In this document: positions 1 to 64,000 of the stretch, one piece after another
How positions within the stretch are numbered: position 1 is the first letter of the stretch
How the letters are laid out: the number at the start of each line of letters is the position of its first letter
DNA from: Sulfurovum sp.
Lineage (GTDB): Bacteria > Campylobacterota > Campylobacteria > Campylobacterales > Sulfurovaceae
Assembly: GCA_020525365.1 (NCBI GenBank)
Contig: JAIZOF010000001.1
Location: forward strand, 216,381 to 280,380
Reading direction: 5' to 3'
Length of the DNA stretch: 64,000 nucleotides
Notes under the pieces: generated by a model
What the model saw: only the letters and a program-made list of their open reading frames with translations
Databases searched by the model: none
What the model was told of the DNA's origin: nothing
Made by a program: the position numbers and the translations under genes

Positions 1-1643
<1,643 letters not shown>

Positions 1644-1659
1644 TTAAGTTAATTTTATG

Positions 1660-1920
1660 TTATGCAATGACACCAAGTACATCGGAAACTTCAAGTACCA
1701 AGTACTCTTTGTTGTCAAGTATTAACTCTGTTCCAGCATACTTACCAAATACGACAACATCTTTAACTTTGATATCTTCAACATCATTTCCAACTGCTAG
1801 TACATTACCTCTAGATGGCTTCTCCTTAGCATTGTCTGGGATGATGATGCCACTAGCTGTAGTGTTTGCTTCTTCAACTCTTTCTATAAGAAGTCTTTTA
1901 CTGAGTGGTTTAAAGTTCAT
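1660..1920 (-). CDS. groES: Co-chaperonin GroES
   Basis: Ten-kDa heptameric lid of the GroEL chamber. The 86-residue length is normal for a short GroES. It begins with the family signature ([17 protein letters not shown]), followed by the mobile loop (roughly residues 20-30, containing SGIIIPD) and the conserved [20 protein letters not shown] segment. A strong ribosome binding site (GGAGG) sits 6 bases before the ATG. First gene of groESL; the upstream region carries a 7-bp inverted repeat that may be an operator. A broken copy lies at 4143-4397. Confidence 0.96.
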
Positions 1921-1993
1921 CTGATACCTCCGGTATGTTTAATTGATTTTTGTATGGGGATTCTACAATATTTTTTTAAAAATGTCAATAAAA

Positions 1994-2012
1994 TTTAGTC
2001 AAATAGACTAAA
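1994..2012. promoter_or_regulatory. Inverted repeat upstream of groES, possible heat-shock operator
   Basis: TTTAGTC, a 5-base spacer, then GACTAAA: a perfect 7-bp inverted repeat about 75 bases upstream of the groES start. It does not match the CIRCE consensus of HrcA (TTAGCACTC-N9-GAGTGCTAA) or the HspR HAIR consensus well. An operator role is inferred from its position only. Confidence 0.35.
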
Positions 2013-2183
2013 ACTTCCTACAAATTTTTTTACACCTTTTAAGTATTTACTGTAGTATTAATGAAAAAATAAAAACGGATTGTATCTTTTTTCGTTGACT
2101 AAAAAGTAATCAAAAAGTGTTATGCCAAGCATTTTAACCCCTTTTTAAGTAAGAATAAACTAAAATCTCGACCTCTCAAGAAT

Positions 2184-2260
2184 GTCAAGGTAGCTCAGCT
2201 GGTTAGAGCGCTGGTCTCATAAGCCGGAGGTCGAGGGTTCAAGTCCCTCTCTTGACACCA
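2184..2260 (+). tRNA. tRNA-Met (anticodon CAT)
   Basis: A 77-base cloverleaf: acceptor GTCAAGG paired with TCTTGAC, a D arm beginning GCTCAGCTGG, an anticodon loop CTCATAA, a T arm GGGTTCAAGTCCC, and an encoded CCA end. The anticodon is CAT. Sequence alone does not exclude the lysidine-modified tRNA-Ile2, but elongator methionine is the simpler call. A mutated copy lies at 4659-4735. Confidence 0.9.
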
Positions 2261-2331
2261 CTCCTTTAACTATATTTTTTAAATTTTACTATGAATTTAA
2301 CATAAAAAATCCATTCTGAGCAACCACAATT

Positions 2332-3591
2332 ATGATTGATCTCAAATATCTTCAGAACCATTTTGATGAAGCTTAGCTACAAAATTACAAGAAAAAGGGT
2401 GTTGATGCGCAGACATACAAGGTGCTTAAAACACTTTTTGCACAACTTAAAGAGGCTAACGCAACACTTGAGGCACTCAAGGCAGAACAGAACAGTATGT
2501 CTAAGCTTTGGGCGAGTATAAGCGTGAGGGTAAGGCATTGTTGAACTTAAAGCAAAAGTTGAGGTCACCAATAAAGAGGCAATGATACCATTGCAGGAAG
2601 GCAAGAAGAAGCAGAGGTTGCATTGTATGAGTAGCGCTGGCAATTCAAATCTTCGATGACTCTGTACAGAGGGTGCCAGTGAAGATGATAATATTGAACT
2701 TCGTAAAGTGCTTGAGCCACGTAGTTTGATTTACTGAACCATTGGAACACTGGGCATTGGCAGAAAAAAATGGATGGATTGACTTTGAGCGTGGAGTCAA
2801 GTTGGCAAAGAGAGTCGTTTCTCTATTTTGCGTGGTGAGGCGGCAAGGCTTGAGAGAGAGCACCAGTAATTTCTTTCTTGATGTCAATAGGGAAAAAGTT
2901 TGAAGAGATATGTGTGCCGTTTATGAATAGCACAGATGCTTCAAGGCACAGGACAATTACCAAGTTTGAGGATGATCTTTTCAAGATTTTGTGATGAGGA
3001 CCTTTGAGGATTCCTACAGCAGAGGTGCCATTGACCAATATGTACAATGATGAAATCTTTAAAGAGAAGTGAATTACCTGTGCTAATGACAGGCCTATAC
3101 CATGTTTTAGAAAAGAAGCTTGGGGAGTGCAGGGCGTGATACTCGTGGAATGATAAGACAACACCAATTTGATAAAGTAAGAGATGTAGTTTGCTATTTC
3201 ACACCCCGATAAAAGTGATAAAATTTTTGAAATGATGGTACAGAATGCATCAGATATTTTGACTGCATTAAGGTTGCCACACAGTTTGTAGCGTTATGCG
3301 GTGGGGATCTTGGCTTCTCTGCGGCAAAGACCATTGATCTTGAGGTGTATGGCTACCAGGGCAGAACAAGTATCGTGAGATCAGTTCAATCCTCAAATAC
3401 CCATGATTTTTCCAGGCAAGACAGCGCAAAGATACGATTTAAAGATGACAAAGAAATCGACTAGTACATACATTGAACGGTTCTGCCTGCACTAGCAGTT
3501 GGTATTACACCTGATTGCACCATTATGGAGAATTATCAGAATGCAGATGGATCAGATTGAGATACCAGAGGTTTTGAAGAGATATATGTAA
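2332..3591 (+). pseudogene. Frameshifted copy of serS (probable sequence artefact)
   Basis: Matches the intact serS at 4810-6054 from start codon to stop codon but contains many 1-3 base insertions and deletions, for example extra bases near 2381 and a shortened T run near 2507, so no frame stays open. The surrounding spacer matches as well. A true gene decaying this fast should not keep long exact stretches between indels, so low-quality sequence is the likelier explanation. It should not be counted as a second seryl-tRNA synthetase gene. Confidence 0.85.
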
Positions 3592-3697
3592 TAGAAACCA
3601 AGGCTACCTCTATTGTTTACACTGTCTGTGATGAATCCTTTAGCGTGATTTTGGTTTTCCTTCCATGCTTAAGTAGCTGTTGAGTGCACCAATGTAG
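3592..3697 (-). pseudogene. Fragment of the leuA 3' end (damaged copy)
   Basis: Corresponds to the serS-leuA spacer and the last codons of leuA at 6058-6167, with several small deletions. It stops abruptly at 3697, where sequence switches in mid-gene to groEL (matching 1214 onward). Part of the near-duplicate described at 1214-6167. Confidence 0.8.
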
Positions 3698-4096
3698 TAA
3701 TCTTTTTAAGCTCATCAATAATAGTGCATTAGAGGCCTTGTCCATTCCTCTTTTAACTTCAATGGGGTTGGCACCTCTGTGTATTTCTAAGCCCCTCTTT
3801 GAAAATGGAGTGTGCCAGTACAGTAGCAGTAGTGGTACCATCACCTGCCTCATCGGCAGTATTGCTTGCCACTTCTTTGACTAACTGGAGCACCCATATT
3901 TTCAAGTGTATCATCAAGTTCAATCTCTCTTGCAACGGAGACTTACCATCTTTGTGTGGGCGCACCAAAACTCTTTGGATGAGTACATTACGTCCCCTCG
4001 GTCCCATAGTAACCTTTACGGCATCTGCCAGTTTTAGTTTACACCTTCAAACAGTCCATTTCTTGCGTTATCTGAAAAGGTGAATCTCTTTTGCCA
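3698..4096 (-). pseudogene. Damaged copy of the groEL 5' third
   Basis: Matches groEL from codon 1 to about codon 133 (clean copy 1214-1613) with scattered indels that break the frame, for example the TTAC insertion in the segment near 3942. It begins in mid-gene at the junction with the leuA fragment. Same artefact block as the damaged serS copy. Confidence 0.82.
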
Positions 4097-4142
4097 TTTT
4101 TCTACTCCTTGTATTCTTTTAGTATATTAAGTTAATTTTATG

Positions 4143-4397
4143 TTATGCAATGACACGGTACATCGGAAACTTCAAGTACCAAGTACTCTTTGTTGTCAAG
4201 TATTAACTCTGTTCAGCATACTTACCAAATACGACGCATCTTTAACTTTGATATCTTCAACATCATTTCCAACTGCTAGTACATTACCCCTAGATGGCTT
4301 CTCCTTGGCATTGTCTGGGATGATGATGCCACTAGCCTGTAATTTGCTTCTTCAACTCTTTCTATAAGAAGTCTTTTACTGAGTGGTTTAAAGTTCG
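4143..4397 (-). pseudogene. Damaged copy of groES
   Basis: Matches groES at 1660-1920, but the start codon is altered (the CAT of the clean copy reads CGC here) and internal bases are lost, for example near 4215 and 4235. The upstream spacer, including the TTTAGTC/GACTAAA inverted repeat, is also copied, with local corruption near 4497-4510. Confidence 0.82.
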
Positions 4398-4658
4398 CTG
4401 ATTACCTCCGGTATGTTTAATTGATTTTTGTATGGGGATTCACACAATATTTTTTAAAATGTCAATGAAAATTTAGTCAAATAGACTAAAACTTCCCACC
4501 TGGGGGTACACACCTTTTAGGTATTTACTGTAGTATTAATGAAAAATAAAACGGATTGTATCTTTTTTCGTTGACTAAAACAATCCAAAAGTGTTATGCC
4601 AACCATTTTAACCCCTTTTTAAGTAAGAATAAACTAAAATCTCGACCTCTCAAAGAAT

Positions 4659-4735
4659 GTCAAGGTAGCTCAGCTGGTTAGAGCGCTGGTCTCTCATAAG
4701 CCGAGGTCGGGGTTCAAGTCCCTCTCTTGACACCA
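4659..4735 (+). pseudogene. Damaged copy of tRNA-Met
   Basis: Same sequence as the tRNA at 2184-2260, but with two extra bases in the anticodon loop (CTCTCATAA) and bases missing from the variable/T-arm region, so it cannot fold normally. That even a tRNA carries the same indel pattern as the neighbouring genes argues for sequence error rather than gene decay. Confidence 0.8.
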
Positions 4736-4809
4736 CTCCTTTAACTATATTTTTTTAAATTTTTACTATAATTCCATAACATAAAAATCCATTCTAGGCA
4801 ACCACAATT

Positions 4810-6054
4810 ATGATTGATCTCAAATATCTTCAGAACCATTTTGATGAAGCAGCTACAAAATTACAGAAAAAGGGTGTTGATGCGCAGACACTTAAGGTGC
4901 TTAAAACACTTTTTGCACAACTTAAAGAGGCTAACGCAACACTTGAAGCACTCAAGGCAGAGCAGAACAGTATGTCTAAGCTTTTTGGGCAGTATAAGCG
5001 TGAGGGTAAAGATATTGTTGAACTTAAAGCAAAAGTTGATGCCAATAAAGAGACAATGATACCATTGCAGGAGAAGGCAAGAGAAGCAGAGGTTGCATTG
5101 TATGAAGTGGCACTGGCAATTCCAAATCTTCCTGATGACTCTGTACCAGAGGGTGCCAGTGAAGATGATAATATTGAACTTCGTAAAGTACTTGAGCCAC
5201 GTAGTTTTGATTTTGAACCATTGGAACACTGGGCATTGGCAGAAAAAAATGGATGGATTGACTTTGAGCGTGGAGTCAAGTTGGCAAAGAGTCGTTTCTC
5301 TATTTTGCGTGGTGAGGCGGCAAGGCTTGAGAGAGCACTTATTAATTTCTTTCTTGATGTCAATAGGGAAAAAGGATTTGAAGAGATATGTGTGCCGTTT
5401 ATGAATAACGCACAGATGCTTCAAGGCACAGGACAATTACCCAAGTTTGAGGATGATCTTTTCAAGATTTGTGATGAGGACCTTTATTTGATTCCTACAG
5501 CAGAGGTGCCATTGACCAATATGTACAATGATGAAATCTTACAAGAGAGTGAATTACCTGTGCTAATGACAGGCTATACACCATGTTTTAGAAAAGAAGC
5601 AGGGAGTGCAGGGCGTGATACTCGTGGAATGATAAGACAACACCAATTTGATAAAGTAGAGATGGTTGCTATTTCACACCCCGATAAAAGTGATAAAATT
5701 TTTGAAATGATGGTACAGAATGCATCAGATATTTTGACTGCATTAAGGTTGCCACACAGGGTTGTAGCGTTATGCGGTGGGGATCTTGGCTTCTCTGCGG
5801 CAAAGACCATTGATCTTGAGGTGTGGCTACCAGGGCAGAACAAGTATCGTGAGATCAGTTCAATCTCAAATACCCATGATTTTCAGGCAAGACGCGCAAA
5901 GATACGATTTAAAGATGACAAGAAGAATCGACTAGTACATACATTGAACGGTTCTGCACTAGCAGTTGGCCGTACACTGATTGCCATTATGGAGAATTAT
6001 CAGAATGCAGATGGATCAATTGAGATACCAGAGGTTTTGAAGAGATATATGTAA
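4810..6054 (+). CDS. serS: Seryl-tRNA synthetase
   Basis: Class II aminoacyl-tRNA synthetase charging tRNA-Ser (and tRNA-Sec where present). At 414 residues it has the normal length. An N-terminal helical hairpin rich in Lys, Glu and Ala (about residues 25-100) is the coiled coil that grips the tRNA long variable arm. Motif 2 ([15 protein letters not shown]) is near residues 259-273 and motif 3 ([16 protein letters not shown]) near 383-398. It converges on leuA across a short spacer that can fold into a terminator. Clean copy; compare the damaged one at 2332-3591. Confidence 0.97.
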
Positions 6055-6086
6055 TAGAGGAAACCAGAAGGGCTACCTCTATTGTT
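6055..6086. terminator. Likely bidirectional terminator between serS and leuA
   Basis: TAGAGG (6055-6060) pairs with CCTCTA (6076-6081), with a further CC/GG pair inside. T-rich sequence follows on the plus side and A-rich codons on the minus side. The two genes converge here with about 30 bases between their stop codons. Confidence 0.55.
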
Positions 6087-7642
6087 TACACTGTCTGTGA
6101 TGAATCGCTATGGCGTGATTTTAGTTTTCCTTCCATGCTTAAGTAGCTGTTGAGTGCACCAATGTAGGCTCTTGCAGAGGCAAGCATGGTATCAAGATGT
6201 AGTCCATGCCCAATGATGGCAGGTTCGTCTTCAAAGGAGACTTTGACGGTAACATTGGCAAGGGCATCTTTTCCTTCTGAGACTGATTTGACACTGTAAC
6301 CTTCAAGGTTTCCATTGTAGCCAGTAATACGGTCAATCGTTTTGAAGACAGCATCAATGGTTCCCCCGCCAATACCGGCATCCATAATTTTTTTACCTTC
6401 TTTTACAATGCATACAGCTGCACTTGGTACCCCTTTAGAACAATCCATCAACTGAAGTGATACTATCTCATAGACTTGTGTGGCTTTGGTCATTTCATTG
6501 GTGACGAGTGCCCTGATGTCATCATCATAAATCTCCTTTTTTTGATCAGCAAGTATCTTAAAGCGTTCAAAAGAGGTGTTGAGTGCTTTATCATCAAGAC
6601 TGAAGCCCAGTTTCTTCAATTTATCTTTAAATGCAGCACGTCCAGAGTGCTTGCCTAGTACCAGTGTATCATTCTTGCTCAAGCCAATATCTTCAGGACA
6701 GATAATTTCATAAGTCTCCTTATGTTTGAGTACACCATCTTGGTGTATGCCACTTTCATGTGCAAAAGCATTTTTACCAACAATGGCTTTGTTGGGTTGT
6801 GGCTCAATACCAGTGATGGTGGCAATGAGCCTGCTAGTAGGGTAGATCTCTTTAGCATTGATGTTAGTGTCGTATCCATTGAAAATATCACTCCTCACTT
6901 TAAGTGCCATGACAATCTCCTCAAGTGCTGCATTTCCAGCACGCTCTCCCAACCCATTAATGGTACACTCAACTTGTCTAGCACCATTAACAACTGCTTC
7001 AAGTGAGTTAGCAACACCAAGACCAAGATCGTTGTGGTTGTGTACAGAAATAATGGCACGCCCTTTGACATACTCACTCATCTCTTTAACCATTGCCCCA
7101 ATTTCAGAGGGGAGCTTAAAGCCCACAGTATCTGGTAGATTAATGGTGGTTGCACCTGCTGTAATGACTGCATCACTAATCTCTTTCATGAAACCAATAT
7201 CGGATCGTCCTGCATCTTCACAACTAAACTCCACATCTTTAACAAAAGTACGCGCATAGGAGACAGCTTCTACTGCACGTTTGATGACCTCTTCAGGCTT
7301 CATCTTTAACTTGTGTTCCATATGAATGGAGCTGGTAGCAATAAAAGTATGAATACGCTGATGTTTTGCTTTGGCAATCGCTTCACCAGCTGCTTTAATA
7401 TCTCTCTCTAGAGCACGGGCAAGTGAACAGACAGTGGAGCTGATGATGCGTTGGGAAATTTTATCAATGGCATCGAAATCACCAGGGCTTGCTGCAGCAA
7501 ATCCTGCTTCAATGATGTCAACCCCTAGACGCTCTAGCTGTATGGCAATTTGGATCTTCTCTTCGGTATTCATGGATGCACCAGGACTTTGCTCGCCGTC
7601 CCTTAATGTGGTGTCAAATATTTTGATAGTCTCTTTGTTCAT
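6086..7642 (-). CDS. leuA: 2-isopropylmalate synthase
   Basis: First committed step of leucine biosynthesis: condenses acetyl-CoA with 2-oxoisovalerate. 518 residues, the usual length of the long bacterial LeuA. The N-terminal TIM-barrel catalytic domain starts with [11 protein letters not shown] (residues 11-21) and carries the HNHNDLGLG metal/substrate motif near residue 200. The C-terminal third is the LeuA dimer/allosteric domain, with a typical [10 protein letters not shown] segment, implying leucine feedback inhibition. The upstream 230 bases hold a leucine-rich leader peptide and a terminator, so transcription is probably attenuated by leucine as well. A short damaged duplicate of its 3' end is at 3592-3697. 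Confidence 0.96.
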
Positions 7643-7720
7643 ATGTTTTACCTTGTAAAAATAGGTACCCTATTGCATTACACTATAAAATAGTATTTAG
7701 TATGAGTGTGACAAAAAGGT

Positions 7721-7760
7721 AGAAAAATTGTCTAATTTTACCCAAATTCGGGTAATTAGA
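7721..7760 (-). terminator. Attenuator-type intrinsic terminator in the leuA leader
   Basis: On the minus strand TCTAATTACCC pairs with GGGTAA plus TTAGA across a six-base loop (an 11-bp stem with a two-base bulge, 7731-7760), followed directly by an AATTTTT tract (7721-7730). It starts about 25 bases after the leader peptide stop and lies about 80 bases before the leuA start, where an attenuator should be. Confidence 0.7.
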
Positions 7761-7784
7761 AACTAAAGATGGGTTATAGAAAGA

Positions 7785-7853
7785 CTAAAGAGATAGGAGC
7801 AGAAGTGTACTGTCTTGTTTGAAGATGGTTGTTTGGTTAATAATTTGTTTCAT
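7785..7853 (-). CDS. Leucine-rich leader peptide of leuA (leuL-like)
   Basis: A 22-codon ORF between a strong promoter and leuA. An AAAGGAG ribosome binding site (7861-7867) stands 7 bases before the ATG. The peptide ends in LLLLSL, using the codons CTT, CTG, CTC, CTA, TCT and CTT just before TAG: five leucines in its last six residues. Ribosome stalling on this run when leucyl-tRNA is scarce would prevent formation of the terminator downstream. The arrangement matches classical amino-acid attenuation; the function is inferred from layout. The peptide itself should have no other role. Confidence 0.75.
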   Translation of the reverse strand: MKQIINQTTIFKQDSTLLLLSL

Positions 7854-7880
7854 CGGTACACTCCTTTATGATTTGAATGG

Positions 7881-7909
7881 AGTATACATGTTTTTAATAT
7901 TTTTGTCAA
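7881..7909 (-). promoter_or_regulatory. Sigma70-type promoter of the leuA leader
   Basis: On the minus strand TTGACA (7904-7909) is followed 17 bases later by TATACT (7881-7886). This is the best -35/-10 match in the window; most promoters here show only a -10 box. A start near 7874 gives a leader of about 230 bases before leuA. Confidence 0.7.
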
Positions 7910-7948
7910 ATATAGAATGAGTGAATCACATGACAGTGTGTGTGGGTT

Positions 7949-9559
7949 TTACTTTTTTGGAGATTTTAATAATGTTGTAAATGAGTCTTGAGATGATGGA
8001 TTAGAGCAAAGATTTAAACTTTGGTGTTGCGTTTGACCATCTGATACAATTTGACTACAGCCTAAAATAGTATGAAATAGATAGTCATGTGTTATGTTGG
8101 CATCTAAACCTTTTGTTTGAACGAAATACTGAAGATTTTTTGCCTCGGCATAGTGCAAATAGGTGTCTGACATCCAGACAATAAAAGGTACTTTAAACTG
8201 TTCTTTGGGAGCACTGTTTTTAGGGTAGCCATGAAAATAAAACCCATTTTCCCCTAATGATTCTCCATGGTCAGAAATATAAAATAAGATAGCATTTTTA
8301 TCTTGGAGCTTATTGATAATAGAAAATAGAAATTTATCTATTGCCACAATAGTATTATCATACGTATTGATGAGTATTTTTTGTGAACATCTTTTAACAT
8401 CTTGATAGGTACAAATAGGTTTAAATTTAATATCATCAGTGTCAAGTCTATCTATATAGCTCTGATGAGAACCAAGTGTATGTAAAATGATTAACATTTT
8501 ACCCTCTTTGTAGTTTTGTAATGTATGATGCAAGTATGGCAAAAGTGCCTTGTCTCTTGTTCCAAAATTTTGTTCATTGATAACTGCATATTTAGAAACA
8601 AGTGTATCGTAGCCCAAAAACCGATAAAATGAACTCAATGTTTGCAGGGAATAGATATGAACATTAAATCCAAGTCTTTGCATAATTGTGACAAAAGACT
8701 CTTCTTGTACCTGGGCTAGTTGTGTGTCACACTGTAAAGGAGTGAACATATATGCCAAAGATCGTATTGTTAAAGTATCACAAGATGTAACATTTTTAAA
8801 ACTATATAGATGGGGAATTGTCTTGAGATATTGATTGGTCTCTTTTTTATACCCATTGAGTGAAAAATGATCAGCACGAGAAGATTCTCCTACGACAACA
8901 ACTACGATGAGGTTATCATTTTTATTGTCTAAAATATAATTTTCAACTTGATTCGATTTTGCTTTCGTATAAGTTTTTTTCAATATTTTTAAAGATTTTA
9001 CTGCTTTTTTGTATGCAACAATAAGGTCAATTGGTGAAGCCGCACTGATTGCCTTAATGGCAGTAAAGTCTCTAATTTGTCCTGGTTTTCGATATTTGTA
9101 TCCTTGAAAATAAGCAACAGTAGACAAAAGAATCACAACAGTGATTGCACAATATAGAGCAGTTCTTTTTTTATATTTTTTAATTTGAATTAAAATGATG
9201 ATTATCAAAGGGATAATGGCTGTTAAAAAGACCCAAACCAAAAAACTGATTGAAATAATTTCTTGTGTGAGAGAAAAATCATTAATAAGCCCACTAAGGA
9301 GAATATCCTCTGTAATTACAATATTATATTTCCATTTAAAAAAGATACTCCCACTCGCTAGCATTATCAAAATAACAGCTAAACTTTTTAAGAGTACTTG
9401 ATGCAAAATGGCACCTATGGATAACAAAAGAGGTATCAAAAGCAAGGGAGCAATAGATAAGTAGATTGCTTCAAAATGATGATTAGCAAATAGGTTAAGT
9501 AAAAAGATATAAAAGCTAACAGTGGCAATAAAATATTCGAGTTTAAGCGATAGCTTCAT
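7949..9559 (-). CDS. Phosphoethanolamine transferase, EptA/sulfatase family
   Basis: Inner-membrane enzyme that moves phosphoethanolamine from phosphatidylethanolamine to lipid A or another surface glycan. 536 residues. The N-terminal part has about five membrane segments (residues 8-165), then a periplasmic alkaline-phosphatase-fold domain with GESSRADHFSLNGY (224-237), the expected Thr nucleophile region (SCDT, Thr262) and a late DHGESLGENGFYFHG metal motif. This closely follows the EptA/PmrC pattern, which in other bacteria lowers sensitivity to cationic peptides; the acceptor here is unknown. It stands alone, downstream of ftsH on the same strand with an inverted repeat between them. Confidence 0.88.
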   Translation of the reverse strand: MKLSLKLEYFIATVSFYIFLLNLFANHHFEAIYLSIAPLLLIPLLLSIGAILHQVLLKSLAVILIMLASGSIFFKWKYNIVITEDILLSGLINDFSLTQEIISISFLVWVFLTAIIPLIIIILIQIKKYKKRTALYCAITVVILLSTVAYFQGYKYRKPGQIRDFTAIKAISAASPIDLIVAYKKAVKSLKILKKTYTKAKSNQVENYILDNKNDNLIVVVVVGESSRADHFSLNGYKKETNQYLKTIPHLYSFKNVTSCDTLTIRSLAYMFTPLQCDTQLAQVQEESFVTIMQRLGFNVHIYSLQTLSSFYRFLGYDTLVSKYAVINEQNFGTRDKALLPYLHHTLQNYKEGKMLIILHTLGSHQSYIDRLDTDDIKFKPICTYQDVKRCSQKILINTYDNTIVAIDKFLFSIINKLQDKNAILFYISDHGESLGENGFYFHGYPKNSAPKEQFKVPFIVWMSDTYLHYAEAKNLQYFVQTKGLDANITHDYLFHTILGCSQIVSDGQTQHQSLNLCSNPSSQDSFTTLLKSPKK

Positions 9560-9589
9560 TATTTTTGACTTTTATAGCAATATTTAGCC

Positions 9590-9626
9590 TGATAAAAATG
9601 ATATATAAAAAATAAGATTTTTATCA
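9590..9626. terminator. Inverted repeat between ftsH and the EptA-like gene
   Basis: TGATAAAAAT (9590-9599) and ATTTTTATCA (9617-9626) form a perfect 10-bp, AT-only-loop hairpin just after the ftsH stop. It probably ends ftsH transcription, though with so few GC pairs it could also be a protein-binding site for the gene beyond. Confidence 0.45.
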
Positions 9627-9640
9627 TTTTGGCTATGTTT

Positions 9641-11563
9641 TTACTTATCCTTATGGGCAAGACGACTTTTCATACTGTTCTCTTTTTCGTACGTTTCAAT
9701 GATACTGCGAACAGTTTTTCCCTCAATAACCTCTGTGCTCAAAAGCTCTTGTGTCATTTTCTCGATCGCTCCTTTGTAAGTATGAAGCGTCTCTTTAACA
9801 TAAGTATAGCGTTCGTTAAGGGTATGTTTGATGTAGGCATCCATCTCTTCGGCCATCTTTTCACTGTAGTCAGTATTTACCGCACCCCCGCCAAGGAAGG
9901 AGTTTTGGGTACGAGAGAGTACCATGAGTCCTGCCACATCGGTCATACCATAAATAGAGATCATATCTTTCAAGATAGCTGTAGCACGATCAAGGTCATT
10001 GCCTGCACCTGTACTAATTTCACCTATGAAAACCTCTTCTGAAGCACGTCCAGCAAGCAATACATCAACCTCAGCAAGTAGTTCGTGTTTCTGTTTGAGA
10101 AAACGCTCCTCATCTTCAGGAAGATGTAGAGTGTAGCCTAGTGCACCAAGCCCTCTTGGAATAATAGAGACTTTGGTAACACGTGTTGCACCCTTTGTTA
10201 ATTCTGCCATCAACGCATGACCACTCTCATGATAGGAGACGATACGCTTTTCAGTCTCATTGATCTTTCTATTCTTCTTTTCTAATCCAACGAAAGAGCG
10301 CTCAATGGCTTCAAGCAGATCCTCTTGATCAATCTGTTTTTTATTCTGACGACCAGCAAGGAGAGCTGCCTCGTTGATGATATTGGCAAGATCTGCCCCA
10401 GCAAGTCCAGCTGTCTGCTTGGCAACAATTTCAAGGTCAACGCTAGAAGAGAGCTTAACCCCTTTGGAGTGTACTTTGAGAATTGCAAGACGCCCTTCGT
10501 AGTCAGGTTTGTCTACCAGTACTTGTCGATCAAAACGCCCCGCACGCAATAGGGCGGCATCAAGTGTTTCGGGACGGTTGGTAGCGGCAAGAACAATGAC
10601 AGGAGTGTCGGTACCAAAACCATCCATCTCAGCAAGAAGTTGGTTAAGTGTCTGCTCACGTTCATCGTTTCCGCCCATCTGTCCACCAGCTGCACGGCTT
10701 TTACCAATTGCATCAATCTCATCAATAAAAATAATACAGGGTGCCTCTTTTTTTGCTTGTGCGAAGAGGTCACGCACACGACTGGCTCCAACGCCAACAA
10801 ACATCTCAATAAAACCTGAACCACTCACAGAAAAGAAAGGCACACTTGCTTCTCCTGCCACGGCTTTTGCAAGCAGGGTTTTACCAGTACCTGGGGGACC
10901 CACAAGCAACACCCCTTTGGGAATCTTTGCACCCAATTCCATGTAGCGTTCAGGGAACTTGAGAAAGTCAACAATCTCTTTGACTTCATCTTTTGCCTCT
11001 TCAACCCCTTGCACATCACTAAATTTGGTATCAGGCTTCTCAGAGTTGATTAGCTTGTCTGCTTTGCCTGCACCCAGAATGCCACCACCCATTCCTTTTG
11101 ACATCTTTTTGGCAAGGAAGATCCAGATGGCAAAAAAGATAAGAATGGGTAAGAGCATATTGATAATCTCAGAGAGAAAACCACTACCTATTACTCCTTC
11201 ATAATCAATACGCTTCTTATCAAGTAGAGGGATGAGGTCTCGATCGTAAGTAGGTATATTGGAGGCAACATATCGTACTTTCCGCCCATTTTCATCTAAA
11301 ATTGCTTCAACAGTACTTTGTGTCAGTTTGACACCCTTAACAACACCTTCTTCAATCTTTTTTTTAATTTCAGAATACTTTACTTGTTTGGTTAGTGATA
11401 TGCGCTGTGTATTCACCATGGTATTAAATGAACCTGTTCCACTGTCACCAACAAATGTTTTAAATATCAAGATAATGACAATAGAAAAGATAGCAAATGC
11501 CAACAACGGATTGTCGTTGAAAAAGTTGTTTTTATTATTTTGGTTTTTATTATTTTTACCCAT
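9641..11563 (-). CDS. ftsH: ATP-dependent zinc metalloprotease FtsH
   Basis: Membrane-anchored AAA+ protease that degrades misassembled membrane proteins and short-lived regulators. 640 residues, normal. Two N-terminal membrane segments (about 19-38 and 128-150) flank a periplasmic domain. Walker A GPPGTGKT is at 222-229, Walker B IIFIDEID ends at 284, and the zinc site HESGH is at 445-449. The ATG overlaps the end of prmA (prmA stop at 11556-11558), so the two are translationally coupled, an arrangement common in Campylobacterota. Confidence 0.97.
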
Positions 11564-11712
11564 GTATATCCTTCTGATAAATAAGTGTTACCCACTCATC
11601 TTTGAGTATTCTTTTTTTTAAAGCAAGATCTTTAAATGATACTTTAACAAGATCCTCTTTTTTATCTAAAATGCCTGAAAGTATTAAATATCCGCCAGAT
11701 TTAGTGGCCTTT
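11556..11712 (-). CDS. prmA: C-terminal end of ribosomal protein L11 methyltransferase, 5' part missing
   Basis: An open frame upstream of and overlapping ftsH encodes a tail with [19 protein letters not shown], the typical C-terminal strand and turn of PrmA (GG-x-LILSGIL), and ends in TAA at 11556. PrmA trimethylates ribosomal protein L11. Only about 50 codons remain: at about 11713 the sequence jumps into a damaged copy of mqnA. The rest of the gene is probably lost to a mis-join rather than deleted in the organism. The identification rests on a short stretch plus its position before ftsH. Confidence 0.7.
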
Positions 11713-11713
11713 T

Positions 11714-12061
11714 GCCACTCCAACAAGGCACAACTACTTCAGGTCTTAAGGGAAGAGTATATTCATTGGTGATGCTGCACTTCAATACTATCTTGGGGAA
11801 AGGGCACCATCTAGCAGAGGCTTCAGGCTGCAAAACTGTCTACTATTTGTTCTTGCAGGCCTCTGTTACAACCAAGAAAGTACCTATATTAATAAACTAG
11901 CACAGGCTTTTGCTGCCAAAAAGGTGCGTACCCACAATATATCCTAAAAAAGAGGCACAAAGAGAGCTCATTACCTCTAACGAAACTACACTGGTATCTA
12001 GACATATTCTATTATAAAATGGATTGGAAGGCAAGAAGTTTGAAAATTCCAATGTCGTTAA
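11714..12061 (+). pseudogene. Damaged copy of the mqnA 3' half
   Basis: Matches the C-terminal half of mqnA (clean copy 16940-17310, opposite strand), from the codons for ATSNKLAQLLG to the stop, with missing and extra bases throughout, for example a GGGGGG run shortened near 11793. It begins in mid-gene directly after the prmA fragment. Confidence 0.82.
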
Positions 12062-12113
12062 CATTCTGCAGCTAATAATAGATAAAAATAGTAAAATAAG
12101 GTTACATCTAACT

Positions 12114-13469
12114 TTATCTTGTTTGCAAAAATGCTTCAATACGCTTAATTGTTGTGATCAACCCCAAGTATTACATATCATTCATCAACCCTGCACCTGT
12201 TAGTACAACAAGTGCTACACGAAGCGGCATACCAATCTTTCCCAAAACCAATATCTTTCTTAGTTACAATCGACTCAAGCACTTCATGATAATCACTTGC
12301 ACAGTGGTTTTTGCCATGTTTGAAGTGCATTGTCATAAAGTCTGTTAATACTTCTTGTCCCTTCCTTGAAAGCTTTAACTGCCTTAGAGTCATACCTGTT
12401 GGTGCATTCAAAATCAACTTAATCTGCTCTGCCAACTCGACCAATGTTCCTGCTTCGCTCTTTGGTCGCATGTAAAATGATAGAGGTATTTTTATTGTCC
12501 CTAGGTCTACTCCAAACTCTTGAGCAAACTTTATGTTCATTCGATGCCTTTGATATAATGTGCGTTAAGCCACAAGAGCTATCGAGATTATAGTTTGAGG
12601 CAGATTTATTAATATTTTGAGGGTCGTGTTGTATCATCTCCTCCAAAGAGAAGATCTCCGATCACCATGGCTCCACCTTAGATCGTACTAAAAAATTAAG
12701 GAGTGCTTCTGCAAGAAACCTGTATTTTATACTCCATCACATCAGTTGCACCATCACGTTTGGAGAGTTTTTCCTTGCTCGTTGTTAATCATTGCCACAT
12801 GATAAAAACTGAGGAAGTCAAAACCCAATGCATTATACACCACAATCTGCTTAGGCGTATTATAGAGATGGTCGTCACCACGGGATTACGTCGTCAAACC
12901 CATCAATGCATCATCAATGGCGACAACGAAATTATATGAACGGTGCGCCGTCTGCACGAGCAATAATGAAATCACTCCACCTCCAGCAGCGGACAATATC
13001 TCCTTGACTCCATCGTCGTGCCAATCATGCCCCTGCGGTGCTTCTTAATACGGATGACTGGTTAACTCCCTGTGGAGGCGTGTACCACTAAATCACGATA
13101 GCGACCCATCATAATGGGACGTTCTGCGTGCTGTCTAAGTTGCGAAGTGCACTCAAGTTCCCTTGGTCATATAACACTTGTAGGCTTTATTCTCTTTAAG
13201 AAGCTGGATCAATATACTTTATAAAGGTCAAACGCTTTCTTGACCCTGATAGACCACTTCACCGTCATAGCTCAACCCTGCCCACTAAATGCCTTAATAA
13301 TTGCTTCAAGTGCCTCTTTGGAGTTTCGAGAAAGATTCGCATCTTCACGCGAAGTAAAAATTTTCCATTGTTGTGTCTAGCAGTCAACCAAGAAAAAAGT
13401 GCTGTTCTCAGTCCACCAATATGTAGATACCCTTGTGGAGTAAGGAGCAAAACGTGTTACCGTCGACAT
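12114..13469 (-). pseudogene. Damaged full-length copy of gltX
   Basis: Matches the intact gltX at 15489-16877 from start to stop in opposite orientation, but is broken by many small indels. Several short open frames inside it encode pieces of glutamyl-tRNA synthetase. Not a second gltX paralogue: between indels the sequence is essentially identical to the clean gene, including third codon positions. Confidence 0.83.
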
Positions 13470-13697
13470 AAATTAACCTAATTTTTTCGCAAAGTAATTA
13501 TACCATGAGGAGTAGCTAAGAGGGAGAGGGTGGCTGTGCAGGTTTTGTCGGACTAGGCGGTACAAAACCTTAAAATAATTAGATATAATCACAACACAAC
13601 AGAACAAGAGGCATGCAGTAACGTGAGCATAGACAAAAAGAAAACATTGTCAAGCAATGCATGCTGGTATACTACTAACTACCCAAAAGGCATTTTA

Positions 13698-14280
13698 ATG
13701 ATAGGTATCGTCGACTATAGTATGGGCAACCTGCTCTGTCATTAATGCTTTTTGGTGTGCGGGTACCAAAGGTACTAGAGAGGACCCAGAGAAGCTTCTT
13801 GCACTATGACAGACTCGTCCTTCCAGGTGTTGGTGCATTTGGTGATGCTATGATGATTTAAAGAAGCGGATGGATGAAGGGTCAAAGCCTTTGCTGCTTC
13901 CAGGAAACCATTACTAGGTATCTGTTTCAGTGGTAACTTCTTTGAAAGTAGCAAGAGTTTGTTTCACTAGCTATCTAGGGGCTCATCCCTGGGAAAGTGG
14001 ATTGCATTTGACGAAAGCAGATTTGATCACCCTCAAAAAGTATTCTCATGGTTGAATGAACTATTTGTACAAAAACAGCACAAAACCATTTGATGGCTCA
14101 ATCACAGTTTGATTCCTATTTTGTCCACTCATTCCATCATGATGATACGTACACCATAGGTAAACCATGGTTACGAGCTTTGTAGCTGTCAACAAAGAGA
14201 ACATCTACGGTATATACAACCCCACCCAGAGAAGAGTCACAAACGGGTTGAAGATTATAGGAGACTCTTGCAATCTATAA
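13698..14280 (+). pseudogene. Damaged but full-length copy of hisH
   Basis: Covers all of hisH including the C-terminal part absent from the clean copy. Pieces reading DDTYTIG, then YGYEFVAAVNKENIYGIQ and GLKIIGD can be made out across frameshifts before TAA at 14278-14280. It therefore supplies the true continuation of the truncated clean hisH. The His and Glu of the amidotransferase triad should lie in this C-terminal part. Confidence 0.8.
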
Positions 14281-14312
14281 ACTTTGTAATACTTAAAGAA
14301 GGGAGAGATCCG

Positions 14313-14811
14313 ATGCAAGAAGAAGAAAAGACCATTTCATCAAAAATATAGAAATCGAAAACTTCAAATGTTTCAAAGAGTTCAAAGCAGAAGGTTTTTT
14401 GAGACTGGTCAATCTCATTGGTGGGAAGAATAATGGGAAGACGGCTTATGAGGCGTGTTATCTTACTACAAATATGCATCAAAATCACACAACATGTAGA
14501 TTTAAACATACTATGGGGTAATTGCGAATGAAAGAATGGATGTATTTTGAAATGATTTAAATTCTTATAATCATTCAAAGCAACAAACAGAGAACAAGTA
14601 GATTTTATTACAGAATGATGTTATTAGCTCAATTGACTACATATGATGATTGTGTGTATTAACTTTAAATGAAACTCAATAAAATAAATATGAGAGGTCT
14701 TGATTTAAATAACAGAATTTAAAATATCTTCAGTGGTATCATATTATGACATAACATCTATTCATGATTTCAAAATAAATACTTTTATAAAATTTTTAAA
14801 AATAATCCCTC
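14313..14811 (+). pseudogene. Damaged 5' part of an AAA family ATPase gene (AAA_15/OLD-like)
   Basis: After ATG at 14313 and a frameshift, one frame reads KNIEIENFKCFKEFKAEGF, then VNLIGGKNNGKTA: the N-terminal strand plus Walker A of the AAA_15/RecF-like ATPase group, normally GGKNNVGKTAF, with a Val codon apparently lost. Further frameshifts follow, and the AT-rich stretch 14640-14811 is not readable. It starts 32 bases after hisH on the same strand, so in the real genome it probably lies downstream of hisH. It occurs only in the noisy segment; the complete gene is not in the window. Confidence 0.6.
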
Positions 14812-15263
14812 AATGAGTGGACAAAATAGAGATAAAACTCTTGATTGAGCCCATCAAATAGTTTTGTGCTGTTTTGTACAAATAGTTCATTCCAGCCCAT
14901 ATGAGGTACTTTTTGAGGGTGATCAAATCTGCTCTCGTCAAATGCAATCACTTTCCCAGGGATGAGCCCTAGTCCTTCGTGGCTCCCAAACTCTTCACTG
15001 CTTTCAAAAAGAAGTTGCATACCCAAACAGATACCTAGTAATGGTTTCCCTGAAGCAACAAAGGTTTTGACCGCTTCATCCATCCCACGCTTCTTTAAAT
15101 GCATCATAGCATCACCAAATGCACCAACACCTGGAAGGACGAGTCTGTCATAGTGCAGAAGCTTCTCTGGGTCACTCTCTAGTACTGCTTTGGTGCCCAC
15201 TTTTTTAAAAGCATTAATGACAGAGGCAAGGTTGCCCATACTATAGTCGACGATACCTATCAT
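14812..15263 (-). CDS. hisH: Imidazole glycerol phosphate synthase subunit HisH, 3' end missing
   Basis: Glutaminase subunit of the HisF-HisH enzyme, feeding ammonia into histidine and AICAR synthesis. About 151 correct codons, with the nucleophile Cys79 in GICLGMQLLF and the oxyanion-loop PGVGAFG. HisH is normally about 200 residues. Homology stops after YFVHS at 14812, where sequence switches to the damaged segment; the frame then runs a few foreign codons to a stop at 14796. The missing third is visible in damaged form at about 14118-14280. It is divergent from gltX. Truncation is most likely an assembly effect. Confidence 0.9.
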
Positions 15264-15488
15264 TTAAAATGCCTTTTGGGTAGTTGAAGTAAAGTATACC
15301 AGCATACATTGCTTGACAATGTTTTCTTTTTGTCTATGCTCACGTTACTGCATGCCTCTTGTTCTATTGTGTTGTGATTATATCTAATTATTTTAAAAGG
15401 TTTTGTACCGCCTAGTCGACAAACCTGCACAGCACCTCTCCCTCTTAGCCTCCTCATGGTATAATTGCAAAAAAATTAAGGTTAATTT

Positions 15489-16877
15489 ATGTCGACAGTA
15501 ACACGTTTTGCTCCTTCTCCCACAGGGTATCTACATATTGGTGGACTGAGAACAGCACTTTTTTCTTGGTTAACTGCTAGACACAACAATGGAAAATTTT
15601 TACTTCGCATTGAAGATACAGATCTTTCTCGAAACTCCAAAGAGGCACTTGAAGCAATTATTAAGGCATTTGAGTGGGCAGGGTTGAGCTATGATGGTGA
15701 AGTGGTCTATCAGTCCAAGCGTTTTGACCTTTATAAAAAGTATATTGATCGGCTTCTTAAAGAGAATAAAGCCTACAAGTGTTATATGACCAAAGAGGAG
15801 CTTGATGCACTTCGCAAAGCACAGACAGCACGCAAAGAACGTCCACATTATGATGGTCGCTATCGTGATTTTAGTGGTACGCCTCCTGAGGGAGTTGAAC
15901 CAGTCATCCGTATTAAAGCACCGCAAGAGGGCATGATTACTTTTGATGATGGTATCAAGGGAGATATTGAGATCGCTGCTACGGAGGTAGATGATTTCAT
16001 TATTGCTCGTGCAGACGGTACACCGACATATAATTTCGTTGTCGCCATTGATGATGCATTGATGGGTTTGACTGACGTAATCCGTGGTGACGACCATCTC
16101 TATAATACCCCTAAGCAGATTGTGGTGTATAATGCATTGGGTTTTGAGCTTCCTCGATTTTATCATGTGGCAATGATTAACAACGAGCAAGGAAAAAAAC
16201 TCTCCAAACGTGATGGTGCAACTGATGTGATGGAGTATAAAATACAAGGTTTCTTACCAGAAGCACTCCTTAATTTTTTGGTACGTCTAGGGTGGAGCCA
16301 TGGTGATCAGGAGATCTTCTCTTTGGAGGAGATGATACAACTTTTTGACCCTCAAAATATTAATAAATCTGCCTCAAGCTATAATCTCGATAAGCTCTTG
16401 TGGCTTAACGCACATTATATCAAAGAGGCATCAGATGAAAAGCTTATAGGTTTGCTCAAAGAGTTTGGAGTAGACCTAGAGGACAATAAAAATGCCTCTA
16501 TCATTTTACATGCGACCAAAGAGCGAAGCAAGACATTGGTTGAGTTGGCAGAGCAGATTAAGTTGATTTTGAATGCACCAACAGGGTATGATTCTAAGGC
16601 AGTTAAAAAAGCTTTCAAGGAAGGGACAAAAGAGATATTAACAGACTTTATGACAATGCTTCAAACATGGCAAAAACCACTGTACTTGCCAAGTGATTAT
16701 CATGAAGTGCTTGAGTCGATTGTAACTAAGAAAGATATTGGTTTTGGGAAGATTGGTATGCCGCTTCGTGTGGCACTTGTTGGCGCACTAACAGGTGCAG
16801 GGGTTGATGAGATGATGGCAATACTTGGGGTTGATGCAACAATTAAGCGTATTGAAGCATTTTTGCAAACAAGATAA
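15489..16877 (+). CDS. gltX: Glutamyl-tRNA synthetase
   Basis: Class I synthetase that charges tRNA-Glu and, in many bacteria, tRNA-Gln for later amidation. 462 residues, normal. The HIGH-type motif is in [15 protein letters not shown] (residues 11-25), and the KMSKS-type motif reads [10 protein letters not shown] near residue 240. A TATAAT box lies about 25 bases before the start. Campylobacterota usually carry two GltX proteins with split specificity; whether this is the Glu or Gln type cannot be told by eye. Clean copy; the one at 12114-13469 is the damaged duplicate. Confidence 0.96.
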   Translation: MSTVTRFAPSPTGYLHIGGLRTALFSWLTARHNNGKFLLRIEDTDLSRNSKEALEAIIKAFEWAGLSYDGEVVYQSKRFDLYKKYIDRLLKENKAYKCYMTKEELDALRKAQTARKERPHYDGRYRDFSGTPPEGVEPVIRIKAPQEGMITFDDGIKGDIEIAATEVDDFIIARADGTPTYNFVVAIDDALMGLTDVIRGDDHLYNTPKQIVVYNALGFELPRFYHVAMINNEQGKKLSKRDGATDVMEYKIQGFLPEALLNFLVRLGWSHGDQEIFSLEEMIQLFDPQNINKSASSYNLDKLLWLNAHYIKEASDEKLIGLLKEFGVDLEDNKNASIILHATKERSKTLVELAEQIKLILNAPTGYDSKAVKKAFKEGTKEILTDFMTMLQTWQKPLYLPSDYHEVLESIVTKKDIGFGKIGMPLRVALVGALTGAGVDEMMAILGVDATIKRIEAFLQTR

Positions 16878-16939
16878 AATAACCTCTTGTTAGACATAGC
16901 CTTGTTTTACTGTTTTTTATCCTAATGTGCTGGGAAATA

Positions 16940-17587
16940 TTAACGATTGTATTGTAGGAATTTTTTCAAACTTTTCTTTGCCTTCCAATCCATTTTATAA
17001 TGAATATGCTCTAGATACCAGTGTAGTTCGTTAGAGGTAATAGCTCTCTTTTGTGCCTCTTTTTTTAGGATATATTGTGGAATACGCACCTTTTTGGCAA
17101 CAAAAGCCTGTGCTAGTTTATTAATATAGGTACTTTCTTGGTTGTAACAGAGCCTTGCAAAGACAAATGGTAGACCAGTTTTTGCATACCAAGCCTCTGC
17201 TAGATCGATGCCCTTTCCCCCCTTAAGATAGTATTGAAGTGCAGCATCACCAATGAATACTCTTCCCTTAAGACCTAGTAGTTGTGCTAGCTTGTTGGAA
17301 GTGGCAGAGGCAGGATCTTTTTGGTCTTCTCCAGGGATAAGAAGCACACTGTAGACGCTCTTTTTGGCAATGATGCCAACATCAGTACAGTGACATTTTT
17401 TTGATACTACTGAAGAGATAAATGCTGCATGTATTGCCCTTCTTTTAAAGTCATGGTTGATTTTTGATGGGATAGCACGGTTGTGGTGAAATGCCATTTT
17501 TGCACCACTACTTTTAAGTCGTTTTTTGAGAAAAATATGAAAAGGAAGGAGATTGAGGTATGAGATGGAGCCAAAACGTATGCCCAT
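16940..17587 (-). CDS. mqnA: Chorismate dehydratase, futalosine pathway
   Basis: First enzyme of the futalosine route to menaquinone: converts chorismate to 3-[(1-carboxyvinyl)oxy]benzoate. 215 residues with a periplasmic-binding-protein-like fold. Family features include the opening GSISYLNLLPF, SSVVSKK after the first domain, and KGRVFIGDAALQYYL in the middle. The start has an excellent Shine-Dalgarno (GGAGGTAGGAG). Menaquinone is the respiratory quinone of Campylobacterota, which use this pathway instead of the classic Men route. Convergent with gltX and divergent from moaD. Confidence 0.93.
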   Translation of the reverse strand: MGIRFGSISYLNLLPFHIFLKKRLKSSGAKMAFHHNRAIPSKINHDFKRRAIHAAFISSVVSKKCHCTDVGIIAKKSVYSVLLIPGEDQKDPASATSNKLAQLLGLKGRVFIGDAALQYYLKGGKGIDLAEAWYAKTGLPFVFARLCYNQESTYINKLAQAFVAKKVRIPQYILKKEAQKRAITSNELHWYLEHIHYKMDWKAKKSLKKFLQYNR

Positions 17588-17623
17588 AATGCTCCTACCT
17601 CCTTTTTGGATAATTTAAGCGCA

Positions 17624-17647
17624 ATTATACCAAACAAGAATTATAAT
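17624..17647. promoter_or_regulatory. Divergent -10 boxes for mqnA and moaD
   Basis: TATAAT on the minus strand at 17624-17629 (about 37 bases before the mqnA start) and TATAAT on the plus strand at 17642-17647 (25 bases before the moaD start). No -35 boxes are evident, as is usual in Campylobacterota. Confidence 0.5.
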
Positions 17648-17672
17648 CGGTCAATATTGCAAGGAGTCTTGT

Positions 17673-17894
17673 GTGGTAACAATAGAGTTTCTCGGACCCA
17701 TTAAAAAGCCCTCTGTAGAGATTGAAGCCAAAACACTTTTAGATGTAGCAAAACAACTGAAGGAAGATAAGGAGATTCAAGAATGGTTACCGCAATGTGC
17801 TGTAGCATTAAATGATACCATGGTGAATGATCTTTCCATACCATTGAAAAATGGAGACAGAATTTCCATCCTTCCCCCTGTTTGTGGCGGATAA
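17673..17894 (+). CDS. moaD: Molybdopterin synthase sulfur-carrier subunit MoaD
   Basis: Small ubiquitin-like protein whose C-terminal thiocarboxylate donates sulfur to precursor Z (cPMP) during molybdopterin synthesis. 73 residues ending in the required Gly-Gly. The start is GTG with AAGGAG 8 bases upstream. It precedes moaE and moeA on the same strand, making a molybdenum-cofactor cluster. Confidence 0.93.
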   Translation: MVTIEFLGPIKKPSVEIEAKTLLDVAKQLKEDKEIQEWLPQCAVALNDTMVNDLSIPLKNGDRISILPPVCGG

Positions 17895-17958
17895 CAGTTA
17901 CATTAGTAAAACGTAGTGATATATTTATTGTAATACTTTAATTATAGTAGGGATACCG

Positions 17959-18393
17959 ATGGAATTATATAATGGTTCTTTAGATGTTAAAGAGATTTTT
18001 ACCAGATGGCTGGATGAAGAAGCCAGATCAAATTATGGTGCCTTTATTCCATTTATAGGAACAATACGTGCTGAAAATGGTATAGAAGCACTCAGTTTTG
18101 ATATTTATGAACCCGTACTGAAAATATGGTTTGATACATGGCAAGAGAGAGCTAAAGCAAGAGGGGCAATAGTAAAGATGGCACATGCCATTGGGGATGT
18201 ACCAATACATTCGTCTTCTTATATTGCAGCAGTATTTTCTCCTAAGCGACGTGTGGCATTGGATCTCATAGAAAAATTTGTTGAAGATTTCAAGGCTAAC
18301 GCACCTATTTGGAAGTATGATATGAAGCATGGGGAACGTATCTATGCAAAAGATAGAAGTACACCGATGGATGGTGCAGGGCTACTGGGGTAA
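17959..18393 (+). CDS. moaE: Molybdopterin synthase catalytic subunit MoaE
   Basis: Large subunit of the MoaD2-MoaE2 heterotetramer that inserts two sulfurs into cPMP. 144 residues. It shows the typical GAFIPFIGTIRAENG, HAIGDVPI, and ANAPIWKYDM segments. It sits between moaD (64 bases upstream) and moeA, so the three probably act together. Confidence 0.94.
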   Translation: MELYNGSLDVKEIFTRWLDEEARSNYGAFIPFIGTIRAENGIEALSFDIYEPVLKIWFDTWQERAKARGAIVKMAHAIGDVPIHSSSYIAAVFSPKRRVALDLIEKFVEDFKANAPIWKYDMKHGERIYAKDRSTPMDGAGLLG

Positions 18394-18479
18394 TTTTGCA
18401 AGTTAGTTATAAATAGTGTTAGCAAGCACTGCTCTGTAATGCTAGAATGAATAATAAATTTGAAAAAGGAACTTTTCCC

Positions 18480-19679
18480 ATGATACATTTTGATGAATCG
18501 ATGGCATTACTTGAGGGTTTACAGATTAAAAAGTATAAGACTAAAAAATGCTATCTAATGGATACACTCGGTTATGTGTTAGCAGAAGATATTGTTGCCA
18601 AGCACAACTCTCCAGAACTTCCAACTTCAGGGATGGATGGATATGCGATTATATATGAAGATCAGGCAATGGGACGGCTTAAAATTACTAGCATAAATCC
18701 TGCTGGCTCAACACTATGTAGTCAGGTAATTGGTGGAACTTGTATTAAGACTTTTACAGGATCACTGATGCCAGAGGGTGCCGATACACTCATTCCTATT
18801 GAAAATGTAGAGGTAGAAGGTAATGAGATTATCATTAAAGAGGAGGTACCTCAAGGTTTTGCCGTACGTGAGGTAGGTGAGAATTATGCCAAAGGGCAGA
18901 AGCTCATTGAAATGGGCACCAAGATAGATTTTTCTCATATTGGTGTACTTGCTAGTTTGAATATTGTACACGTATTGGTTTATGAAAAGCCGATAGTTTC
19001 CATTCTCTCTACCGGATCCGAGCTACTTGATTTGGGTGAAGTACAGATAAATAATTCACAGATACGTTCATCGAATAACTATACTATTGAAGCAATTGTT
19101 AAGAAGTATGATGGGCATCCTATGCAGTTAGGATGTGTTGGTGATGACAAAGCAAGTATTAAAACAGTGGTTTCTGATGCGCTAGAGAAGAGTGATATTG
19201 TAGTGACTACTGGTGGGGTGAGTGTTGGAGACTTCGACTTTGTCAAGGATATTATCTATGAATTGGAGTGTGAAGTTATTTTCAAAGGGGTGCGTGTCAA
19301 GCCAGGTCAGCATATTATGGTAGCACGTAAAGCAGATAAGTTCATTGTGGCACTTCCTGGTTTTGCATACTCTGCAACAGTAATGGCACTGGTCTATGTG
19401 GTGCCACTGATTGAAAAGCTACAAAGAGGCAAAAACCCCATAAAGCAGGTAAGGGCTAAACTTAAAGAGCCATTTTCCAAACGTACAAAAAAGGCAGAGT
19501 TTACAGCTTGCAATATCTCACTTATACAAGGAGAGTATTATGCAGACTTCAAAGGAAAAAAGGTTGGCACATCTGCTATCTTAACCAATATGCTTGGTAA
19601 TATTGGACTTATCTTTACCTCTGAGAATGATACTTCTAAAGAGACTGGAGATGAGGTGACTGTACTACTGCTAGATTAG
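18480..19679 (+). CDS. moeA: Molybdopterin molybdenumtransferase MoeA
   Basis: Inserts molybdate into adenylylated molybdopterin. 399 residues, normal for MoeA. Seen are SGMDGYA near the N-terminus, TGSLMPEGADT, STGSELL, the TTGGVSVGDFDFVKD nucleotide-binding motif, and RVKPGQH. The frame is open from 18447, but I start at 18480 because AAAAAGGA lies about 9 bases before it and homology begins there. Third gene of the moa/moe cluster. Confidence 0.94.
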   Translation: MIHFDESMALLEGLQIKKYKTKKCYLMDTLGYVLAEDIVAKHNSPELPTSGMDGYAIIYEDQAMGRLKITSINPAGSTLCSQVIGGTCIKTFTGSLMPEGADTLIPIENVEVEGNEIIIKEEVPQGFAVREVGENYAKGQKLIEMGTKIDFSHIGVLASLNIVHVLVYEKPIVSILSTGSELLDLGEVQINNSQIRSSNNYTIEAIVKKYDGHPMQLGCVGDDKASIKTVVSDALEKSDIVVTTGGVSVGDFDFVKDIIYELECEVIFKGVRVKPGQHIMVARKADKFIVALPGFAYSATVMALVYVVPLIEKLQRGKNPIKQVRAKLKEPFSKRTKKAEFTACNISLIQGEYYADFKGKKVGTSAILTNMLGNIGLIFTSENDTSKETGDEVTVLLLD

Positions 19680-19710
19680 TCATAAAATTCCTTTTGCCAT
19701 AACCATGTTT

Positions 19711-19824
19711 TTAGAGTGCAAGAATTGACTCCCTTGCCTTTAAAAATAGTGCAAAATCAGATGCTGTTTTACACCCCATTTTTACCGCATAACCTAAAAG
19801 CTCTTTATGTAGTCTATAATTCAT
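19711..19824 (-). CDS. Small ORF of 37 residues, divergent from the S24 repressor
   Basis: Starts with MNYRLHKELLGYAVKMG and ends with a charged, helical segment (DFALFLKARES). An AAAAAGGA ribosome binding site is 6 bases before the ATG. It shares its promoter region with the repressor gene, including a perfect palindrome at 19884-19910. I do not recognise the family. Small and helical, it could be a target or modulator of the repressor; that is speculation from position. Confidence 0.45.
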   Translation of the reverse strand: MNYRLHKELLGYAVKMGCKTASDFALFLKARESILAL

Positions 19825-19883
19825 TATTAATCCTTTTTAGTATTTTTTATATCAAATTGTAATTTAATATAAAAAAAATCATT

Positions 19884-19910
19884 AAAAGTATGTCAATTTG
19901 ACATACTTTT
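19884..19910. promoter_or_regulatory. Perfect 13-bp palindrome, likely operator of the S24 repressor
   Basis: AAAAGTATGTCAA, one T, then TTGACATACTTTT: every base pairs. It lies 47 bases before the repressor start and 60 bases before the divergent 37-residue ORF. A second inverted pair, ATATCAAATT (19849-19858) and AATTTGATAT (19928-19937), brackets it almost symmetrically. The layout suggests autoregulation by a dimeric or tetrameric repressor. Confidence 0.65.
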
Positions 19911-19956
19911 TAAGAAAAATATCCTATAATTTGATATATAAAAAATTAAAGGAGTA

Positions 19957-20613
19957 ATGATGCAGACTATGACAGAGACTATAGAAAAACTAAAAGATAT
20001 TATTTCTGAAACCAAGATAGGCAGCAAGGTGTTTGATAAAGATGTTGCCAATGCACTCAATATTCCACAAGCAACCTTTGCAACAATGAAGAAACGAAAT
20101 GCTATTCCTTATGAGGAGATACTTGAATTTTGTGCACTTAAAAAGATCTCTGCCAATTGGCTCTTTTTTGATCAAGCGGTTGACATGCTCAAGGAGCAGA
20201 CAGAGAAGTATTTTAGGGTACGCTATTTTGCAGACATCCGTGCAAGTGCTGGAGGGGGAGCTGAAGTATTTGATGAGAACTATGAGACTATTGCTATCGA
20301 TAAGAAAATTATGCATAATATGGTAGGATTGGGAAATACTGAACTTGAGGCAATACATGTTGATGGCGAATCGATGGAGCCTACCCTTCAAGATGGAAGT
20401 ATTGTTTTTATTGATCGTGCCCAAACCAATATCAACAAAGATGGTATCTTTATTGCTGCAACTACAGCTGGACTCTTCATTAAGCGTATCCGCCAAAGAG
20501 CCGACGGTATGGTAGAATTAATCTCTGACAATAAAGCATATTCACCTGAAGTGCTTTCTCCTGATGAGGTGGTGATTGTGGGAAAAGTAGTTGGAAATAT
20601 TGAGAGTCTGTAA
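19957..20613 (+). CDS. CI/LexA-like transcriptional regulator with S24 peptidase domain
   Basis: 218 residues: an N-terminal phage-CI-type helix-turn-helix domain (about 10-75, with DKDVANALNIPQATFATMKK) and a C-terminal S24 self-cleaving domain. The catalytic Ser139 is in GESMEP and Lys176 in LFIKRIRQ; the likely cleavage site is Ala98-Gly99 in RASAGGG. Such proteins repress until autocleaved after RecA activation or another signal. A TATAAT-containing region and a perfect palindrome lie upstream. ATG at 19960 or 19969 is equally possible as start (AAAGGAG at 19948-19954). No phage genes surround it, so it is probably a chromosomal stress regulator, perhaps the LexA substitute. Confidence 0.85.
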   Translation: MMQTMTETIEKLKDIISETKIGSKVFDKDVANALNIPQATFATMKKRNAIPYEEILEFCALKKISANWLFFDQAVDMLKEQTEKYFRVRYFADIRASAGGGAEVFDENYETIAIDKKIMHNMVGLGNTELEAIHVDGESMEPTLQDGSIVFIDRAQTNINKDGIFIAATTAGLFIKRIRQRADGMVELISDNKAYSPEVLSPDEVVIVGKVVGNIESL

Positions 20614-20619
20614 GAATAG

Positions 20620-20970
20620 ATGTCGTTAGCCAATAATGATCTTGAAGAGATACTTCAGACATATTTGATATTGATGGATACTGAAAAGTATTTTGAGGCA
20701 CATGAGGTGCTAGAGGAAGCATGGCATTTGCTACGGTTTCACAAAGACCCCCTTGCCAATCTTGCTAAAGGGCTCATCAATGGGGCAATTGCATTTGAAC
20801 ATTTGAAACGCAATAAAGAGAGAGCAGTTGCACGTGCACAACGGGTAATTGTCTCTTATGAGCGCCATAAACATTTGTGCGTGGAAGGGATAGAATATTT
20901 TATGCTTTTTGCTAAGGCATGCAAAAAGATTGAAATATTAAAAAAGAAATATATGTTACATGGCGTATAA
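20620..20970 (+). CDS. DUF309 family protein
   Basis: 116 residues, all-helical, with the family signature HEVLEEAWHLL (residues 28-38) and a following KGLINGAIAFEH. DUF309 proteins have no established biochemical role. It begins 6 bases after the repressor stop, so the two are probably co-transcribed. No good Shine-Dalgarno of its own is visible, which fits translational coupling. Confidence 0.85.
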   Translation: MSLANNDLEEILQTYLILMDTEKYFEAHEVLEEAWHLLRFHKDPLANLAKGLINGAIAFEHLKRNKERAVARAQRVIVSYERHKHLCVEGIEYFMLFAKACKKIEILKKKYMLHGV

Positions 20971-21080
20971 AAATTAAATATTATATCGATAGACTTTTCT
21001 TTCTTAAACTATGCACTGACAGCGGTCTCTTAGTGAGATTTTTATAGAATAATAAACTAATTTTTGGAGTATATTATTGT

Positions 21081-22430
21081 ATGATTAAAAAAAATAAAAA
21101 AATAATTGTTTTGGGTCTTGTTGTTACCTTAGCTTTTACCTATCTTTCCGGCTCTTCCCTTTCAACAAAAGAGACAAAAAAATCTACCGCAAAAGAGAAA
21201 CTTGAATCCTATATTAAATTTACTCAAATTCTAAATGTTATTGAAAGAGAGTATGTGGATGATATTAATACCACAGCACTTATCAACAAAGCACTTAAGG
21301 GGCTTATGACAAACCTTGATGCTCACTCAACTTTTATGGATACCAAGTCTTATAAAAATTTAACCGTTCAAACCAAAGGTGAATTTGGTGGATTAGGCAT
21401 CTCTGTAGGCATGAAGGATGGTGCGCTGACAGTCATTGCACCACTTGATGGTACACCTGCTATGAAAGCGGGTGTTAAAGCAGGTGATATTATTCTCAAG
21501 ATCGATGACAAGGCAACTATTGGTATGAATATCGATGAGGCAGTTCAGTTAATGCGTGGAAAACCAGGAACGGATATTACACTCACTGTCATACGCAAAA
21601 AAGAGTCTAGACCACTTAAGATTAAAATTACCAGAGGCATTATTAAGATTGATTCAGTTTATGCCAAAACCATCGAAGGTGCTAGTGGGATACTCTATTT
21701 GCATATAGTATCTTTTGATCAAAAAGTAGTCAAGAGTGTTAAAAAGGCAATTCAAGAGCACAACAATACTAAAGGGATTATTCTTGATTTGCGCAATAAC
21801 CCAGGAGGGCTACTTGATCAGGCAACTGGTTTGGTTGATATGTTTGTTGAAAAAGGTGTTATTGTGAGCCAAAAAGGTAAAAGCAAACATGAAAATATTA
21901 AATACAAAGCACATAGAGAGAGTACTGACACCAAAACACCTATTGTAACACTTGTTAATAGTGGTTCTGCTTCAGCAAGTGAGATTGTCTCTGGTGCATT
22001 ACAGGATTTTAACCGTTCTGTTATTGTTGGAGAGAAGACTTTTGGTAAAGGGTCGGTACAGGTTGTTATACCTGTAGGCAAGAAAGAAGCACTTAAATTA
22101 ACCATAGCACGCTACTATCTCCCAAGTGGACGCACCATTCAAAACAAAGGTGTTACACCTGATATTATTGTTCATTTTGGTAAAATAGAGTATGTCAAAG
22201 ACCTAATACGCTTTAAAGAGAAAGACCTTAAGAAGCATCTTGAGGTTGAGTTGGAAAAAATAGATGGTAAAAAGCAGAGTAAAAAAAGTGATGATACTAC
22301 TGTAGCTGAAGATCAAAATATGACTAAATATAAAAAATATATTACAGAAAAAATGGTCTATAGTGATACGCAGCTTAAAAGTGCCATTGATATTCTTAAA
22401 GCACTTATTGTTGCACAAAAAGGGAAATAG
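21081..22430 (+). CDS. ctp: Carboxy-terminal processing protease (S41)
   Basis: Periplasmic serine protease of the CtpA/Prc family. 449 residues: an N-terminal signal anchor (about 8-27), a PDZ domain (about 100-190, GEFGGLGISVG onward) and the S41 domain with the catalytic Ser in NSGSASASEIVSGAL and the Lys in FGKGSVQ. The C-terminus is a Lys-rich extension. It lies 3 bases upstream of purC, so it may be read with the purine genes, though the functions are unrelated. In other bacteria such proteases trim penicillin-binding proteins and lipoproteins. Confidence 0.93.
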   Translation: MIKKNKKIIVLGLVVTLAFTYLSGSSLSTKETKKSTAKEKLESYIKFTQILNVIEREYVDDINTTALINKALKGLMTNLDAHSTFMDTKSYKNLTVQTKGEFGGLGISVGMKDGALTVIAPLDGTPAMKAGVKAGDIILKIDDKATIGMNIDEAVQLMRGKPGTDITLTVIRKKESRPLKIKITRGIIKIDSVYAKTIEGASGILYLHIVSFDQKVVKSVKKAIQEHNNTKGIILDLRNNPGGLLDQATGLVDMFVEKGVIVSQKGKSKHENIKYKAHRESTDTKTPIVTLVNSGSASASEIVSGALQDFNRSVIVGEKTFGKGSVQVVIPVGKKEALKLTIARYYLPSGRTIQNKGVTPDIIVHFGKIEYVKDLIRFKEKDLKKHLEVELEKIDGKKQSKKSDDTTVAEDQNMTKYKKYITEKMVYSDTQLKSAIDILKALIVAQKGK

Positions 22431-22433
22431 TGT

Positions 22434-23153
22434 ATGAATAAAAAGTCACTTATATATGAAGGTAAGGCTAAAAAGATTTGGTCTACAGATAATGAAAAAC
22501 TTTATATTTCTGAGTTTAAAGATGACTTAACAGCATTTAATGGAGAGAAGAAGTCAAGTGAAGCAGGAAAAGGGGCACTTAATAACAAAATATCTACCGA
22601 ACTCTTTAAATTTCTTAATACTAAAGGGGTTCCAACACATTTTATTGAAATGCTTGATGGTACCCATATGCTACATAAAAAAGCCGAAGTGATTCTTATT
22701 GAGGTGATTGTACGCAATATTGCCACAGGAAGTCTCAGTCGTAATCTTGGTATTGAAGATGGAAAAGTACTTCCCTTTGCGCTGGTAGAATTTGATTATA
22801 AAAATGATGAACTAGGAGACCCTAAACTTAATGATCAGCATTGCCTTATTCTTGAATTGGTTAATGATGCGGCAGAGCTTGATTTTATCCGCTACTGGGC
22901 AAGGCGCATCAATGAGCTTCTTAAAGTATTTTATGAAGAGCGTGGGCTTATATTGGTTGATTTTAAACTTGAGTTTGGACGTGATGTAGATGGTAATATT
23001 ATGCTTATTGATGAGCTCAGCCCAGATAATTTTAGACTTTGGGACAGTGAAAGTGGTGAGAGTATGGACAAAGATCGTTTTCGAAAAGGTCTTGGTGGAC
23101 TCAAGGTGGCATACGAAGAGGTGCTTAACAGAATTTTAAGGGGAAACAAATAA
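22434..23153 (+). CDS. purC: Phosphoribosylaminoimidazole-succinocarboxamide synthase
   Basis: SAICAR synthase, joining CAIR and aspartate in purine synthesis. 239 residues, normal. Opens with [12 protein letters not shown] and has the conserved RNIATGS and LVDFKLEFG motifs and [12 protein letters not shown]. The stop codon overlaps the purS start (TAATG), so translation of purC, purS and purQ is coupled. Confidence 0.96.
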
Positions 23154-23395
23154 TGACAACAGCAATTGTAAATATATTTTTAAAAGAAGGTGTATTGGAT
23201 CCCCAAGGAAAAGCAACACATCATGCACTTGATTCACTTGGCTTTAAGGGTGTAAAAGATGTACGCATAGGAAAGCAGATTATTCTGCAGCTTGAAACAG
23301 ATGACAAGAGTGAAGCCAAAGCCAAAGTTAAAGAGATGTGTGAGATGTTGCTTGCAAATACAGTGATTGAAGACTATACTATTGAGATGAAGTAA
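23153..23395 (+). CDS. purS: Phosphoribosylformylglycinamidine synthase subunit PurS
   Basis: Small subunit that bridges PurL and PurQ in the three-part FGAM synthase. 80 residues. The fold signature LKEGVLDPQGKA and ALDSLGFKGVKDVRIGK are both present. It overlaps purC by one base and abuts purQ, the conserved order. Confidence 0.95.
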   Translation: MTTAIVNIFLKEGVLDPQGKATHHALDSLGFKGVKDVRIGKQIILQLETDDKSEAKAKVKEMCEMLLANTVIEDYTIEMK

Positions 23396-24067
23396 ATGAA
23401 AGTAGCAATATTACGATTTCCTGGAACCAACTGCGAATTTGATACACAGTATGCGTTTGAAAAACTAGGATATAGCACCGAACTTGTTTGGCATAAACAG
23501 GAGAGTCTTTCTAAAGATTTTGACCTAGTGGTCGTACCTGGTGGGTTTTCTTATGGTGATTATCTACGTTCAGGATCTATTGCCTGTTTTTCTCCTATTA
23601 TGAAGGCAGTATCAAAATATGCTAAAAGTGGTGGTAAGGTACTTGGTATTTGTAATGGATTTCAGATACTTACAGAGGTTGGGCTTCTTCCTGGGGCTTT
23701 GAAGCGAAATAATAATCTACATTTTATCTCTAAACATCAAACATTGTATGTTGAGAATAATAATAATGCTTTCTTGAATCAGTGTGATAAAGGCGAGGTG
23801 CTCAATATCCCTATTGCTCATGCAGATGGGAACTATTATATTGATGATGAAGGCATCAAGAAGCTCGAAAGTAATGGGCAGGTGTTGCTTCGATACTGCG
23901 ATAAAGCAGGTAACCGAGTTATGGTAAATGGTTCTGTTGCTTCTATTGCTGGTATCTGTAATGAAAAAAAGAATGTCTTTGGTCTTATGCCACACCCAGA
24001 GCGTGCACTTGAATCTATTCTTGGGAGTGAAGATGGCATTAAAATGCTGAAAGGTTTTAAGGTCTGA
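23396..24067 (+). CDS. purQ: Phosphoribosylformylglycinamidine synthase subunit PurQ
   Basis: Glutaminase subunit of FGAM synthase. 223 residues. The nucleophile Cys86 is in LGICNGFQIL, and the His/Glu pair is in MPHPERALE near the C-terminus. The opening RFPGTNCEFD is typical. It directly follows purS; purL is not in the window. Confidence 0.96.
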   Translation: MKVAILRFPGTNCEFDTQYAFEKLGYSTELVWHKQESLSKDFDLVVVPGGFSYGDYLRSGSIACFSPIMKAVSKYAKSGGKVLGICNGFQILTEVGLLPGALKRNNNLHFISKHQTLYVENNNNAFLNQCDKGEVLNIPIAHADGNYYIDDEGIKKLESNGQVLLRYCDKAGNRVMVNGSVASIAGICNEKKNVFGLMPHPERALESILGSEDGIKMLKGFKV

Positions 24068-24072
24068 TTTCT

Positions 24073-25110
24073 TTGATGCGTATCTTATACCCTATATGGA
24101 CTTTTTTATTGATGGCAGCATCCATACTTCATGCTGAGAGTAGTTTTAAGTATAGCTATGTACCAAAAAAGGTGTATGAAAATCAGATTTTCCCCATTAC
24201 CATTATTGATACACGTACAAAAAAGATCCCTCTTCACTATCGATTTGAGATAGGAAGTGATGTGTATCCTCTTTCTGCTGAACCGCTTGTTATTAAAAAT
24301 GGAAATTATGACTTCTATACTTTTTACTTTAAAGCAGCACAATCAGGAGAAATTACCCTTCCACGCATCTTTATCGATATCAACGGGAAGAGTACCATTT
24401 TAGAATCTCATACTATTCCTGTAGTTACACTAAAACGGAGAAAAGATTTCTGTGGTGTGCTTGCTGCTGATATGAAGATCCAAAATTCACAAGTTTCCCA
24501 CTATGACGAAAAGAACTATCTTGTTATGTTATCTGTAGAAGCCCATGAGGCTAACTTGGAAGATATGCATCTTCAAAAAGTTGAAGAATCAGGGGTTGAG
24601 GATATTGAACGCCAAGGAGCAAAAGCCAAAGGTGAGTTCTATGTAGTGATACCCACAACACAAAAAAAACTCAGTTTTACCTACTTTAATACGATTAAAC
24701 ACCAGTATGTTTTTTTAAAAACACCAGTAGAATTATTTGAAAATAGCGTTATTACACAGATTAATCTTAATCCTCAAGAAGATAACTTCGATAAACTTAA
24801 AAAGTATATTGTTATAGTATTGGTTGGATTCTTTTTTCTGATGCTTTTAATTTATCAAGATTTTTTCTATCTTATATTAGGAACAGTCTCCTTAATTACA
24901 CTCCTTACTTTTTATGTACCAAAAGAACGTATATGTGTGAAGCAGGGTGCACCCCTTTATGTTCTTCCTACAAAGACTAGTGATGTCAGTACTGAAGTAG
25001 ATAGTAAATACACCACCCCCCTGCTTGGGAAACGTTTAGAGTTTAGAAAGATTGAATATAAGAATGGCATTATAGGATGGGTTAAGGATGAAGATCTTTG
25101 CAAAAATTAG
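24073..25110 (+). CDS. BatD-like membrane protein with C-terminal SH3-like domain
   Basis: 345 residues. A signal peptide (about 1-20) precedes a beta-rich periplasmic region (SYVPKKVYENQIFPITI...) resembling the BatD/oxygen-tolerance family. Then come two close hydrophobic segments (about 245-285) and a tail (290-345) with the alternating pattern of a bacterial SH3 domain ending in GWVKDEDL. The role is unknown; BatD proteins elsewhere sit in aerotolerance operons, but no other bat genes are here. The end overlaps plsC by 23 bases. Confidence 0.6.
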   Translation: MMRILYPIWTFLLMAASILHAESSFKYSYVPKKVYENQIFPITIIDTRTKKIPLHYRFEIGSDVYPLSAEPLVIKNGNYDFYTFYFKAAQSGEITLPRIFIDINGKSTILESHTIPVVTLKRRKDFCGVLAADMKIQNSQVSHYDEKNYLVMLSVEAHEANLEDMHLQKVEESGVEDIERQGAKAKGEFYVVIPTTQKKLSFTYFNTIKHQYVFLKTPVELFENSVITQINLNPQEDNFDKLKKYIVIVLVGFFFLMLLIYQDFFYLILGTVSLITLLTFYVPKERICVKQGAPLYVLPTKTSDVSTEVDSKYTTPLLGKRLEFRKIEYKNGIIGWVKDEDLCKN

Positions 25111-25798
25111 ATTTTATTGGGGTGTAGTAGTCATCTCTTTTGTAAGTGGGGCTTTAATGATTCCTGCTATTTTTATTGCGCCAAAGTACAAAGGATCTAT
25201 TATCCATACACTTAATAGGCTTAGTATGTTTCTTATGGGTGCAAGGTTTAAGCAAGAAGGGAAGATGGATCTTGAAGCTGACTTGTATGTGATGAATCAT
25301 CAAGGGGTTATTGATATTGTTGGCATGGAAGCACTACAAAAGAACCACCTTCGATGGGTAGCAAAAAAAGAGCTTTTTGATGTATTGTGGTTTGGAAATC
25401 TACTCAGAGGCGGAGACATGATCTCTTTGGATAGAGGCAATAAAGCGGGGATAGTTAAGCTGATGAAAGATGTTAAAAAGTCTATAGAAGAAAAGCACCG
25501 TGCTGTTATCATTTTTCCTGAAGGTACCCGTGCTAAAGGTCAAAAATTGCTTCCTTTCAAGCAGGGTGCCAATATAATTGCTAAAAAATTGGGACTGAAA
25601 GTACAACCGATAGTCGTTACTGGTAGCAAATGGATACTAGATCAGCATGAAAGAACAGGACACGGTGGAACAGTACATTATAAATTTCTTCCAGTTGTTA
25701 ATGTAGAAAAAGCCCCTGATAATTGGTATAAAACTATTCAGGAACAGATGCAAAAGGAGATAGACAATGCAGCTACCTACCATCATCGCAGTCGCTAG
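25088..25798 (+). CDS. plsC: 1-acyl-sn-glycerol-3-phosphate acyltransferase
   Basis: Makes phosphatidic acid from lysophosphatidic acid in the inner membrane. 236 residues. The catalytic HX4D motif is His71-Asp76 (NHQGVID) and the glycerol-phosphate site is FPEGTRAKG (about 143-151). One N-terminal membrane segment is present (10-30). It overlaps the preceding gene by 23 bases and the next by 32, a tight coupling with crcB. Confidence 0.93.
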   Translation: MKIFAKIRFYWGVVVISFVSGALMIPAIFIAPKYKGSIIHTLNRLSMFLMGARFKQEGKMDLEADLYVMNHQGVIDIVGMEALQKNHLRWVAKKELFDVLWFGNLLRGGDMISLDRGNKAGIVKLMKDVKKSIEEKHRAVIIFPEGTRAKGQKLLPFKQGANIIAKKLGLKVQPIVVTGSKWILDQHERTGHGGTVHYKFLPVVNVEKAPDNWYKTIQEQMQKEIDNAATYHHRSR

Positions 25799-26153
25799 TG
25801 GAGGCGCAATTGGTGCAACGGCACGGATGCTTATTAATGGATTTGTTAATAGCCGTATGCCACATGCACTACCCTTTGGCACATTGACTGTCAATCTGAT
25901 TGGAAGCCTTTTCATCGGTATATTGTTTGCCTATTTTCATCTCAATGAACATTTCTCTCTCCACTTAAAAACCTTCCTTGTTACAGGTATACTTGGAGCA
26001 CTAACAACTTACTCAACCTTTGCTATGGAGAGTTTCCTTTTGCTTGAATCTGGTCATTATGGTCATGCTTTTTTGAATATGGCACTTAATCTTTTTGGTA
26101 CTATTGTGATGGCAGGGCTTGGCTATATGTTGTTACTACAGCTAACAAAATAA
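25767..26153 (+). CDS. crcB: Fluoride channel Fluc/CrcB
   Basis: Small four-helix membrane protein forming a dual-topology fluoride exporter. 128 residues with GGAIGATARM, the PFGTLTVNLIGS segment with the key Asn, and the GALTTYSTFAMES break-helix motif. It starts inside plsC in another frame. No fluoride riboswitch could exist in the usual place because the upstream sequence is coding. Confidence 0.94.
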   Translation: MQLPTIIAVASGGAIGATARMLINGFVNSRMPHALPFGTLTVNLIGSLFIGILFAYFHLNEHFSLHLKTFLVTGILGALTTYSTFAMESFLLLESGHYGHAFLNMALNLFGTIVMAGLGYMLLLQLTK

Positions 26154-26172
26154 TAGATACAATTAGGAAAAT

Positions 26173-26433
26173 ATGAAAACATTACAAGAAGAGGTTACTC
26201 TACACATCAACAAATTAGTTCATCCACTTAAAGCAGAGAAAGAGCTTAAAGAAGTACTAAAAGTCAAATTAACCAAAAAAGAGTTCAAAATTCTCAATGC
26301 ATGGGCAGAAGATATTGATATTGAAGCACTGAAGCTAAAACTTAACCTTGATGAGAAGCGCTTTTTAGAACTATCGGCCAAACTAGTTAAAAAGCTCAAT
26401 CAGGAGAAGATTAAGCAGGCAATATGTTGCTAA
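26173..26433 (+). CDS. Small hypothetical helical protein
   Basis: 86 residues, rich in Lys, Leu and Glu, predicted by eye to be all helix; ends in Cys-Cys. It lies 19 bases after crcB on the same strand with a GGAAAA stretch before the ATG. I do not recognise it. The coding bias resembles the neighbours, so it is probably real. Confidence 0.6.
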   Translation: MKTLQEEVTLHINKLVHPLKAEKELKEVLKVKLTKKEFKILNAWAEDIDIEALKLKLNLDEKRFLELSAKLVKKLNQEKIKQAICC

Positions 26434-26478
26434 ACCATCTCTATTTTACAGATAAAACTAATTTTTAAGAAAGCCAAT

Positions 26479-27987
26479 CTAAGCCTGAATCAGACTTTTG
26501 GCATAATCTAGAGCTATTTTTTTGTTATACAACTCCCCCTCCATTTGCAATATGTATACTGTATCAAGGATTTCTTTGAAGCGTACAGATGGTGTCATGC
26601 CCAAAGCAATAAGATCCCTCCCTTGAAGTAATGGTTTAAGTGGTTTATTTTTAACCTGTAAATTTTCTGCTACCATCAAAAGCCAATTCCCAGCCGGATA
26701 ATTATGTGTTATATTCTGATTGGTTTGTGCTTCTGTTGAAATATCTTTTTTATCTTCTCCCCCAAGATAGTCAGCTGTGGCAACCAATACAAGCTCTTCA
26801 ATACTTACTTTGGTTGCTAGGCGACATATATCACCTGCTTTTATATTTTGGATATAGAACTCAGAAGGCTTGAGGTGGTATGCCACCAAGGGGAGGATAC
26901 TTTCGATGAAAGTATGTTCATTGGTGAGACGATAAAGAAAGCTACGAACAGCTTCAAGATCAATAGTTTTGTATGAAAAAGTATAAATTGATACATCAAG
27001 AGTACCGGTTTGTACTGCTGCTAAAATACTCTTATGCTTTTGAATATTTTTCCCTGAAAATATATCCTCATACTTTGGGTTAATTGTTATGAATGGTTTT
27101 CCAAAATCATGGCACAATACAGCAAATAAAAGTTTGAGCCAAAACTTATGATTACTGGCTTGTTTTTTATTTTTCTGTCTCTGCTTTTTGAGTATTGATA
27201 CCATGATATCAATACTTATCATTGTATGTGCCCATCTATCTTTTTCTAGATACCATCTTGGATAACCAATAAGTGCATGAAGTTCTGGAAAATAACGTAT
27301 GGTGATACCCCATATTCTCATCAATTCAAAACCAATAGAAGGTTTGGATGCTTTAAGTAACAGCTTTTTCCACTCTTCATAAATACGTTCTTTGGGTAGC
27401 TCGTCAAGCTGTTTATTTTCAACCATCTTTTGACACAATATGGATGTCTCCTCTGCTATCCTAAACTCAAAACGTGCTGCAAACTGTATTGCTCGATATA
27501 CTCGTAGTGGATCATCCATAAATGTAGCATCATCAATATGTCTTAATACTTTATGTTGTATATCTTGTAAGCCTCCGAAGGGATCAAGAATCTTTCCTGT
27601 TAATATATCATATCCTAATGCATTCATTGTAAAATCTCGTCGCTTCGCAGCAGTAGAAAAATCAAGAAACCCATCTACTTCAACACAAAACCCTCTATGC
27701 CCATTACCTATTTTCCTTTCTGTACGGGGAAAAGAGAAGTCATACTCCTTTTTATCAATATAGAGCTTGACAACACCAAAGCATTTCCCTACTTGACTAA
27801 CATTGCCGTAGGCATGAAGAAAATTTTCAAGACTATTTAGTGTATTTAGACCATATACTTCAATATCATAATCTTTTACTTCTCTCTCCATTATCATATC
27901 CCGTACCGCACCGCCTACAAGCAATGTTCGGGCACCTTGAGTTTGTAGATCTTTGGCAATAACCTTAAGGATAGATGGTAGATTCAT
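26479..27987 (-). CDS. cca: CCA tRNA nucleotidyltransferase / poly(A) polymerase family, with HD domain
   Basis: Adds or repairs the 3' CCA of tRNAs. 502 residues, longer than the 412 of E. coli Cca. The nucleotidyltransferase head is LLVGGAVRDMIM (residues 20-31) with the metal-binding DYDIEVYG (39-46) and the RRDFTMNAL motif near 110-118. A C-terminal HD-type region contains CHDFGKP. All three tRNAs judged clean here encode their own CCA, so repair may be its main job. It converges with the preceding small gene. Confidence 0.88.
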   Translation of the reverse strand: MNLPSILKVIAKDLQTQGARTLLVGGAVRDMIMEREVKDYDIEVYGLNTLNSLENFLHAYGNVSQVGKCFGVVKLYIDKKEYDFSFPRTERKIGNGHRGFCVEVDGFLDFSTAAKRRDFTMNALGYDILTGKILDPFGGLQDIQHKVLRHIDDATFMDDPLRVYRAIQFAARFEFRIAEETSILCQKMVENKQLDELPKERIYEEWKKLLLKASKPSIGFELMRIWGITIRYFPELHALIGYPRWYLEKDRWAHTMISIDIMVSILKKQRQKNKKQASNHKFWLKLLFAVLCHDFGKPFITINPKYEDIFSGKNIQKHKSILAAVQTGTLDVSIYTFSYKTIDLEAVRSFLYRLTNEHTFIESILPLVAYHLKPSEFYIQNIKAGDICRLATKVSIEELVLVATADYLGGEDKKDISTEAQTNQNITHNYPAGNWLLMVAENLQVKNKPLKPLLQGRDLIALGMTPSVRFKEILDTVYILQMEGELYNKKIALDYAKSLIQA

Positions 27988-28042
27988 ATACTCTCTTTCA
28001 TGTAGCTCTTACTCAAATTCTAATACGATTTTTGAATCTATA

Positions 28043-28069
28043 ATACTTATCAGTCTTATAGATAAGTAT
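28043..28069. terminator. Perfect 9-bp inverted repeat between aspC and cca
   Basis: ATACTTATC, a 9-base loop, then GATAAGTAT. It lies 48 bases after the aspC stop and 56 bases before the cca start, both minus strand. It may be a weak terminator for aspC or an operator for cca; no strong T tract follows on the minus strand. Confidence 0.35.
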
Positions 28070-28116
28070 ATTATCGAGAGGGAAGAGGTATATTCTTCTT
28101 GAGGGAGAAGAGAGAT

Positions 28117-29310
28117 TTAGTTTTTTTTCAATGGAGTATATTTACTTTTAATAAACTTCTCAATACGTCTAATTCCTTCACGAATTGTTATGATGTCAGT
28201 AGCAAATGAGAACCGGAAGTATCCTTCGCTTCCAAAACCAATACCAGGCACAACGGCAACACCAGTTTCTTTGAGAAGCTCTTCGCAGAATACAATAGAT
28301 TTTTCTGTGATATCTTTAATATTCACAAAGAGATAAAAGGCACCCTGTGGTTTAATAACAGAGAGACCGTCTATTTCATTAAAGAGCTTGACTGCCTCTT
28401 CAGCCCGTTTCTTGAATGCTTTTTTCATCTGTGTAATTTCTTCATCTACCTCACCTAACAGAGCTGGAATAGCTGCTTTTTGAGTGATAGAATTAATATT
28501 TGAAGTACTTTGACTCTGTAGTTTATTTATAGTAGCAATCAGCTTTTTGTTTGGACTTGCAAGGTAGCCAAAGCGCCATCCAGTCATTGCAACCGATTTA
28601 CTTAATCCATTAATTGTAACTGTTCTTTGATACATGTCATTGCTAATACTTGCTGTGGCAGTAAAGTCGACACCATAAATAAGTTTTTCATACATTTCAT
28701 CACTGGCAACAAGAATATTAGTGTCTTTAAGTACTTCAGAAATCTCTTTAAGTTCCTCTTTGGTATAGACTGAACCTGTTGGATTAGACGGTGAGGTTAG
28801 TACTAGCATTTTTGTTTTGGAGGTAATGGCATTCTTAAGTTGCTTGGGAGTAATTTTAAACTTATTGGTATCGTCGGTCTCAATAATGACAGGTACACCA
28901 AAAGCATATTTAACCAATTCAGGATAAGTAACCCAATAAGGAGATGGAATAATGACTTCATCGCCTGGATTGATCACTGCTTGGAAGAGGTTAAATAGTG
29001 AGTGTTTTGCACCATTACTAACAATAATATCAGATGGAGCATACTCAAGGTTGTTGTCTCTTTCAAGTTTAGTAGCCACCGCTTTAAGTAGTTTGGGAAT
29101 ACCAGGTACGGCCGTATATTGGGTAAATCCTTCATTGATTGCTTTGATTGCTTCATCTTTGATACGTTTTGGCGTGCCAAAATCTGGTTCTCCTGCAGAG
29201 AAAGAGAGTATATCTTTTCCTTCTGCTTTGAGCTCTCGTGCTAATGTTGAGATTGCAATTGTTAAAGATGGTGAGAGTGTTTGCATGCGGTCGGAAAGTG
29301 TTAGTTTCAT
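28117..29310 (-). CDS. aspC: Aspartate/aromatic aminotransferase, class I PLP-dependent
   Basis: Transaminase that interconverts aspartate and oxaloacetate, often with aromatic side activity. 397 residues. FSAGEPDFGTP near the N-terminus, SPSNPTG, the PLP lysine in NGLSKSVAMTGWR and FRFSFAT near the end fit the AspB/AspC-I gamma group common in Campylobacterota. Exact substrate cannot be set by eye. Confidence 0.9.
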   Translation of the reverse strand: MKLTLSDRMQTLSPSLTIAISTLARELKAEGKDILSFSAGEPDFGTPKRIKDEAIKAINEGFTQYTAVPGIPKLLKAVATKLERDNNLEYAPSDIIVSNGAKHSLFNLFQAVINPGDEVIIPSPYWVTYPELVKYAFGVPVIIETDDTNKFKITPKQLKNAITSKTKMLVLTSPSNPTGSVYTKEELKEISEVLKDTNILVASDEMYEKLIYGVDFTATASISNDMYQRTVTINGLSKSVAMTGWRFGYLASPNKKLIATINKLQSQSTSNINSITQKAAIPALLGEVDEEITQMKKAFKKRAEEAVKLFNEIDGLSVIKPQGAFYLFVNIKDITEKSIVFCEELLKETGVAVVPGIGFGSEGYFRFSFATDIITIREGIRRIEKFIKSKYTPLKKN

Positions 29311-29446
29311 AAAAACCCTTATTGAAAAATACTACATATTATAACAAAAAGTGCTTGACAGAGCAGTAAAATGAAACAGGAAGTATTACTGAAACTAAAG
29401 TACTATTTGTTTTAAGTCTGCCAATAGCCCAATATAATATCCAATC

Positions 29447-30148
29447 TTAATCCATTGAATGAATAAAATTATTATAGAGCTCTTCTAGATCATGGTCTTT
29501 CTCTTTGACCTTCTCTTTTTTGGTTTTTGGCAATACTTCTTCAAGCACTTCGATACGTTGTAGCAGGTATGCAAAAAGCTCTTTGTCGACATCGGGTATT
29601 TTGTTATGACTAAGTGGATTTTTATCATGACCACGTTTGAGAACACGGGCAGGAATACCAATCGCGGTAGAGTTGGATGGTACATCTTTAACTACAACGG
29701 AATTAGCACCAACCTTAGAATTTTCTCCAATAGTAATATTGCCAAGTATTTTAGCACCTGCACTAAGTAAAACATTATTCTCAATGGTAGGGTGACGTTT
29801 TCCTTGATTGGTGCTAACCCCTCCAAGTGTTACTTGTTGGTAGATTAGTACATCATTGCCAATAATTGTGGTTTCTCCTATAACCACTCCTACACCATGA
29901 TCAATGAAGACACGCCGACCAAGCTTGGCAGCAGGATGAATATCTACCATTGTTAAGAACATACCAAGTGCTGAAATGAGACGTGGAATAAATCGTAACC
30001 CTTTCTGGTAGAACCAGTGAGCAATACGGTAAAATAATAGTGCCCATAAGCCAGGATAGTTAAAGAAGAGCTCAAAAGTGGAGCGGAGTGCTGGATCGTT
30101 ACGTTTGACATTGGCAAAGTCTTCCTTAATGAGTCTAAAGAGGTTCAC
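29447..30148 (-). CDS. cysE: Serine O-acetyltransferase
   Basis: Acetylates serine as the first step of cysteine synthesis. 233 residues. A short N-terminal helical domain is followed by left-handed beta-helix hexapeptide repeats (VVIGETTIIGNDVLIYQQVT, then NITIGENSKVGANSVV). The catalytic His and Asp lie around FIDHGVGVVIG. The start is GTG and overlaps the speA stop (GTGA), so the two are coupled. Confidence 0.94.
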   Translation of the reverse strand: MNLFRLIKEDFANVKRNDPALRSTFELFFNYPGLWALLFYRIAHWFYQKGLRFIPRLISALGMFLTMVDIHPAAKLGRRVFIDHGVGVVIGETTIIGNDVLIYQQVTLGGVSTNQGKRHPTIENNVLLSAGAKILGNITIGENSKVGANSVVVKDVPSNSTAIGIPARVLKRGHDKNPLSHNKIPDVDKELFAYLLQRIEVLEEVLPKTKKEKVKEKDHDLEELYNNFIHSMD

Positions 30149-32025
30149 GTGTTAGCTCCTTGTGATATTTCGCTAATAGCTTGAATGGTTTTAAGATAAC
30201 TATTTTCACTTAAATAAAGATAAATTTTACCTAAAAGTTCTCGTTTCTCCTCAGATGAAATGTGAGATGACTCCTCTATTTTGTGTTTGAGTGATTTATC
30301 AATAATGCCGGTATCATAGTCAAAATCATCGAGTATATCCATGAGATTTTGTGCTTCAATAATATTATCGATACTGTAACTGTTGTCTTCATGGAAGGTA
30401 ATGATACATTCGGTTGGGTGGGTAAAGAGGTTATGCTTCATGCCTAAAACCTCTTGATAGGCACCAGTGAGGAAGAAGCCAATAAAATACTCCTCTTTGC
30501 TTAGATCAATGTCGTGTAGATAGAGCGGTAGATTGCGATTGAATCCTATTTCTCCATCAGAGTCACAAGTGATATCCCAAATACTAGCAGGGTTGGTTGG
30601 CTTAGTATCAAGATGGCTTAATGGCACAATAGGGAAGTGTTGCCCCAATCCCCAAAAATCAGGTAAGGATTGAAAAGCAGAGAAGTTAACCAAATATTTT
30701 TCCTGAATACGGTCTTGTAGTTTTTTTAATTCATCCGTCCCTTCGTTTTCTAAAAGAGCAATTGCTTTTTTAATAATAAGGTTAACCAGTATCTCTGTAT
30801 TGGAGCGGTCTTCAAGGTCAATGTATCCAAGATCAAAAAGTGTCAGCAGGCTTTCCATATGGTCAAGTGCATCGTGTAAATATTCTCGTGCATTTTTCTG
30901 TTTAATAGAGAGATAGAGGTCGTAGAGTTCCTGAATAAGTGGTGGATTTTTCTCCTTAAGACGTAGAAGCTTGGTATTATACTCTGAGGAAAACAGTTCC
31001 AATACGGGTGCTACCAATACCGAGTGTGATGCTGCGATGTATCGTCCTGACTCAGTAAAGATATCAGGCTCTGCAACCCCTTTGCTTTTGGCAATTTCTT
31101 GCATGAGATAGACCACATCATTAGCAAATTCATCAAGCGAATAGTTACGTTCTTGTGCAGTGTGATGCTGAGAATACTCTACGGCAAGTCCCCCACCAAT
31201 ATTGATAGCACCAAGTGCATTTGCACCTCTTTTTTTTAGTTCAGCATAGATATTTCCAGCCTCTCTCAGTGCTTTTTTGAGTGGAGCAATATCTTCCATT
31301 TGGGAACCAATATGAAAATGAATCATCCAGAGTTGGTTGAGTAGGGTATGTTTTTTAAGAAGTTCATAGACTTCGAGTAGCTCAGTGGAGGTTAAGCCGA
31401 ATTTAGAAGAGTATCCTCCACTTTTTGCCCAAATGCCTATGCCAGAACTATGAAGTCTGATGCGAATACCAATTTTGGGTGAAATGGGTGTGTTGTTGTG
31501 TGCATTAAACTCTTCATTGACTTGTATGATTGTTTTTAATTCACCAGTTCCTTCGATAGTGACAGTAATGTTGTGCCCCATTTTTACAGCAATAAAACAG
31601 AGTGCAATCATCTCTTTATCTTTGAATCCATTAACGGTGATGGGCGCACCAAGTGGTGTTTTGGTCATTGCAATAATCAACTCCGCCTTACTCCCTGCCT
31701 CTAACCCATAACCATATGGTTGAGAGATCTCCATAAGTGCGTGAATAAAGTTGGGGAATTGATTTACTTTCAGGGGAAAGACTGCGTGGAATTTGCCTTG
31801 ATAATTAAATGCTTTTTTTGCTTTTTCAAAAGTTTTAAAAAGAGTAGAAATCTGTTTTTCAATCAGATGGGGAAAGCGCAATAGAAGTGGTCCCTTATAT
31901 CCTTTTTCTCTAACTTCTTTAGTGATTTGAAGCAAAGAGGGTTTAGAGGCATGGTTAATATTGATTGTTTTACCATGAATGATAAAGTTATCATCCCCCC
32001 AAATATTTAACCCAAAATACTTCAT
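30145..32025 (-). CDS. speA: Biosynthetic arginine decarboxylase
   Basis: PLP enzyme converting arginine to agmatine, the entry to putrescine/spermidine synthesis. About 626 residues, normal for SpeA. FHAVFPLKVNQ carries the PLP lysine; the GYGLEAGSKAELI, HFHIGSQM and NIGGGLAVEY motifs follow. The frame is open to 32175, but I start at 32025 (MKYFGLNIWGDDN), where AGAGGT stands 7 bases before and homology begins. Overlaps cysE by 3 bases; divergent from mlaE over 69 bases. Confidence 0.94.
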   Translation of the reverse strand: MKYFGLNIWGDDNFIIHGKTININHASKPSLLQITKEVREKGYKGPLLLRFPHLIEKQISTLFKTFEKAKKAFNYQGKFHAVFPLKVNQFPNFIHALMEISQPYGYGLEAGSKAELIIAMTKTPLGAPITVNGFKDKEMIALCFIAVKMGHNITVTIEGTGELKTIIQVNEEFNAHNNTPISPKIGIRIRLHSSGIGIWAKSGGYSSKFGLTSTELLEVYELLKKHTLLNQLWMIHFHIGSQMEDIAPLKKALREAGNIYAELKKRGANALGAINIGGGLAVEYSQHHTAQERNYSLDEFANDVVYLMQEIAKSKGVAEPDIFTESGRYIAASHSVLVAPVLELFSSEYNTKLLRLKEKNPPLIQELYDLYLSIKQKNAREYLHDALDHMESLLTLFDLGYIDLEDRSNTEILVNLIIKKAIALLENEGTDELKKLQDRIQEKYLVNFSAFQSLPDFWGLGQHFPIVPLSHLDTKPTNPASIWDITCDSDGEIGFNRNLPLYLHDIDLSKEEYFIGFFLTGAYQEVLGMKHNLFTHPTECIITFHEDNSYSIDNIIEAQNLMDILDDFDYDTGIIDKSLKHKIEESSHISSEEKRELLGKIYLYLSENSYLKTIQAISEISQGANT

Positions 32026-32053
32026 ACTGTTACCTCTTATACATCGTGAAGTG

Positions 32054-32094
32054 ATTATACCAAAATTTAATCCAATCTCCTCTATAATAAAACA
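32054..32094. promoter_or_regulatory. Divergent promoters of speA and mlaE; mlaE probably leaderless
   Basis: Minus strand: TATAAT at 32054-32059, 29 bases before the speA ATG. Plus strand: TATAAT at 32083-32088, with only six bases (AAAACA) before the mlaE ATG at 32095. Transcription would therefore begin at or next to the start codon, and no Shine-Dalgarno is present. Confidence 0.55.
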
Positions 32095-33198
32095 ATGAAG
32101 AGAAACTTTATTCAATGGAAAGATAATCAAGATCAGCTTATACTTAAGGCAACTGGAGAGTGGACGCTTCATCATATATCAACCATAGAGGCAGAGCTGC
32201 AGGCTGTTCCTGTGACAAAAAAGATCTTTTGGGATCTCTCTTTGGTTACTAACTTTGATAGCTCAGGGATCCTGCTTTTCATGGAACATCTCAAGTACTT
32301 TAATACAAAGACAGAGGTAATTGTGACAGGTTACACGCAAAGCCAAAAAGAGATGTATAATCTATTACAAGAACATACAGTAGAGAATGTCTCCGCTCAA
32401 AAGAGTAGTTTTCTAGAAGATATAGGGAAAGTGACAATAAAGACACTTTCAGATATAAAGGATTTTATCACTTTTTTAGGACACTTGTTTGCCACTTTAT
32501 TTTATACTTTTGTTCACCCCCGAACTATTCGCTTCAAAGAGATGGCTTATCACATTCATCAGTCTGGATTCAACGCACTTATCATTATTGGACTGACTTC
32601 TTTCCTTGTGGGGATGGTTATTGCCTATCAAGGGGCAGTACAGCTTGCTAAATTTGGAGCTGATATTTTTATTGTCGATACAGTAGGTATTTCTATTGTT
32701 AGAGAACTAGGACCGATGATTACTGCAATTGTTATTGCAGGCAGGAGTGGTTCGGCTTATACAGCAGAGATTGGTGCAATGAAGATTACCGAAGAGATTG
32801 CCGCTATGCGTACAATGGGGTTTGACTCTTACCATTTTCTGGTACTGCCACGTATCTTTGCATTGATGATTGCTTTACCACTACTGATATTTTTTTCAGA
32901 CATTATAGGAATACTTGGTGGAATGGTGGCTTCAGGTATAGTGACTGGCATCTCTTATGATCAGTTCATTTCCAGACTCTATGAGGTACTTGAGGTAAAG
33001 CACTATATACTAGGAATGATTAAGGGACCAGTATTTGCCTTTCTAATTGCTGCAATTGCATGTTTTCGTGGTTTTCAAGTTTCAGATAATACAGAAAGTA
33101 TTGGGTTACATACTACAGCATCAGTCGTTAATGCCATTTTTATGGTTATTGCGTTTGATGCACTCTTTTCGGTTCTCTACACGGAGCTTGGTTTATGA
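32095..33198 (+). CDS. mlaE: MlaE-family lipid ABC transporter permease with N-terminal STAS domain
   Basis: Inner-membrane permease of an MCE-type phospholipid transport system between inner and outer membranes. 367 residues. Residues 1-110 form a STAS domain (WDLSLVTNFDSSGILLF), in place of a separate MlaB. The permease domain shows the typical AYQGAVQLAKFGAD, RELGPMITAIVIAGRSGSAYTAEIG and NTESIGLHTTASVV segments. It overlaps mlaF by 4 bases. Its -10 box is so close to the ATG that the mRNA may lack a leader. Confidence 0.92.
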   Translation: MKRNFIQWKDNQDQLILKATGEWTLHHISTIEAELQAVPVTKKIFWDLSLVTNFDSSGILLFMEHLKYFNTKTEVIVTGYTQSQKEMYNLLQEHTVENVSAQKSSFLEDIGKVTIKTLSDIKDFITFLGHLFATLFYTFVHPRTIRFKEMAYHIHQSGFNALIIIGLTSFLVGMVIAYQGAVQLAKFGADIFIVDTVGISIVRELGPMITAIVIAGRSGSAYTAEIGAMKITEEIAAMRTMGFDSYHFLVLPRIFALMIALPLLIFFSDIIGILGGMVASGIVTGISYDQFISRLYEVLEVKHYILGMIKGPVFAFLIAAIACFRGFQVSDNTESIGLHTTASVVNAIFMVIAFDALFSVLYTELGL

Positions 33199-33980
33199 GT
33201 ACGGTTATAAATATAGAAAATATCATTACCCGCTTTAGGGGACGTACCATACACGATGGTGTCTCTTTGCATATTGAAAAGAATGAAATATATGGTATTT
33301 TGGGGAAGAGTGGTTCAGGAAAATCAGTTTTGATGAGAGAGATGATTATGCTTCTTGAACCTAGTGGGGGAAAGATAGAGGTTTTAGGGCGAAATATAGG
33401 TACAATTGGTTTTAAAGAGGCACAAAAATTACGTGGTGAATGGGGTGTACTTTTTCAGTTTGGTGCACTCTACTCCTCTTTGACGGTTGCTGAAAATATT
33501 GAAATACAATTAAAAGAGTATACACATTTAAACAAATATATGCGAGAAAAACTTGTACGCTCAAAAATTGCACTTGTTGGGCTTGATGCACATGTGGCTA
33601 CGCTTTACCCTTCTGAGCTTAGTGGAGGGATGGTTAAGCGTGCTGCGCTTGCACGTGCACTGGCTATGGATCCAAAGCTACTTTTTCTTGATGAACCAAC
33701 TTCTGGGCTTGATCCAGTTGGTGCACGTAACTTTGATAAACTTATTGTAGAATTACGCAATATGCTTGGGATTACAGTTGTAATGATTACACATGATTTG
33801 GATAGTATTTTTAATATTGTTGATCGTATGGCAATATTAGCAGATAAGCAGGTTGTAGCAGAGGGGAACATGAAGAAAGTACTCCGCTCAACACATCCAT
33901 TTGTAGAAGCATTTTTTAAGAATGAATATACTAAAGAGAAGTTTGCACAGAAGCTTAAGGAGGGGGAAGGAAATGTATAA
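33195..33980 (+). CDS. mlaF: MlaF-family ABC transporter ATP-binding protein
   Basis: ATPase of the lipid transporter. 261 residues: Walker A GKSGSGKSVL (about 36-45), signature LSGGMVKRAALARAL, Walker B LLFLDEPTSGLDPVG and the switch His in ITHD. It overlaps mlaE (ATGA-type junction) and, by its last codons, the mlaD start. Confidence 0.94.
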   Translation: MSTVINIENIITRFRGRTIHDGVSLHIEKNEIYGILGKSGSGKSVLMREMIMLLEPSGGKIEVLGRNIGTIGFKEAQKLRGEWGVLFQFGALYSSLTVAENIEIQLKEYTHLNKYMREKLVRSKIALVGLDAHVATLYPSELSGGMVKRAALARALAMDPKLLFLDEPTSGLDPVGARNFDKLIVELRNMLGITVVMITHDLDSIFNIVDRMAILADKQVVAEGNMKKVLRSTHPFVEAFFKNEYTKEKFAQKLKEGEGNV

Positions 33981-34788
33981 TAAGGTCAACTATACCATTG
34001 TTGGACTATTTGTACTTCTTTTTGGAGTTGCCATGACTGCATTCTTTTTTTGGCTTGCCAAGTATGGATTACAGCAAAAATATGATGTCTATAAGATATA
34101 TATGAAAGAGTCAGTATCGGGACTCTCCAAAGACTCTGTGGTTAAGCTTCGAGGTGTGTCCATTGGAAGGGTTAGGGAGATACGCATTGACCCTAACAAT
34201 ATTGAGCGTATTGAAATACTATTGAGCATTAAACATGGTATCCTCATTAAAGAAAATATGGTTGCATATATGGCAATGCAGGGACTTACAGGTCTTTTGG
34301 CAGTTGATATCAAAAATGGAACCAATGATGCGAAGACACTTGAACCGACTAAAGACTATATTCCTACAATCAAAACAGCCTCTTCTTGGTTTAATGCCAC
34401 CAAGAAAGACATTGGAACACTTACGGGTCATCTATCAAGGCTGGTACAGCAGGTCAATAAACTCATGAGCAATAAAAATATTGAACACCTTGATAAAATG
34501 TTACAGAATATGGAGGCACTAACAGATGTCTTTAAAGATGTGGGTCATGAGACTATTCCAGTCATGAAGAAGCTTATGGAGACAACACAGAACTTCAACA
34601 GAGTAACCCTTAAAATAGAGAGGAGTCTCGATAGAGGAGACTATAATATTAAAAAAATCTTTGAGCCAATGATTATAGAGGCAGAGATACTCTCGGAGCA
34701 GGTCAACGATTTGGCAACCAAAATGAACCAAAGCCCAAGTGATATCTTCTTTAAAGCAAGGGAAATTAGACAGGGACCAGGAGAATAG
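33973..34788 (+). CDS. mlaD: MlaD-family MCE-domain lipid-binding protein
   Basis: Periplasmic, membrane-anchored ring protein that passes phospholipids. 271 residues: an N-terminal membrane helix (about 9-30), an MCE domain with DSVVKLRGVSIGRVREI and GLTGLLAVDIKNG, then a long helical tail (about 140-270) that may form a barrel. The frame is open from 33922, but I choose ATG at 33973 (MYNKVNYTIVG) because GGGGGAAGGAAA precedes it and the anchor begins there. Confidence 0.92.
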   Translation: MYNKVNYTIVGLFVLLFGVAMTAFFFWLAKYGLQQKYDVYKIYMKESVSGLSKDSVVKLRGVSIGRVREIRIDPNNIERIEILLSIKHGILIKENMVAYMAMQGLTGLLAVDIKNGTNDAKTLEPTKDYIPTIKTASSWFNATKKDIGTLTGHLSRLVQQVNKLMSNKNIEHLDKMLQNMEALTDVFKDVGHETIPVMKKLMETTQNFNRVTLKIERSLDRGDYNIKKIFEPMIIEAEILSEQVNDLATKMNQSPSDIFFKAREIRQGPGE

Positions 34789-34791
34789 AAA

Positions 34792-35412
34792 ATGAAAAGT
34801 TATTATAGTCTTATAGTTGTAGTAGTACTGTTTATAAGTGGTTGCATTGTAAAAGAGGCAATACCGATGAAATACTACACACTCAAGATAGGGAAAATGC
34901 CAATTATACACAATAGCCCATTTCGTGATAAGGTACTTAAGGTCTCCTATCCTAAGACACTAACAGGAAAGCTGACCAATAAGATTGCTTTTTCCTACAG
35001 CAGCAGTGACCGAGGCGTGTACCAGAACTCACGATGGTCTAATACACTCGAAAAACTGATTGAGGGCAACATTATTGCGACACTTCACCAGATTAAGATC
35101 TTTAAAGCAGTTCTGGCCTACAACTCAACAGCAACAGCTGACTTAAGACTAGAGAGTGTGGTTTATGATTTTTCCCACTATGTTAGAAAAGATGCCTCTT
35201 ATGCAATCATTTCCATGGGGTTTATACTCATTGATGTTGAGACTGGAAAACTCATCAAGACCAAATATTTTTCATACCGTGAAGATACCGAAACAACTGA
35301 TGCAAAAGGGTATGCCAAAGCAGTTAATATTGCTATGACACGGCTTATTAAAGATTTGATAAAATGGATAAAAAGTGAAGAAGGTATAGATATTAAATCT
35401 ATACCTTTGTAG
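34792..35412 (+). CDS. ABC-type transport auxiliary lipoprotein (PqiC/YmbA-like)
   Basis: 206 residues with a lipoprotein signal (FISGC, Cys18), then the YYTLKIG strand and KVSYPKTLTGKL typical of the auxiliary lipoprotein family that works with MCE transporters at the outer membrane. It is 3 bases after mlaD, giving an mlaE-F-D-lipoprotein operon, and converges directly with the carbonic anhydrase gene (2 bases apart). Confidence 0.8.
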   Translation: MKSYYSLIVVVVLFISGCIVKEAIPMKYYTLKIGKMPIIHNSPFRDKVLKVSYPKTLTGKLTNKIAFSYSSSDRGVYQNSRWSNTLEKLIEGNIIATLHQIKIFKAVLAYNSTATADLRLESVVYDFSHYVRKDASYAIISMGFILIDVETGKLIKTKYFSYREDTETTDAKGYAKAVNIAMTRLIKDLIKWIKSEEGIDIKSIPL

Positions 35413-35413
35413 T

Positions 35414-36178
35414 CTATTCAGCAATGATTCTAGCATCTAATGGCTGAATAGGTCTGTTGTTGTTATGATGCATTGTGTCATCATGAAATTTTTTGATCTG
35501 CTCTTTTGAAACAACCAAAGGCTCTTTTAGTACAAACCATCTTACCCCTTCTGTGCAAGGGGGAGTAGTTAGTGAGCCATTAAAACGATAATAGTGCTTA
35601 TTTTTTGGTAAAAGTGATTGTGCAATATGGGCTAGTTTTAGTTGTTTACTCTTTCCCTCTTTGTTGGGCATATCTTTCCATATTTTTTCAAGTACAGTAT
35701 TTGTTTTCCCCTCTTTAAACATCACCGCAATAACAGCAATGTTTCCATTTTTATCTACATTAACAAAATGTGCTTCAAGAGGAAAGGCTTTTCCGTTAAT
35801 ATGGTTTTCGCTAGGCGAATGAAAATGAAACTGCTTGAGTTCAAAGGTTATGCCATCAACAGTAAATGTACTTCCTGACTCCATATTGACTTGAATTGTA
35901 TGTCCATTGTCTACAATATTTTTAGAATGACTTGCATAGTGAGGATCTAGTGGAGGAAGGTTTGCATGAAGAGAATGTGTAATATTGATTGGAGATTGGT
36001 TTAGTCCCACACCACACTCTCTAAATTTTTTAGACAAGGTGCCCCACTTATCGGGTGTATTGTGTCCAGTATAGCCCCAGTGCATAGTTTCTGTTTTGGG
36101 CTCATTCGCAAAAGCAAATGTGGTTGTTAATGCTACGATAGCAGAAACACTTCGTAAGAGGTTTATATTTTTGTGCAT
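35414..36178 (-). CDS. Periplasmic alpha-carbonic anhydrase
   Basis: Zinc enzyme hydrating CO2 outside the cytoplasm. 254 residues: a signal peptide (cleavage after AFA, about residue 24), then HWGYTG, NQSPINI, the zinc ligands in FHFHSPSENH and EAHFVN, and the late SLTTPPCTEGVRW motif. All key residues are present. In a CO2-fixing bacterium it would help supply inorganic carbon; in Helicobacter the homologue aids acid adaptation. Convergent with the lipid-transport lipoprotein and divergent from the porin. Confidence 0.94.
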   Translation of the reverse strand: MHKNINLLRSVSAIVALTTTFAFANEPKTETMHWGYTGHNTPDKWGTLSKKFRECGVGLNQSPINITHSLHANLPPLDPHYASHSKNIVDNGHTIQVNMESGSTFTVDGITFELKQFHFHSPSENHINGKAFPLEAHFVNVDKNGNIAVIAVMFKEGKTNTVLEKIWKDMPNKEGKSKQLKLAHIAQSLLPKNKHYYRFNGSLTTPPCTEGVRWFVLKEPLVVSKEQIKKFHDDTMHHNNNRPIQPLDARIIAE

Positions 36179-36474
36179 ATGTTAAATCCTTTATTGTTGA
36201 TATGTCAAAAGTATAGTACAGCAAAGCTCAAAAAGCTCAAAAAAAATAATAAAATAAAAGATAAAAGCTTTTTTAATTATTAATTTTTGTATATAGTTTA
36301 TATGCTAATCAATTTTTTAGTTTAAAATAAACAAGATAATTGACATATAATTTATATTTTAATCATGCTATTTGGTAATAGATGTAATTTTAGTAAATTA
36401 TGAAGCTAAAAAAGTATTTTTCTACTTTGGAAGAGTTATGATAAATAAAATAATAACCCAAAAGGAGAATTAAA
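36179..36474. promoter_or_regulatory. Divergent intergenic region, carbonic anhydrase / porin
   Basis: 296 very AT-rich bases with no ORF I trust. It contains TTGACATATAAT near 36340 and A/T tracts, and the porin start has AAAAGGAG 8 bases upstream of its GTG. No clear terminator or known riboswitch was seen. Confidence 0.35.
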
Positions 36475-37833
36475 GTGTCAAAAATTTTATTGAGTGGATT
36501 AGCCTGTTTTGCATTACTGCAGGGTGCAGATAGTACTCAAGATATCCTTAAAAATGGAAAAGTGTATGGAAATATAAAATACTACTACATTCAGACAGAT
36601 AAACAAAATAATACACCTCATAAAGATAGTTCTGCTAATGCAAATGCTATTGGGGGAACATTTGGAGTTCAAACGGGGAAATATTATGGGTTTAGCGGAC
36701 AAGCAACATTCATGACAACAAACGGTTTTGGTTTAAGTGGTGCGGTAGATACATCTGTTTTAGGACGTGATAATGGTGTAAGATTAGACAGTGGTAATCC
36801 ATCAGGTTCGATTGCACAAGACTCTTTTTCTGTATTGGGCGAAGAGTTTATTGGTTATAGTTATAAAAAATTTTATATTAATTATGGACGACAAATTTTA
36901 AAGACCCCTCTTGTTAATGCCAAGGAAGTGCGTATGTTGCCTTCATCTATGGAAGGTTTAAAAATAAGCTATCGCACAAAAGATGATCATCTGTCTTTTG
37001 GTGGCAAATATTTGACACATTTTAAACAGCGTACCTCTAGTCAGTTTATGAACATCATTGAACATGCATTAGGTACGCATACAGAGGAGGTAATAGGTGA
37101 TGAAAAAGGTAGTATGTGTATTGCAAATATAAACTACAATAATCATAATCTATCTACTTCTATATATGACTATTATGCAGCAAATTTTATGAACTCATTG
37201 TTTGCAAATATATTGTATAAAGGTAATACAAATAGTTATGTTTATCATTTAGGATTAGAGGGAATTGTTCAAAAGAGTATTGGTAATGCAGATATAAATT
37301 TACAAAAATCTGATTCTATTACAGGAGGCAAGAAGATTAATGCGGCATCTATATCTGTAAAAAGTGATATCCAATATCATGAGAGTAAGTTTATGCTTGG
37401 TTATTCGCATATCTCAAGTGATGACTCGGCACATGACAGCCTGGTTTTACCTTGGGATGGTACACCACTTTATACTAATATGATTACTTCGAATGATCTA
37501 TTTGTTTCAAATTATGGGAAAAGTCTAATTGCAGATAGTATTTATATAGGTGGAACACAGTCTTTTAAAATTGCGTATACACAAGGCTATGACTTTACAG
37601 GTAAAAAAGGTTTTAAATCAACTCTCTCTTATATGGTTGCAGATAATGATAGGTTTTTAAAAGGAAAACAAAAAGATTTTAATATTGTGTTGGCTTATCG
37701 GCACAATAAACACTTTTCTGTAGTACTTAAAGGCATATTTGTTACAAATAACACTTCTGCCGAAGAAGATGGTACCATCAAACAGCTTGATGATTTTCAA
37801 CAATATCGTGTAATAGCTAACTATGTATTTTAA
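36475..37833 (+). CDS. Outer-membrane porin, OprD-like
   Basis: 452 residues starting with GTG, with a signal peptide ending near residue 20 (LLQGADS). The mature part is built of short amphipathic strands with glycine/tyrosine turns and ends in YVF, the terminal phenylalanine needed for BAM insertion. The N-terminal GKVYGNIKYYYIQTD and the repeated SFKIAYTQGYDFTG-type strands resemble the OprD family of Campylobacterota. Substrate unknown. A strong Shine-Dalgarno (AAAGGAG) supports the GTG. Confidence 0.8.
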   Translation: MSKILLSGLACFALLQGADSTQDILKNGKVYGNIKYYYIQTDKQNNTPHKDSSANANAIGGTFGVQTGKYYGFSGQATFMTTNGFGLSGAVDTSVLGRDNGVRLDSGNPSGSIAQDSFSVLGEEFIGYSYKKFYINYGRQILKTPLVNAKEVRMLPSSMEGLKISYRTKDDHLSFGGKYLTHFKQRTSSQFMNIIEHALGTHTEEVIGDEKGSMCIANINYNNHNLSTSIYDYYAANFMNSLFANILYKGNTNSYVYHLGLEGIVQKSIGNADINLQKSDSITGGKKINAASISVKSDIQYHESKFMLGYSHISSDDSAHDSLVLPWDGTPLYTNMITSNDLFVSNYGKSLIADSIYIGGTQSFKIAYTQGYDFTGKKGFKSTLSYMVADNDRFLKGKQKDFNIVLAYRHNKHFSVVLKGIFVTNNTSAEEDGTIKQLDDFQQYRVIANYVF

Positions 37834-37917
37834 ACAAGAGTACTAGAAATATCATGGTCAGTCTGATAAAAATACTATCAAGGACTGGCGATGAAGTATT
37901 TCATGGGGCTTTAAATG

Positions 37918-39293
37918 TTAAGGTATCTGTACAAAATGATCACTTCTTTCATTGTCTAAAATATTAATATTTTCACTCTCAATAAATTTATCTATTAGTA
38001 CTTGAGCATATGGACTATCCATTGAAAGTCCATGCTCTGTATCTTTAAAGAAAAAAAGTTTACTATTTGTCAGATATTGTCGAGCTTGTTTAGACCAATA
38101 TAGTGGCGTTTGATTGTCGTGTTCTGCTGAAAGTATTAGGGTTTTTATATTTGTCCTTACTGCTTGTTTTTCTATATTGTTTTTGGGGGATATATCAAAT
38201 CTTAACTTAGCCATTTCCGATATAGGTACAGGAGATCCGCCCCTAAAAGTACTTAGCACACTTGTTACTTTTTGACTAAAACCAAAATTATAATATTGCT
38301 GATCTTCATCATGAATGAAGGCATATTCTTCATACAGTATGATAGCAAAAGACATGATGGTAGAGAAAGATTTTTCTCTTATTTCGCCTATCTCAAGATT
38401 GCCAGCAGTTCTAATAAAAGGATGGGTTCCATCTAGGATTTTGTCAAAATTAGGTTTTACATATTTCTCTGATACATTGTCTTCGTATGCATGAAAAGTA
38501 AGTGCTTTCAAAAAGGCTGCAGTAGAATCGTTACCTTTGACACTTTTTATTTTATCTATCACTGCGTCTAATTTTGTAGCAAAGTTTTCTCTAGGGTAAT
38601 CTCTACTATATTTATCTTCCATGGTTTTTAATTTATCTAAAATGGCCTCTCTAGCCTGTGAAAGTCCATTTACCTCAATAGGAAATAAGCCATCCAGCGT
38701 TAGACTCTTTACTCTTGATGGAAAATCTCTTGCTATGGTGAGTGCCACCCTGGTTCCGTAGGATACCCCTAATAAATTTGCTTTTTTAATATTTTCTTTT
38801 TCTAAAACCTTGTCAATATCAATAGCAATATTTTTTGATGTATAGTCTTTAACATGGATATCTTTATTTAGATTTTAACACAGTTGTTAATATCTTCTGC
38901 ACTGCTTGCGCCACCCCTACATTTAGGAAATGGAGTCGAAAATCCTGTACCTCTATAATCTATGGCTATTAAGTCGTGATTTTCTCTTAAAGAAGAATAA
39001 AAATCATGACTTAATATCTTGTCCATATCAATCACACTAGAACTTCCTGGTCCACCTGTTAGGTATACAATAGGTGCTTTTTTATTACTTGAGTTTTTAG
39101 CCGGCACTCTCGTATAATAAATATTAATTTTTCTATTATCGCCCATATCTGACGGATTGGCTTTAACTTCTAAATATTTACATTGGGCATTTGCCCGTTC
39201 CAAATTTGCCAGCCTGCAACCGGTACCGGTTTCACCACAAGCATTAAATAATACCACTGCAGAGATTAACATAATCCCATTAAACAATTTCAT
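37918..39293 (-). pseudogene. Secreted alpha/beta-hydrolase (TAP-like peptidase), single frameshift
   Basis: Two adjacent frames make one protein. The 5' part (38868-39293) has a lipoprotein signal (LFNACG, Cys19) and the oxyanion motif VYLTGGPGSSS. The 3' part has the nucleophile elbow GVSYGTR (just before its first ATG) and the TAP-like C-terminal region with SAEHDNQTP and DTEHGLS carrying Asp and His. Together about 458 residues, the size of tripeptidyl-aminopeptidase-like hydrolases. The break is one base short in an A run at 38873-38876: adding one A restores the frame. All catalytic elements remain, so this may be a sequencing error or phase variation rather than decay. Confidence 0.8.
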
Positions 39294-39414
39294 CTTAACT
39301 CCTATTTATTAATAGTGCATTATGCCAGTTTACTTATTAGGGCTTCATTGTGATGTAGCATCAATGCAGTTGACATGAACCTTAATATGCTTAAATGAGA
39401 TTACTAAAGCACGA

Positions 39415-40626
39415 CTAAAGTGCTTCGAAAGGAACTATTTTCTCCTCTTTACTCTCCATATCTTTAACCCATACTGTGCCATTTCTTAACTCATCTTCAC
39501 CTATGAGAACAGTAAAGCGTGCATTGGACTTATCGGCTCCTTTCATATGGCTCTTAAAGCCTTTAGAGGTATACTCAACTGTTACTTTATTCTGAACCCT
39601 TTTGATATGAGCAAGCATAATAATCTTTTCAATCGCTTCGGGAACCATTGTGCCCATATAGTAGCCCTCTTTTGGAGGCTGTGGTATCTTGACTAAATCT
39701 ATAATACGTTCAATACCAATAGCAAATCCTACCGCAGGAGTTGGTTTGCCATCAAGGAATTCCACCAGTTTGTCGTAGCGACCTCCTCCAGCAATGGCAG
39801 ACTGTGCACCAATTTCATTACTGACAAACTCAAAAGCAGTCTTGTTGTAGTAGTCTAGACCACGTACAAGATTAGTATCTACTGTATAAGTGATGCCCGC
39901 TTCATTGAGTAGCTTTGCCAGTTTTTTAAAATCTGTATCACAATTCTTGCAGAGACTATCAATAAGTTTAGGTGATACACTTAGGAGTGATTGGCATTTC
40001 TCATTTTTACAGTCAAGTACACGGATGGGGTTGGTTCCAATACGACGATTACAGTCTTCACACAGATCAGATTTGATGCCCGTGAGGAAACCGACAAGGT
40101 TCTCACGGTAGGGCGGCATACACTCAGGACATCCCAGTGAGTTGATTAGCAGGTTAAATTCGATGCCAAGCTCTTTGAATATCTGACTGATCATCATAAT
40201 AAGTGTAAAATCCTCATAGACTGAAGCCTCCCCAAAACTCTCACATCCAAACTGATGGAATTCTCGAAGTCTTCCTTTCTGTGGACGCTCGTATCGGAAC
40301 ATTGGACCGTAGTAATAGAATTTTTGTTTCATTGGCTGACGATCAAGTTTAGTGGAGACAAAAGTACGTACTACACCAGCTGTTCCTTCGGGTCGCATAC
40401 AGACATCATTGTTTCCTTTATCCTCAAACTGATACATCTCTTTGGTGACAATATCAGAGCTATCCCCTACTGAACGTTTAAAAAGAGCAGTCTCTTCAAG
40501 GATGGGGGTTTCAATGTAGTTGTATCCATACCGTTTGGCAATTTTGATAGCTGTAGTAATAATATATACGAAGCGCTGAGCATCATCAAACATTAGGTCT
40601 TTCATGCCGCGTAGTGGTTTGATCAT
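39415..40626 (-). CDS. hisS: Histidyl-tRNA synthetase
   Basis: Class II synthetase. 403 residues, normal. Motif 2 around YYGPMFRYERPQKGRLREFHQ, the histidine-A loop GLDYYNKTAFEF, and motif 3 PAVGFAIGIERI are all present, with the C-terminal anticodon-binding domain after residue 310. It is upstream of nothing closely coupled; tmk lies 79 bases before it on the same strand. Confidence 0.96.
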   Translation of the reverse strand: MIKPLRGMKDLMFDDAQRFVYIITTAIKIAKRYGYNYIETPILEETALFKRSVGDSSDIVTKEMYQFEDKGNNDVCMRPEGTAGVVRTFVSTKLDRQPMKQKFYYYGPMFRYERPQKGRLREFHQFGCESFGEASVYEDFTLIMMISQIFKELGIEFNLLINSLGCPECMPPYRENLVGFLTGIKSDLCEDCNRRIGTNPIRVLDCKNEKCQSLLSVSPKLIDSLCKNCDTDFKKLAKLLNEAGITYTVDTNLVRGLDYYNKTAFEFVSNEIGAQSAIAGGGRYDKLVEFLDGKPTPAVGFAIGIERIIDLVKIPQPPKEGYYMGTMVPEAIEKIIMLAHIKRVQNKVTVEYTSKGFKSHMKGADKSNARFTVLIGEDELRNGTVWVKDMESKEEKIVPFEAL

Positions 40627-40705
40627 ACTGATCCTTTGTATAGAAAGTATTCCTCTTCATGCTAAATATGACTGGAGGATTTTGCTTTGGTATAAAAGTA
40701 TAAAA

Positions 40706-41281
40706 TTATATCTTCAAATAGGTTAGTATGGCTTGATGTATCGTCTCAATACTCTCTGTTGCATCGATAAAGAGATGAGGAATACCTAGTTTGATAACAC
40801 TCTCTTTCATATAATCTTGAACACGTAGTAGATATTTGAGTCCACGTAATTCGATACCGTCAAGCTCCTTTTGAGAGGTGCGTGCTTTCAGGGTCTCCAT
40901 ATCTATTAAAAAGAGGATAATGCAGTCAGGAAAGTCTCCTTTGAGTGCAAAACGATTGAGTGCTATGAGTTCATCAAGATCAAAATTACCATTTGCTAAA
41001 GCATATCCAATACCAGAGATGAACCCTCTGTCTGAAATAATGAGCTTCTGTTTGTTGGGCTCGATAATCTTCTTATGGTGCTCAGCACGATCTGCAAGGA
41101 AGAGTAATATTTCGGCATGCTTGGAACAGATAGAGTCACTAAGTAACATCTCTCTTGCTTTTTTCCCAAAATTGGTTGCTCCAGGTTCAAAAGTAGTAAC
41201 AATCTCTGGGTGCACTTGTTTGAGAAGTTCAATCTGTGTACTTTTCCCACAGGTGTCAATACCTTCGAAGAGAATATACAT
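40706..41281 (-). CDS. tmk: Thymidylate kinase
   Basis: Phosphorylates dTMP to dTDP. 191 residues, a little short but normal for Campylobacterota. P-loop FEGIDTCGKST (residues 5-15) and the DRGFISGIGYA segment are present. It overlaps the coaD stop by one base (TAATG), the conserved coaD-tmk pairing of this phylum. Confidence 0.95.
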   Translation of the reverse strand: MYILFEGIDTCGKSTQIELLKQVHPEIVTTFEPGATNFGKKAREMLLSDSICSKHAEILLFLADRAEHHKKIIEPNKQKLIISDRGFISGIGYALANGNFDLDELIALNRFALKGDFPDCIILFLIDMETLKARTSQKELDGIELRGLKYLLRVQDYMKESVIKLGIPHLFIDATESIETIHQAILTYLKI

Positions 41282-41757
41282 TACTTTCTAATGTTCCCGA
41301 TGATGCGATGTGCCTCAGGATGTAGTAAGTGATCAACTTTACCACCATAGGCAAGAATGGTACGTACTACAGAAGAGCTAACAAAAGCATGTTGAAGGTT
41401 TGGCATAAGGTAGATAGTCTCAAGATCGGGCTTAAGTGAAGCATTGGCATAGCCCATCTGTAGCTCATACTCAAAATCACTGATTGCACGTAGTCCTCTG
41501 ACAATAATGTTGGCACCAAGGTCTTCAGCAAGATTAACCAATAATTTGTCAAAGCCAACTACTTCTATTTTAGAAAACTCTTTTGTGGTCACTTGTACCA
41601 TTTGAATACGTTGTTCTAGTGTAAACATTGGTTCTTTTGCTTTTGACGCTGCAACAGCAACAATGATGCGATCAAACATCTTGCATGCACGGGTAATGAT
41701 ATCAAGATGTCCATTGGTAATGGGATCAAAAGTACCAGGATATATAGCTGTCCTCAC
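41281..41757 (-). CDS. coaD: Phosphopantetheine adenylyltransferase
   Basis: Penultimate step of coenzyme A synthesis. 158 residues. YPGTFDPITNGHLDII is the nucleotidyltransferase T/HXGH motif (residues 6-21), and VRGLRAISDFEYELQM and AFVSSSVVR complete the active site. The start is GTG, overlapping the stop of a small upstream ORF (GTGA). Confidence 0.96.
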   Translation of the reverse strand: MRTAIYPGTFDPITNGHLDIITRACKMFDRIIVAVAASKAKEPMFTLEQRIQMVQVTTKEFSKIEVVGFDKLLVNLAEDLGANIIVRGLRAISDFEYELQMGYANASLKPDLETIYLMPNLQHAFVSSSVVRTILAYGGKVDHLLHPEAHRIIGNIRK

Positions 41758-41912
41758 CGAATAGCTCCAATAAAAGTAATCAAAAATAGTGAAGCATGCG
41801 TGGTAAGAAGTATAGGTTTACATTGTTGCATAATACCTGTATTGGTTGTATAAAATAACATTGGCTTTGATGGAACCTTTGTTTTAGTAAAAGTTTTTAT
41901 TAAGAAAAGCAT
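41754..41912 (-). CDS. Possible small ORF of 52 residues coupled to coaD
   Basis: An open frame in the gap between ubiX and coaD whose TGA overlaps the coaD GTG by four bases. The last 25 residues are hydrophobic (ILLTTHASLFLITFIGAIR), like a membrane segment. No convincing ribosome binding site precedes its ATG. In related bacteria flgA may occupy this neighbourhood, but no resemblance to FlgA is seen. It may be chance. Confidence 0.25.
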   Translation of the reverse strand: MLFLIKTFTKTKVPSKPMLFYTTNTGIMQQCKPILLTTHASLFLITFIGAIR

Positions 41913-41945
41913 ACCACAACTATTTGCTTTTTGCTCTTAATGCCT

Positions 41946-42467
41946 TCACTTCCAGCGCGTAAATAATGCGTTAGATATTCCTAATGCATCATACCATTTT
42001 CCAATGATGAATTGTTCCATCTCTTTAAGATTTTGATGTTCAGCATAATAGCCCATAACAGGTGGTGCAATGATGGCACCGAGTGAGGCAAGTTTGTGCA
42101 TATTCTCAAGAGCAATGGCAGAAAAAGGAAGCTCTCTAGGTGCAAGTAGAAGTTTTTTTTGCTCTTTGAGTGCAACTGCAGCAACACGAGTAGGGAGATT
42201 GTCGCTGATACCGCAAGCAATTTTAGCAAGAGTATTCATAGAGCAGGGGATGATAGCTGTACTATCTACACGAAAAGAACCACTTGAAATAGAGGCTGCA
42301 ATATTGCAGCTGCTGTGCAGGGTCACATGTGTATGTTCAAATGATTCAACAGTCAGCGCATTATCTGAGACAATGACGTGCACTTCAATCTCTTTAGGTA
42401 AGTAGTCGATAAATTTCTTTCCCAACTGTACCCCACTGGCACCAGTAATGGCTACAACCAATTTCAT
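41946..42467 (-). CDS. ubiX: Flavin prenyltransferase UbiX
   Basis: Makes the prenylated FMN cofactor used by UbiD-type decarboxylases; in futalosine-pathway bacteria such a decarboxylase (MqnP/MqnL branch partners) acts in menaquinone synthesis. 173 residues. GASGVQLGKKF near the N-terminus, PCSMNTLAKIACGISDNL and LAPRELPFSAIALENM are diagnostic. Upstream of coaD as in other Campylobacterota. Confidence 0.94.
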   Translation of the reverse strand: MKLVVAITGASGVQLGKKFIDYLPKEIEVHVIVSDNALTVESFEHTHVTLHSSCNIAASISSGSFRVDSTAIIPCSMNTLAKIACGISDNLPTRVAAVALKEQKKLLLAPRELPFSAIALENMHKLASLGAIIAPPVMGYYAEHQNLKEMEQFIIGKWYDALGISNALFTRWK

Positions 42468-42526
42468 CTATTCACTCTTTTGATTTAAGTAGGCAATGCT
42501 TTAAGCCTTATTCTTTCAGATTTCAA

Positions 42527-43009
42527 TTATAGCATACCCATGGCTAATTTTGCTTCATCGCTCATTTTGTTTTGATCCCAAGGTGGGTCAAATACTAGTT
42601 CTACATCAATACATGCAAGGTCACCTCCTAAGCGAGAGGGAATGGAGCGTACCAAGTCAACAATCACTTCTGACATAGAGCAGGTTGCAGAGGTAAGGGT
42701 CATTATAATTTTGCATTCACTCTGTCTGCTGGTGGGGTTCTTCCAGCAGTCTACATGATAAATGAGTCCAAGGTTATAAATATCTACAGGTAGTTCGGGA
42801 TCATAGATAGTTTTGAGTTGATTAATAATGCTTTCTCTCATCTCTTCGTCTATTTCGGCATCTTTGGGCTTATGACATTTGTTTTCTATCACATCAAAAC
42901 GATTGTCTGCACCACTATTTGTATTATTGCCAAATTTTGCTTCCCAGGCTGCCATCTCTTCAGCAGTAGATGGAATATCGTTATACTGAATATTGTTTGG
43001 GTCTTTCAT
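42527..43009 (-). CDS. DUF59/MIP18-family Fe-S assembly protein (SufT-like)
   Basis: 160 residues. The C-terminal about 100 residues are the DUF59 domain: ESIINQLKTIYDPELPVDIYNLGLIY, then TLTSATCSMSEVI with the conserved Cys, and VELVFDPPWDQNKMS. The N-terminal part (TAEEMAAWEAKFGN...) is an extra segment. SufT-like proteins help mature Fe-S proteins. The frame is open to 43045, but ATG at 43009 has AAGGA in front. Last gene of the suf operon, 14 bases after sufE. Confidence 0.88.
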   Translation of the reverse strand: MKDPNNIQYNDIPSTAEEMAAWEAKFGNNTNSGADNRFDVIENKCHKPKDAEIDEEMRESIINQLKTIYDPELPVDIYNLGLIYHVDCWKNPTSRQSECKIIMTLTSATCSMSEVIVDLVRSIPSRLGGDLACIDVELVFDPPWDQNKMSDEAKLAMGML

Positions 43010-43023
43010 AAAAATCCTTAGCG

Positions 43024-43446
43024 TTATGATGTTGCATCTTTGCATCTCTGTGCATATGTATACACCTTTTTAATGAATGCCTCAAGGCTTTGTTGGCGTA
43101 CCGGAGAGAGCAGTTCAACAATACCAAGCTCTTCAAGGCGTTTTGGGTTGAAAGTGAGTATTTCGTCAACTTTTTTGTTGCCAAAGATATCTAGTAAAAG
43201 GGTAAGCATTCCCTTTGCCATTTCGGATGTACCTTCACCACGCAATATAAGTTTACCATCCTTGCATTTGCCAACAAGCCATGCGGGTGATGCGCATCCT
43301 ACGATGAAGGTGTCATCATTTTTTTCCTCTTTGGTGAGAGTAGTGTGTTTTTTTCCAAGGTCGAAGATATATTCCATCTTCTCGTTAGGGGTCACAAAAA
43401 GGTCAAAATCCTCTTTGTATTTTTGGAGTGTTTCTTCAATGGTCAT
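43024..43446 (-). CDS. sufE: Cysteine desulfuration protein SufE
   Basis: Accepts sulfur from a cysteine desulfurase and passes it to SufBCD. 140 residues with the active Cys51 in FIVGCASPAW, the family motif. Overlaps the sufD stop by four bases (ATGA). No desulfurase gene (sufS/iscS) lies in this cluster, so it must be elsewhere. Confidence 0.93.
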   Translation of the reverse strand: MTIEETLQKYKEDFDLFVTPNEKMEYIFDLGKKHTTLTKEEKNDDTFIVGCASPAWLVGKCKDGKLILRGEGTSEMAKGMLTLLLDIFGNKKVDEILTFNPKRLEELGIVELLSPVRQQSLEAFIKKVYTYAQRCKDATS

Positions 43447-44633
43447 ATAAAATCCTTTTCGCCTGCATAGAAGGCTTCTTCAAATGTTGCCTTAATCACC
43501 TCTTGATGGCGACTATCCTTAATCTGCTCTATAAGTGTATTGGCAAAGGCGATGACAAGTATTTTTTTTGCTTCAATCTCGTCGATACCACGTGAACGTA
43601 GATAAAAGAGTTGTTTCTCATCAAGTTGTCCTGTAGTTGATCCATGACTCGCTTCTAGCTCATCAATATAGATTTCAAGTTGTGGTTTACTTGCCATGTA
43701 AGCTTTTTCATGCAGGAGTATTGCCTTGGAGTTTTGATAGGCTTTTGTCCATTTGGCGGAGTGCTCTACCCTAATGAGTGCATCAAAGATACCGCAAGAT
43801 GCACTGTCAATAATACTTTTTGCCTCTTGATGAGAAGTAGCATATTTGCCTTGATGGATAATTTTGCTAATTGTACCACGCTGTGCCCCGTCATTGATGT
43901 AGAGAAGGTGTCCCATATTCAGGTGTGCGTAATAGTCAAGATCTACTTTAATCAATTGTAATCCCATACCACTGCCCATATCAAAACTTTTGACAACAGC
44001 ATTGGCATGCCGGTTAAGCTGTAGATGGTGTGAGGCAATCATGGCATAATCCTCACCGTGTATCTTTTGATTCTTGAGAATACGTAGGGTACTATCAGGT
44101 GCAATAAAGGTGTCGTAACCATAGAGCACCAGTGTATCTTTGATATTTTTATTGTAAAAACTCTCAAAAAGTGTTGCATGACGATTGGCTTGGTTGATTA
44201 GCACAATACGATAAGCGATAAGTGTGCCACTTTGACTGTAATGATGCTCCACCTCTACATCAGTATCACCATCAAGGTCTATTTTAATTACATGTGGACT
44301 AAGCAGGTGCCCTAAATAGTACATAGGGTCAAAGTGTTCCATGTCTATTGTCTGGCATTGTTCGTAATAGATACGCATCCCGTGAGGTGCATGGGTAACG
44401 ATACCATCAACAATGATAATTTTTTTGGCCTCTTTGATGGGTTTAGGGATGTAGGAGATGGTGCAGTACTCTTTTTCAAATAGTTTCTTTAGCTGAAAAT
44501 AGCGGTATTCCTCATTCTTTTTGTTTGGTAATCCTAATATAGCAAAGCGTTCAAGTGCTACAGACTTTCTATCCACGCTGAGTAGCTGAGCTATTTCAGA
44601 AGGAGACTTTTTTTTGAGTTCGCTCAGCTTCAT
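43443..44633 (-). CDS. sufD: Fe-S cluster assembly protein SufD
   Basis: Scaffold partner of SufB in the SufBC2D complex. 396 residues. The beta-helix core leads to the family C-terminal signature EASHGSTTGQLDEKQLFYLRSRGI (shared with SufB), residues about 325-350, with the conserved His. One-base overlap with sufC and four-base overlap with sufE. Confidence 0.94.
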   Translation of the reverse strand: MKLSELKKKSPSEIAQLLSVDRKSVALERFAILGLPNKKNEEYRYFQLKKLFEKEYCTISYIPKPIKEAKKIIIVDGIVTHAPHGMRIYYEQCQTIDMEHFDPMYYLGHLLSPHVIKIDLDGDTDVEVEHHYSQSGTLIAYRIVLINQANRHATLFESFYNKNIKDTLVLYGYDTFIAPDSTLRILKNQKIHGEDYAMIASHHLQLNRHANAVVKSFDMGSGMGLQLIKVDLDYYAHLNMGHLLYINDGAQRGTISKIIHQGKYATSHQEAKSIIDSASCGIFDALIRVEHSAKWTKAYQNSKAILLHEKAYMASKPQLEIYIDELEASHGSTTGQLDEKQLFYLRSRGIDEIEAKKILVIAFANTLIEQIKDSRHQEVIKATFEEAFYAGEKDFI

Positions 44634-45388
44634 TATGCTTCCTCAACAATGCTTTCATAGCCATGTTCCTCGAGTTGTGAAACCAGCTCAAATCCGGCAG
44701 TCTTAATGATGCGCCCATCTTTAAGTACATGAATATAGTCTGGTTTGATGTAGTCAAGAATACGGCTATAATGAGTGATGACCAGAAAGCTTCGCTTATT
44801 ATCTTTCATTAGGTTGATTCCTTCTGAAACTGCTCTGAGTGCATCAATATCAAGCCCAGAATCAATCTCATCAAGGATAATCACATCAGGGTTGAGCATC
44901 AGCATCTGTAATATTTCATTACGCTTTTTCTCTCCTCCGGAAAAACCTTCATTGAGGCTACGGCTAATCATGTCTGCTTTCATGCCAAGCATTTCAAGAT
45001 ACTTTTTCATTTCACGCAGGAACTCTGCAGCATTGAGTTCCTCTTTGCCCTGATATTTGCGTTTGGCATTTAATGCAGTTCTAAGAAAGTAGGCATTGTT
45101 GACGCCTGAGATCTCTACGGGGTGCTGAAAACTAAGGAAGATGCCCTCAAGTGCTCTCTCTTCTGGTGCCATCTCAAGAATGCTCTTGTTTCTATAGAGG
45201 ATATCTCCTTTGGTTACCTCTATATCGTAGTGTCCCACAATAGTCTTACTTAGTGTTGACTTGCCTGCACCATTTGGTCCCATAATAGCATGCACTTTTC
45301 CTGGTTCCAACTCAAGTGTGAGCCCTTTGAGTATCTCTTTTTCTCCAATTTTGGTATGAATATTCTTGATTTCTAATATTTTACTCAT
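44633..45388 (-). CDS. sufC: Fe-S cluster assembly ATPase SufC
   Basis: ABC-type ATPase driving SufBC2D. 251 residues: Walker [10 protein letters not shown], signature [13 protein letters not shown], Walker [15 protein letters not shown] (the IDSGLD form typical of SufC) and the switch His in ITHYSR. The frame is open to 45475, but I start at 45388 (MSKILEIKN), which overlaps the sufB stop (ATGA). Confidence 0.96.
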
Positions 45389-46827
45389 CCTACGCTTCCT
45401 TCCAATGTTAATTCTAGTAATGCTTTTGCTTCCACTGCGTACTCCATAGGGAGATGATTGAACACCTCTTTGCAAAATCCGTGCACAATCATACTGACCG
45501 CACTCTCTTCGTCTATACCTCTTTGTCTAAGGTAAAAGAGTTGCTCATCACTAATTTTACTGGTGGTTGCCTCGTGCTCTACCTGTCCTTGAGAATCTTT
45601 ACTTTCCAAATAAGGGAAAGTATGTGCACCACACTGGTTACCTATGAGTAGAGAATCACATTCACTGTAGTTTCTTGCCCCTGTAGCACTTGCACCTATC
45701 TTGACTAGCCCACGATAGGTATTCTGTCCTTTCATTGCCGAAATGCCTTTGGAGATAATGGTTGAACTTGTATTTTCTCCTAGATGAATCATTTTTGTTC
45801 CTGTATCTGCTTGCTGTGCTAGTGTAGTGACAGCAACAGAGTAGAATTCACCAATACTGTTATTGCCTTTGAGAATACAGCTTGGATATTTCCAAGTAAT
45901 TGCTGAACCGGTCTCTACTTGTGTCCAGCTGATTTTGGCATTGTCACCCGCACAGATACCACGCTTGGTAACAAAGTTGTAAATGCCTCCTTTGCCTTCC
46001 TTGTCGCCTGGGTACCAGTTTTGGATAGTGGAGTATTTAATTTCTGCATTCTTCATGGCAACCAGTTCGACGACAGCAGCGTGTAGTTGATTTTCATCAC
46101 GCATTGGCGCAGAGCATCCCTCATTATAGCTGACATAACTACCTTCATCTGCAATAATGAGTGTACGCTCAAACTGCCCTGTGTTAAGCGCATTTATACG
46201 GAAATAGGTACTTAGTTCCATTGGACAACGTACCCCCTTAGGAATATAGACAAAAGTTCCATCGGTAAAGACAGCCGAATTAAGTGTAGCAAAGAAGTTG
46301 TCTGTCATAGGAACAACGGAGAACATATACTTTTTAATTAACTCTGGATAGTTGTGTATTGCATCAGAGATAGAGCAAAAAATGACACCATGTTTTTCAA
46401 GTTCGTCTTGATAGGTAGTTTTGACTGATACCGAATCAACAACTGCATCAACAGCAACTTTTACACCAGCAAGCTGTTTTTGTTCCTCAAGTGGAATACC
46501 AAGCTTCTCATAGGCTTCAAGGATTTTTGGGTCAACTTCATCAAGACTCTTTGGTCCATCAGTCTTGGGTGCAGCATAGTAGGAGATAGATTGGTAATCT
46601 ACCGGTTCGTATGTTATATTTCCCCAAGTTGGCTCTTCCATTTTCCTCCACCTGTTAAGTGCCTTTAGGCGCATATCAAGCATCCACTCTGGTTCTTTTT
46701 TCTTTGTTGATATAAATTTGATTGTATCTTCATTGAGTCCAGGCGGTACCACATCGGTCTCAATATCTATTTCAAAACCGAGTCCATATTCGCCAGAAAC
46801 AGCTTTGTCAATCTCTTCTTGTGCCAT
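45385..46827 (-). CDS. sufB: Fe-S cluster assembly protein SufB
   Basis: Main scaffold on which SUF assembles Fe-S clusters. 480 residues, normal. [25 protein letters not shown], the [18 protein letters not shown] segment and the late [20 protein letters not shown] are diagnostic. First gene of sufB-C-D-E-DUF59; a TATAAA-type -10 lies about 45 bases upstream. No IscR/Rrf2 regulator gene is adjacent. Confidence 0.96.
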
Positions 46828-46932
46828 AGGTTTTCCTAATTCGGAGTTATTTTGTATTATTTATAACATAAAAAGACTCATGGGTCAAGTGATGCAGATC
46901 AAATGGTATACAATTTTGGGATATATTAGAGG

Positions 46933-47009
46933 TGGAGCGGGAGACGGGACTCGAACCCGCGACCCTCAGCTTGGAAGGCTGACGCTCTAGCCAACTGAGC
47001 TACTCCCGC
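46933..47009 (-). tRNA. tRNA-Gly (anticodon TCC)
   Basis: 77 bases on the minus strand. Acceptor GCGGGAG pairs with CTCCCGC, the anticodon loop is CTTCCAA, the T arm is CGGGTTCGAGTCCCG, and CCA is encoded. It follows tRNA-Leu by 20 bases, so the two are probably one transcript. Confidence 0.95.
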
Positions 47010-47029
47010 AAAAAGTTTTTGCTAAATGG

Positions 47030-47114
47030 TGGTACCTCGAGTCGGAGTCGAACCGACACGGCCGAAGCCACCAGATTTTGAGTCTAGCGTGTCTACCAAT
47101 TCCACCATCGAGGC
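47030..47114 (-). tRNA. tRNA-Leu (anticodon CAA)
   Basis: 85 bases with the long variable arm of class II tRNAs (GGTGGCTTCGGCCGTG region). Acceptor GCCTCGA pairs with TCGAGGT; the anticodon loop CTCAAAA gives CAA, reading UUG; CCA is encoded. The G-U pair at the acceptor end is unusual but tolerable. Confidence 0.93.
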
Positions 47115-47291
47115 ATACGTCTAAAGCGCAGGTTGCATTTTACTCTCAGAGAACTTAAAAACATATGATATATAGTAATCCTAATGCAGAAAACCAACAA
47201 TTTAATATATTTTCAAAGATGACTAATTTTTCTGTGTTATAATACATCTTCATTAATTAATATTAAAACGATTCCATTTTTAGGACAATGA

Positions 47292-49583
47292 GTGAAGACC
47301 ATACTAATTATGACAGCTATTCTTTTTATTTACGGTATATTTTCAACTTTTTTTAGAGATACAGCACTATCAGGAAATATTGGTAATATCGTAGGAAATA
47401 CAAATATTTACCTTTTTGGTTCTTTTGCCTATATGAATATTTTGATACTCTTTTATCCACTTTATAAACTCTACACCAATGTAGCCGTACGCAACAATAT
47501 TGATTTTTATTTAGGATGGGTTTTACTCTTTATTGGCGCCATACTCTTTGAGTCATTGATATTAGAGGCAAAAGATGCAGGAATCATTGGACCGCAGGTA
47601 GTGGAATTTCTTCGTCCCTATATTGGAGAAGCTGGACTTTGGTTACTTTGGCTGATGACCATAACACTAGCATTGACTTTCATTGTTGATGATGAATTTC
47701 AGTGGCAATCGCTTGTTTCTAAAAGAGAGAAAATAATAACCTTGTTCAAGAGTATGGGAACCATTTCTAAAAGTATTTTTTTAAAGTTTACTATAGGTAT
47801 CAAGAAAATAATGATGATTATTTTCACTAATCACTTTGCCTCACCCAAGCTTGAAGATGAGATAATGCCATTCATTGATATTGATATAGCAGAAGATACA
47901 GAGCTAAAAACCATAACCCCAAAATTAACAATGAAACAGGAAACAGTGGTTAAAAAAAAGCCTAAACCAAAGCCCAAAAAACAGACAGACAGCCCAGTGT
48001 TTGAAGAGGTGCTAGGGGTTGAGCCACCCATTAAGAAGTTATTTGATACACAGGAAGATAAAGAAATTTCTGATACAAAATCAACAGCATCTTCAAGTAG
48101 TGTAAAAATTGTCGAGGAGCTTGAAGAGAACTCTAAGTTGATGGAGACACTAGAAAGAGGTAAAGTTGAAAAGCCAAAAAATTTCAAACTTCCCAAACTT
48201 GATTTTTTACAAAAAGCCCCCAATCAACAGAAGAAGCATATTAATGAAGCTGAGATTGACCGTAAGTCTGGTAACCTAATTGAGAAACTTAAGCTCTTTA
48301 AGATTGATGGGGATGTGGTTCGCACCTATACAGGACCACTTGTAACAACTTTTGAGTTCAAGCCTGCACCACATGTAAAGGTCTCTAAGATACTTGGATT
48401 GCAAGATGATCTTGCTATGGCACTAAGTGCAGAGACTATCCGTATTCAAGCACCCATACCAGGACGTGATGTAGTAGGTATAGAGATTCCCAATGAGCAT
48501 TCAAATATTATCTATCTTCGTGAAATTCTTGAGGATGATCTCTTTCAAAACTCTAAATCTCCACTAACAATTGCATTGGGTAAGGATATTGTTGGAAAAC
48601 CATTTATTACCGATATTAAGAAATTACCACATTTGCTTATTGCTGGTACGACAGGTTCGGGTAAATCGGTGGGAATTAATGCAATGATACTTTCATTGCT
48701 TTACAAAAATGACCCTGAGCATCTCAAGCTAATGATGATTGACCCCAAGATGTTGGAGTTCTCTATTTATGATGAGATTCCACATTTGATTACGCCCGTA
48801 ATTACCGAGCCTAAAAAGGCAATTGCCGCACTAGCAAATATGGTAGGTGAGATGGAGCGTCGTTATCGCTTAATGGCAGAGAAGAGGACTAAAAATATCG
48901 ATAATTATAACGAGAAGATTAAAAGAGACAATTCGGGGGACGAACCGATGCCCTTTATTGTTATTGTTATTGATGAGTTGGCAGATTTAATGATGAATGG
49001 TGGAAAAGAAGTGGAGACTTCTATTGCTCGCTTAGCACAGAAGTCAAGAGCCTGTGGTATCCATTTGATTGTTGCAACCCAACGACCAAGTGTTGATGTT
49101 GTGACTGGGATTATCAAGGCAAATCTCCCGTCAAGATTAAGCTACAGGGTAGGACAGAAGATTGACTCAAAAGTTATTCTTGATTCAATGGGTGCAGAGA
49201 GTTTGCTTGGACGAGGTGATGGGCTCTTTACTCCCCCAGGTATGACCGGATTAGTACGCATTCATGCACCATGGGCAACAGAAGAGGAGATTGAGGAGAT
49301 TGTTGAGTTTATTAAGGTACAGCGTGCACCAGAGTATGATGAGAGTTATTTTGTTGAGAGTAGTGGCACATCACTAGAAAAAGGAGAGAAGGAAATTGAA
49401 CTTGATTCACTTTATGAGGAGGCAAAGGCAGTTGTTCTCTCTGATAAGAAGACCTCTATCTCTTACTTGCAACGTAAACTTCAGATAGGCTATAATCGTT
49501 CAGCAAATATCATAGATCAGCTTGAGGCAACAGGGGTGCTCTCCTCTCCTAACACTAAAGGAAATAGAGATATATTGATTTGA
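47292..49583 (+). CDS. ftsK: DNA translocase FtsK
   Basis: Septal motor that pumps chromosome ends apart and activates XerH/XerCD recombination. 763 residues, compact. Four N-terminal membrane segments (within 1-130), a charged low-complexity linker with KKKPKPKPKKQ (about 218-228), and the motor with Walker A AGTTGSGKSVG (near 455) and IVIDELADLMM. The C-terminal winged-helix gamma domain (ISYLQRKLQIGYNRSANII) reads KOPS-type DNA signals. The start is GTG; an ATG four bases earlier is out of frame. Confidence 0.95.
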   Translation: MKTILIMTAILFIYGIFSTFFRDTALSGNIGNIVGNTNIYLFGSFAYMNILILFYPLYKLYTNVAVRNNIDFYLGWVLLFIGAILFESLILEAKDAGIIGPQVVEFLRPYIGEAGLWLLWLMTITLALTFIVDDEFQWQSLVSKREKIITLFKSMGTISKSIFLKFTIGIKKIMMIIFTNHFASPKLEDEIMPFIDIDIAEDTELKTITPKLTMKQETVVKKKPKPKPKKQTDSPVFEEVLGVEPPIKKLFDTQEDKEISDTKSTASSSSVKIVEELEENSKLMETLERGKVEKPKNFKLPKLDFLQKAPNQQKKHINEAEIDRKSGNLIEKLKLFKIDGDVVRTYTGPLVTTFEFKPAPHVKVSKILGLQDDLAMALSAETIRIQAPIPGRDVVGIEIPNEHSNIIYLREILEDDLFQNSKSPLTIALGKDIVGKPFITDIKKLPHLLIAGTTGSGKSVGINAMILSLLYKNDPEHLKLMMIDPKMLEFSIYDEIPHLITPVITEPKKAIAALANMVGEMERRYRLMAEKRTKNIDNYNEKIKRDNSGDEPMPFIVIVIDELADLMMNGGKEVETSIARLAQKSRACGIHLIVATQRPSVDVVTGIIKANLPSRLSYRVGQKIDSKVILDSMGAESLLGRGDGLFTPPGMTGLVRIHAPWATEEEIEEIVEFIKVQRAPEYDESYFVESSGTSLEKGEKEIELDSLYEEAKAVVLSDKKTSISYLQRKLQIGYNRSANIIDQLEATGVLSSPNTKGNRDILI

Positions 49584-49727
49584 CTAAAGTAGCCCTAAAG
49601 CATGGTCTTTGTAACTATCTGATACACCCAATTAAACAACCTTTTCTATACTTATTATTCAAAATAAGATTTAATGCAAACTTGCTACCATTAAGCTACG
49701 AATTTACATACAATAGGAGACCACAAT

Positions 49728-52304
49728 ATGGCCTTAATCGAAGATTATAAAAAACATACATCTGAGCGTGCAGAGCTTGGTGTTCCTTCACTTCCGCTCA
49801 CAGTAGAGCAGACAGCAGAACTGGTTGAGATCCTTAAACAGAGTCCAATCCCAGAATCAGACTATGTGATGGATATGTTTGAAAATAAAGTACCTGCAGG
49901 TGTAGATGATGCAGCATATGTAAAAGCAGCATTTCTTAATGATATTATACAAGAGAATGTTACCTGTGATGCAATCAGCAAAACAAAGGCAATTGAGATC
50001 CTTGGCAAAATGCTAGGTGGCTTTAATGTAACACCGATGGTAGAGGCACTTAAACTTGGTGATGACGTTGCTGATGCTGCAGCAGAACAACTAAAGAATA
50101 CTATTCTTGTCTATGATGCATTTAATGACGTTAAGAAAATGATGGATGAAGGCAATGAAAAAGCCAAAGAGGTGATTCAGTCATGGGCAAATGCTGAGTG
50201 GTTTATCAATAAGCCTGAGCTTGAAAAAGAGATTAAATTAACTGTCTATAAAATACCAGGTGAGACCAATACGGATGACCTTTCTCCTGCATCAGAAGCT
50301 TTTACTAGAGCAGATATCCCATTGCATGCAAATGCTTTCCTTGTTTCGCGCATGGAAAAACCACTTGAGACAATGGCAGAGCTTAAAGAGAAGAATGGTT
50401 TGCCATTAGCATATGTTGGTGATGTTGTTGGTACAGGATCCTCAAGAAAGTCTGGTATTAACTCTGTACAATGGCATATGGGTAGAGATATTCCAGGTAT
50501 TCCTAATAAAAGAACAGGTGGAGTTGTTATTGGTTCCATCATTGCACCCATTTTCTTTAATACAGCAGAAGATTCAGGATGTCTGCCTCTTCAGGCACCA
50601 GTGAATAATCTTGAGACTGGCGACGTGATCACAGTTAAGCCATTTGAGGGTATTATTGAAAAAGATGGTAAAGTGGTTTCTGAATTCAAACTTGAACCCA
50701 ATACAATTCCCGATGAAATGAGAGCAGGTGGGCGCATCCCTCTCATTATTGGCAAGGGATTGACTATAAAAGCGAGAGAAGCACTTAATATGGGTACAGA
50801 TGATATCTTTATGAGACCTGACCAGCCTAAAGATGATGGTAGTGGATATACACTAGCACAGAAGATGGTTGGAAGGGCATGTGGCATGGAAGGCATAAAG
50901 CCTGGTGTCTACTGCGAACCTGTCTGTACAACAGTTGGTTCTCAAGATACGACTGGTCCCATGACTAGAGATGAGATTAAAGAGCTTGCAGCACTGAGTT
51001 TTGGTGCAGACTTTGTATTGCAATCTTTTTGCCACACTGCAGCTTATCCAAAGCCAGCAGACATTGAGCTTCAGCATACACTCCCCAAGTTTTGGACAGA
51101 GAGAAAAGGGTTTATTCTTAGGCCAGGTGACGGCGTTATCCATAGCTGGCTTAACAGAATGTGCTTACCTGATACAGTTGGTACAGGTGGAGATTCTCAT
51201 ACCAGATTCCCTATTGGCATCTCCTTTCCTGCGGGGTCAGGGCTAGTAGCATTTGCTGGGGTAACTGGCATGATGCCCCTCACCATGCCAGAATCTGTTT
51301 TGGTTAAGTTTAAAGGAGAAATGCAGCCTGGTATTACCCTACGCGACTTGGTTAATGCCATTCCATATCAGGCGATCAAAGATAATCTATTGACTGTAGA
51401 AAAAAAAGGGAAGAAGAATATTTTTGCAGGTCGAATTCTTGAGATTGAAGGACTTGAACAGCTCAAGTGTGAGCAGGCATTTGAACTTTCAGACGCTTCA
51501 GCAGAGCGTTCAGCAGCAGCTTGTACGGTTAAATTAGATAAAGAACCTATCATTGAGTATCTTGAGTCCAATATTGTACTTATTGAAGAGTTGATAGAGC
51601 AAGGTTATGAAGACAAAGAGACACTCAAACGCCGTGCAGACAAGATGAGAGAGTGGATTAAGGATCCAAAACTTCTCGAACGTGATCCTGATGCGACATA
51701 TGTAGCAGTTATTGAGATTGACCTCAATAAGATTACAGAGCCAATTCTTGCGTGCCCTAACGATCCAGATGATGTGGCAACACTCTCTGAGATTCTTGCT
51801 GATCCCAAGCGCCCAACAGAGAAGATTGATGAAGTTTTTGTTGGCTCATGTATGACAAATATTGGTCTCTTTAGGGCACTAGGGGAGGTTCTTAGAGGTG
51901 AAGGTGCGGTGAAAGCAAAAACATGGGTTGTTCCGCCAACCAAAATGGATGAGAAAGAACTGATTGAAGGAGGCTATTACGCTATTTTCGGTGCTGCTGG
52001 TGCGAGAACAGAGATTCCTGGTTGTTCACTGTGCATGGGCAATCAGGCACGTGTGGCAGATAATGCAATTGTCTTCTCTACATCAACTAGAAACTTCGAT
52101 AACCGTTTAGGTAAAGGGGCACAGGTTTATCTTGGTTCTGCTGAGGTTGCAGCAGTTGCAGCGCTACTTGGACGTCTCCCAACAAAAGAGGAATACCTAG
52201 AGATTGTTAATAAGAAAATTACACCTAAGAACAGAGACAGTGTTTATAAATATCTTAATTTCAATCAAGTTTCCAAAGAAGAACTTGAAGCAATGGTTGG
52301 TTAA
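49728..52304 (+). CDS. acnB: Aconitate hydratase B
   Basis: Bifunctional aconitase/2-methylisocitrate dehydratase with a 4Fe-4S cluster, interconverting citrate and isocitrate in the oxidative or reductive TCA cycle. 858 residues against about 865 in E. coli. An N-terminal HEAT-like domain, the swivel domain with [13 protein letters not shown], then the catalytic region with [23 protein letters not shown] and [13 protein letters not shown], whose cysteines ligate the cluster. Monocistronic, with a strong terminator behind it. Confidence 0.97.
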
Positions 52305-52327
52305 ACACTCGATTGATGCATGATTGA

Positions 52328-52364
52328 TATGCCAAGACAAACAATCTTGGCATAAACTTTTATT
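52328..52364 (+). terminator. Strong intrinsic terminator of acnB
   Basis: TATGCCAAGA (52328-52337), a 7-base loop, TCTTGGCATA (52345-52354): a perfect 10-bp stem followed by AACTTTTATTTTC. The clearest factor-independent terminator in the window. Confidence 0.85.
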
Positions 52365-52459
52365 TTCTACAATTTCCTATTTATTATTATGTTAGTAAAA
52401 CCTTTGTACCATTATGGATATATTTTGATACAGAGTAAACTTCTAAGGGAAATTTCTTC

Positions 52460-53350
52460 ATGAGCCAAAAGTCACTACGTATTTTACATTTTAGCGACAT
52501 TCATGTTAGTGCCCTTGTACGCCATATGAAATGGAGGAAGTGGTTTAGCAAATGTGGAATTGGTGCAATCAATCTACTTCGTGGACGGGCAAAATATTTC
52601 AATGATGTTGAAAAGAAGATGGCAGCAATGGTACGTTTTAAGAAGGAAAATAGTATTGATATTGTCATTAATACTGGAGATTATACAGCACTAGGATTAG
52701 AGCATGAGTTAATACAAGCACGTAAGTTGATGGAGCCTATGATGTATCCATCAAATAATTATCTGACCGTACCAGGAAATCATGATATCTATGTGCATGA
52801 GAGAAATAGTCACCACCATTTTGTTAAACAGTTTGGCTCAGTGCTGCAAAGTGATTTGCCAGAGTATTGTGTAGAGAGACATTACCCATTAGTACGACTT
52901 ATTGATGATGGTGTGGCAGTGATTGCACTCAATAGCTCAAAGCCCAATCCGCAACCATGGCGTTCGGATGGGTATATTTCTCATAGACAACTCGAATCTT
53001 TTAAAAAACTCTTACAAGATAAACGAATTAGGGGACGTTTTTTATTTGTTATAACCCATTATGCTCCTCGTTTAGCAGATGGAAAACCTGATAGAAAACG
53101 ACATGGACTTTGTAACGCAAATGACTTTTTATATGCCTGTAGTAGCATTGAGCAGGGTGCCATACTATTTGGTCATGTACATCAAACTTACTATACTGAA
53201 GTGCCTGAAACAAAGATACCACTCTATTGTGCAGGAAGTGCCACAATGAAAGACCATGAGGGAGCATGGGTCTATGAACTTGAAGGGAATATTTTGTCCC
53301 ATAAACGTGTATACTGGAACGGTAGATCCTACGGTTTTAATTCTAAATAG
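52460..53350 (+). CDS. Calcineurin-like metallophosphoesterase
   Basis: 296 residues with the dinuclear-metal motifs in order: FSDIHVS (about 11-17), NTGDYT, PGNHD, and late THYAPR and FGHVHQTY. Similar proteins include 3',5'-cyclic nucleotide and UDP-sugar phosphoesterases; the substrate cannot be told. It stands alone between acnB and a convergent gene. Confidence 0.88.
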   Translation: MSQKSLRILHFSDIHVSALVRHMKWRKWFSKCGIGAINLLRGRAKYFNDVEKKMAAMVRFKKENSIDIVINTGDYTALGLEHELIQARKLMEPMMYPSNNYLTVPGNHDIYVHERNSHHHFVKQFGSVLQSDLPEYCVERHYPLVRLIDDGVAVIALNSSKPNPQPWRSDGYISHRQLESFKKLLQDKRIRGRFLFVITHYAPRLADGKPDRKRHGLCNANDFLYACSSIEQGAILFGHVHQTYYTEVPETKIPLYCAGSATMKDHEGAWVYELEGNILSHKRVYWNGRSYGFNSK

Positions 53351-53364
53351 GATGTTTATGTATC

Positions 53365-53391
53365 ACTTAAATAACTATTATTTTTTTAAGT
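53365..53391. terminator. Hairpin between convergent genes
   Basis: ACTTAAA (53365-53371) and TTTAAGT (53385-53391) flank a T-rich loop between the phosphoesterase and the DUF779 gene, which converge. Could end transcription from both sides, but it is AT-only. Confidence 0.45.
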
Positions 53392-53420
53392 AGAAAAAAT
53401 GTACCAATAGGAGAAGAGAA

Positions 53421-53795
53421 CTAATCTATTTCTATATCTTCTAGATCTGCTGCTTCTTCTGGGGTAAAGAGTCTTGATATAGTAATAAAGCGAAGACCTA
53501 AGGGTATTTCAATGGAAAAACTAGAACCTCTTCCTTCTACCACATCTATGGTTAAATGAGTATTTTTCATGTATTCAAATTGATCAGGAGACATGAAAAA
53601 TTCACAACCGTGAATCTCTCCTACTTTGACATCACGACTTCCCACCATAAAATCACCTACTTCGAAACACATAGGGGCAGAACCATCACAGCATCCACCA
53701 CTTTGGTGAAACATAAGCTCTGTACCATGTTTTTCTCTAAGTCTATCTATGAGTGTGTTGGCTTTTTTGGTAGATACTACACGTGCTGTGGGCAT
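53421..53795 (-). CDS. DUF779 family protein
   Basis: 124 residues. It contains the family motif HQSGGCCDGSAPMC (about residues 30-43), with paired cysteines and a third nearby, suggesting metal or redox function. Biochemical role not established. Genes of this family commonly sit beside aldehyde dehydrogenases, as here (48 bases downstream of one, same strand), so it is probably an accessory or sensor for that enzyme. Confidence 0.85.
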   Translation of the reverse strand: MPTARVVSTKKANTLIDRLREKHGTELMFHQSGGCCDGSAPMCFEVGDFMVGSRDVKVGEIHGCEFFMSPDQFEYMKNTHLTIDVVEGRGSSFSIEIPLGLRFITISRLFTPEEAADLEDIEID

Positions 53796-53843
53796 TGATT
53801 TTCCTTAATATGATTTTAATCTATTTTATGACTCAATCTGGAC

Positions 53844-55340
53844 CTAAAAGAAACCTAACTTATTCTCATCATATGATGTCAATATATTTTTAGTATGACG
53901 ATAGCTGTTTAGCATCATGAGGTGAGTTTCTCTACCAAAGCCTGACTGCTTGTACCCACCAAATGAAGCATGAGAAGGATAATGATGATAACAGTTTGCC
54001 CATACACGTCCAGCCTCTATCCCACGAGTTAGTTTTTGCATCTCGTGTACATTTCTAGTCCATACACCAGCACCTAGACCATAGAGTGTATCGTTAGCAA
54101 TCTCTAGCGCCTCATCTATATTCTTAAAGGTTGTAACAGAGAGCACTGGACCAAAAATCTCTTCTTGGAAAATACGCATTTTGTTGTGTCCTTTAAATAT
54201 TGTTGGCTGTATGAAGAAACCGTCTGGGTATTCGGAATTGTCAAATTTTGAACCACCTGCCAATAGTTCAGCACCTTCTTCTTTGCCTATAGAGATATAG
54301 TGTAAGATTTTTTCATACTGATCACTTGAAGCTTGTGCTCCCATCATGGTGTTGGGGTCTAGAGGGTTACCCATTTTGATGGCAGCTACTCTTTCTAACA
54401 CTCGTTTCATAAATGGCTCATAGATACTCTCCTGAATTAATGCACGAGAAGGACATGTGCACACTTCACCTTGGTTAAATGCAAAGAGCACTAAGCCTTC
54501 TATGGCTTTATCAAAAAATGCATCATCTGCATCCATAATACTCTCCATAAATATGTTTGGTGATTTACCACCAAGCTCTAGTGTGACAGGTATGAGATTT
54601 TCAGAAGCATACTGCATAATGAGTTTCCCCGTAGTGGTTTCTCCTGTAAATCCTATCTTGTTAATATCTGGACTCAGTGCCAGTGGCTTACCGCACTCAG
54701 GACCAAAGCCATTAACAATATTAATGACTCCATTGGGTATAAACGCTTGTATTAATTCCATAAGCACCATAATAGAGACAGGGGTTTGTTCCGCAGGTTT
54801 AAGCACCACACAGTTTCCTGCTGCAATGGCAGGAGCAAGTTTCCATGCTGCCATCAAAATAGGAAAATTCCAAGGAATAATCTGTCCAACTACACCTAGA
54901 GGCTCATGTATCTCTTGAGATACTAAAGAACTATCTAGATCAGATACTGTTCCAGACTCAGAACGAATCACCGAAGCAAAATATCTAAAGTGATCAATTG
55001 CCAAAGGTAAGTCTGCATTGATGGTCTCTCTTATCGCTTTACCATTATCCCATGTCTCAGCAATAGCCAACGTTTCCAAGTTGGCTTCCATGGTATCGGC
55101 TATCTTGTTAAGGATGGCAGATCGCTCTGAAACGGAAGTCTTTCCCCAAGTCTCAAACCCTTTCCATGCGGCATCTGTAGCTAATTTTATATCTTTTTTA
55201 TTAGATTGGGCTACTTTTGCCATAGGTTTATTGTCTATAGGCGAAAGGGCTTCAAAATAATTTCCATCTACAGGAGGTACCCACTCTCCGCCTATAAAAT
55301 TTTCATATTGTGCTTTAAATGTTGGTTTTTTAAATGACAT
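53844..55340 (-). CDS. Aldehyde dehydrogenase (AldB/ExaC type)
   Basis: NAD(P)-dependent oxidation of an aldehyde, by resemblance acetaldehyde. 498 residues. [26 protein letters not shown] and the general base Glu in [12 protein letters not shown] precede the catalytic Cys in [10 protein letters not shown]; the C-terminal SGFGRE motif is present. Followed by DUF779. The promoter lies in the 448-base gap upstream. Confidence 0.92.
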
Positions 55341-55788
55341 AATATCCCCCTTTTATATGATAATCACATACATTATAATTAAATTCTATGGGATAAATGA
55401 TTAATTAAAGCAGTTTTTAAGATTATATATTTTTGATTGTGTATAGTTGAAGCTTTGGAATGTAAGTTACTAAGTGCCAAAGGGAGTTTGAAAAATATAA
55501 CCTAAAACCCTCCCCTTAAACCACCATCAAAACCCTAAAAGTCCTAAAAGCCTTCTTGTGCCTAGGTTTACGCACCATAGTCTATAAAGTAGATAGCTTC
55601 AAAATATTTGAAAGAATTAGAAAATAAATATTGTACAAAATGTACCAATTAAAACAAGTAAGTTTTTTGTGTATAAGGAATTTTTTGATAGACTAAAAAG
55701 TAAAAAATATATTATTATGTTAAAAGTTGTATAAAAATAAAATTTTAGCTATAATTATTTTGTCTTAAATAAAATATAAAGGGAAAAA
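55341..55788. other. 448-base gap without a gene
   Basis: AT-rich spacer between the aldehyde dehydrogenase and a lipoprotein, which diverge. A more GC-rich island at about 55500-55580 (CCTAAAACCCTCCCC...) looks unlike its surroundings and might be a gene remnant, but no frame longer than about 20 codons is recognisable. An imperfect inverted repeat TTGTACAAAATGTACCAA lies at 55631-55648. TATAAT at about 55751 probably serves the lipoprotein. Confidence 0.4.
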
Positions 55789-56211
55789 ATGAAAAGAATA
55801 GCTTTAACATCAAGTGCAATAGCTATTGCATTATTGATGAGTGGATGTGCAGCATTATCAAACTCAACTCAATATGTGGTTAGATCTAAAAAAGTAGTTG
55901 TAGGTTTTGCAGAACCAGAAAAAAGTAACAACTGTAAAAAAGTAGGTGTCTCTACAAAGTTTGATGCAAAGGCAAAAAATATTTTTTCCATCATCAGGAT
56001 TGGTGACAGTGTAGAAGAAGCAATCCACAAAGGAAATGTTTATTTTGCAAAAGAAGCTACTAGAAAGGGTGCAAATTATGTAGATAGAACATTCTATGCA
56101 GAAAAAGTATATTTTCCTGCAGTTTATAGCGTTAGTAGAGAGGCTACAGCTGATTACTACAAATGTAGAAAAATACCAAAACCAAATTATATTGACCATA
56201 CTAGATACTAG
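55789..56211 (+). CDS. Lipoprotein, DUF4156-like
   Basis: 140 residues with a clear lipobox LMSGC (Cys20). The mature part has NNCKKVGVSTKFD, a Gly-Asp-Ser-Val-Glu-Glu-Ala helix, and KGANYVDRTF, resembling the DUF4156 family of small outer-membrane lipoproteins that include an RKGANYV-like motif. Function unknown. GGGAAAAA precedes the ATG. Confidence 0.65.
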   Translation: MKRIALTSSAIAIALLMSGCAALSNSTQYVVRSKKVVVGFAEPEKSNNCKKVGVSTKFDAKAKNIFSIIRIGDSVEEAIHKGNVYFAKEATRKGANYVDRTFYAEKVYFPAVYSVSREATADYYKCRKIPKPNYIDHTRY

Positions 56212-56372
56212 CCAATATAATCCATTTGCAATATTCAAGTTAGCTTAATAGCTTGGTTGATTATTGCTTTGGCTGCCCATGTAAGTAAGTTGGTAGTCTA
56301 CGCTCATCAACAATTAACAACTTCTAAATCAATGAATAAGCTGTAACTTATTAGCAAAAGAGAGTACAATTT

Positions 56373-57356
56373 CTACAGTGATTTAAGCGACTGTGCAATG
56401 AGGTGTATTGCCATGCCATAGTTGCTACTAGCATTATAGGCAGTAAGTACCTTGAAGTTGCTTCCGCCTAACCAGAGCTCGTCATGGGTTTTGTTGTGTA
56501 GCCTAATGAGTGCAGCAGTGCTGTAAGGAAAGGGCATTGTTGGCTTAATACCATATGTGTGCAACATGGAGAGTTGGTAGTGGGTTTTAAACCCTGTACG
56601 AAGCCCCTCAAAGCGTTTTTCCTTAAATGAAGTTTTTACGGCAACCACTTCTTTGTTTTTCCACCCTTTGTGGTGCATAAATTTAGCAATGGACCCAATA
56701 CAGTCCTCAATATCCCATACACTTGCCCCATCTCCATCAAAATCATCATTGAATTTTCTAGCAATGGAAGGCATCTGCTGCACACATCCCATGGCTCCTG
56801 CAAACGAACCTTCAAGTTTTGTAATGTCATACCGCCTCTCTTTGGCAAAGAGAAAAAGATGTGCCAGTTCATTATGAAAATACTTCTGCATACGATTTTT
56901 ATGGAAAGCAAGGGTAGTAAGGGAATCAAGAATATTATAGTCACCCGTGTAGGTGCCAAACCGACTCTCTACACCAAGAAAGCCAACAATATAGTCTGCA
57001 TCAACCCGATACTGTTTTGCTGCCTTTTGAAGTGTGTGAAGATGCCTATGTTTAAATACCTTTGCCTCTTTAAATGTTTTCTCATTCACTACATGTAGTT
57101 TAAATCGCTCCCAACTTCCAACAGTAGAGTTTTTCTTGAATTTTCCTGTATAGCGTGCAAGGGTATCACGGTCGAGCTTTGCATGTTTAAATACCTTTTT
57201 GAGATAGGTGGTATTAAAACCATATTTTTGATGCATAGTGTGGATAAAATATTGTACACGAGGCTTAGAAAGGTAGTCATAGGGAATAGGTGGTCTGTCA
57301 TTGTTTGCATCTAACACAAAAAGAAAGAGAAGAAGTATTAAGAGTAGTTTGATCAT
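56373..57356 (-). CDS. Lytic murein transglycosylase, MltB family
   Basis: Cleaves peptidoglycan glycan strands to 1,6-anhydro products. 327 residues with an N-terminal signal peptide (1-17). The catalytic Glu130 is in LGVESRFGTYTG; the SLT fold motif GSFAGAMGCVQQMPS follows, then FDGDGASVWDIEDCIGSIA. Start codon abuts the stop of the CitE-like gene (TAAATG), so the two are co-transcribed. Confidence 0.9.
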   Translation of the reverse strand: MIKLLLILLLFLFVLDANNDRPPIPYDYLSKPRVQYFIHTMHQKYGFNTTYLKKVFKHAKLDRDTLARYTGKFKKNSTVGSWERFKLHVVNEKTFKEAKVFKHRHLHTLQKAAKQYRVDADYIVGFLGVESRFGTYTGDYNILDSLTTLAFHKNRMQKYFHNELAHLFLFAKERRYDITKLEGSFAGAMGCVQQMPSIARKFNDDFDGDGASVWDIEDCIGSIAKFMHHKGWKNKEVVAVKTSFKEKRFEGLRTGFKTHYQLSMLHTYGIKPTMPFPYSTAALIRLHNKTHDELWLGGSNFKVLTAYNASSNYGMAIHLIAQSLKSL

Positions 57357-58259
57357 TTAAATTTCCTTTTTAAGTACAAGGAGTGCATCGCGGTAAATGG
57401 GTTCATCAACAAAGATACCATAAGTCTCATCCATAAATCCATTGTTCCCTTTGGCAGACTCCTTTTCAAAGCGTGTTTTAATATGTCTAGCACGTATAAT
57501 CTCTGCTTCGCTAATGTCAAAAATCTCATTGGCAATGGCAACTTGCTTGGGTCCCATGCAGGCTTTGGCAGTGAAGCCCATATTTTTTTCATACTCACAC
57601 CACTTTCTAAAGGTCTCCGTGTCATGATACACTTGAAACATAAATGAAATAGGCAATAGCCCTATGCTTTTTGCATCAACAAGGAATTTACTAAGAATGT
57701 AGTCAATTGTTGGATTGCCTATGTGTATTAATGACTGTGGCAACCTTAGTGAGGTAAGTAAATCAAGAATACCAATATTGGCTGTAGTGAAACGCTTATC
57801 AATTCGTAGAGAGGAGAGATTAGTAAATGCCTCTTTGGTTTCCATGGAGATGTGTAGTTCTTTCTGATCGCTTAGTAGACTCAACGCTCTAGCAATATCA
57901 TGTTGGTCTTTAACCTTTGCTACACGCACAGCATCAAAGTTAAAATGATTTAAAACATGTATCTCTTCCGCGCCACCCTCATCTAGTGGATTGACACGCA
58001 CAATGATAAAACTATCGCTATGCTCCATGTGGGAAAGAAAGAGGGAAATATTGTGTAGTGCCTCTTTTTTACGGTCTGGAGCAATGCCATCTTCAAGATT
58101 GAGGGTAATCATATCGGCACTATTGGTATCGATACAATTAAGATGTTTGAGATTGAGCGGATTAAGCATCATGTTGGAGCGATGACGATGGTGGATACAG
58201 GGGTATTTGCATTTTTGTCCAAATGTATTGGGTAATTGCGAAAGGTCTTCAAATATCAT
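57357..58259 (-). CDS. HpcH/HpaI aldolase / citrate lyase beta-subunit-like protein
   Basis: 300 residues. TIM-barrel family signs: TLNLEDGIAPDRKKEAL (metal-binding Glu-Asp), IIVRVNPLD with the substrate-binding Arg, HISMETKEAFTNL carrying the metal-binding Glu, and GFTAKACMGPKQV near the end. Relatives include CitE, malyl-CoA lyase and stand-alone CitE-like proteins. The substrate is not evident, and no citD/citF partners are next to it. Confidence 0.8.
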   Translation of the reverse strand: MIFEDLSQLPNTFGQKCKYPCIHHRHRSNMMLNPLNLKHLNCIDTNSADMITLNLEDGIAPDRKKEALHNISLFLSHMEHSDSFIIVRVNPLDEGGAEEIHVLNHFNFDAVRVAKVKDQHDIARALSLLSDQKELHISMETKEAFTNLSSLRIDKRFTTANIGILDLLTSLRLPQSLIHIGNPTIDYILSKFLVDAKSIGLLPISFMFQVYHDTETFRKWCEYEKNMGFTAKACMGPKQVAIANEIFDISEAEIIRARHIKTRFEKESAKGNNGFMDETYGIFVDEPIYRDALLVLKKEI

Positions 58260-58314
58260 GTCTAATCATACCAAAAGATGTAAGATTTTCAGTTATAATA
58301 TATGTAAAAAGGCA

Positions 58315-58368
58315 ATGAAAATGAAGCAGATACTCCCAATAATTGTATTGCTAATGATGTCAAACTAA
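58315..58368 (+). CDS. Possible 17-residue leader ORF before the helicase gene
   Basis: A short ORF with hydrophobic core (ILPIIVLLMM) behind TATAAT (58294-58299) and an AAAAAGG ribosome binding site. Its TAA overlaps the helicase ATG (TAATG), and the helicase has no Shine-Dalgarno of its own. Likely function, if real, is translational coupling. Confidence 0.35.
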   Translation: MKMKQILPIIVLLMMSN

Positions 58369-59648
58369 TGATAGATAAAACTGATGTCCTTGAAGCACTC
58401 AAGCATAATAATACTTTTCTTACTGGTGGTGCAGGAGTAGGAAAGAGCTATATTACTAATGAGATTATTGATGACTACCGCAAGCATGATAAACAGGTGG
58501 TCTCACTTGGCTCTACGGGGGTGAGTGCAGTTAACATTGGTGGTTTTACGGTACACAGTTTTTTTGTTTTTGGTATTGCCTCTAACTTTGAAGAGTTGGC
58601 AGAGCATGATAAACGTACTAAAAAACGTCTAGGTGATCTTAAAAAAGCACTTAAAGCAACTGATTTGATTATTATTGACGAAATCAGTATGGTGAGTGCC
58701 GAATTGCTTGATATGATTGCTTATCGTCTCAATACCTACGGTTATCTTGGTAAGGTACTTTTTGTGGGAGATTTTTTTCAGCTTCCTCCAGTACAGAAAC
58801 AGCACAACCCACATGATGTTTTTGGGGAGAAGCTTTATGCTTTTGAGTCGTTGGCATGGGAACGTTTTGATTTAACAGTCATAGAACTAACTGAAATGAA
58901 ACGTACACAGGATGCAGAGCTTACACATATTCTCTCTAAAGTTAGACAAGGAATCTGTGATGATGAGGTGTTGCAATACATGCACTGTCTTTGGAACAAT
59001 GAGGGGTTAAAACCAGATCCAACCTATCTTTTTGGTCGTAATGCAGAGGTAGAGTTGACTAACCGTGCAAGAATCAACGAACTAAAGAGTGAGGAGACAA
59101 TTTTATTTGCTGACATAGAGATGTTTGGTAGTGTGCATGAAAAGAAATTAGAGGGGTGGAAGAAACTACTACCTATTTCTGAACAGTTAACACTTAAAGA
59201 GGGGGTGCCCATACTTTTTACGGTCAACAAGTGGGGAAAATTTGTCAATGGTGAACGTGGAATATTGCGTACCATTGAAGACAATCACCTTATTGTTGAG
59301 AAGGAAAATACCTATGTAAGAGTAGAGCGACATGATTTCGATTTACTTGATATGGTTGTCAAAGAGGATGGTACACTTGAGCAGGTCTCATTGGCAACCC
59401 TCTCCCAATTTCCACTTAAGCTTGCCTATGCGGTAACCATTCACAAATCACAAGGAATGAGCATCGATAACCTTGTCTGCAATGTTGATAATATCTTTGC
59501 TCCCAGCCAGTTCTATGTAGCCATTTCACGTGCTATCAACCCTAGATATCTTAAGATAGATTTTAATCGTGGCAATTTGATGCACTACTTGAAACAAGTA
59601 ATCCACGTAGATAAACGGGTAACGGAGTATTATAAAAAGCAGCACTAG
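58368..59648 (+). CDS. PIF1-like / RecD-like DNA helicase
   Basis: 426 residues, superfamily 1B. Walker A GGAGVGKS (20-27), LGSTGVSAVNIGG (motif Ia), LIIIDEISMVS (Walker B, about 100-110), GDFFQLPPV (motif III), and C-terminal VTIHKSQGMS plus FYVAISRA (motifs V and VI). A complete minimal helicase of the PIF1 type, seen in other Campylobacterota; probably acts on G-quadruplexes or stalled forks. A tiny upstream ORF overlaps its start. Converges with the next gene with a 4-base overlap. Confidence 0.88.
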   Translation: MIDKTDVLEALKHNNTFLTGGAGVGKSYITNEIIDDYRKHDKQVVSLGSTGVSAVNIGGFTVHSFFVFGIASNFEELAEHDKRTKKRLGDLKKALKATDLIIIDEISMVSAELLDMIAYRLNTYGYLGKVLFVGDFFQLPPVQKQHNPHDVFGEKLYAFESLAWERFDLTVIELTEMKRTQDAELTHILSKVRQGICDDEVLQYMHCLWNNEGLKPDPTYLFGRNAEVELTNRARINELKSEETILFADIEMFGSVHEKKLEGWKKLLPISEQLTLKEGVPILFTVNKWGKFVNGERGILRTIEDNHLIVEKENTYVRVERHDFDLLDMVVKEDGTLEQVSLATLSQFPLKLAYAVTIHKSQGMSIDNLVCNVDNIFAPSQFYVAISRAINPRYLKIDFNRGNLMHYLKQVIHVDKRVTEYYKKQH

Positions 59649-60346
59649 TATGTGACGATACGTATGCTACCTGCTTGTGTTATTTTAATATACCTATTAT
59701 GTATAGTGACAATATCACCATCGAGTTCGAGCATATTATAGTCATTTTTAAGATTAAAGCAAAGAGATGGAGGAACTTCACCATAGAAGGAGCCTATCTG
59801 TTTAATAAAACGAGCAGGTGTAAAGATGAAAAAACGTGTTTTGCTTACTAACATGAATGGTGTCATGATAAGATGAATAGGTAGTAAAAATAGAATAGAA
59901 AGTAGGTATTTGAGTATGCCATGTTTGAGCCATCCAAAACGTAGGGTCTCAGAGAGAAAAATATGTTGCAAATCCCCCATATTGCCAGCACTAAAGAGAA
60001 AAACCTCTTCATTAAGTTTAAAAAAGTGGTGTTTTTGTACTTTTGGTACATTTTCCTCTGCTAACATATTGAGTATTGTTGTGATTGAGGGAACCTTGTG
60101 TATTTTGGCAATAACATTGAATGAACCAGTAGGGTTTAAAATAAAAATAGGCCGTTTATTAAATACATAAAGATGCTTGACGATACGCCGAATAGCACCA
60201 TCTCCTCCATTAATGATAATATAGTCATACTGTTCAATGCCATCATGTTGCGAAAGTGAGTCTATAGTGATAGAGTCTATAGTGAGTCCATCATGCACAA
60301 TCTCTTTTCCTATTGATAAGATACGTAGACTAGGTTTTGGTCTCAT
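59645..60346 (-). CDS. Diacylglycerol/lipid kinase-like protein
   Basis: 233 residues. YIIINGGDGAIRRIVKHLY (about 48-66) is the GGDGT-type nucleotide motif of the DAGK catalytic family, followed by NPTGSFNVIAK, resembling the G-T-x-NDFA motif but with Ser-Phe-Asn. The C-terminal half has a membrane-like segment (about 142-170). Shorter than typical DgkB/YegS (about 300), and the N-terminal start of the family is missing or diverged, so activity is uncertain. Confidence 0.7.
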   Translation of the reverse strand: MRPKPSLRILSIGKEIVHDGLTIDSITIDSLSQHDGIEQYDYIIINGGDGAIRRIVKHLYVFNKRPIFILNPTGSFNVIAKIHKVPSITTILNMLAEENVPKVQKHHFFKLNEEVFLFSAGNMGDLQHIFLSETLRFGWLKHGILKYLLSILFLLPIHLIMTPFMLVSKTRFFIFTPARFIKQIGSFYGEVPPSLCFNLKNDYNMLELDGDIVTIHNRYIKITQAGSIRIVTY

Positions 60347-60354
60347 ATCATATT

Positions 60355-60373
60355 CCTTAATATTATTTTAAGG
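60355..60373. promoter_or_regulatory. Inverted repeat in a divergent promoter region
   Basis: CCTTAA (60355-60360), a 7-base spacer, TTAAGG (60368-60373), just upstream of the lipid-kinase-like start. As the genes on either side diverge, it is more likely an operator than a terminator. Confidence 0.3.
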
Positions 60374-60512
60374 TATTATAGCAGAGGAATGTGAATAAAT
60401 TATGTATAATTAACAGAAGAAATATGAAAAGGAGTTTCTAAAAAGAGAATGGCAATGAAAGTATATACTGCAAAGAGCAGTTTGAAATATGAGTGATTAT
60501 GGGTATTGAGCA

Positions 60513-61427
60513 ATGAAAAAGGTTGCCTATATTACTGATAATATCTGCTTGAAACACGATACAGGCTCTATGCATCCAGAGTCGAAAGAAAGACTGGTTG
60601 CTATAAAGGAGGCAGTTTTACCCCTAAGGGAGAAACTTTTGACACCATCTTCTATATGTGTACCAGATGAGATGTTGCTGTCAGTACATACTCATAAGCA
60701 GATAGAGGAGGTGATGGAGTGTAGCAAGATAGCAACATCTATTGATGCTGATACCATTTGCTCATTTGACTCGTTTCATGTAGCAAAAATAGCAGCAGGT
60801 GCAGGAGTTGTTGCCATAGATGGTATCAAAAAAGGAGTATTTGAGCATGCTTTTTGTGCGGTAAGGCCACCAGGACACCATGCCAGTCCAACCAAGTCAA
60901 TGGGTTTTTGTCTCTTTAACAATATTGCCATTAGTGCTAAATATGCTCAAAAAAAGGGTTATAAGAAGGTGATGATTATTGATTTTGATGTCCATCATGG
61001 CAATGGTACACAAGATACTTTTTGGGAAGATAATACTGTATTTTACATCTCTTCACACCAAGCACTTGCCTATCCAGGTACAGGGCTTGAAAATCATATT
61101 GGTGAAGGTAGAGGAAAGGGATTTACACGTAATTTCCTCATGATGCCTGAAAGTACAGATGAGCATTTGCTTGATATCTATGAACACGATATACCATCGC
61201 TTGTAGATACATTTAATCCTGATATTATCTTAGTCTCAGCAGGCTATGATCTGCATGAGAGCGACCCACTTGCAGCACTTAACATTACTACAGAGGGTAT
61301 ACAAAAGATGGTACGTGCTATTCTTGATTATAAAGATGTTCCATATATTTTCTTTCTGGAAGGTGGATATGATGTTAAGGCTCTAGGCAAGAATGTTAGA
61401 GTAACTCTAGAAGAGATGTTATATTAG
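60513..61427 (+). CDS. Histone deacetylase family protein
   Basis: Zinc amidohydrolase of the HDAC/AcuC/acetylpolyamine superfamily. 304 residues. CAVRPPGHHASPTKSMGFCLFNN with the catalytic His pair, IIDFDVHHGNGTQDTFWED with the zinc Asp and His, and LVSAGYDLHESDPL carrying the last Asp. Complete active site. In bacteria it could deacetylate acetyl-CoA synthetase, encoded about 1.2 kb downstream here; that pairing is known for AcuC and acs in Bacillus, but a link here is inference. Confidence 0.9.
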   Translation: MKKVAYITDNICLKHDTGSMHPESKERLVAIKEAVLPLREKLLTPSSICVPDEMLLSVHTHKQIEEVMECSKIATSIDADTICSFDSFHVAKIAAGAGVVAIDGIKKGVFEHAFCAVRPPGHHASPTKSMGFCLFNNIAISAKYAQKKGYKKVMIIDFDVHHGNGTQDTFWEDNTVFYISSHQALAYPGTGLENHIGEGRGKGFTRNFLMMPESTDEHLLDIYEHDIPSLVDTFNPDIILVSAGYDLHESDPLAALNITTEGIQKMVRAILDYKDVPYIFFLEGGYDVKALGKNVRVTLEEMLY

Positions 61428-61488
61428 GATTATAGGTTTTGATATTTGGGTATAATGTTGCCATTAATCTTATAGAAACTAGGAAGAG

Positions 61489-62529
61489 TTGGATATGTCT
61501 GCAGAAGCAATAGAACGTGTAGAAAAAGCCATTAATGAGATCAAAAAAGGCAAAATGGTTATTATGATGGATGATGAAAGCCGTGAAAACGAGGGTGATC
61601 TTGTCTATGCAGCAACCTTTTCGACACCTACAATGGTTAACTTTATGGCAAAAGAGGCAAGAGGGCTTATCTGTACACCTGTTACCAGAATGCTTGCTAC
61701 CAAACTTGATCTTATGCCCATGGTTAGCAACAATGACTCCAATCATGAAACTGCATTTACTGTCTCTATAGACGCCATTACGGCAACAACGGGTATTAGT
61801 GCAGCAGAACGTGATGACTGCATCCATAGACTTGCTAATCCTTTGACCGTATCCAAAGACTTTGTGCGTCCAGGGCATATTTTTCCACTTATAGCCAAAG
61901 ATGGAGGAACACTTGTACGTACTGGACATACAGAAGGTTCAGTAGACCTATGTAAGTTGGCAGGGTTGGCACCAGTAGGAGTGATTTGTGAGATTATCAA
62001 AGAGGATGGTACCATGGCACGCATGGATGATCTCAAGGTTTTTGCCAAAAAGCATGCACTCTGTATTGTCTATATTTCTGATATTGTGGAATACCGCTTA
62101 GTGAATGAGCAGCTAGTATACAGGGTTAAAACAGAAGAGACCAAGCTTCGTGGTATTAAAGTACAAAAGCATATATATGGAGACCATCTTGACCGTTTTC
62201 ATACCGTTATACAGTTTCACAAACTGCATGAAACTACTAATGTTAAATTTCATAATATTGGCAATGACATTGATCTTATTCTTGATGATAGTCGTTTCGA
62301 TACACTAAACCACTCCATAGAGTACCTTAAACAAAATGGTGGGGTATTGATTTTTCTTGATACCAAAATTATCTCTAGCGAGCAAGCCAAGGAGTTTGGA
62401 GTAGGCGCACAAATACTTAAAGATCTTGGCGTTAAAAATATTAAGCTCCTTACAACCAATACTGAAACTGAATTTATTGGCTTGAGTGGATTTGGACTTG
62501 ATGTAATTGAAAAAGTAGAAACCAGGTAA
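61489..62529 (+). CDS. ribBA: RibBA: dihydroxybutanone-phosphate synthase with degenerate GTP cyclohydrolase II domain
   Basis: 346 residues. The N-terminal half (1-205) is an intact RibB: MMDDESRENEGDLVYAA acidic loop, CTPVTRM, RPGHIFPL and GHTEGSVDL. The C-terminal half aligns in position with RibA but lacks the zinc cysteines and the RQEGRGIG nucleotide motif, so it should not hydrolyse GTP. The same loss is known in Helicobacter pylori, which has a separate ribA. Supplies the four-carbon unit of riboflavin. Confidence 0.92.
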   Translation: MDMSAEAIERVEKAINEIKKGKMVIMMDDESRENEGDLVYAATFSTPTMVNFMAKEARGLICTPVTRMLATKLDLMPMVSNNDSNHETAFTVSIDAITATTGISAAERDDCIHRLANPLTVSKDFVRPGHIFPLIAKDGGTLVRTGHTEGSVDLCKLAGLAPVGVICEIIKEDGTMARMDDLKVFAKKHALCIVYISDIVEYRLVNEQLVYRVKTEETKLRGIKVQKHIYGDHLDRFHTVIQFHKLHETTNVKFHNIGNDIDLILDDSRFDTLNHSIEYLKQNGGVLIFLDTKIISSEQAKEFGVGAQILKDLGVKNIKLLTTNTETEFIGLSGFGLDVIEKVETR

Positions 62530-62532
62530 CAC

Positions 62533-62547
62533 GTATCAAATTGATAC
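62533..62547. promoter_or_regulatory. Perfect palindrome between ribBA and acs
   Basis: GTATCAA, one A, TTGATAC. It starts 4 bases after the ribBA stop and 117 bases before acs. Too AT-rich and short of a T tract for a terminator; possible operator. Confidence 0.35.
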
Positions 62548-62663
62548 AATTGAGACTATTTTACTCTGAATTAAACTATTCCTCTTCTTTTTAAATCTAT
62601 ATGGTTTATGATAAACTAACCTTAATAACAACATCAAATATACCAATATAAAAAGGATTTGTC

Positions 62664-64000
62664 ATGAGTAAAGAAGTGTATCCTCCTAATTCTGATTTTG
62701 CTACCAGTGCCTGTATTAAAAGTATGGATGAGTATTGGGATTTACAAAACAGAGCTAAAGAAGACTATGAAGGTTTCTGGAAAGACTATGCCAATGATAA
62801 AATAGAATGGATTTCACCCTATGATAAAGTGCTCGATGAGAGTAGCGCACCTTTTTATAAGTGGTTTGTTAATGGCAAGCTTAATGTCTGTAACCAATGT
62901 GTAGATAGACACCTTACAGATAAGGCGAACAAAACAGCTATTCTTTTTGAGGGTGATAGGGGAGATGTAGAACATATTACTTATGCAGAACTCTCTTTAC
63001 GTGTGAATCGTATGGCAAACCTGCTAAGAGAAAAGTTTGGTATTCAAAAGGGTGATAGGGTTATTCTCTATATGCCAATGATTCCAGAAGCAGCCTATGC
63101 CATGCTTGCATGTGCAAGGATTGGAGCAATCCACTCCATTGTTTTTGGCGGATTCTCTGCTGAGGCACTTAAAGACCGTATTGAAGATGCACAGGCAAAA
63201 CTGATTATTACCGCAGATGGTGCATATAGAAAAGGAAAACCCTATATGCTTAAGCAGGTTGTTGATGCTGCACTTTCAGAGGGTGGAGAGGGTGTCAAAG
63301 CAGTCCTTGTGGTTAAGCGCAACAATGAACCAATTGAGTGGGTAGAAGGTAGAGACTACTGCTACAATAGTCTAATTGATGAACAGCATACTGAATGTCC
63401 TTACGAAATAATGGACTCAGAAGACCCACTTTTCTTGTTGTATACATCAGGTAGCACAGGAAAACCTAAAGGAGTACAGCACTCTAGTGCAGGGTATATT
63501 TTATGGGCACAGATGACCATGGAGTGGGTCTTTGACATTAAAGATGAAGATGTATATTGGTGTACAGCTGATATTGGATGGATTACGGGTCACACCTATA
63601 TTATCTATGGACCACTTTCTGCAGGTGTTACAACAGTGATGTTTGAGGGAGTACCAACCTACCCTAATGCTGGCCGTGCATGGAAAATGGTACAAGATCA
63701 TAAGATTAGCCAGTTCTATACAGCACCTACTGCTATTAGGGTACTTCATAAGATGGGTGAAGATGAACCTAAAAAATATAACCTCTCATCACTCAAAGTG
63801 CTTGGAACGGTAGGTGAGCCCATAGATCCACCAGCATGGAGATGGTACTATGAGGTGGTGGGCAATGCTAAATGTGCCATTGTCGATACATGGTGGCAGA
63901 CAGAGACAGGCGGTCATATGATTAGTCCACTTCCAGGCGCCACACCTATTAAGCCTGCTTGTGCAACATTCCCGCTCCCAGGCATTATGGCAGAGGTTAT
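62664..64000 (+). CDS. acs: Acetyl-CoA synthetase, 3' end beyond the window
   Basis: AMP-forming acetate-CoA ligase. 445 codons visible of about 650. [19 protein letters not shown] at the N-terminus, the adenylation P-loop [15 protein letters not shown], the [13 protein letters not shown] segment and [15 protein letters not shown] (acetate pocket Trp) identify Acs rather than propionyl or longer acyl ligases. AAAAGGA precedes the ATG. The C-terminal domain, with the acetylation-regulated Lys, lies outside. Confidence 0.95.

Follow-up and report, generated by a model that had tools for sequence, protein, structure and literature searches.

The leuA leader region

We analysed a 64,000-nucleotide stretch of a Sulfurovum sp. 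genome, hereafter the window, and focused our attention on the region upstream of leuA (6086..7642), in which all features described below lie on the minus strand. leuA encodes 2-isopropylmalate synthase (NCBIfam match, E 2e-230); it is the presumed regulated gene, stands as a single gene at the locus, and is convergent with serS. Furthest upstream is a candidate promoter, P1 (7881..7909), whose TTGACA (7909-7904) and TATACT (7886-7881) hexamers are 17 nt apart and match the consensus at 11 of 12 positions. P1 is the top-scoring of 11 promoter-like sites within 2 kb, and because ~8 such sites are expected there by chance, the promoter alone is weak evidence. A -10-like hexamer (at least five of six matches) is also found 10-45 nt 5' of the leader ORF at 61/61 same-genus loci.

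P1 is followed by a Shine-Dalgarno (SD) sequence, AAAGGAG (7861..7867), which has SD-like counterparts in relatives, and by leuL, a leader ORF of 22 aa (MKQIINQTTIFKQDSTLLLLSL; 7785..7853, stop TAG at 7787-7785) identified from the ORF list, its presence in relatives, and its pN/pS ratio. The peptide ends in LLLLSL, encoded by CUU CUG CUC CUA UCU CUU (7788..7805), a run that is CUN-only in nearly all relatives. Between the leader and leuA, which are 142 nt apart, lies hairpin SL2 (7731..7760), composed of UCUAAUUACCC-GAAU-UUGGGUAAAAUUAGA and followed by CAAUUUUU. A T5 tract (7727-7723) comes after SL2 within the downstream CAATTTTT. The SL2 3' arm forms part of a 16-nt conserved element, GGTARAATTAGACAAT (7727..7742), which has one exact copy in the genome. 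Promoter, SD sequence, 22-codon LLLLSL ORF, hairpin with T5 tract, and leuA are thus all where the initial annotation had placed them, on the minus strand. Its description of the hairpin holds in part: the structure is present and starts 24 nt past the stop codon, but the stem is not an unbroken 11 bp; it has 12 bp (6+6), is interrupted by a 2-nt bulge, and folds at -10.6 kcal/mol. We regard SL2 as a candidate weak intrinsic terminator; a simple terminator scan of the window did not pick it up.

Directly upstream of leuA on the same strand is a gene for a phosphoethanolamine transferase (7949-9559), EptA-like and below curated cut-offs; in several sister families the upstream neighbour is phosphatidyltransferase-like instead (pssA-like, by eye). 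The window also contains two pairs of near-duplicate ~2.5 kb stretches, one direct (1213-3697 / 3697-6167, 93%; groEL/serS/leuA-end) and one inverted (11713-14133 / 17306-14812, 89%; gltX). Each pair has broken frames in one copy and a clean copy adjoining, which looks like a long-read assembly artefact, and the hisH frame (14796-15263, minus strand), truncated near the inverted duplicate, probably has the same cause. The leader lies outside both pairs.

Leader ORF, leucine codons, and pairing with the Shine-Dalgarno sequence

We searched 120 related genomes for LeuA and extracted the sequence 5' of leuA at ~98 loci. All 61 analysable same-genus loci carry, before leuA, a 22-24 aa ORF that has an SD sequence (of GGGG type at locus L034) and ends with a run of CUN Leu codons. 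A leader with C-terminal CUN Leu codons precedes leuA at 24 loci from other families as well, and the leader is retained in most other Campylobacterales families examined. In other families it lies 25-87 nt 5' of the gene, mostly without a terminator-like hairpin. This conservation across relatives rules out a chance ORF. The whole genome of the window organism holds one such leader ORF only. Twelve loci, spread over several families, have no leader; among leaderless loci (L077, L081, L087-L090, L092-L094), leuA lies close behind the upstream gene in several. The initial annotation had looked to an alignment of the region upstream of leuA for conservation of the ORF, of its Leu codons, and of the stem through compensatory changes, and all three are found in relatives. 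The leader matches none of the models in Rfam, Pfam, or NCBIfam; such leader ORFs are a common feature that these collections leave uncatalogued.

Leaders of this kind have been predicted before. LeuL was named in C. jejuni (Porcelli 2013; PMC3847290), where it has 28 aa with five rare Leu codons and gives a short RNA ending just past the stop codon, and LeuL orthologs were predicted in most Epsilonproteobacteria having leucine genes (PMC3847290). Ribosome footprints on C. jejuni LeuL in a 2025 Ribo-seq study support its translation (PMC11955535). Given this earlier prediction and the Ribo-seq support, the novelty for Campylobacterota implied by the initial annotation falls away, and the locus belongs to the LeuL group that had been predicted earlier; it is not the first case. 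Its likeness to that group consists of an ORF of 20-35 aa with an SD sequence directly upstream of leuA (22 aa and AAAGGAG in the window) and of a terminal Leu run (LLLLSL in the window; a Leu run in all same-genus leaders). While the Leu codons of C. jejuni LeuL are all rare, the window leader has CUU, the commonest Leu codon, twice. Our literature search found no paper testing the LeuL mechanism. In their available portions, the published LeuL reports deal with the leucines only and make no mention of an SD:Leu helix, a genus hairpin, or an LPKIEIKN motif (PMC3847290; PMC11955535). New here are the SD:Leu helix, the genus-specific hairpin whose 3' element is conserved, and, most of all, the peptide conserved in sister families.

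The leucine codons of the leaders are strongly restricted. CUN codons account for 435/462 leader Leu codons and UUA/UUG for 27/462, yet UUA and UUG make up 29% of Leu codons in the long ORFs of the window (CUU 37%, UUA 15%, CUC 15%, UUG 14%, CUA 13%, CUG 6%; some spurious ORFs included). In the genus, the first codon of the run is CUC at 50/61 loci and the second is CUG at 51/61; the window leader uses the uncommon CUG, CUA, and CUC, but also the commonest codon, CUU, twice. Among the tRNA genes found, a list possibly incomplete for long-arm tRNAs, are Leu-GAG, Leu-UAG, and Leu-CAA, but no Leu-CAG. Since CUN codons are read by tRNA-Leu GAG and UAG, the run alternates two CUN isoacceptors, not all leucyl-tRNAs. 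The proposal that the leader senses total leucyl-tRNA is therefore too broad: with all codons CUN and UUA/UUG avoided, only the CUN isoacceptors are covered.

The Leu codons also pair with the leader's own SD sequence. In both the minimum free energy (MFE) and centroid folds of the window, AGGAGUGUAC (7865-7856) is paired with GUACACUUCU (7810-7801), which spans Ser-Thr-Leu-Leu codons. The duplex between the window's own SD sequence and its own ORF has -14.5 kcal/mol, a value equalled by 0.25% of shuffled ORFs. Across the genus, the mean SD:Leu duplex of -12.4 kcal/mol compares with -10.6 (sd 0.2) when the order of the Leu codons is permuted (0/200 as low) and with -11.5 kcal/mol when SD sequences of other species are used (0/200). 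A thinned set of 26 loci with <75% identity gave -12.3 against -10.6 (permuted) and -11.0 (swapped SDs; 0/500 each), and 60 motif-bearing leaders from other families gave -10.65 against -9.9 and -9.6, respectively (0/300 each); relatedness among loci still somewhat inflates these permutation and swap tests. CAGGAG, the exact complement of CUCCUG, is frequent as leader SD in the genus and uncommon before other genes, for which start calls are noisy. Codon order and cross-species swaps thus indicate selection for pairing between the leader SD and the Leu codons, and the likely role of the helix would be to close the leader SD after the ribosome has passed. In the window, the SD helix is made by the Ser-Thr codons, and the synonymous choice among CUN codons adds little to it (37.5% of alternatives equally good).

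The downstream hairpin and the leader peptide of sister families

Most loci of the genus have a UCUAAU...AUUAGA hairpin between the leader stop and leuA. Its outer stem is paired in 99% of alignment cells, with three double-change cells that include ACUAAU/AUUAGU and GCUAAU/AUUAGC, and in a global alignment RNAalifold recovered the SL2 stem alone. In the genus, 45% of spacers have a terminator-like hairpin (<=-6 kcal/mol, followed by a T-rich stretch), compared to 11% of shuffles; in motif-bearing families (see below) the corresponding values are 8% and 3%, and no stable structure was seen there between leader and leuA (mean z +0.6). A T run of at least four follows SL2 at 29/57 genus loci and is short or missing in about half of relatives. 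Conservation is much stronger in the SL2 3' arm, GGTARAATTAGACAAT, than in the 5' arm with which it pairs; the 3' arm can also be read as an extended -10 (GGTAAAAT). We rejected GGTARAATTAGACAAT as an operator of a regulon, given that it has a single copy in the genome and that matches with two mismatches occur at control level; the variable spacing of the UCUAAU/AUUAGA repeats also argues against a protein operator.

A near-invariant motif, G..K.IK.LPKIEIKN.LL, is shared by the leaders of six Campylobacterales families that were sampled (including Sulfurospirillum, Nitratiruptor, and Campylobacter concisus). Twelve leaders from other families were taken by position before leuA, without use of the motif, and aligned on LPKIE afterwards. 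In these 12 leaders, the Leu run is preceded by 14 residues that resemble IKAIKFLPKIEIKN and show abundant synonymous changes, with a pN/pS of 0.18 compared to 1.18 and 1.08 in the shifted frames; this ratio and those that follow are indicative, pooled pairwise counts being non-independent and synonymous sites near saturation. For the window's genus, the nine codons leading up to the run gave 0.52 in frame and 1.73 and 2.17 in shifted frames.

A degenerate K.LPKIEI[KR]N pattern matched 74 stretches in the genome collection, of which 62 are small ORFs with leuA downstream, 60 of them at 25-87 nt before leuA and 2 at ~230 nt; the remaining matches are contig ends or chance matches elsewhere. The hosts are Campylobacterota, e.g., Sulfurospirillum cavolei, S. 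diekertiae, Nitratiruptor, Hydrogenimonas, Campylobacter concisus, and C. majalis, or loosely labelled MAGs. The motif is present in this set by selection of the pattern, whereas the flanks are free of that selection: Gly at -8 (60/61) and Lys at -5 (58/61) are nearly invariant, Leu-Leu stands at +9/+10 in 62/62 leaders while these differ in their total of Leu residues past the motif (2 to 6), and flank pN/pS is 0.41-0.42 versus 1.0-3.1 in shifted frames. A profile search of 200 genomes of the order returned 54 strong single-copy matches in six families and zero strong matches in the window's family; homology of the genus leader to the LPKIEIKN leader was not upheld, the profile comparison being not significant.

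Taken at the level of sequence, these patterns indicate that the peptide of motif-bearing families is under selection for its amino acids, at a fixed distance from the proposed stall site, and that the same holds, weakly, for the window's genus (0.52). Codon counting alone does not predict conservation of the motif; a nascent chain acting in the ribosome tunnel, or a peptide with a function of its own, would.

A proposed route from leucine supply to leuA transcription

We consider it likely that leuA is under the control of a LeuL-type leader peptide, which would operate as follows. A short RNA would start ~20 nt 5' of the leader ORF, and a ribosome translating LeuL would meet the CUN run at the end of the ORF, where its progress would be set by charged tRNA-Leu(GAG/UAG). 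With sufficient leucine, the ribosome would terminate and leave, the freed Leu codons would pair with the leader SD and block re-initiation, and RNA polymerase would tend to stop at or past SL2. When leucine is short, the ribosome would be held on the Leu run, the SD:Leu helix would stay open, and more transcripts would reach leuA. Comparison of relatives shows selection on the leader ORF and its codons, on the SD:Leu helix, and on SL2; from these features we infer the leucine response, termination at SL2, and a link between the stalled ribosome and termination.

Several observations count against this explanation. The modelled local pairing probability of the SL2 3' arm in the window is nearly equal with the ribosome on the first Leu codon (0.87) and at the stop (0.99), and the step from sensing to output would thus be unaccounted for. 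About half of relatives have a short T tract or none, and the synonymous CUN choice in the window contributes little to the SD helix.

From usual footprint sizes, the leading edge of the ribosome would lie near 7790 on the first Leu codon and at ~7773 at the stop; because SL2 starts at 7760, a stalled ribosome would have no direct reach to it. Folding the leader and searching it for a competing hairpin, as the initial annotation had proposed, predicted no antiterminator competing with SL2 in the window, whichever ribosome position was modelled. With no such competitor in the window, a T tract that is not conserved in the genus, and most other families without a terminator-like hairpin, the claim that the same mechanism acts here as in gammaproteobacteria is not sustained. 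Because an antiterminator was looked for and not found, the locus should not be classed with the classical attenuators: in this genome, the proposed coupling of a stalled ribosome to termination does not run through a textbook antiterminator, and LeuL would work like an attenuator leader without being a classical one.

A textbook attenuator, in which stalling on the Leu codons would let the segment after the stop pair with part of the terminator and keep its hairpin from forming, we judge unlikely. It draws on 9/54 relatives (e.g., L014, L020, and L037) in which SL2 loses >0.3 probability with the region after the Leu run free, the competitor being a post-stop UCUAAU or GUCUAAC that pairs with the SL2 3' arm. 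However, SL2 is dominant in the window and most relatives at every modelled ribosome position, a competitor that targets the late arm is kinetically unfavourable, and other families mostly have no terminator-like hairpin. These hairpinless lineages would also be accounted for by Rho-dependent attenuation with a tna-like output, whereby a stalled ribosome masks a C-rich, G-poor Rho loading region starting at the Leu codons and its departure allows Rho termination. Over the 45 nt past the stop, C outnumbers G in 100% of leaders from the genus and in 96% of the remaining leaders, and one 78-nt stretch of the window contains 22 C but 6 G, which places it in the top 1.1% of windows. Other intergenic spacers of the same genomes also have C > G, though, with 18-28% reaching leader values, and no conserved rut-like element was identified; the bias is suggestive in the window but not distinctive against other spacers as a Rho signature, and we regard this route as rather improbable, if a little less so than the textbook scheme. 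More doubtful still is that leuA is mainly transcribed from a second promoter at the extended -10 GGTAAAAT, with the leader bypassed. The much stronger conservation of GGTARAATTAGACAAT than of the 5' pairing arm fits such a promoter, as does the divergent locus L047, which keeps a GGTARAATTAGACAAT variant without the UCUAAU arm; but the compensatory changes in the outer stem and a hairpin re-formed in L012 and L027 point to RNA structure, there is no clear -35, and conservation extends well beyond a -10. Translational attenuation of the actinobacterial type, with the Leu codons pairing to the leuA SD, was rejected: in 62 motif-bearing leaders, this pairing was no better with the leader's own leuA SD than with that of other species, i.e., there is no selection for it.

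The remaining alternative concerns the sensor. Conserved residues of the nascent chain may act in the ribosome tunnel and assist an arrest at or just after Leu-Leu, in the manner of an arrest peptide. The low pN/pS of the motif and its flanks and the invariance of Leu-Leu at +9/+10 despite a variable total of Leu residues speak for such sensing, whereas the sequence of the window's genus (the TIFTKD region) differs, is less conserved, and does not match the motif leaders significantly by profile; conservation could also serve another purpose, e.g., a functional small peptide. We hold this reading to be possible, on balance doubtful. Extended to the phylum, and with similar reserve, it would make Campylobacterota LeuL a leucine-responsive arrest peptide: K.IK.LPKIEIKN, in six families and diverged in the window's genus, would halt the ribosome at the CUC-CUG Leu pair when leucyl-tRNA is low, and lineages would have kept the sensor while swapping the output device (terminator hairpin, Rho, or leuA translation). 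Were the peptide to participate in stalling, the codon-run and arrest-peptide classes of leaders would be joined.

The leader-peptide regulator that we favour departs from known systems in several respects. The usual description of attenuation combines codon counting with two competing hairpins; much of the order Campylobacterales keeps the sensor, whereas the terminator part varies or is weak or missing, and conservation of the leader peptide extends well beyond its leucines in several families. With the enterobacterial leu/ilv/his/trp attenuators, the locus shares a leader with a run of end-product codons, a downstream hairpin with a T tract, and a biosynthetic gene. In E. coli leuL, the Leu run is in the middle of the ORF, whereas in the window it stands at the extreme end; no antiterminator is predicted in the window, and the hairpin of relatives often lacks a T tract or is absent. 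The actinobacterial LEU element before leuA likewise has Leu codons that pair with an SD sequence, that of leuA (PMC1262725), while the partner here is the leader's own SD. Mycobacterial and actinobacterial Cys-run leaders have no clear terminator, and Rho has been suggested (PMC1262725); a regulatory codon run adjoining the stop and an unclear terminator are common to both, but amino acid and phylum differ, and one genus here has a conserved hairpin. The motif-bearing leaders resemble arrest-peptide leaders (TnaC, SpeFL, and Erm leaders) in having conserved residues at a fixed distance from the proposed stall codons, as judged by sequence, but differ in that a run of end-product codons is also present and in having no homology to a named family.

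At one further locus (L073, perhaps of the Campylobacter family), the last Leu codons and the stop (CTCCCTTAGGGGA) may form a small hairpin before ATATATTTTT. A stalled ribosome would therefore cover the terminator itself, an output device unlike that of the window.
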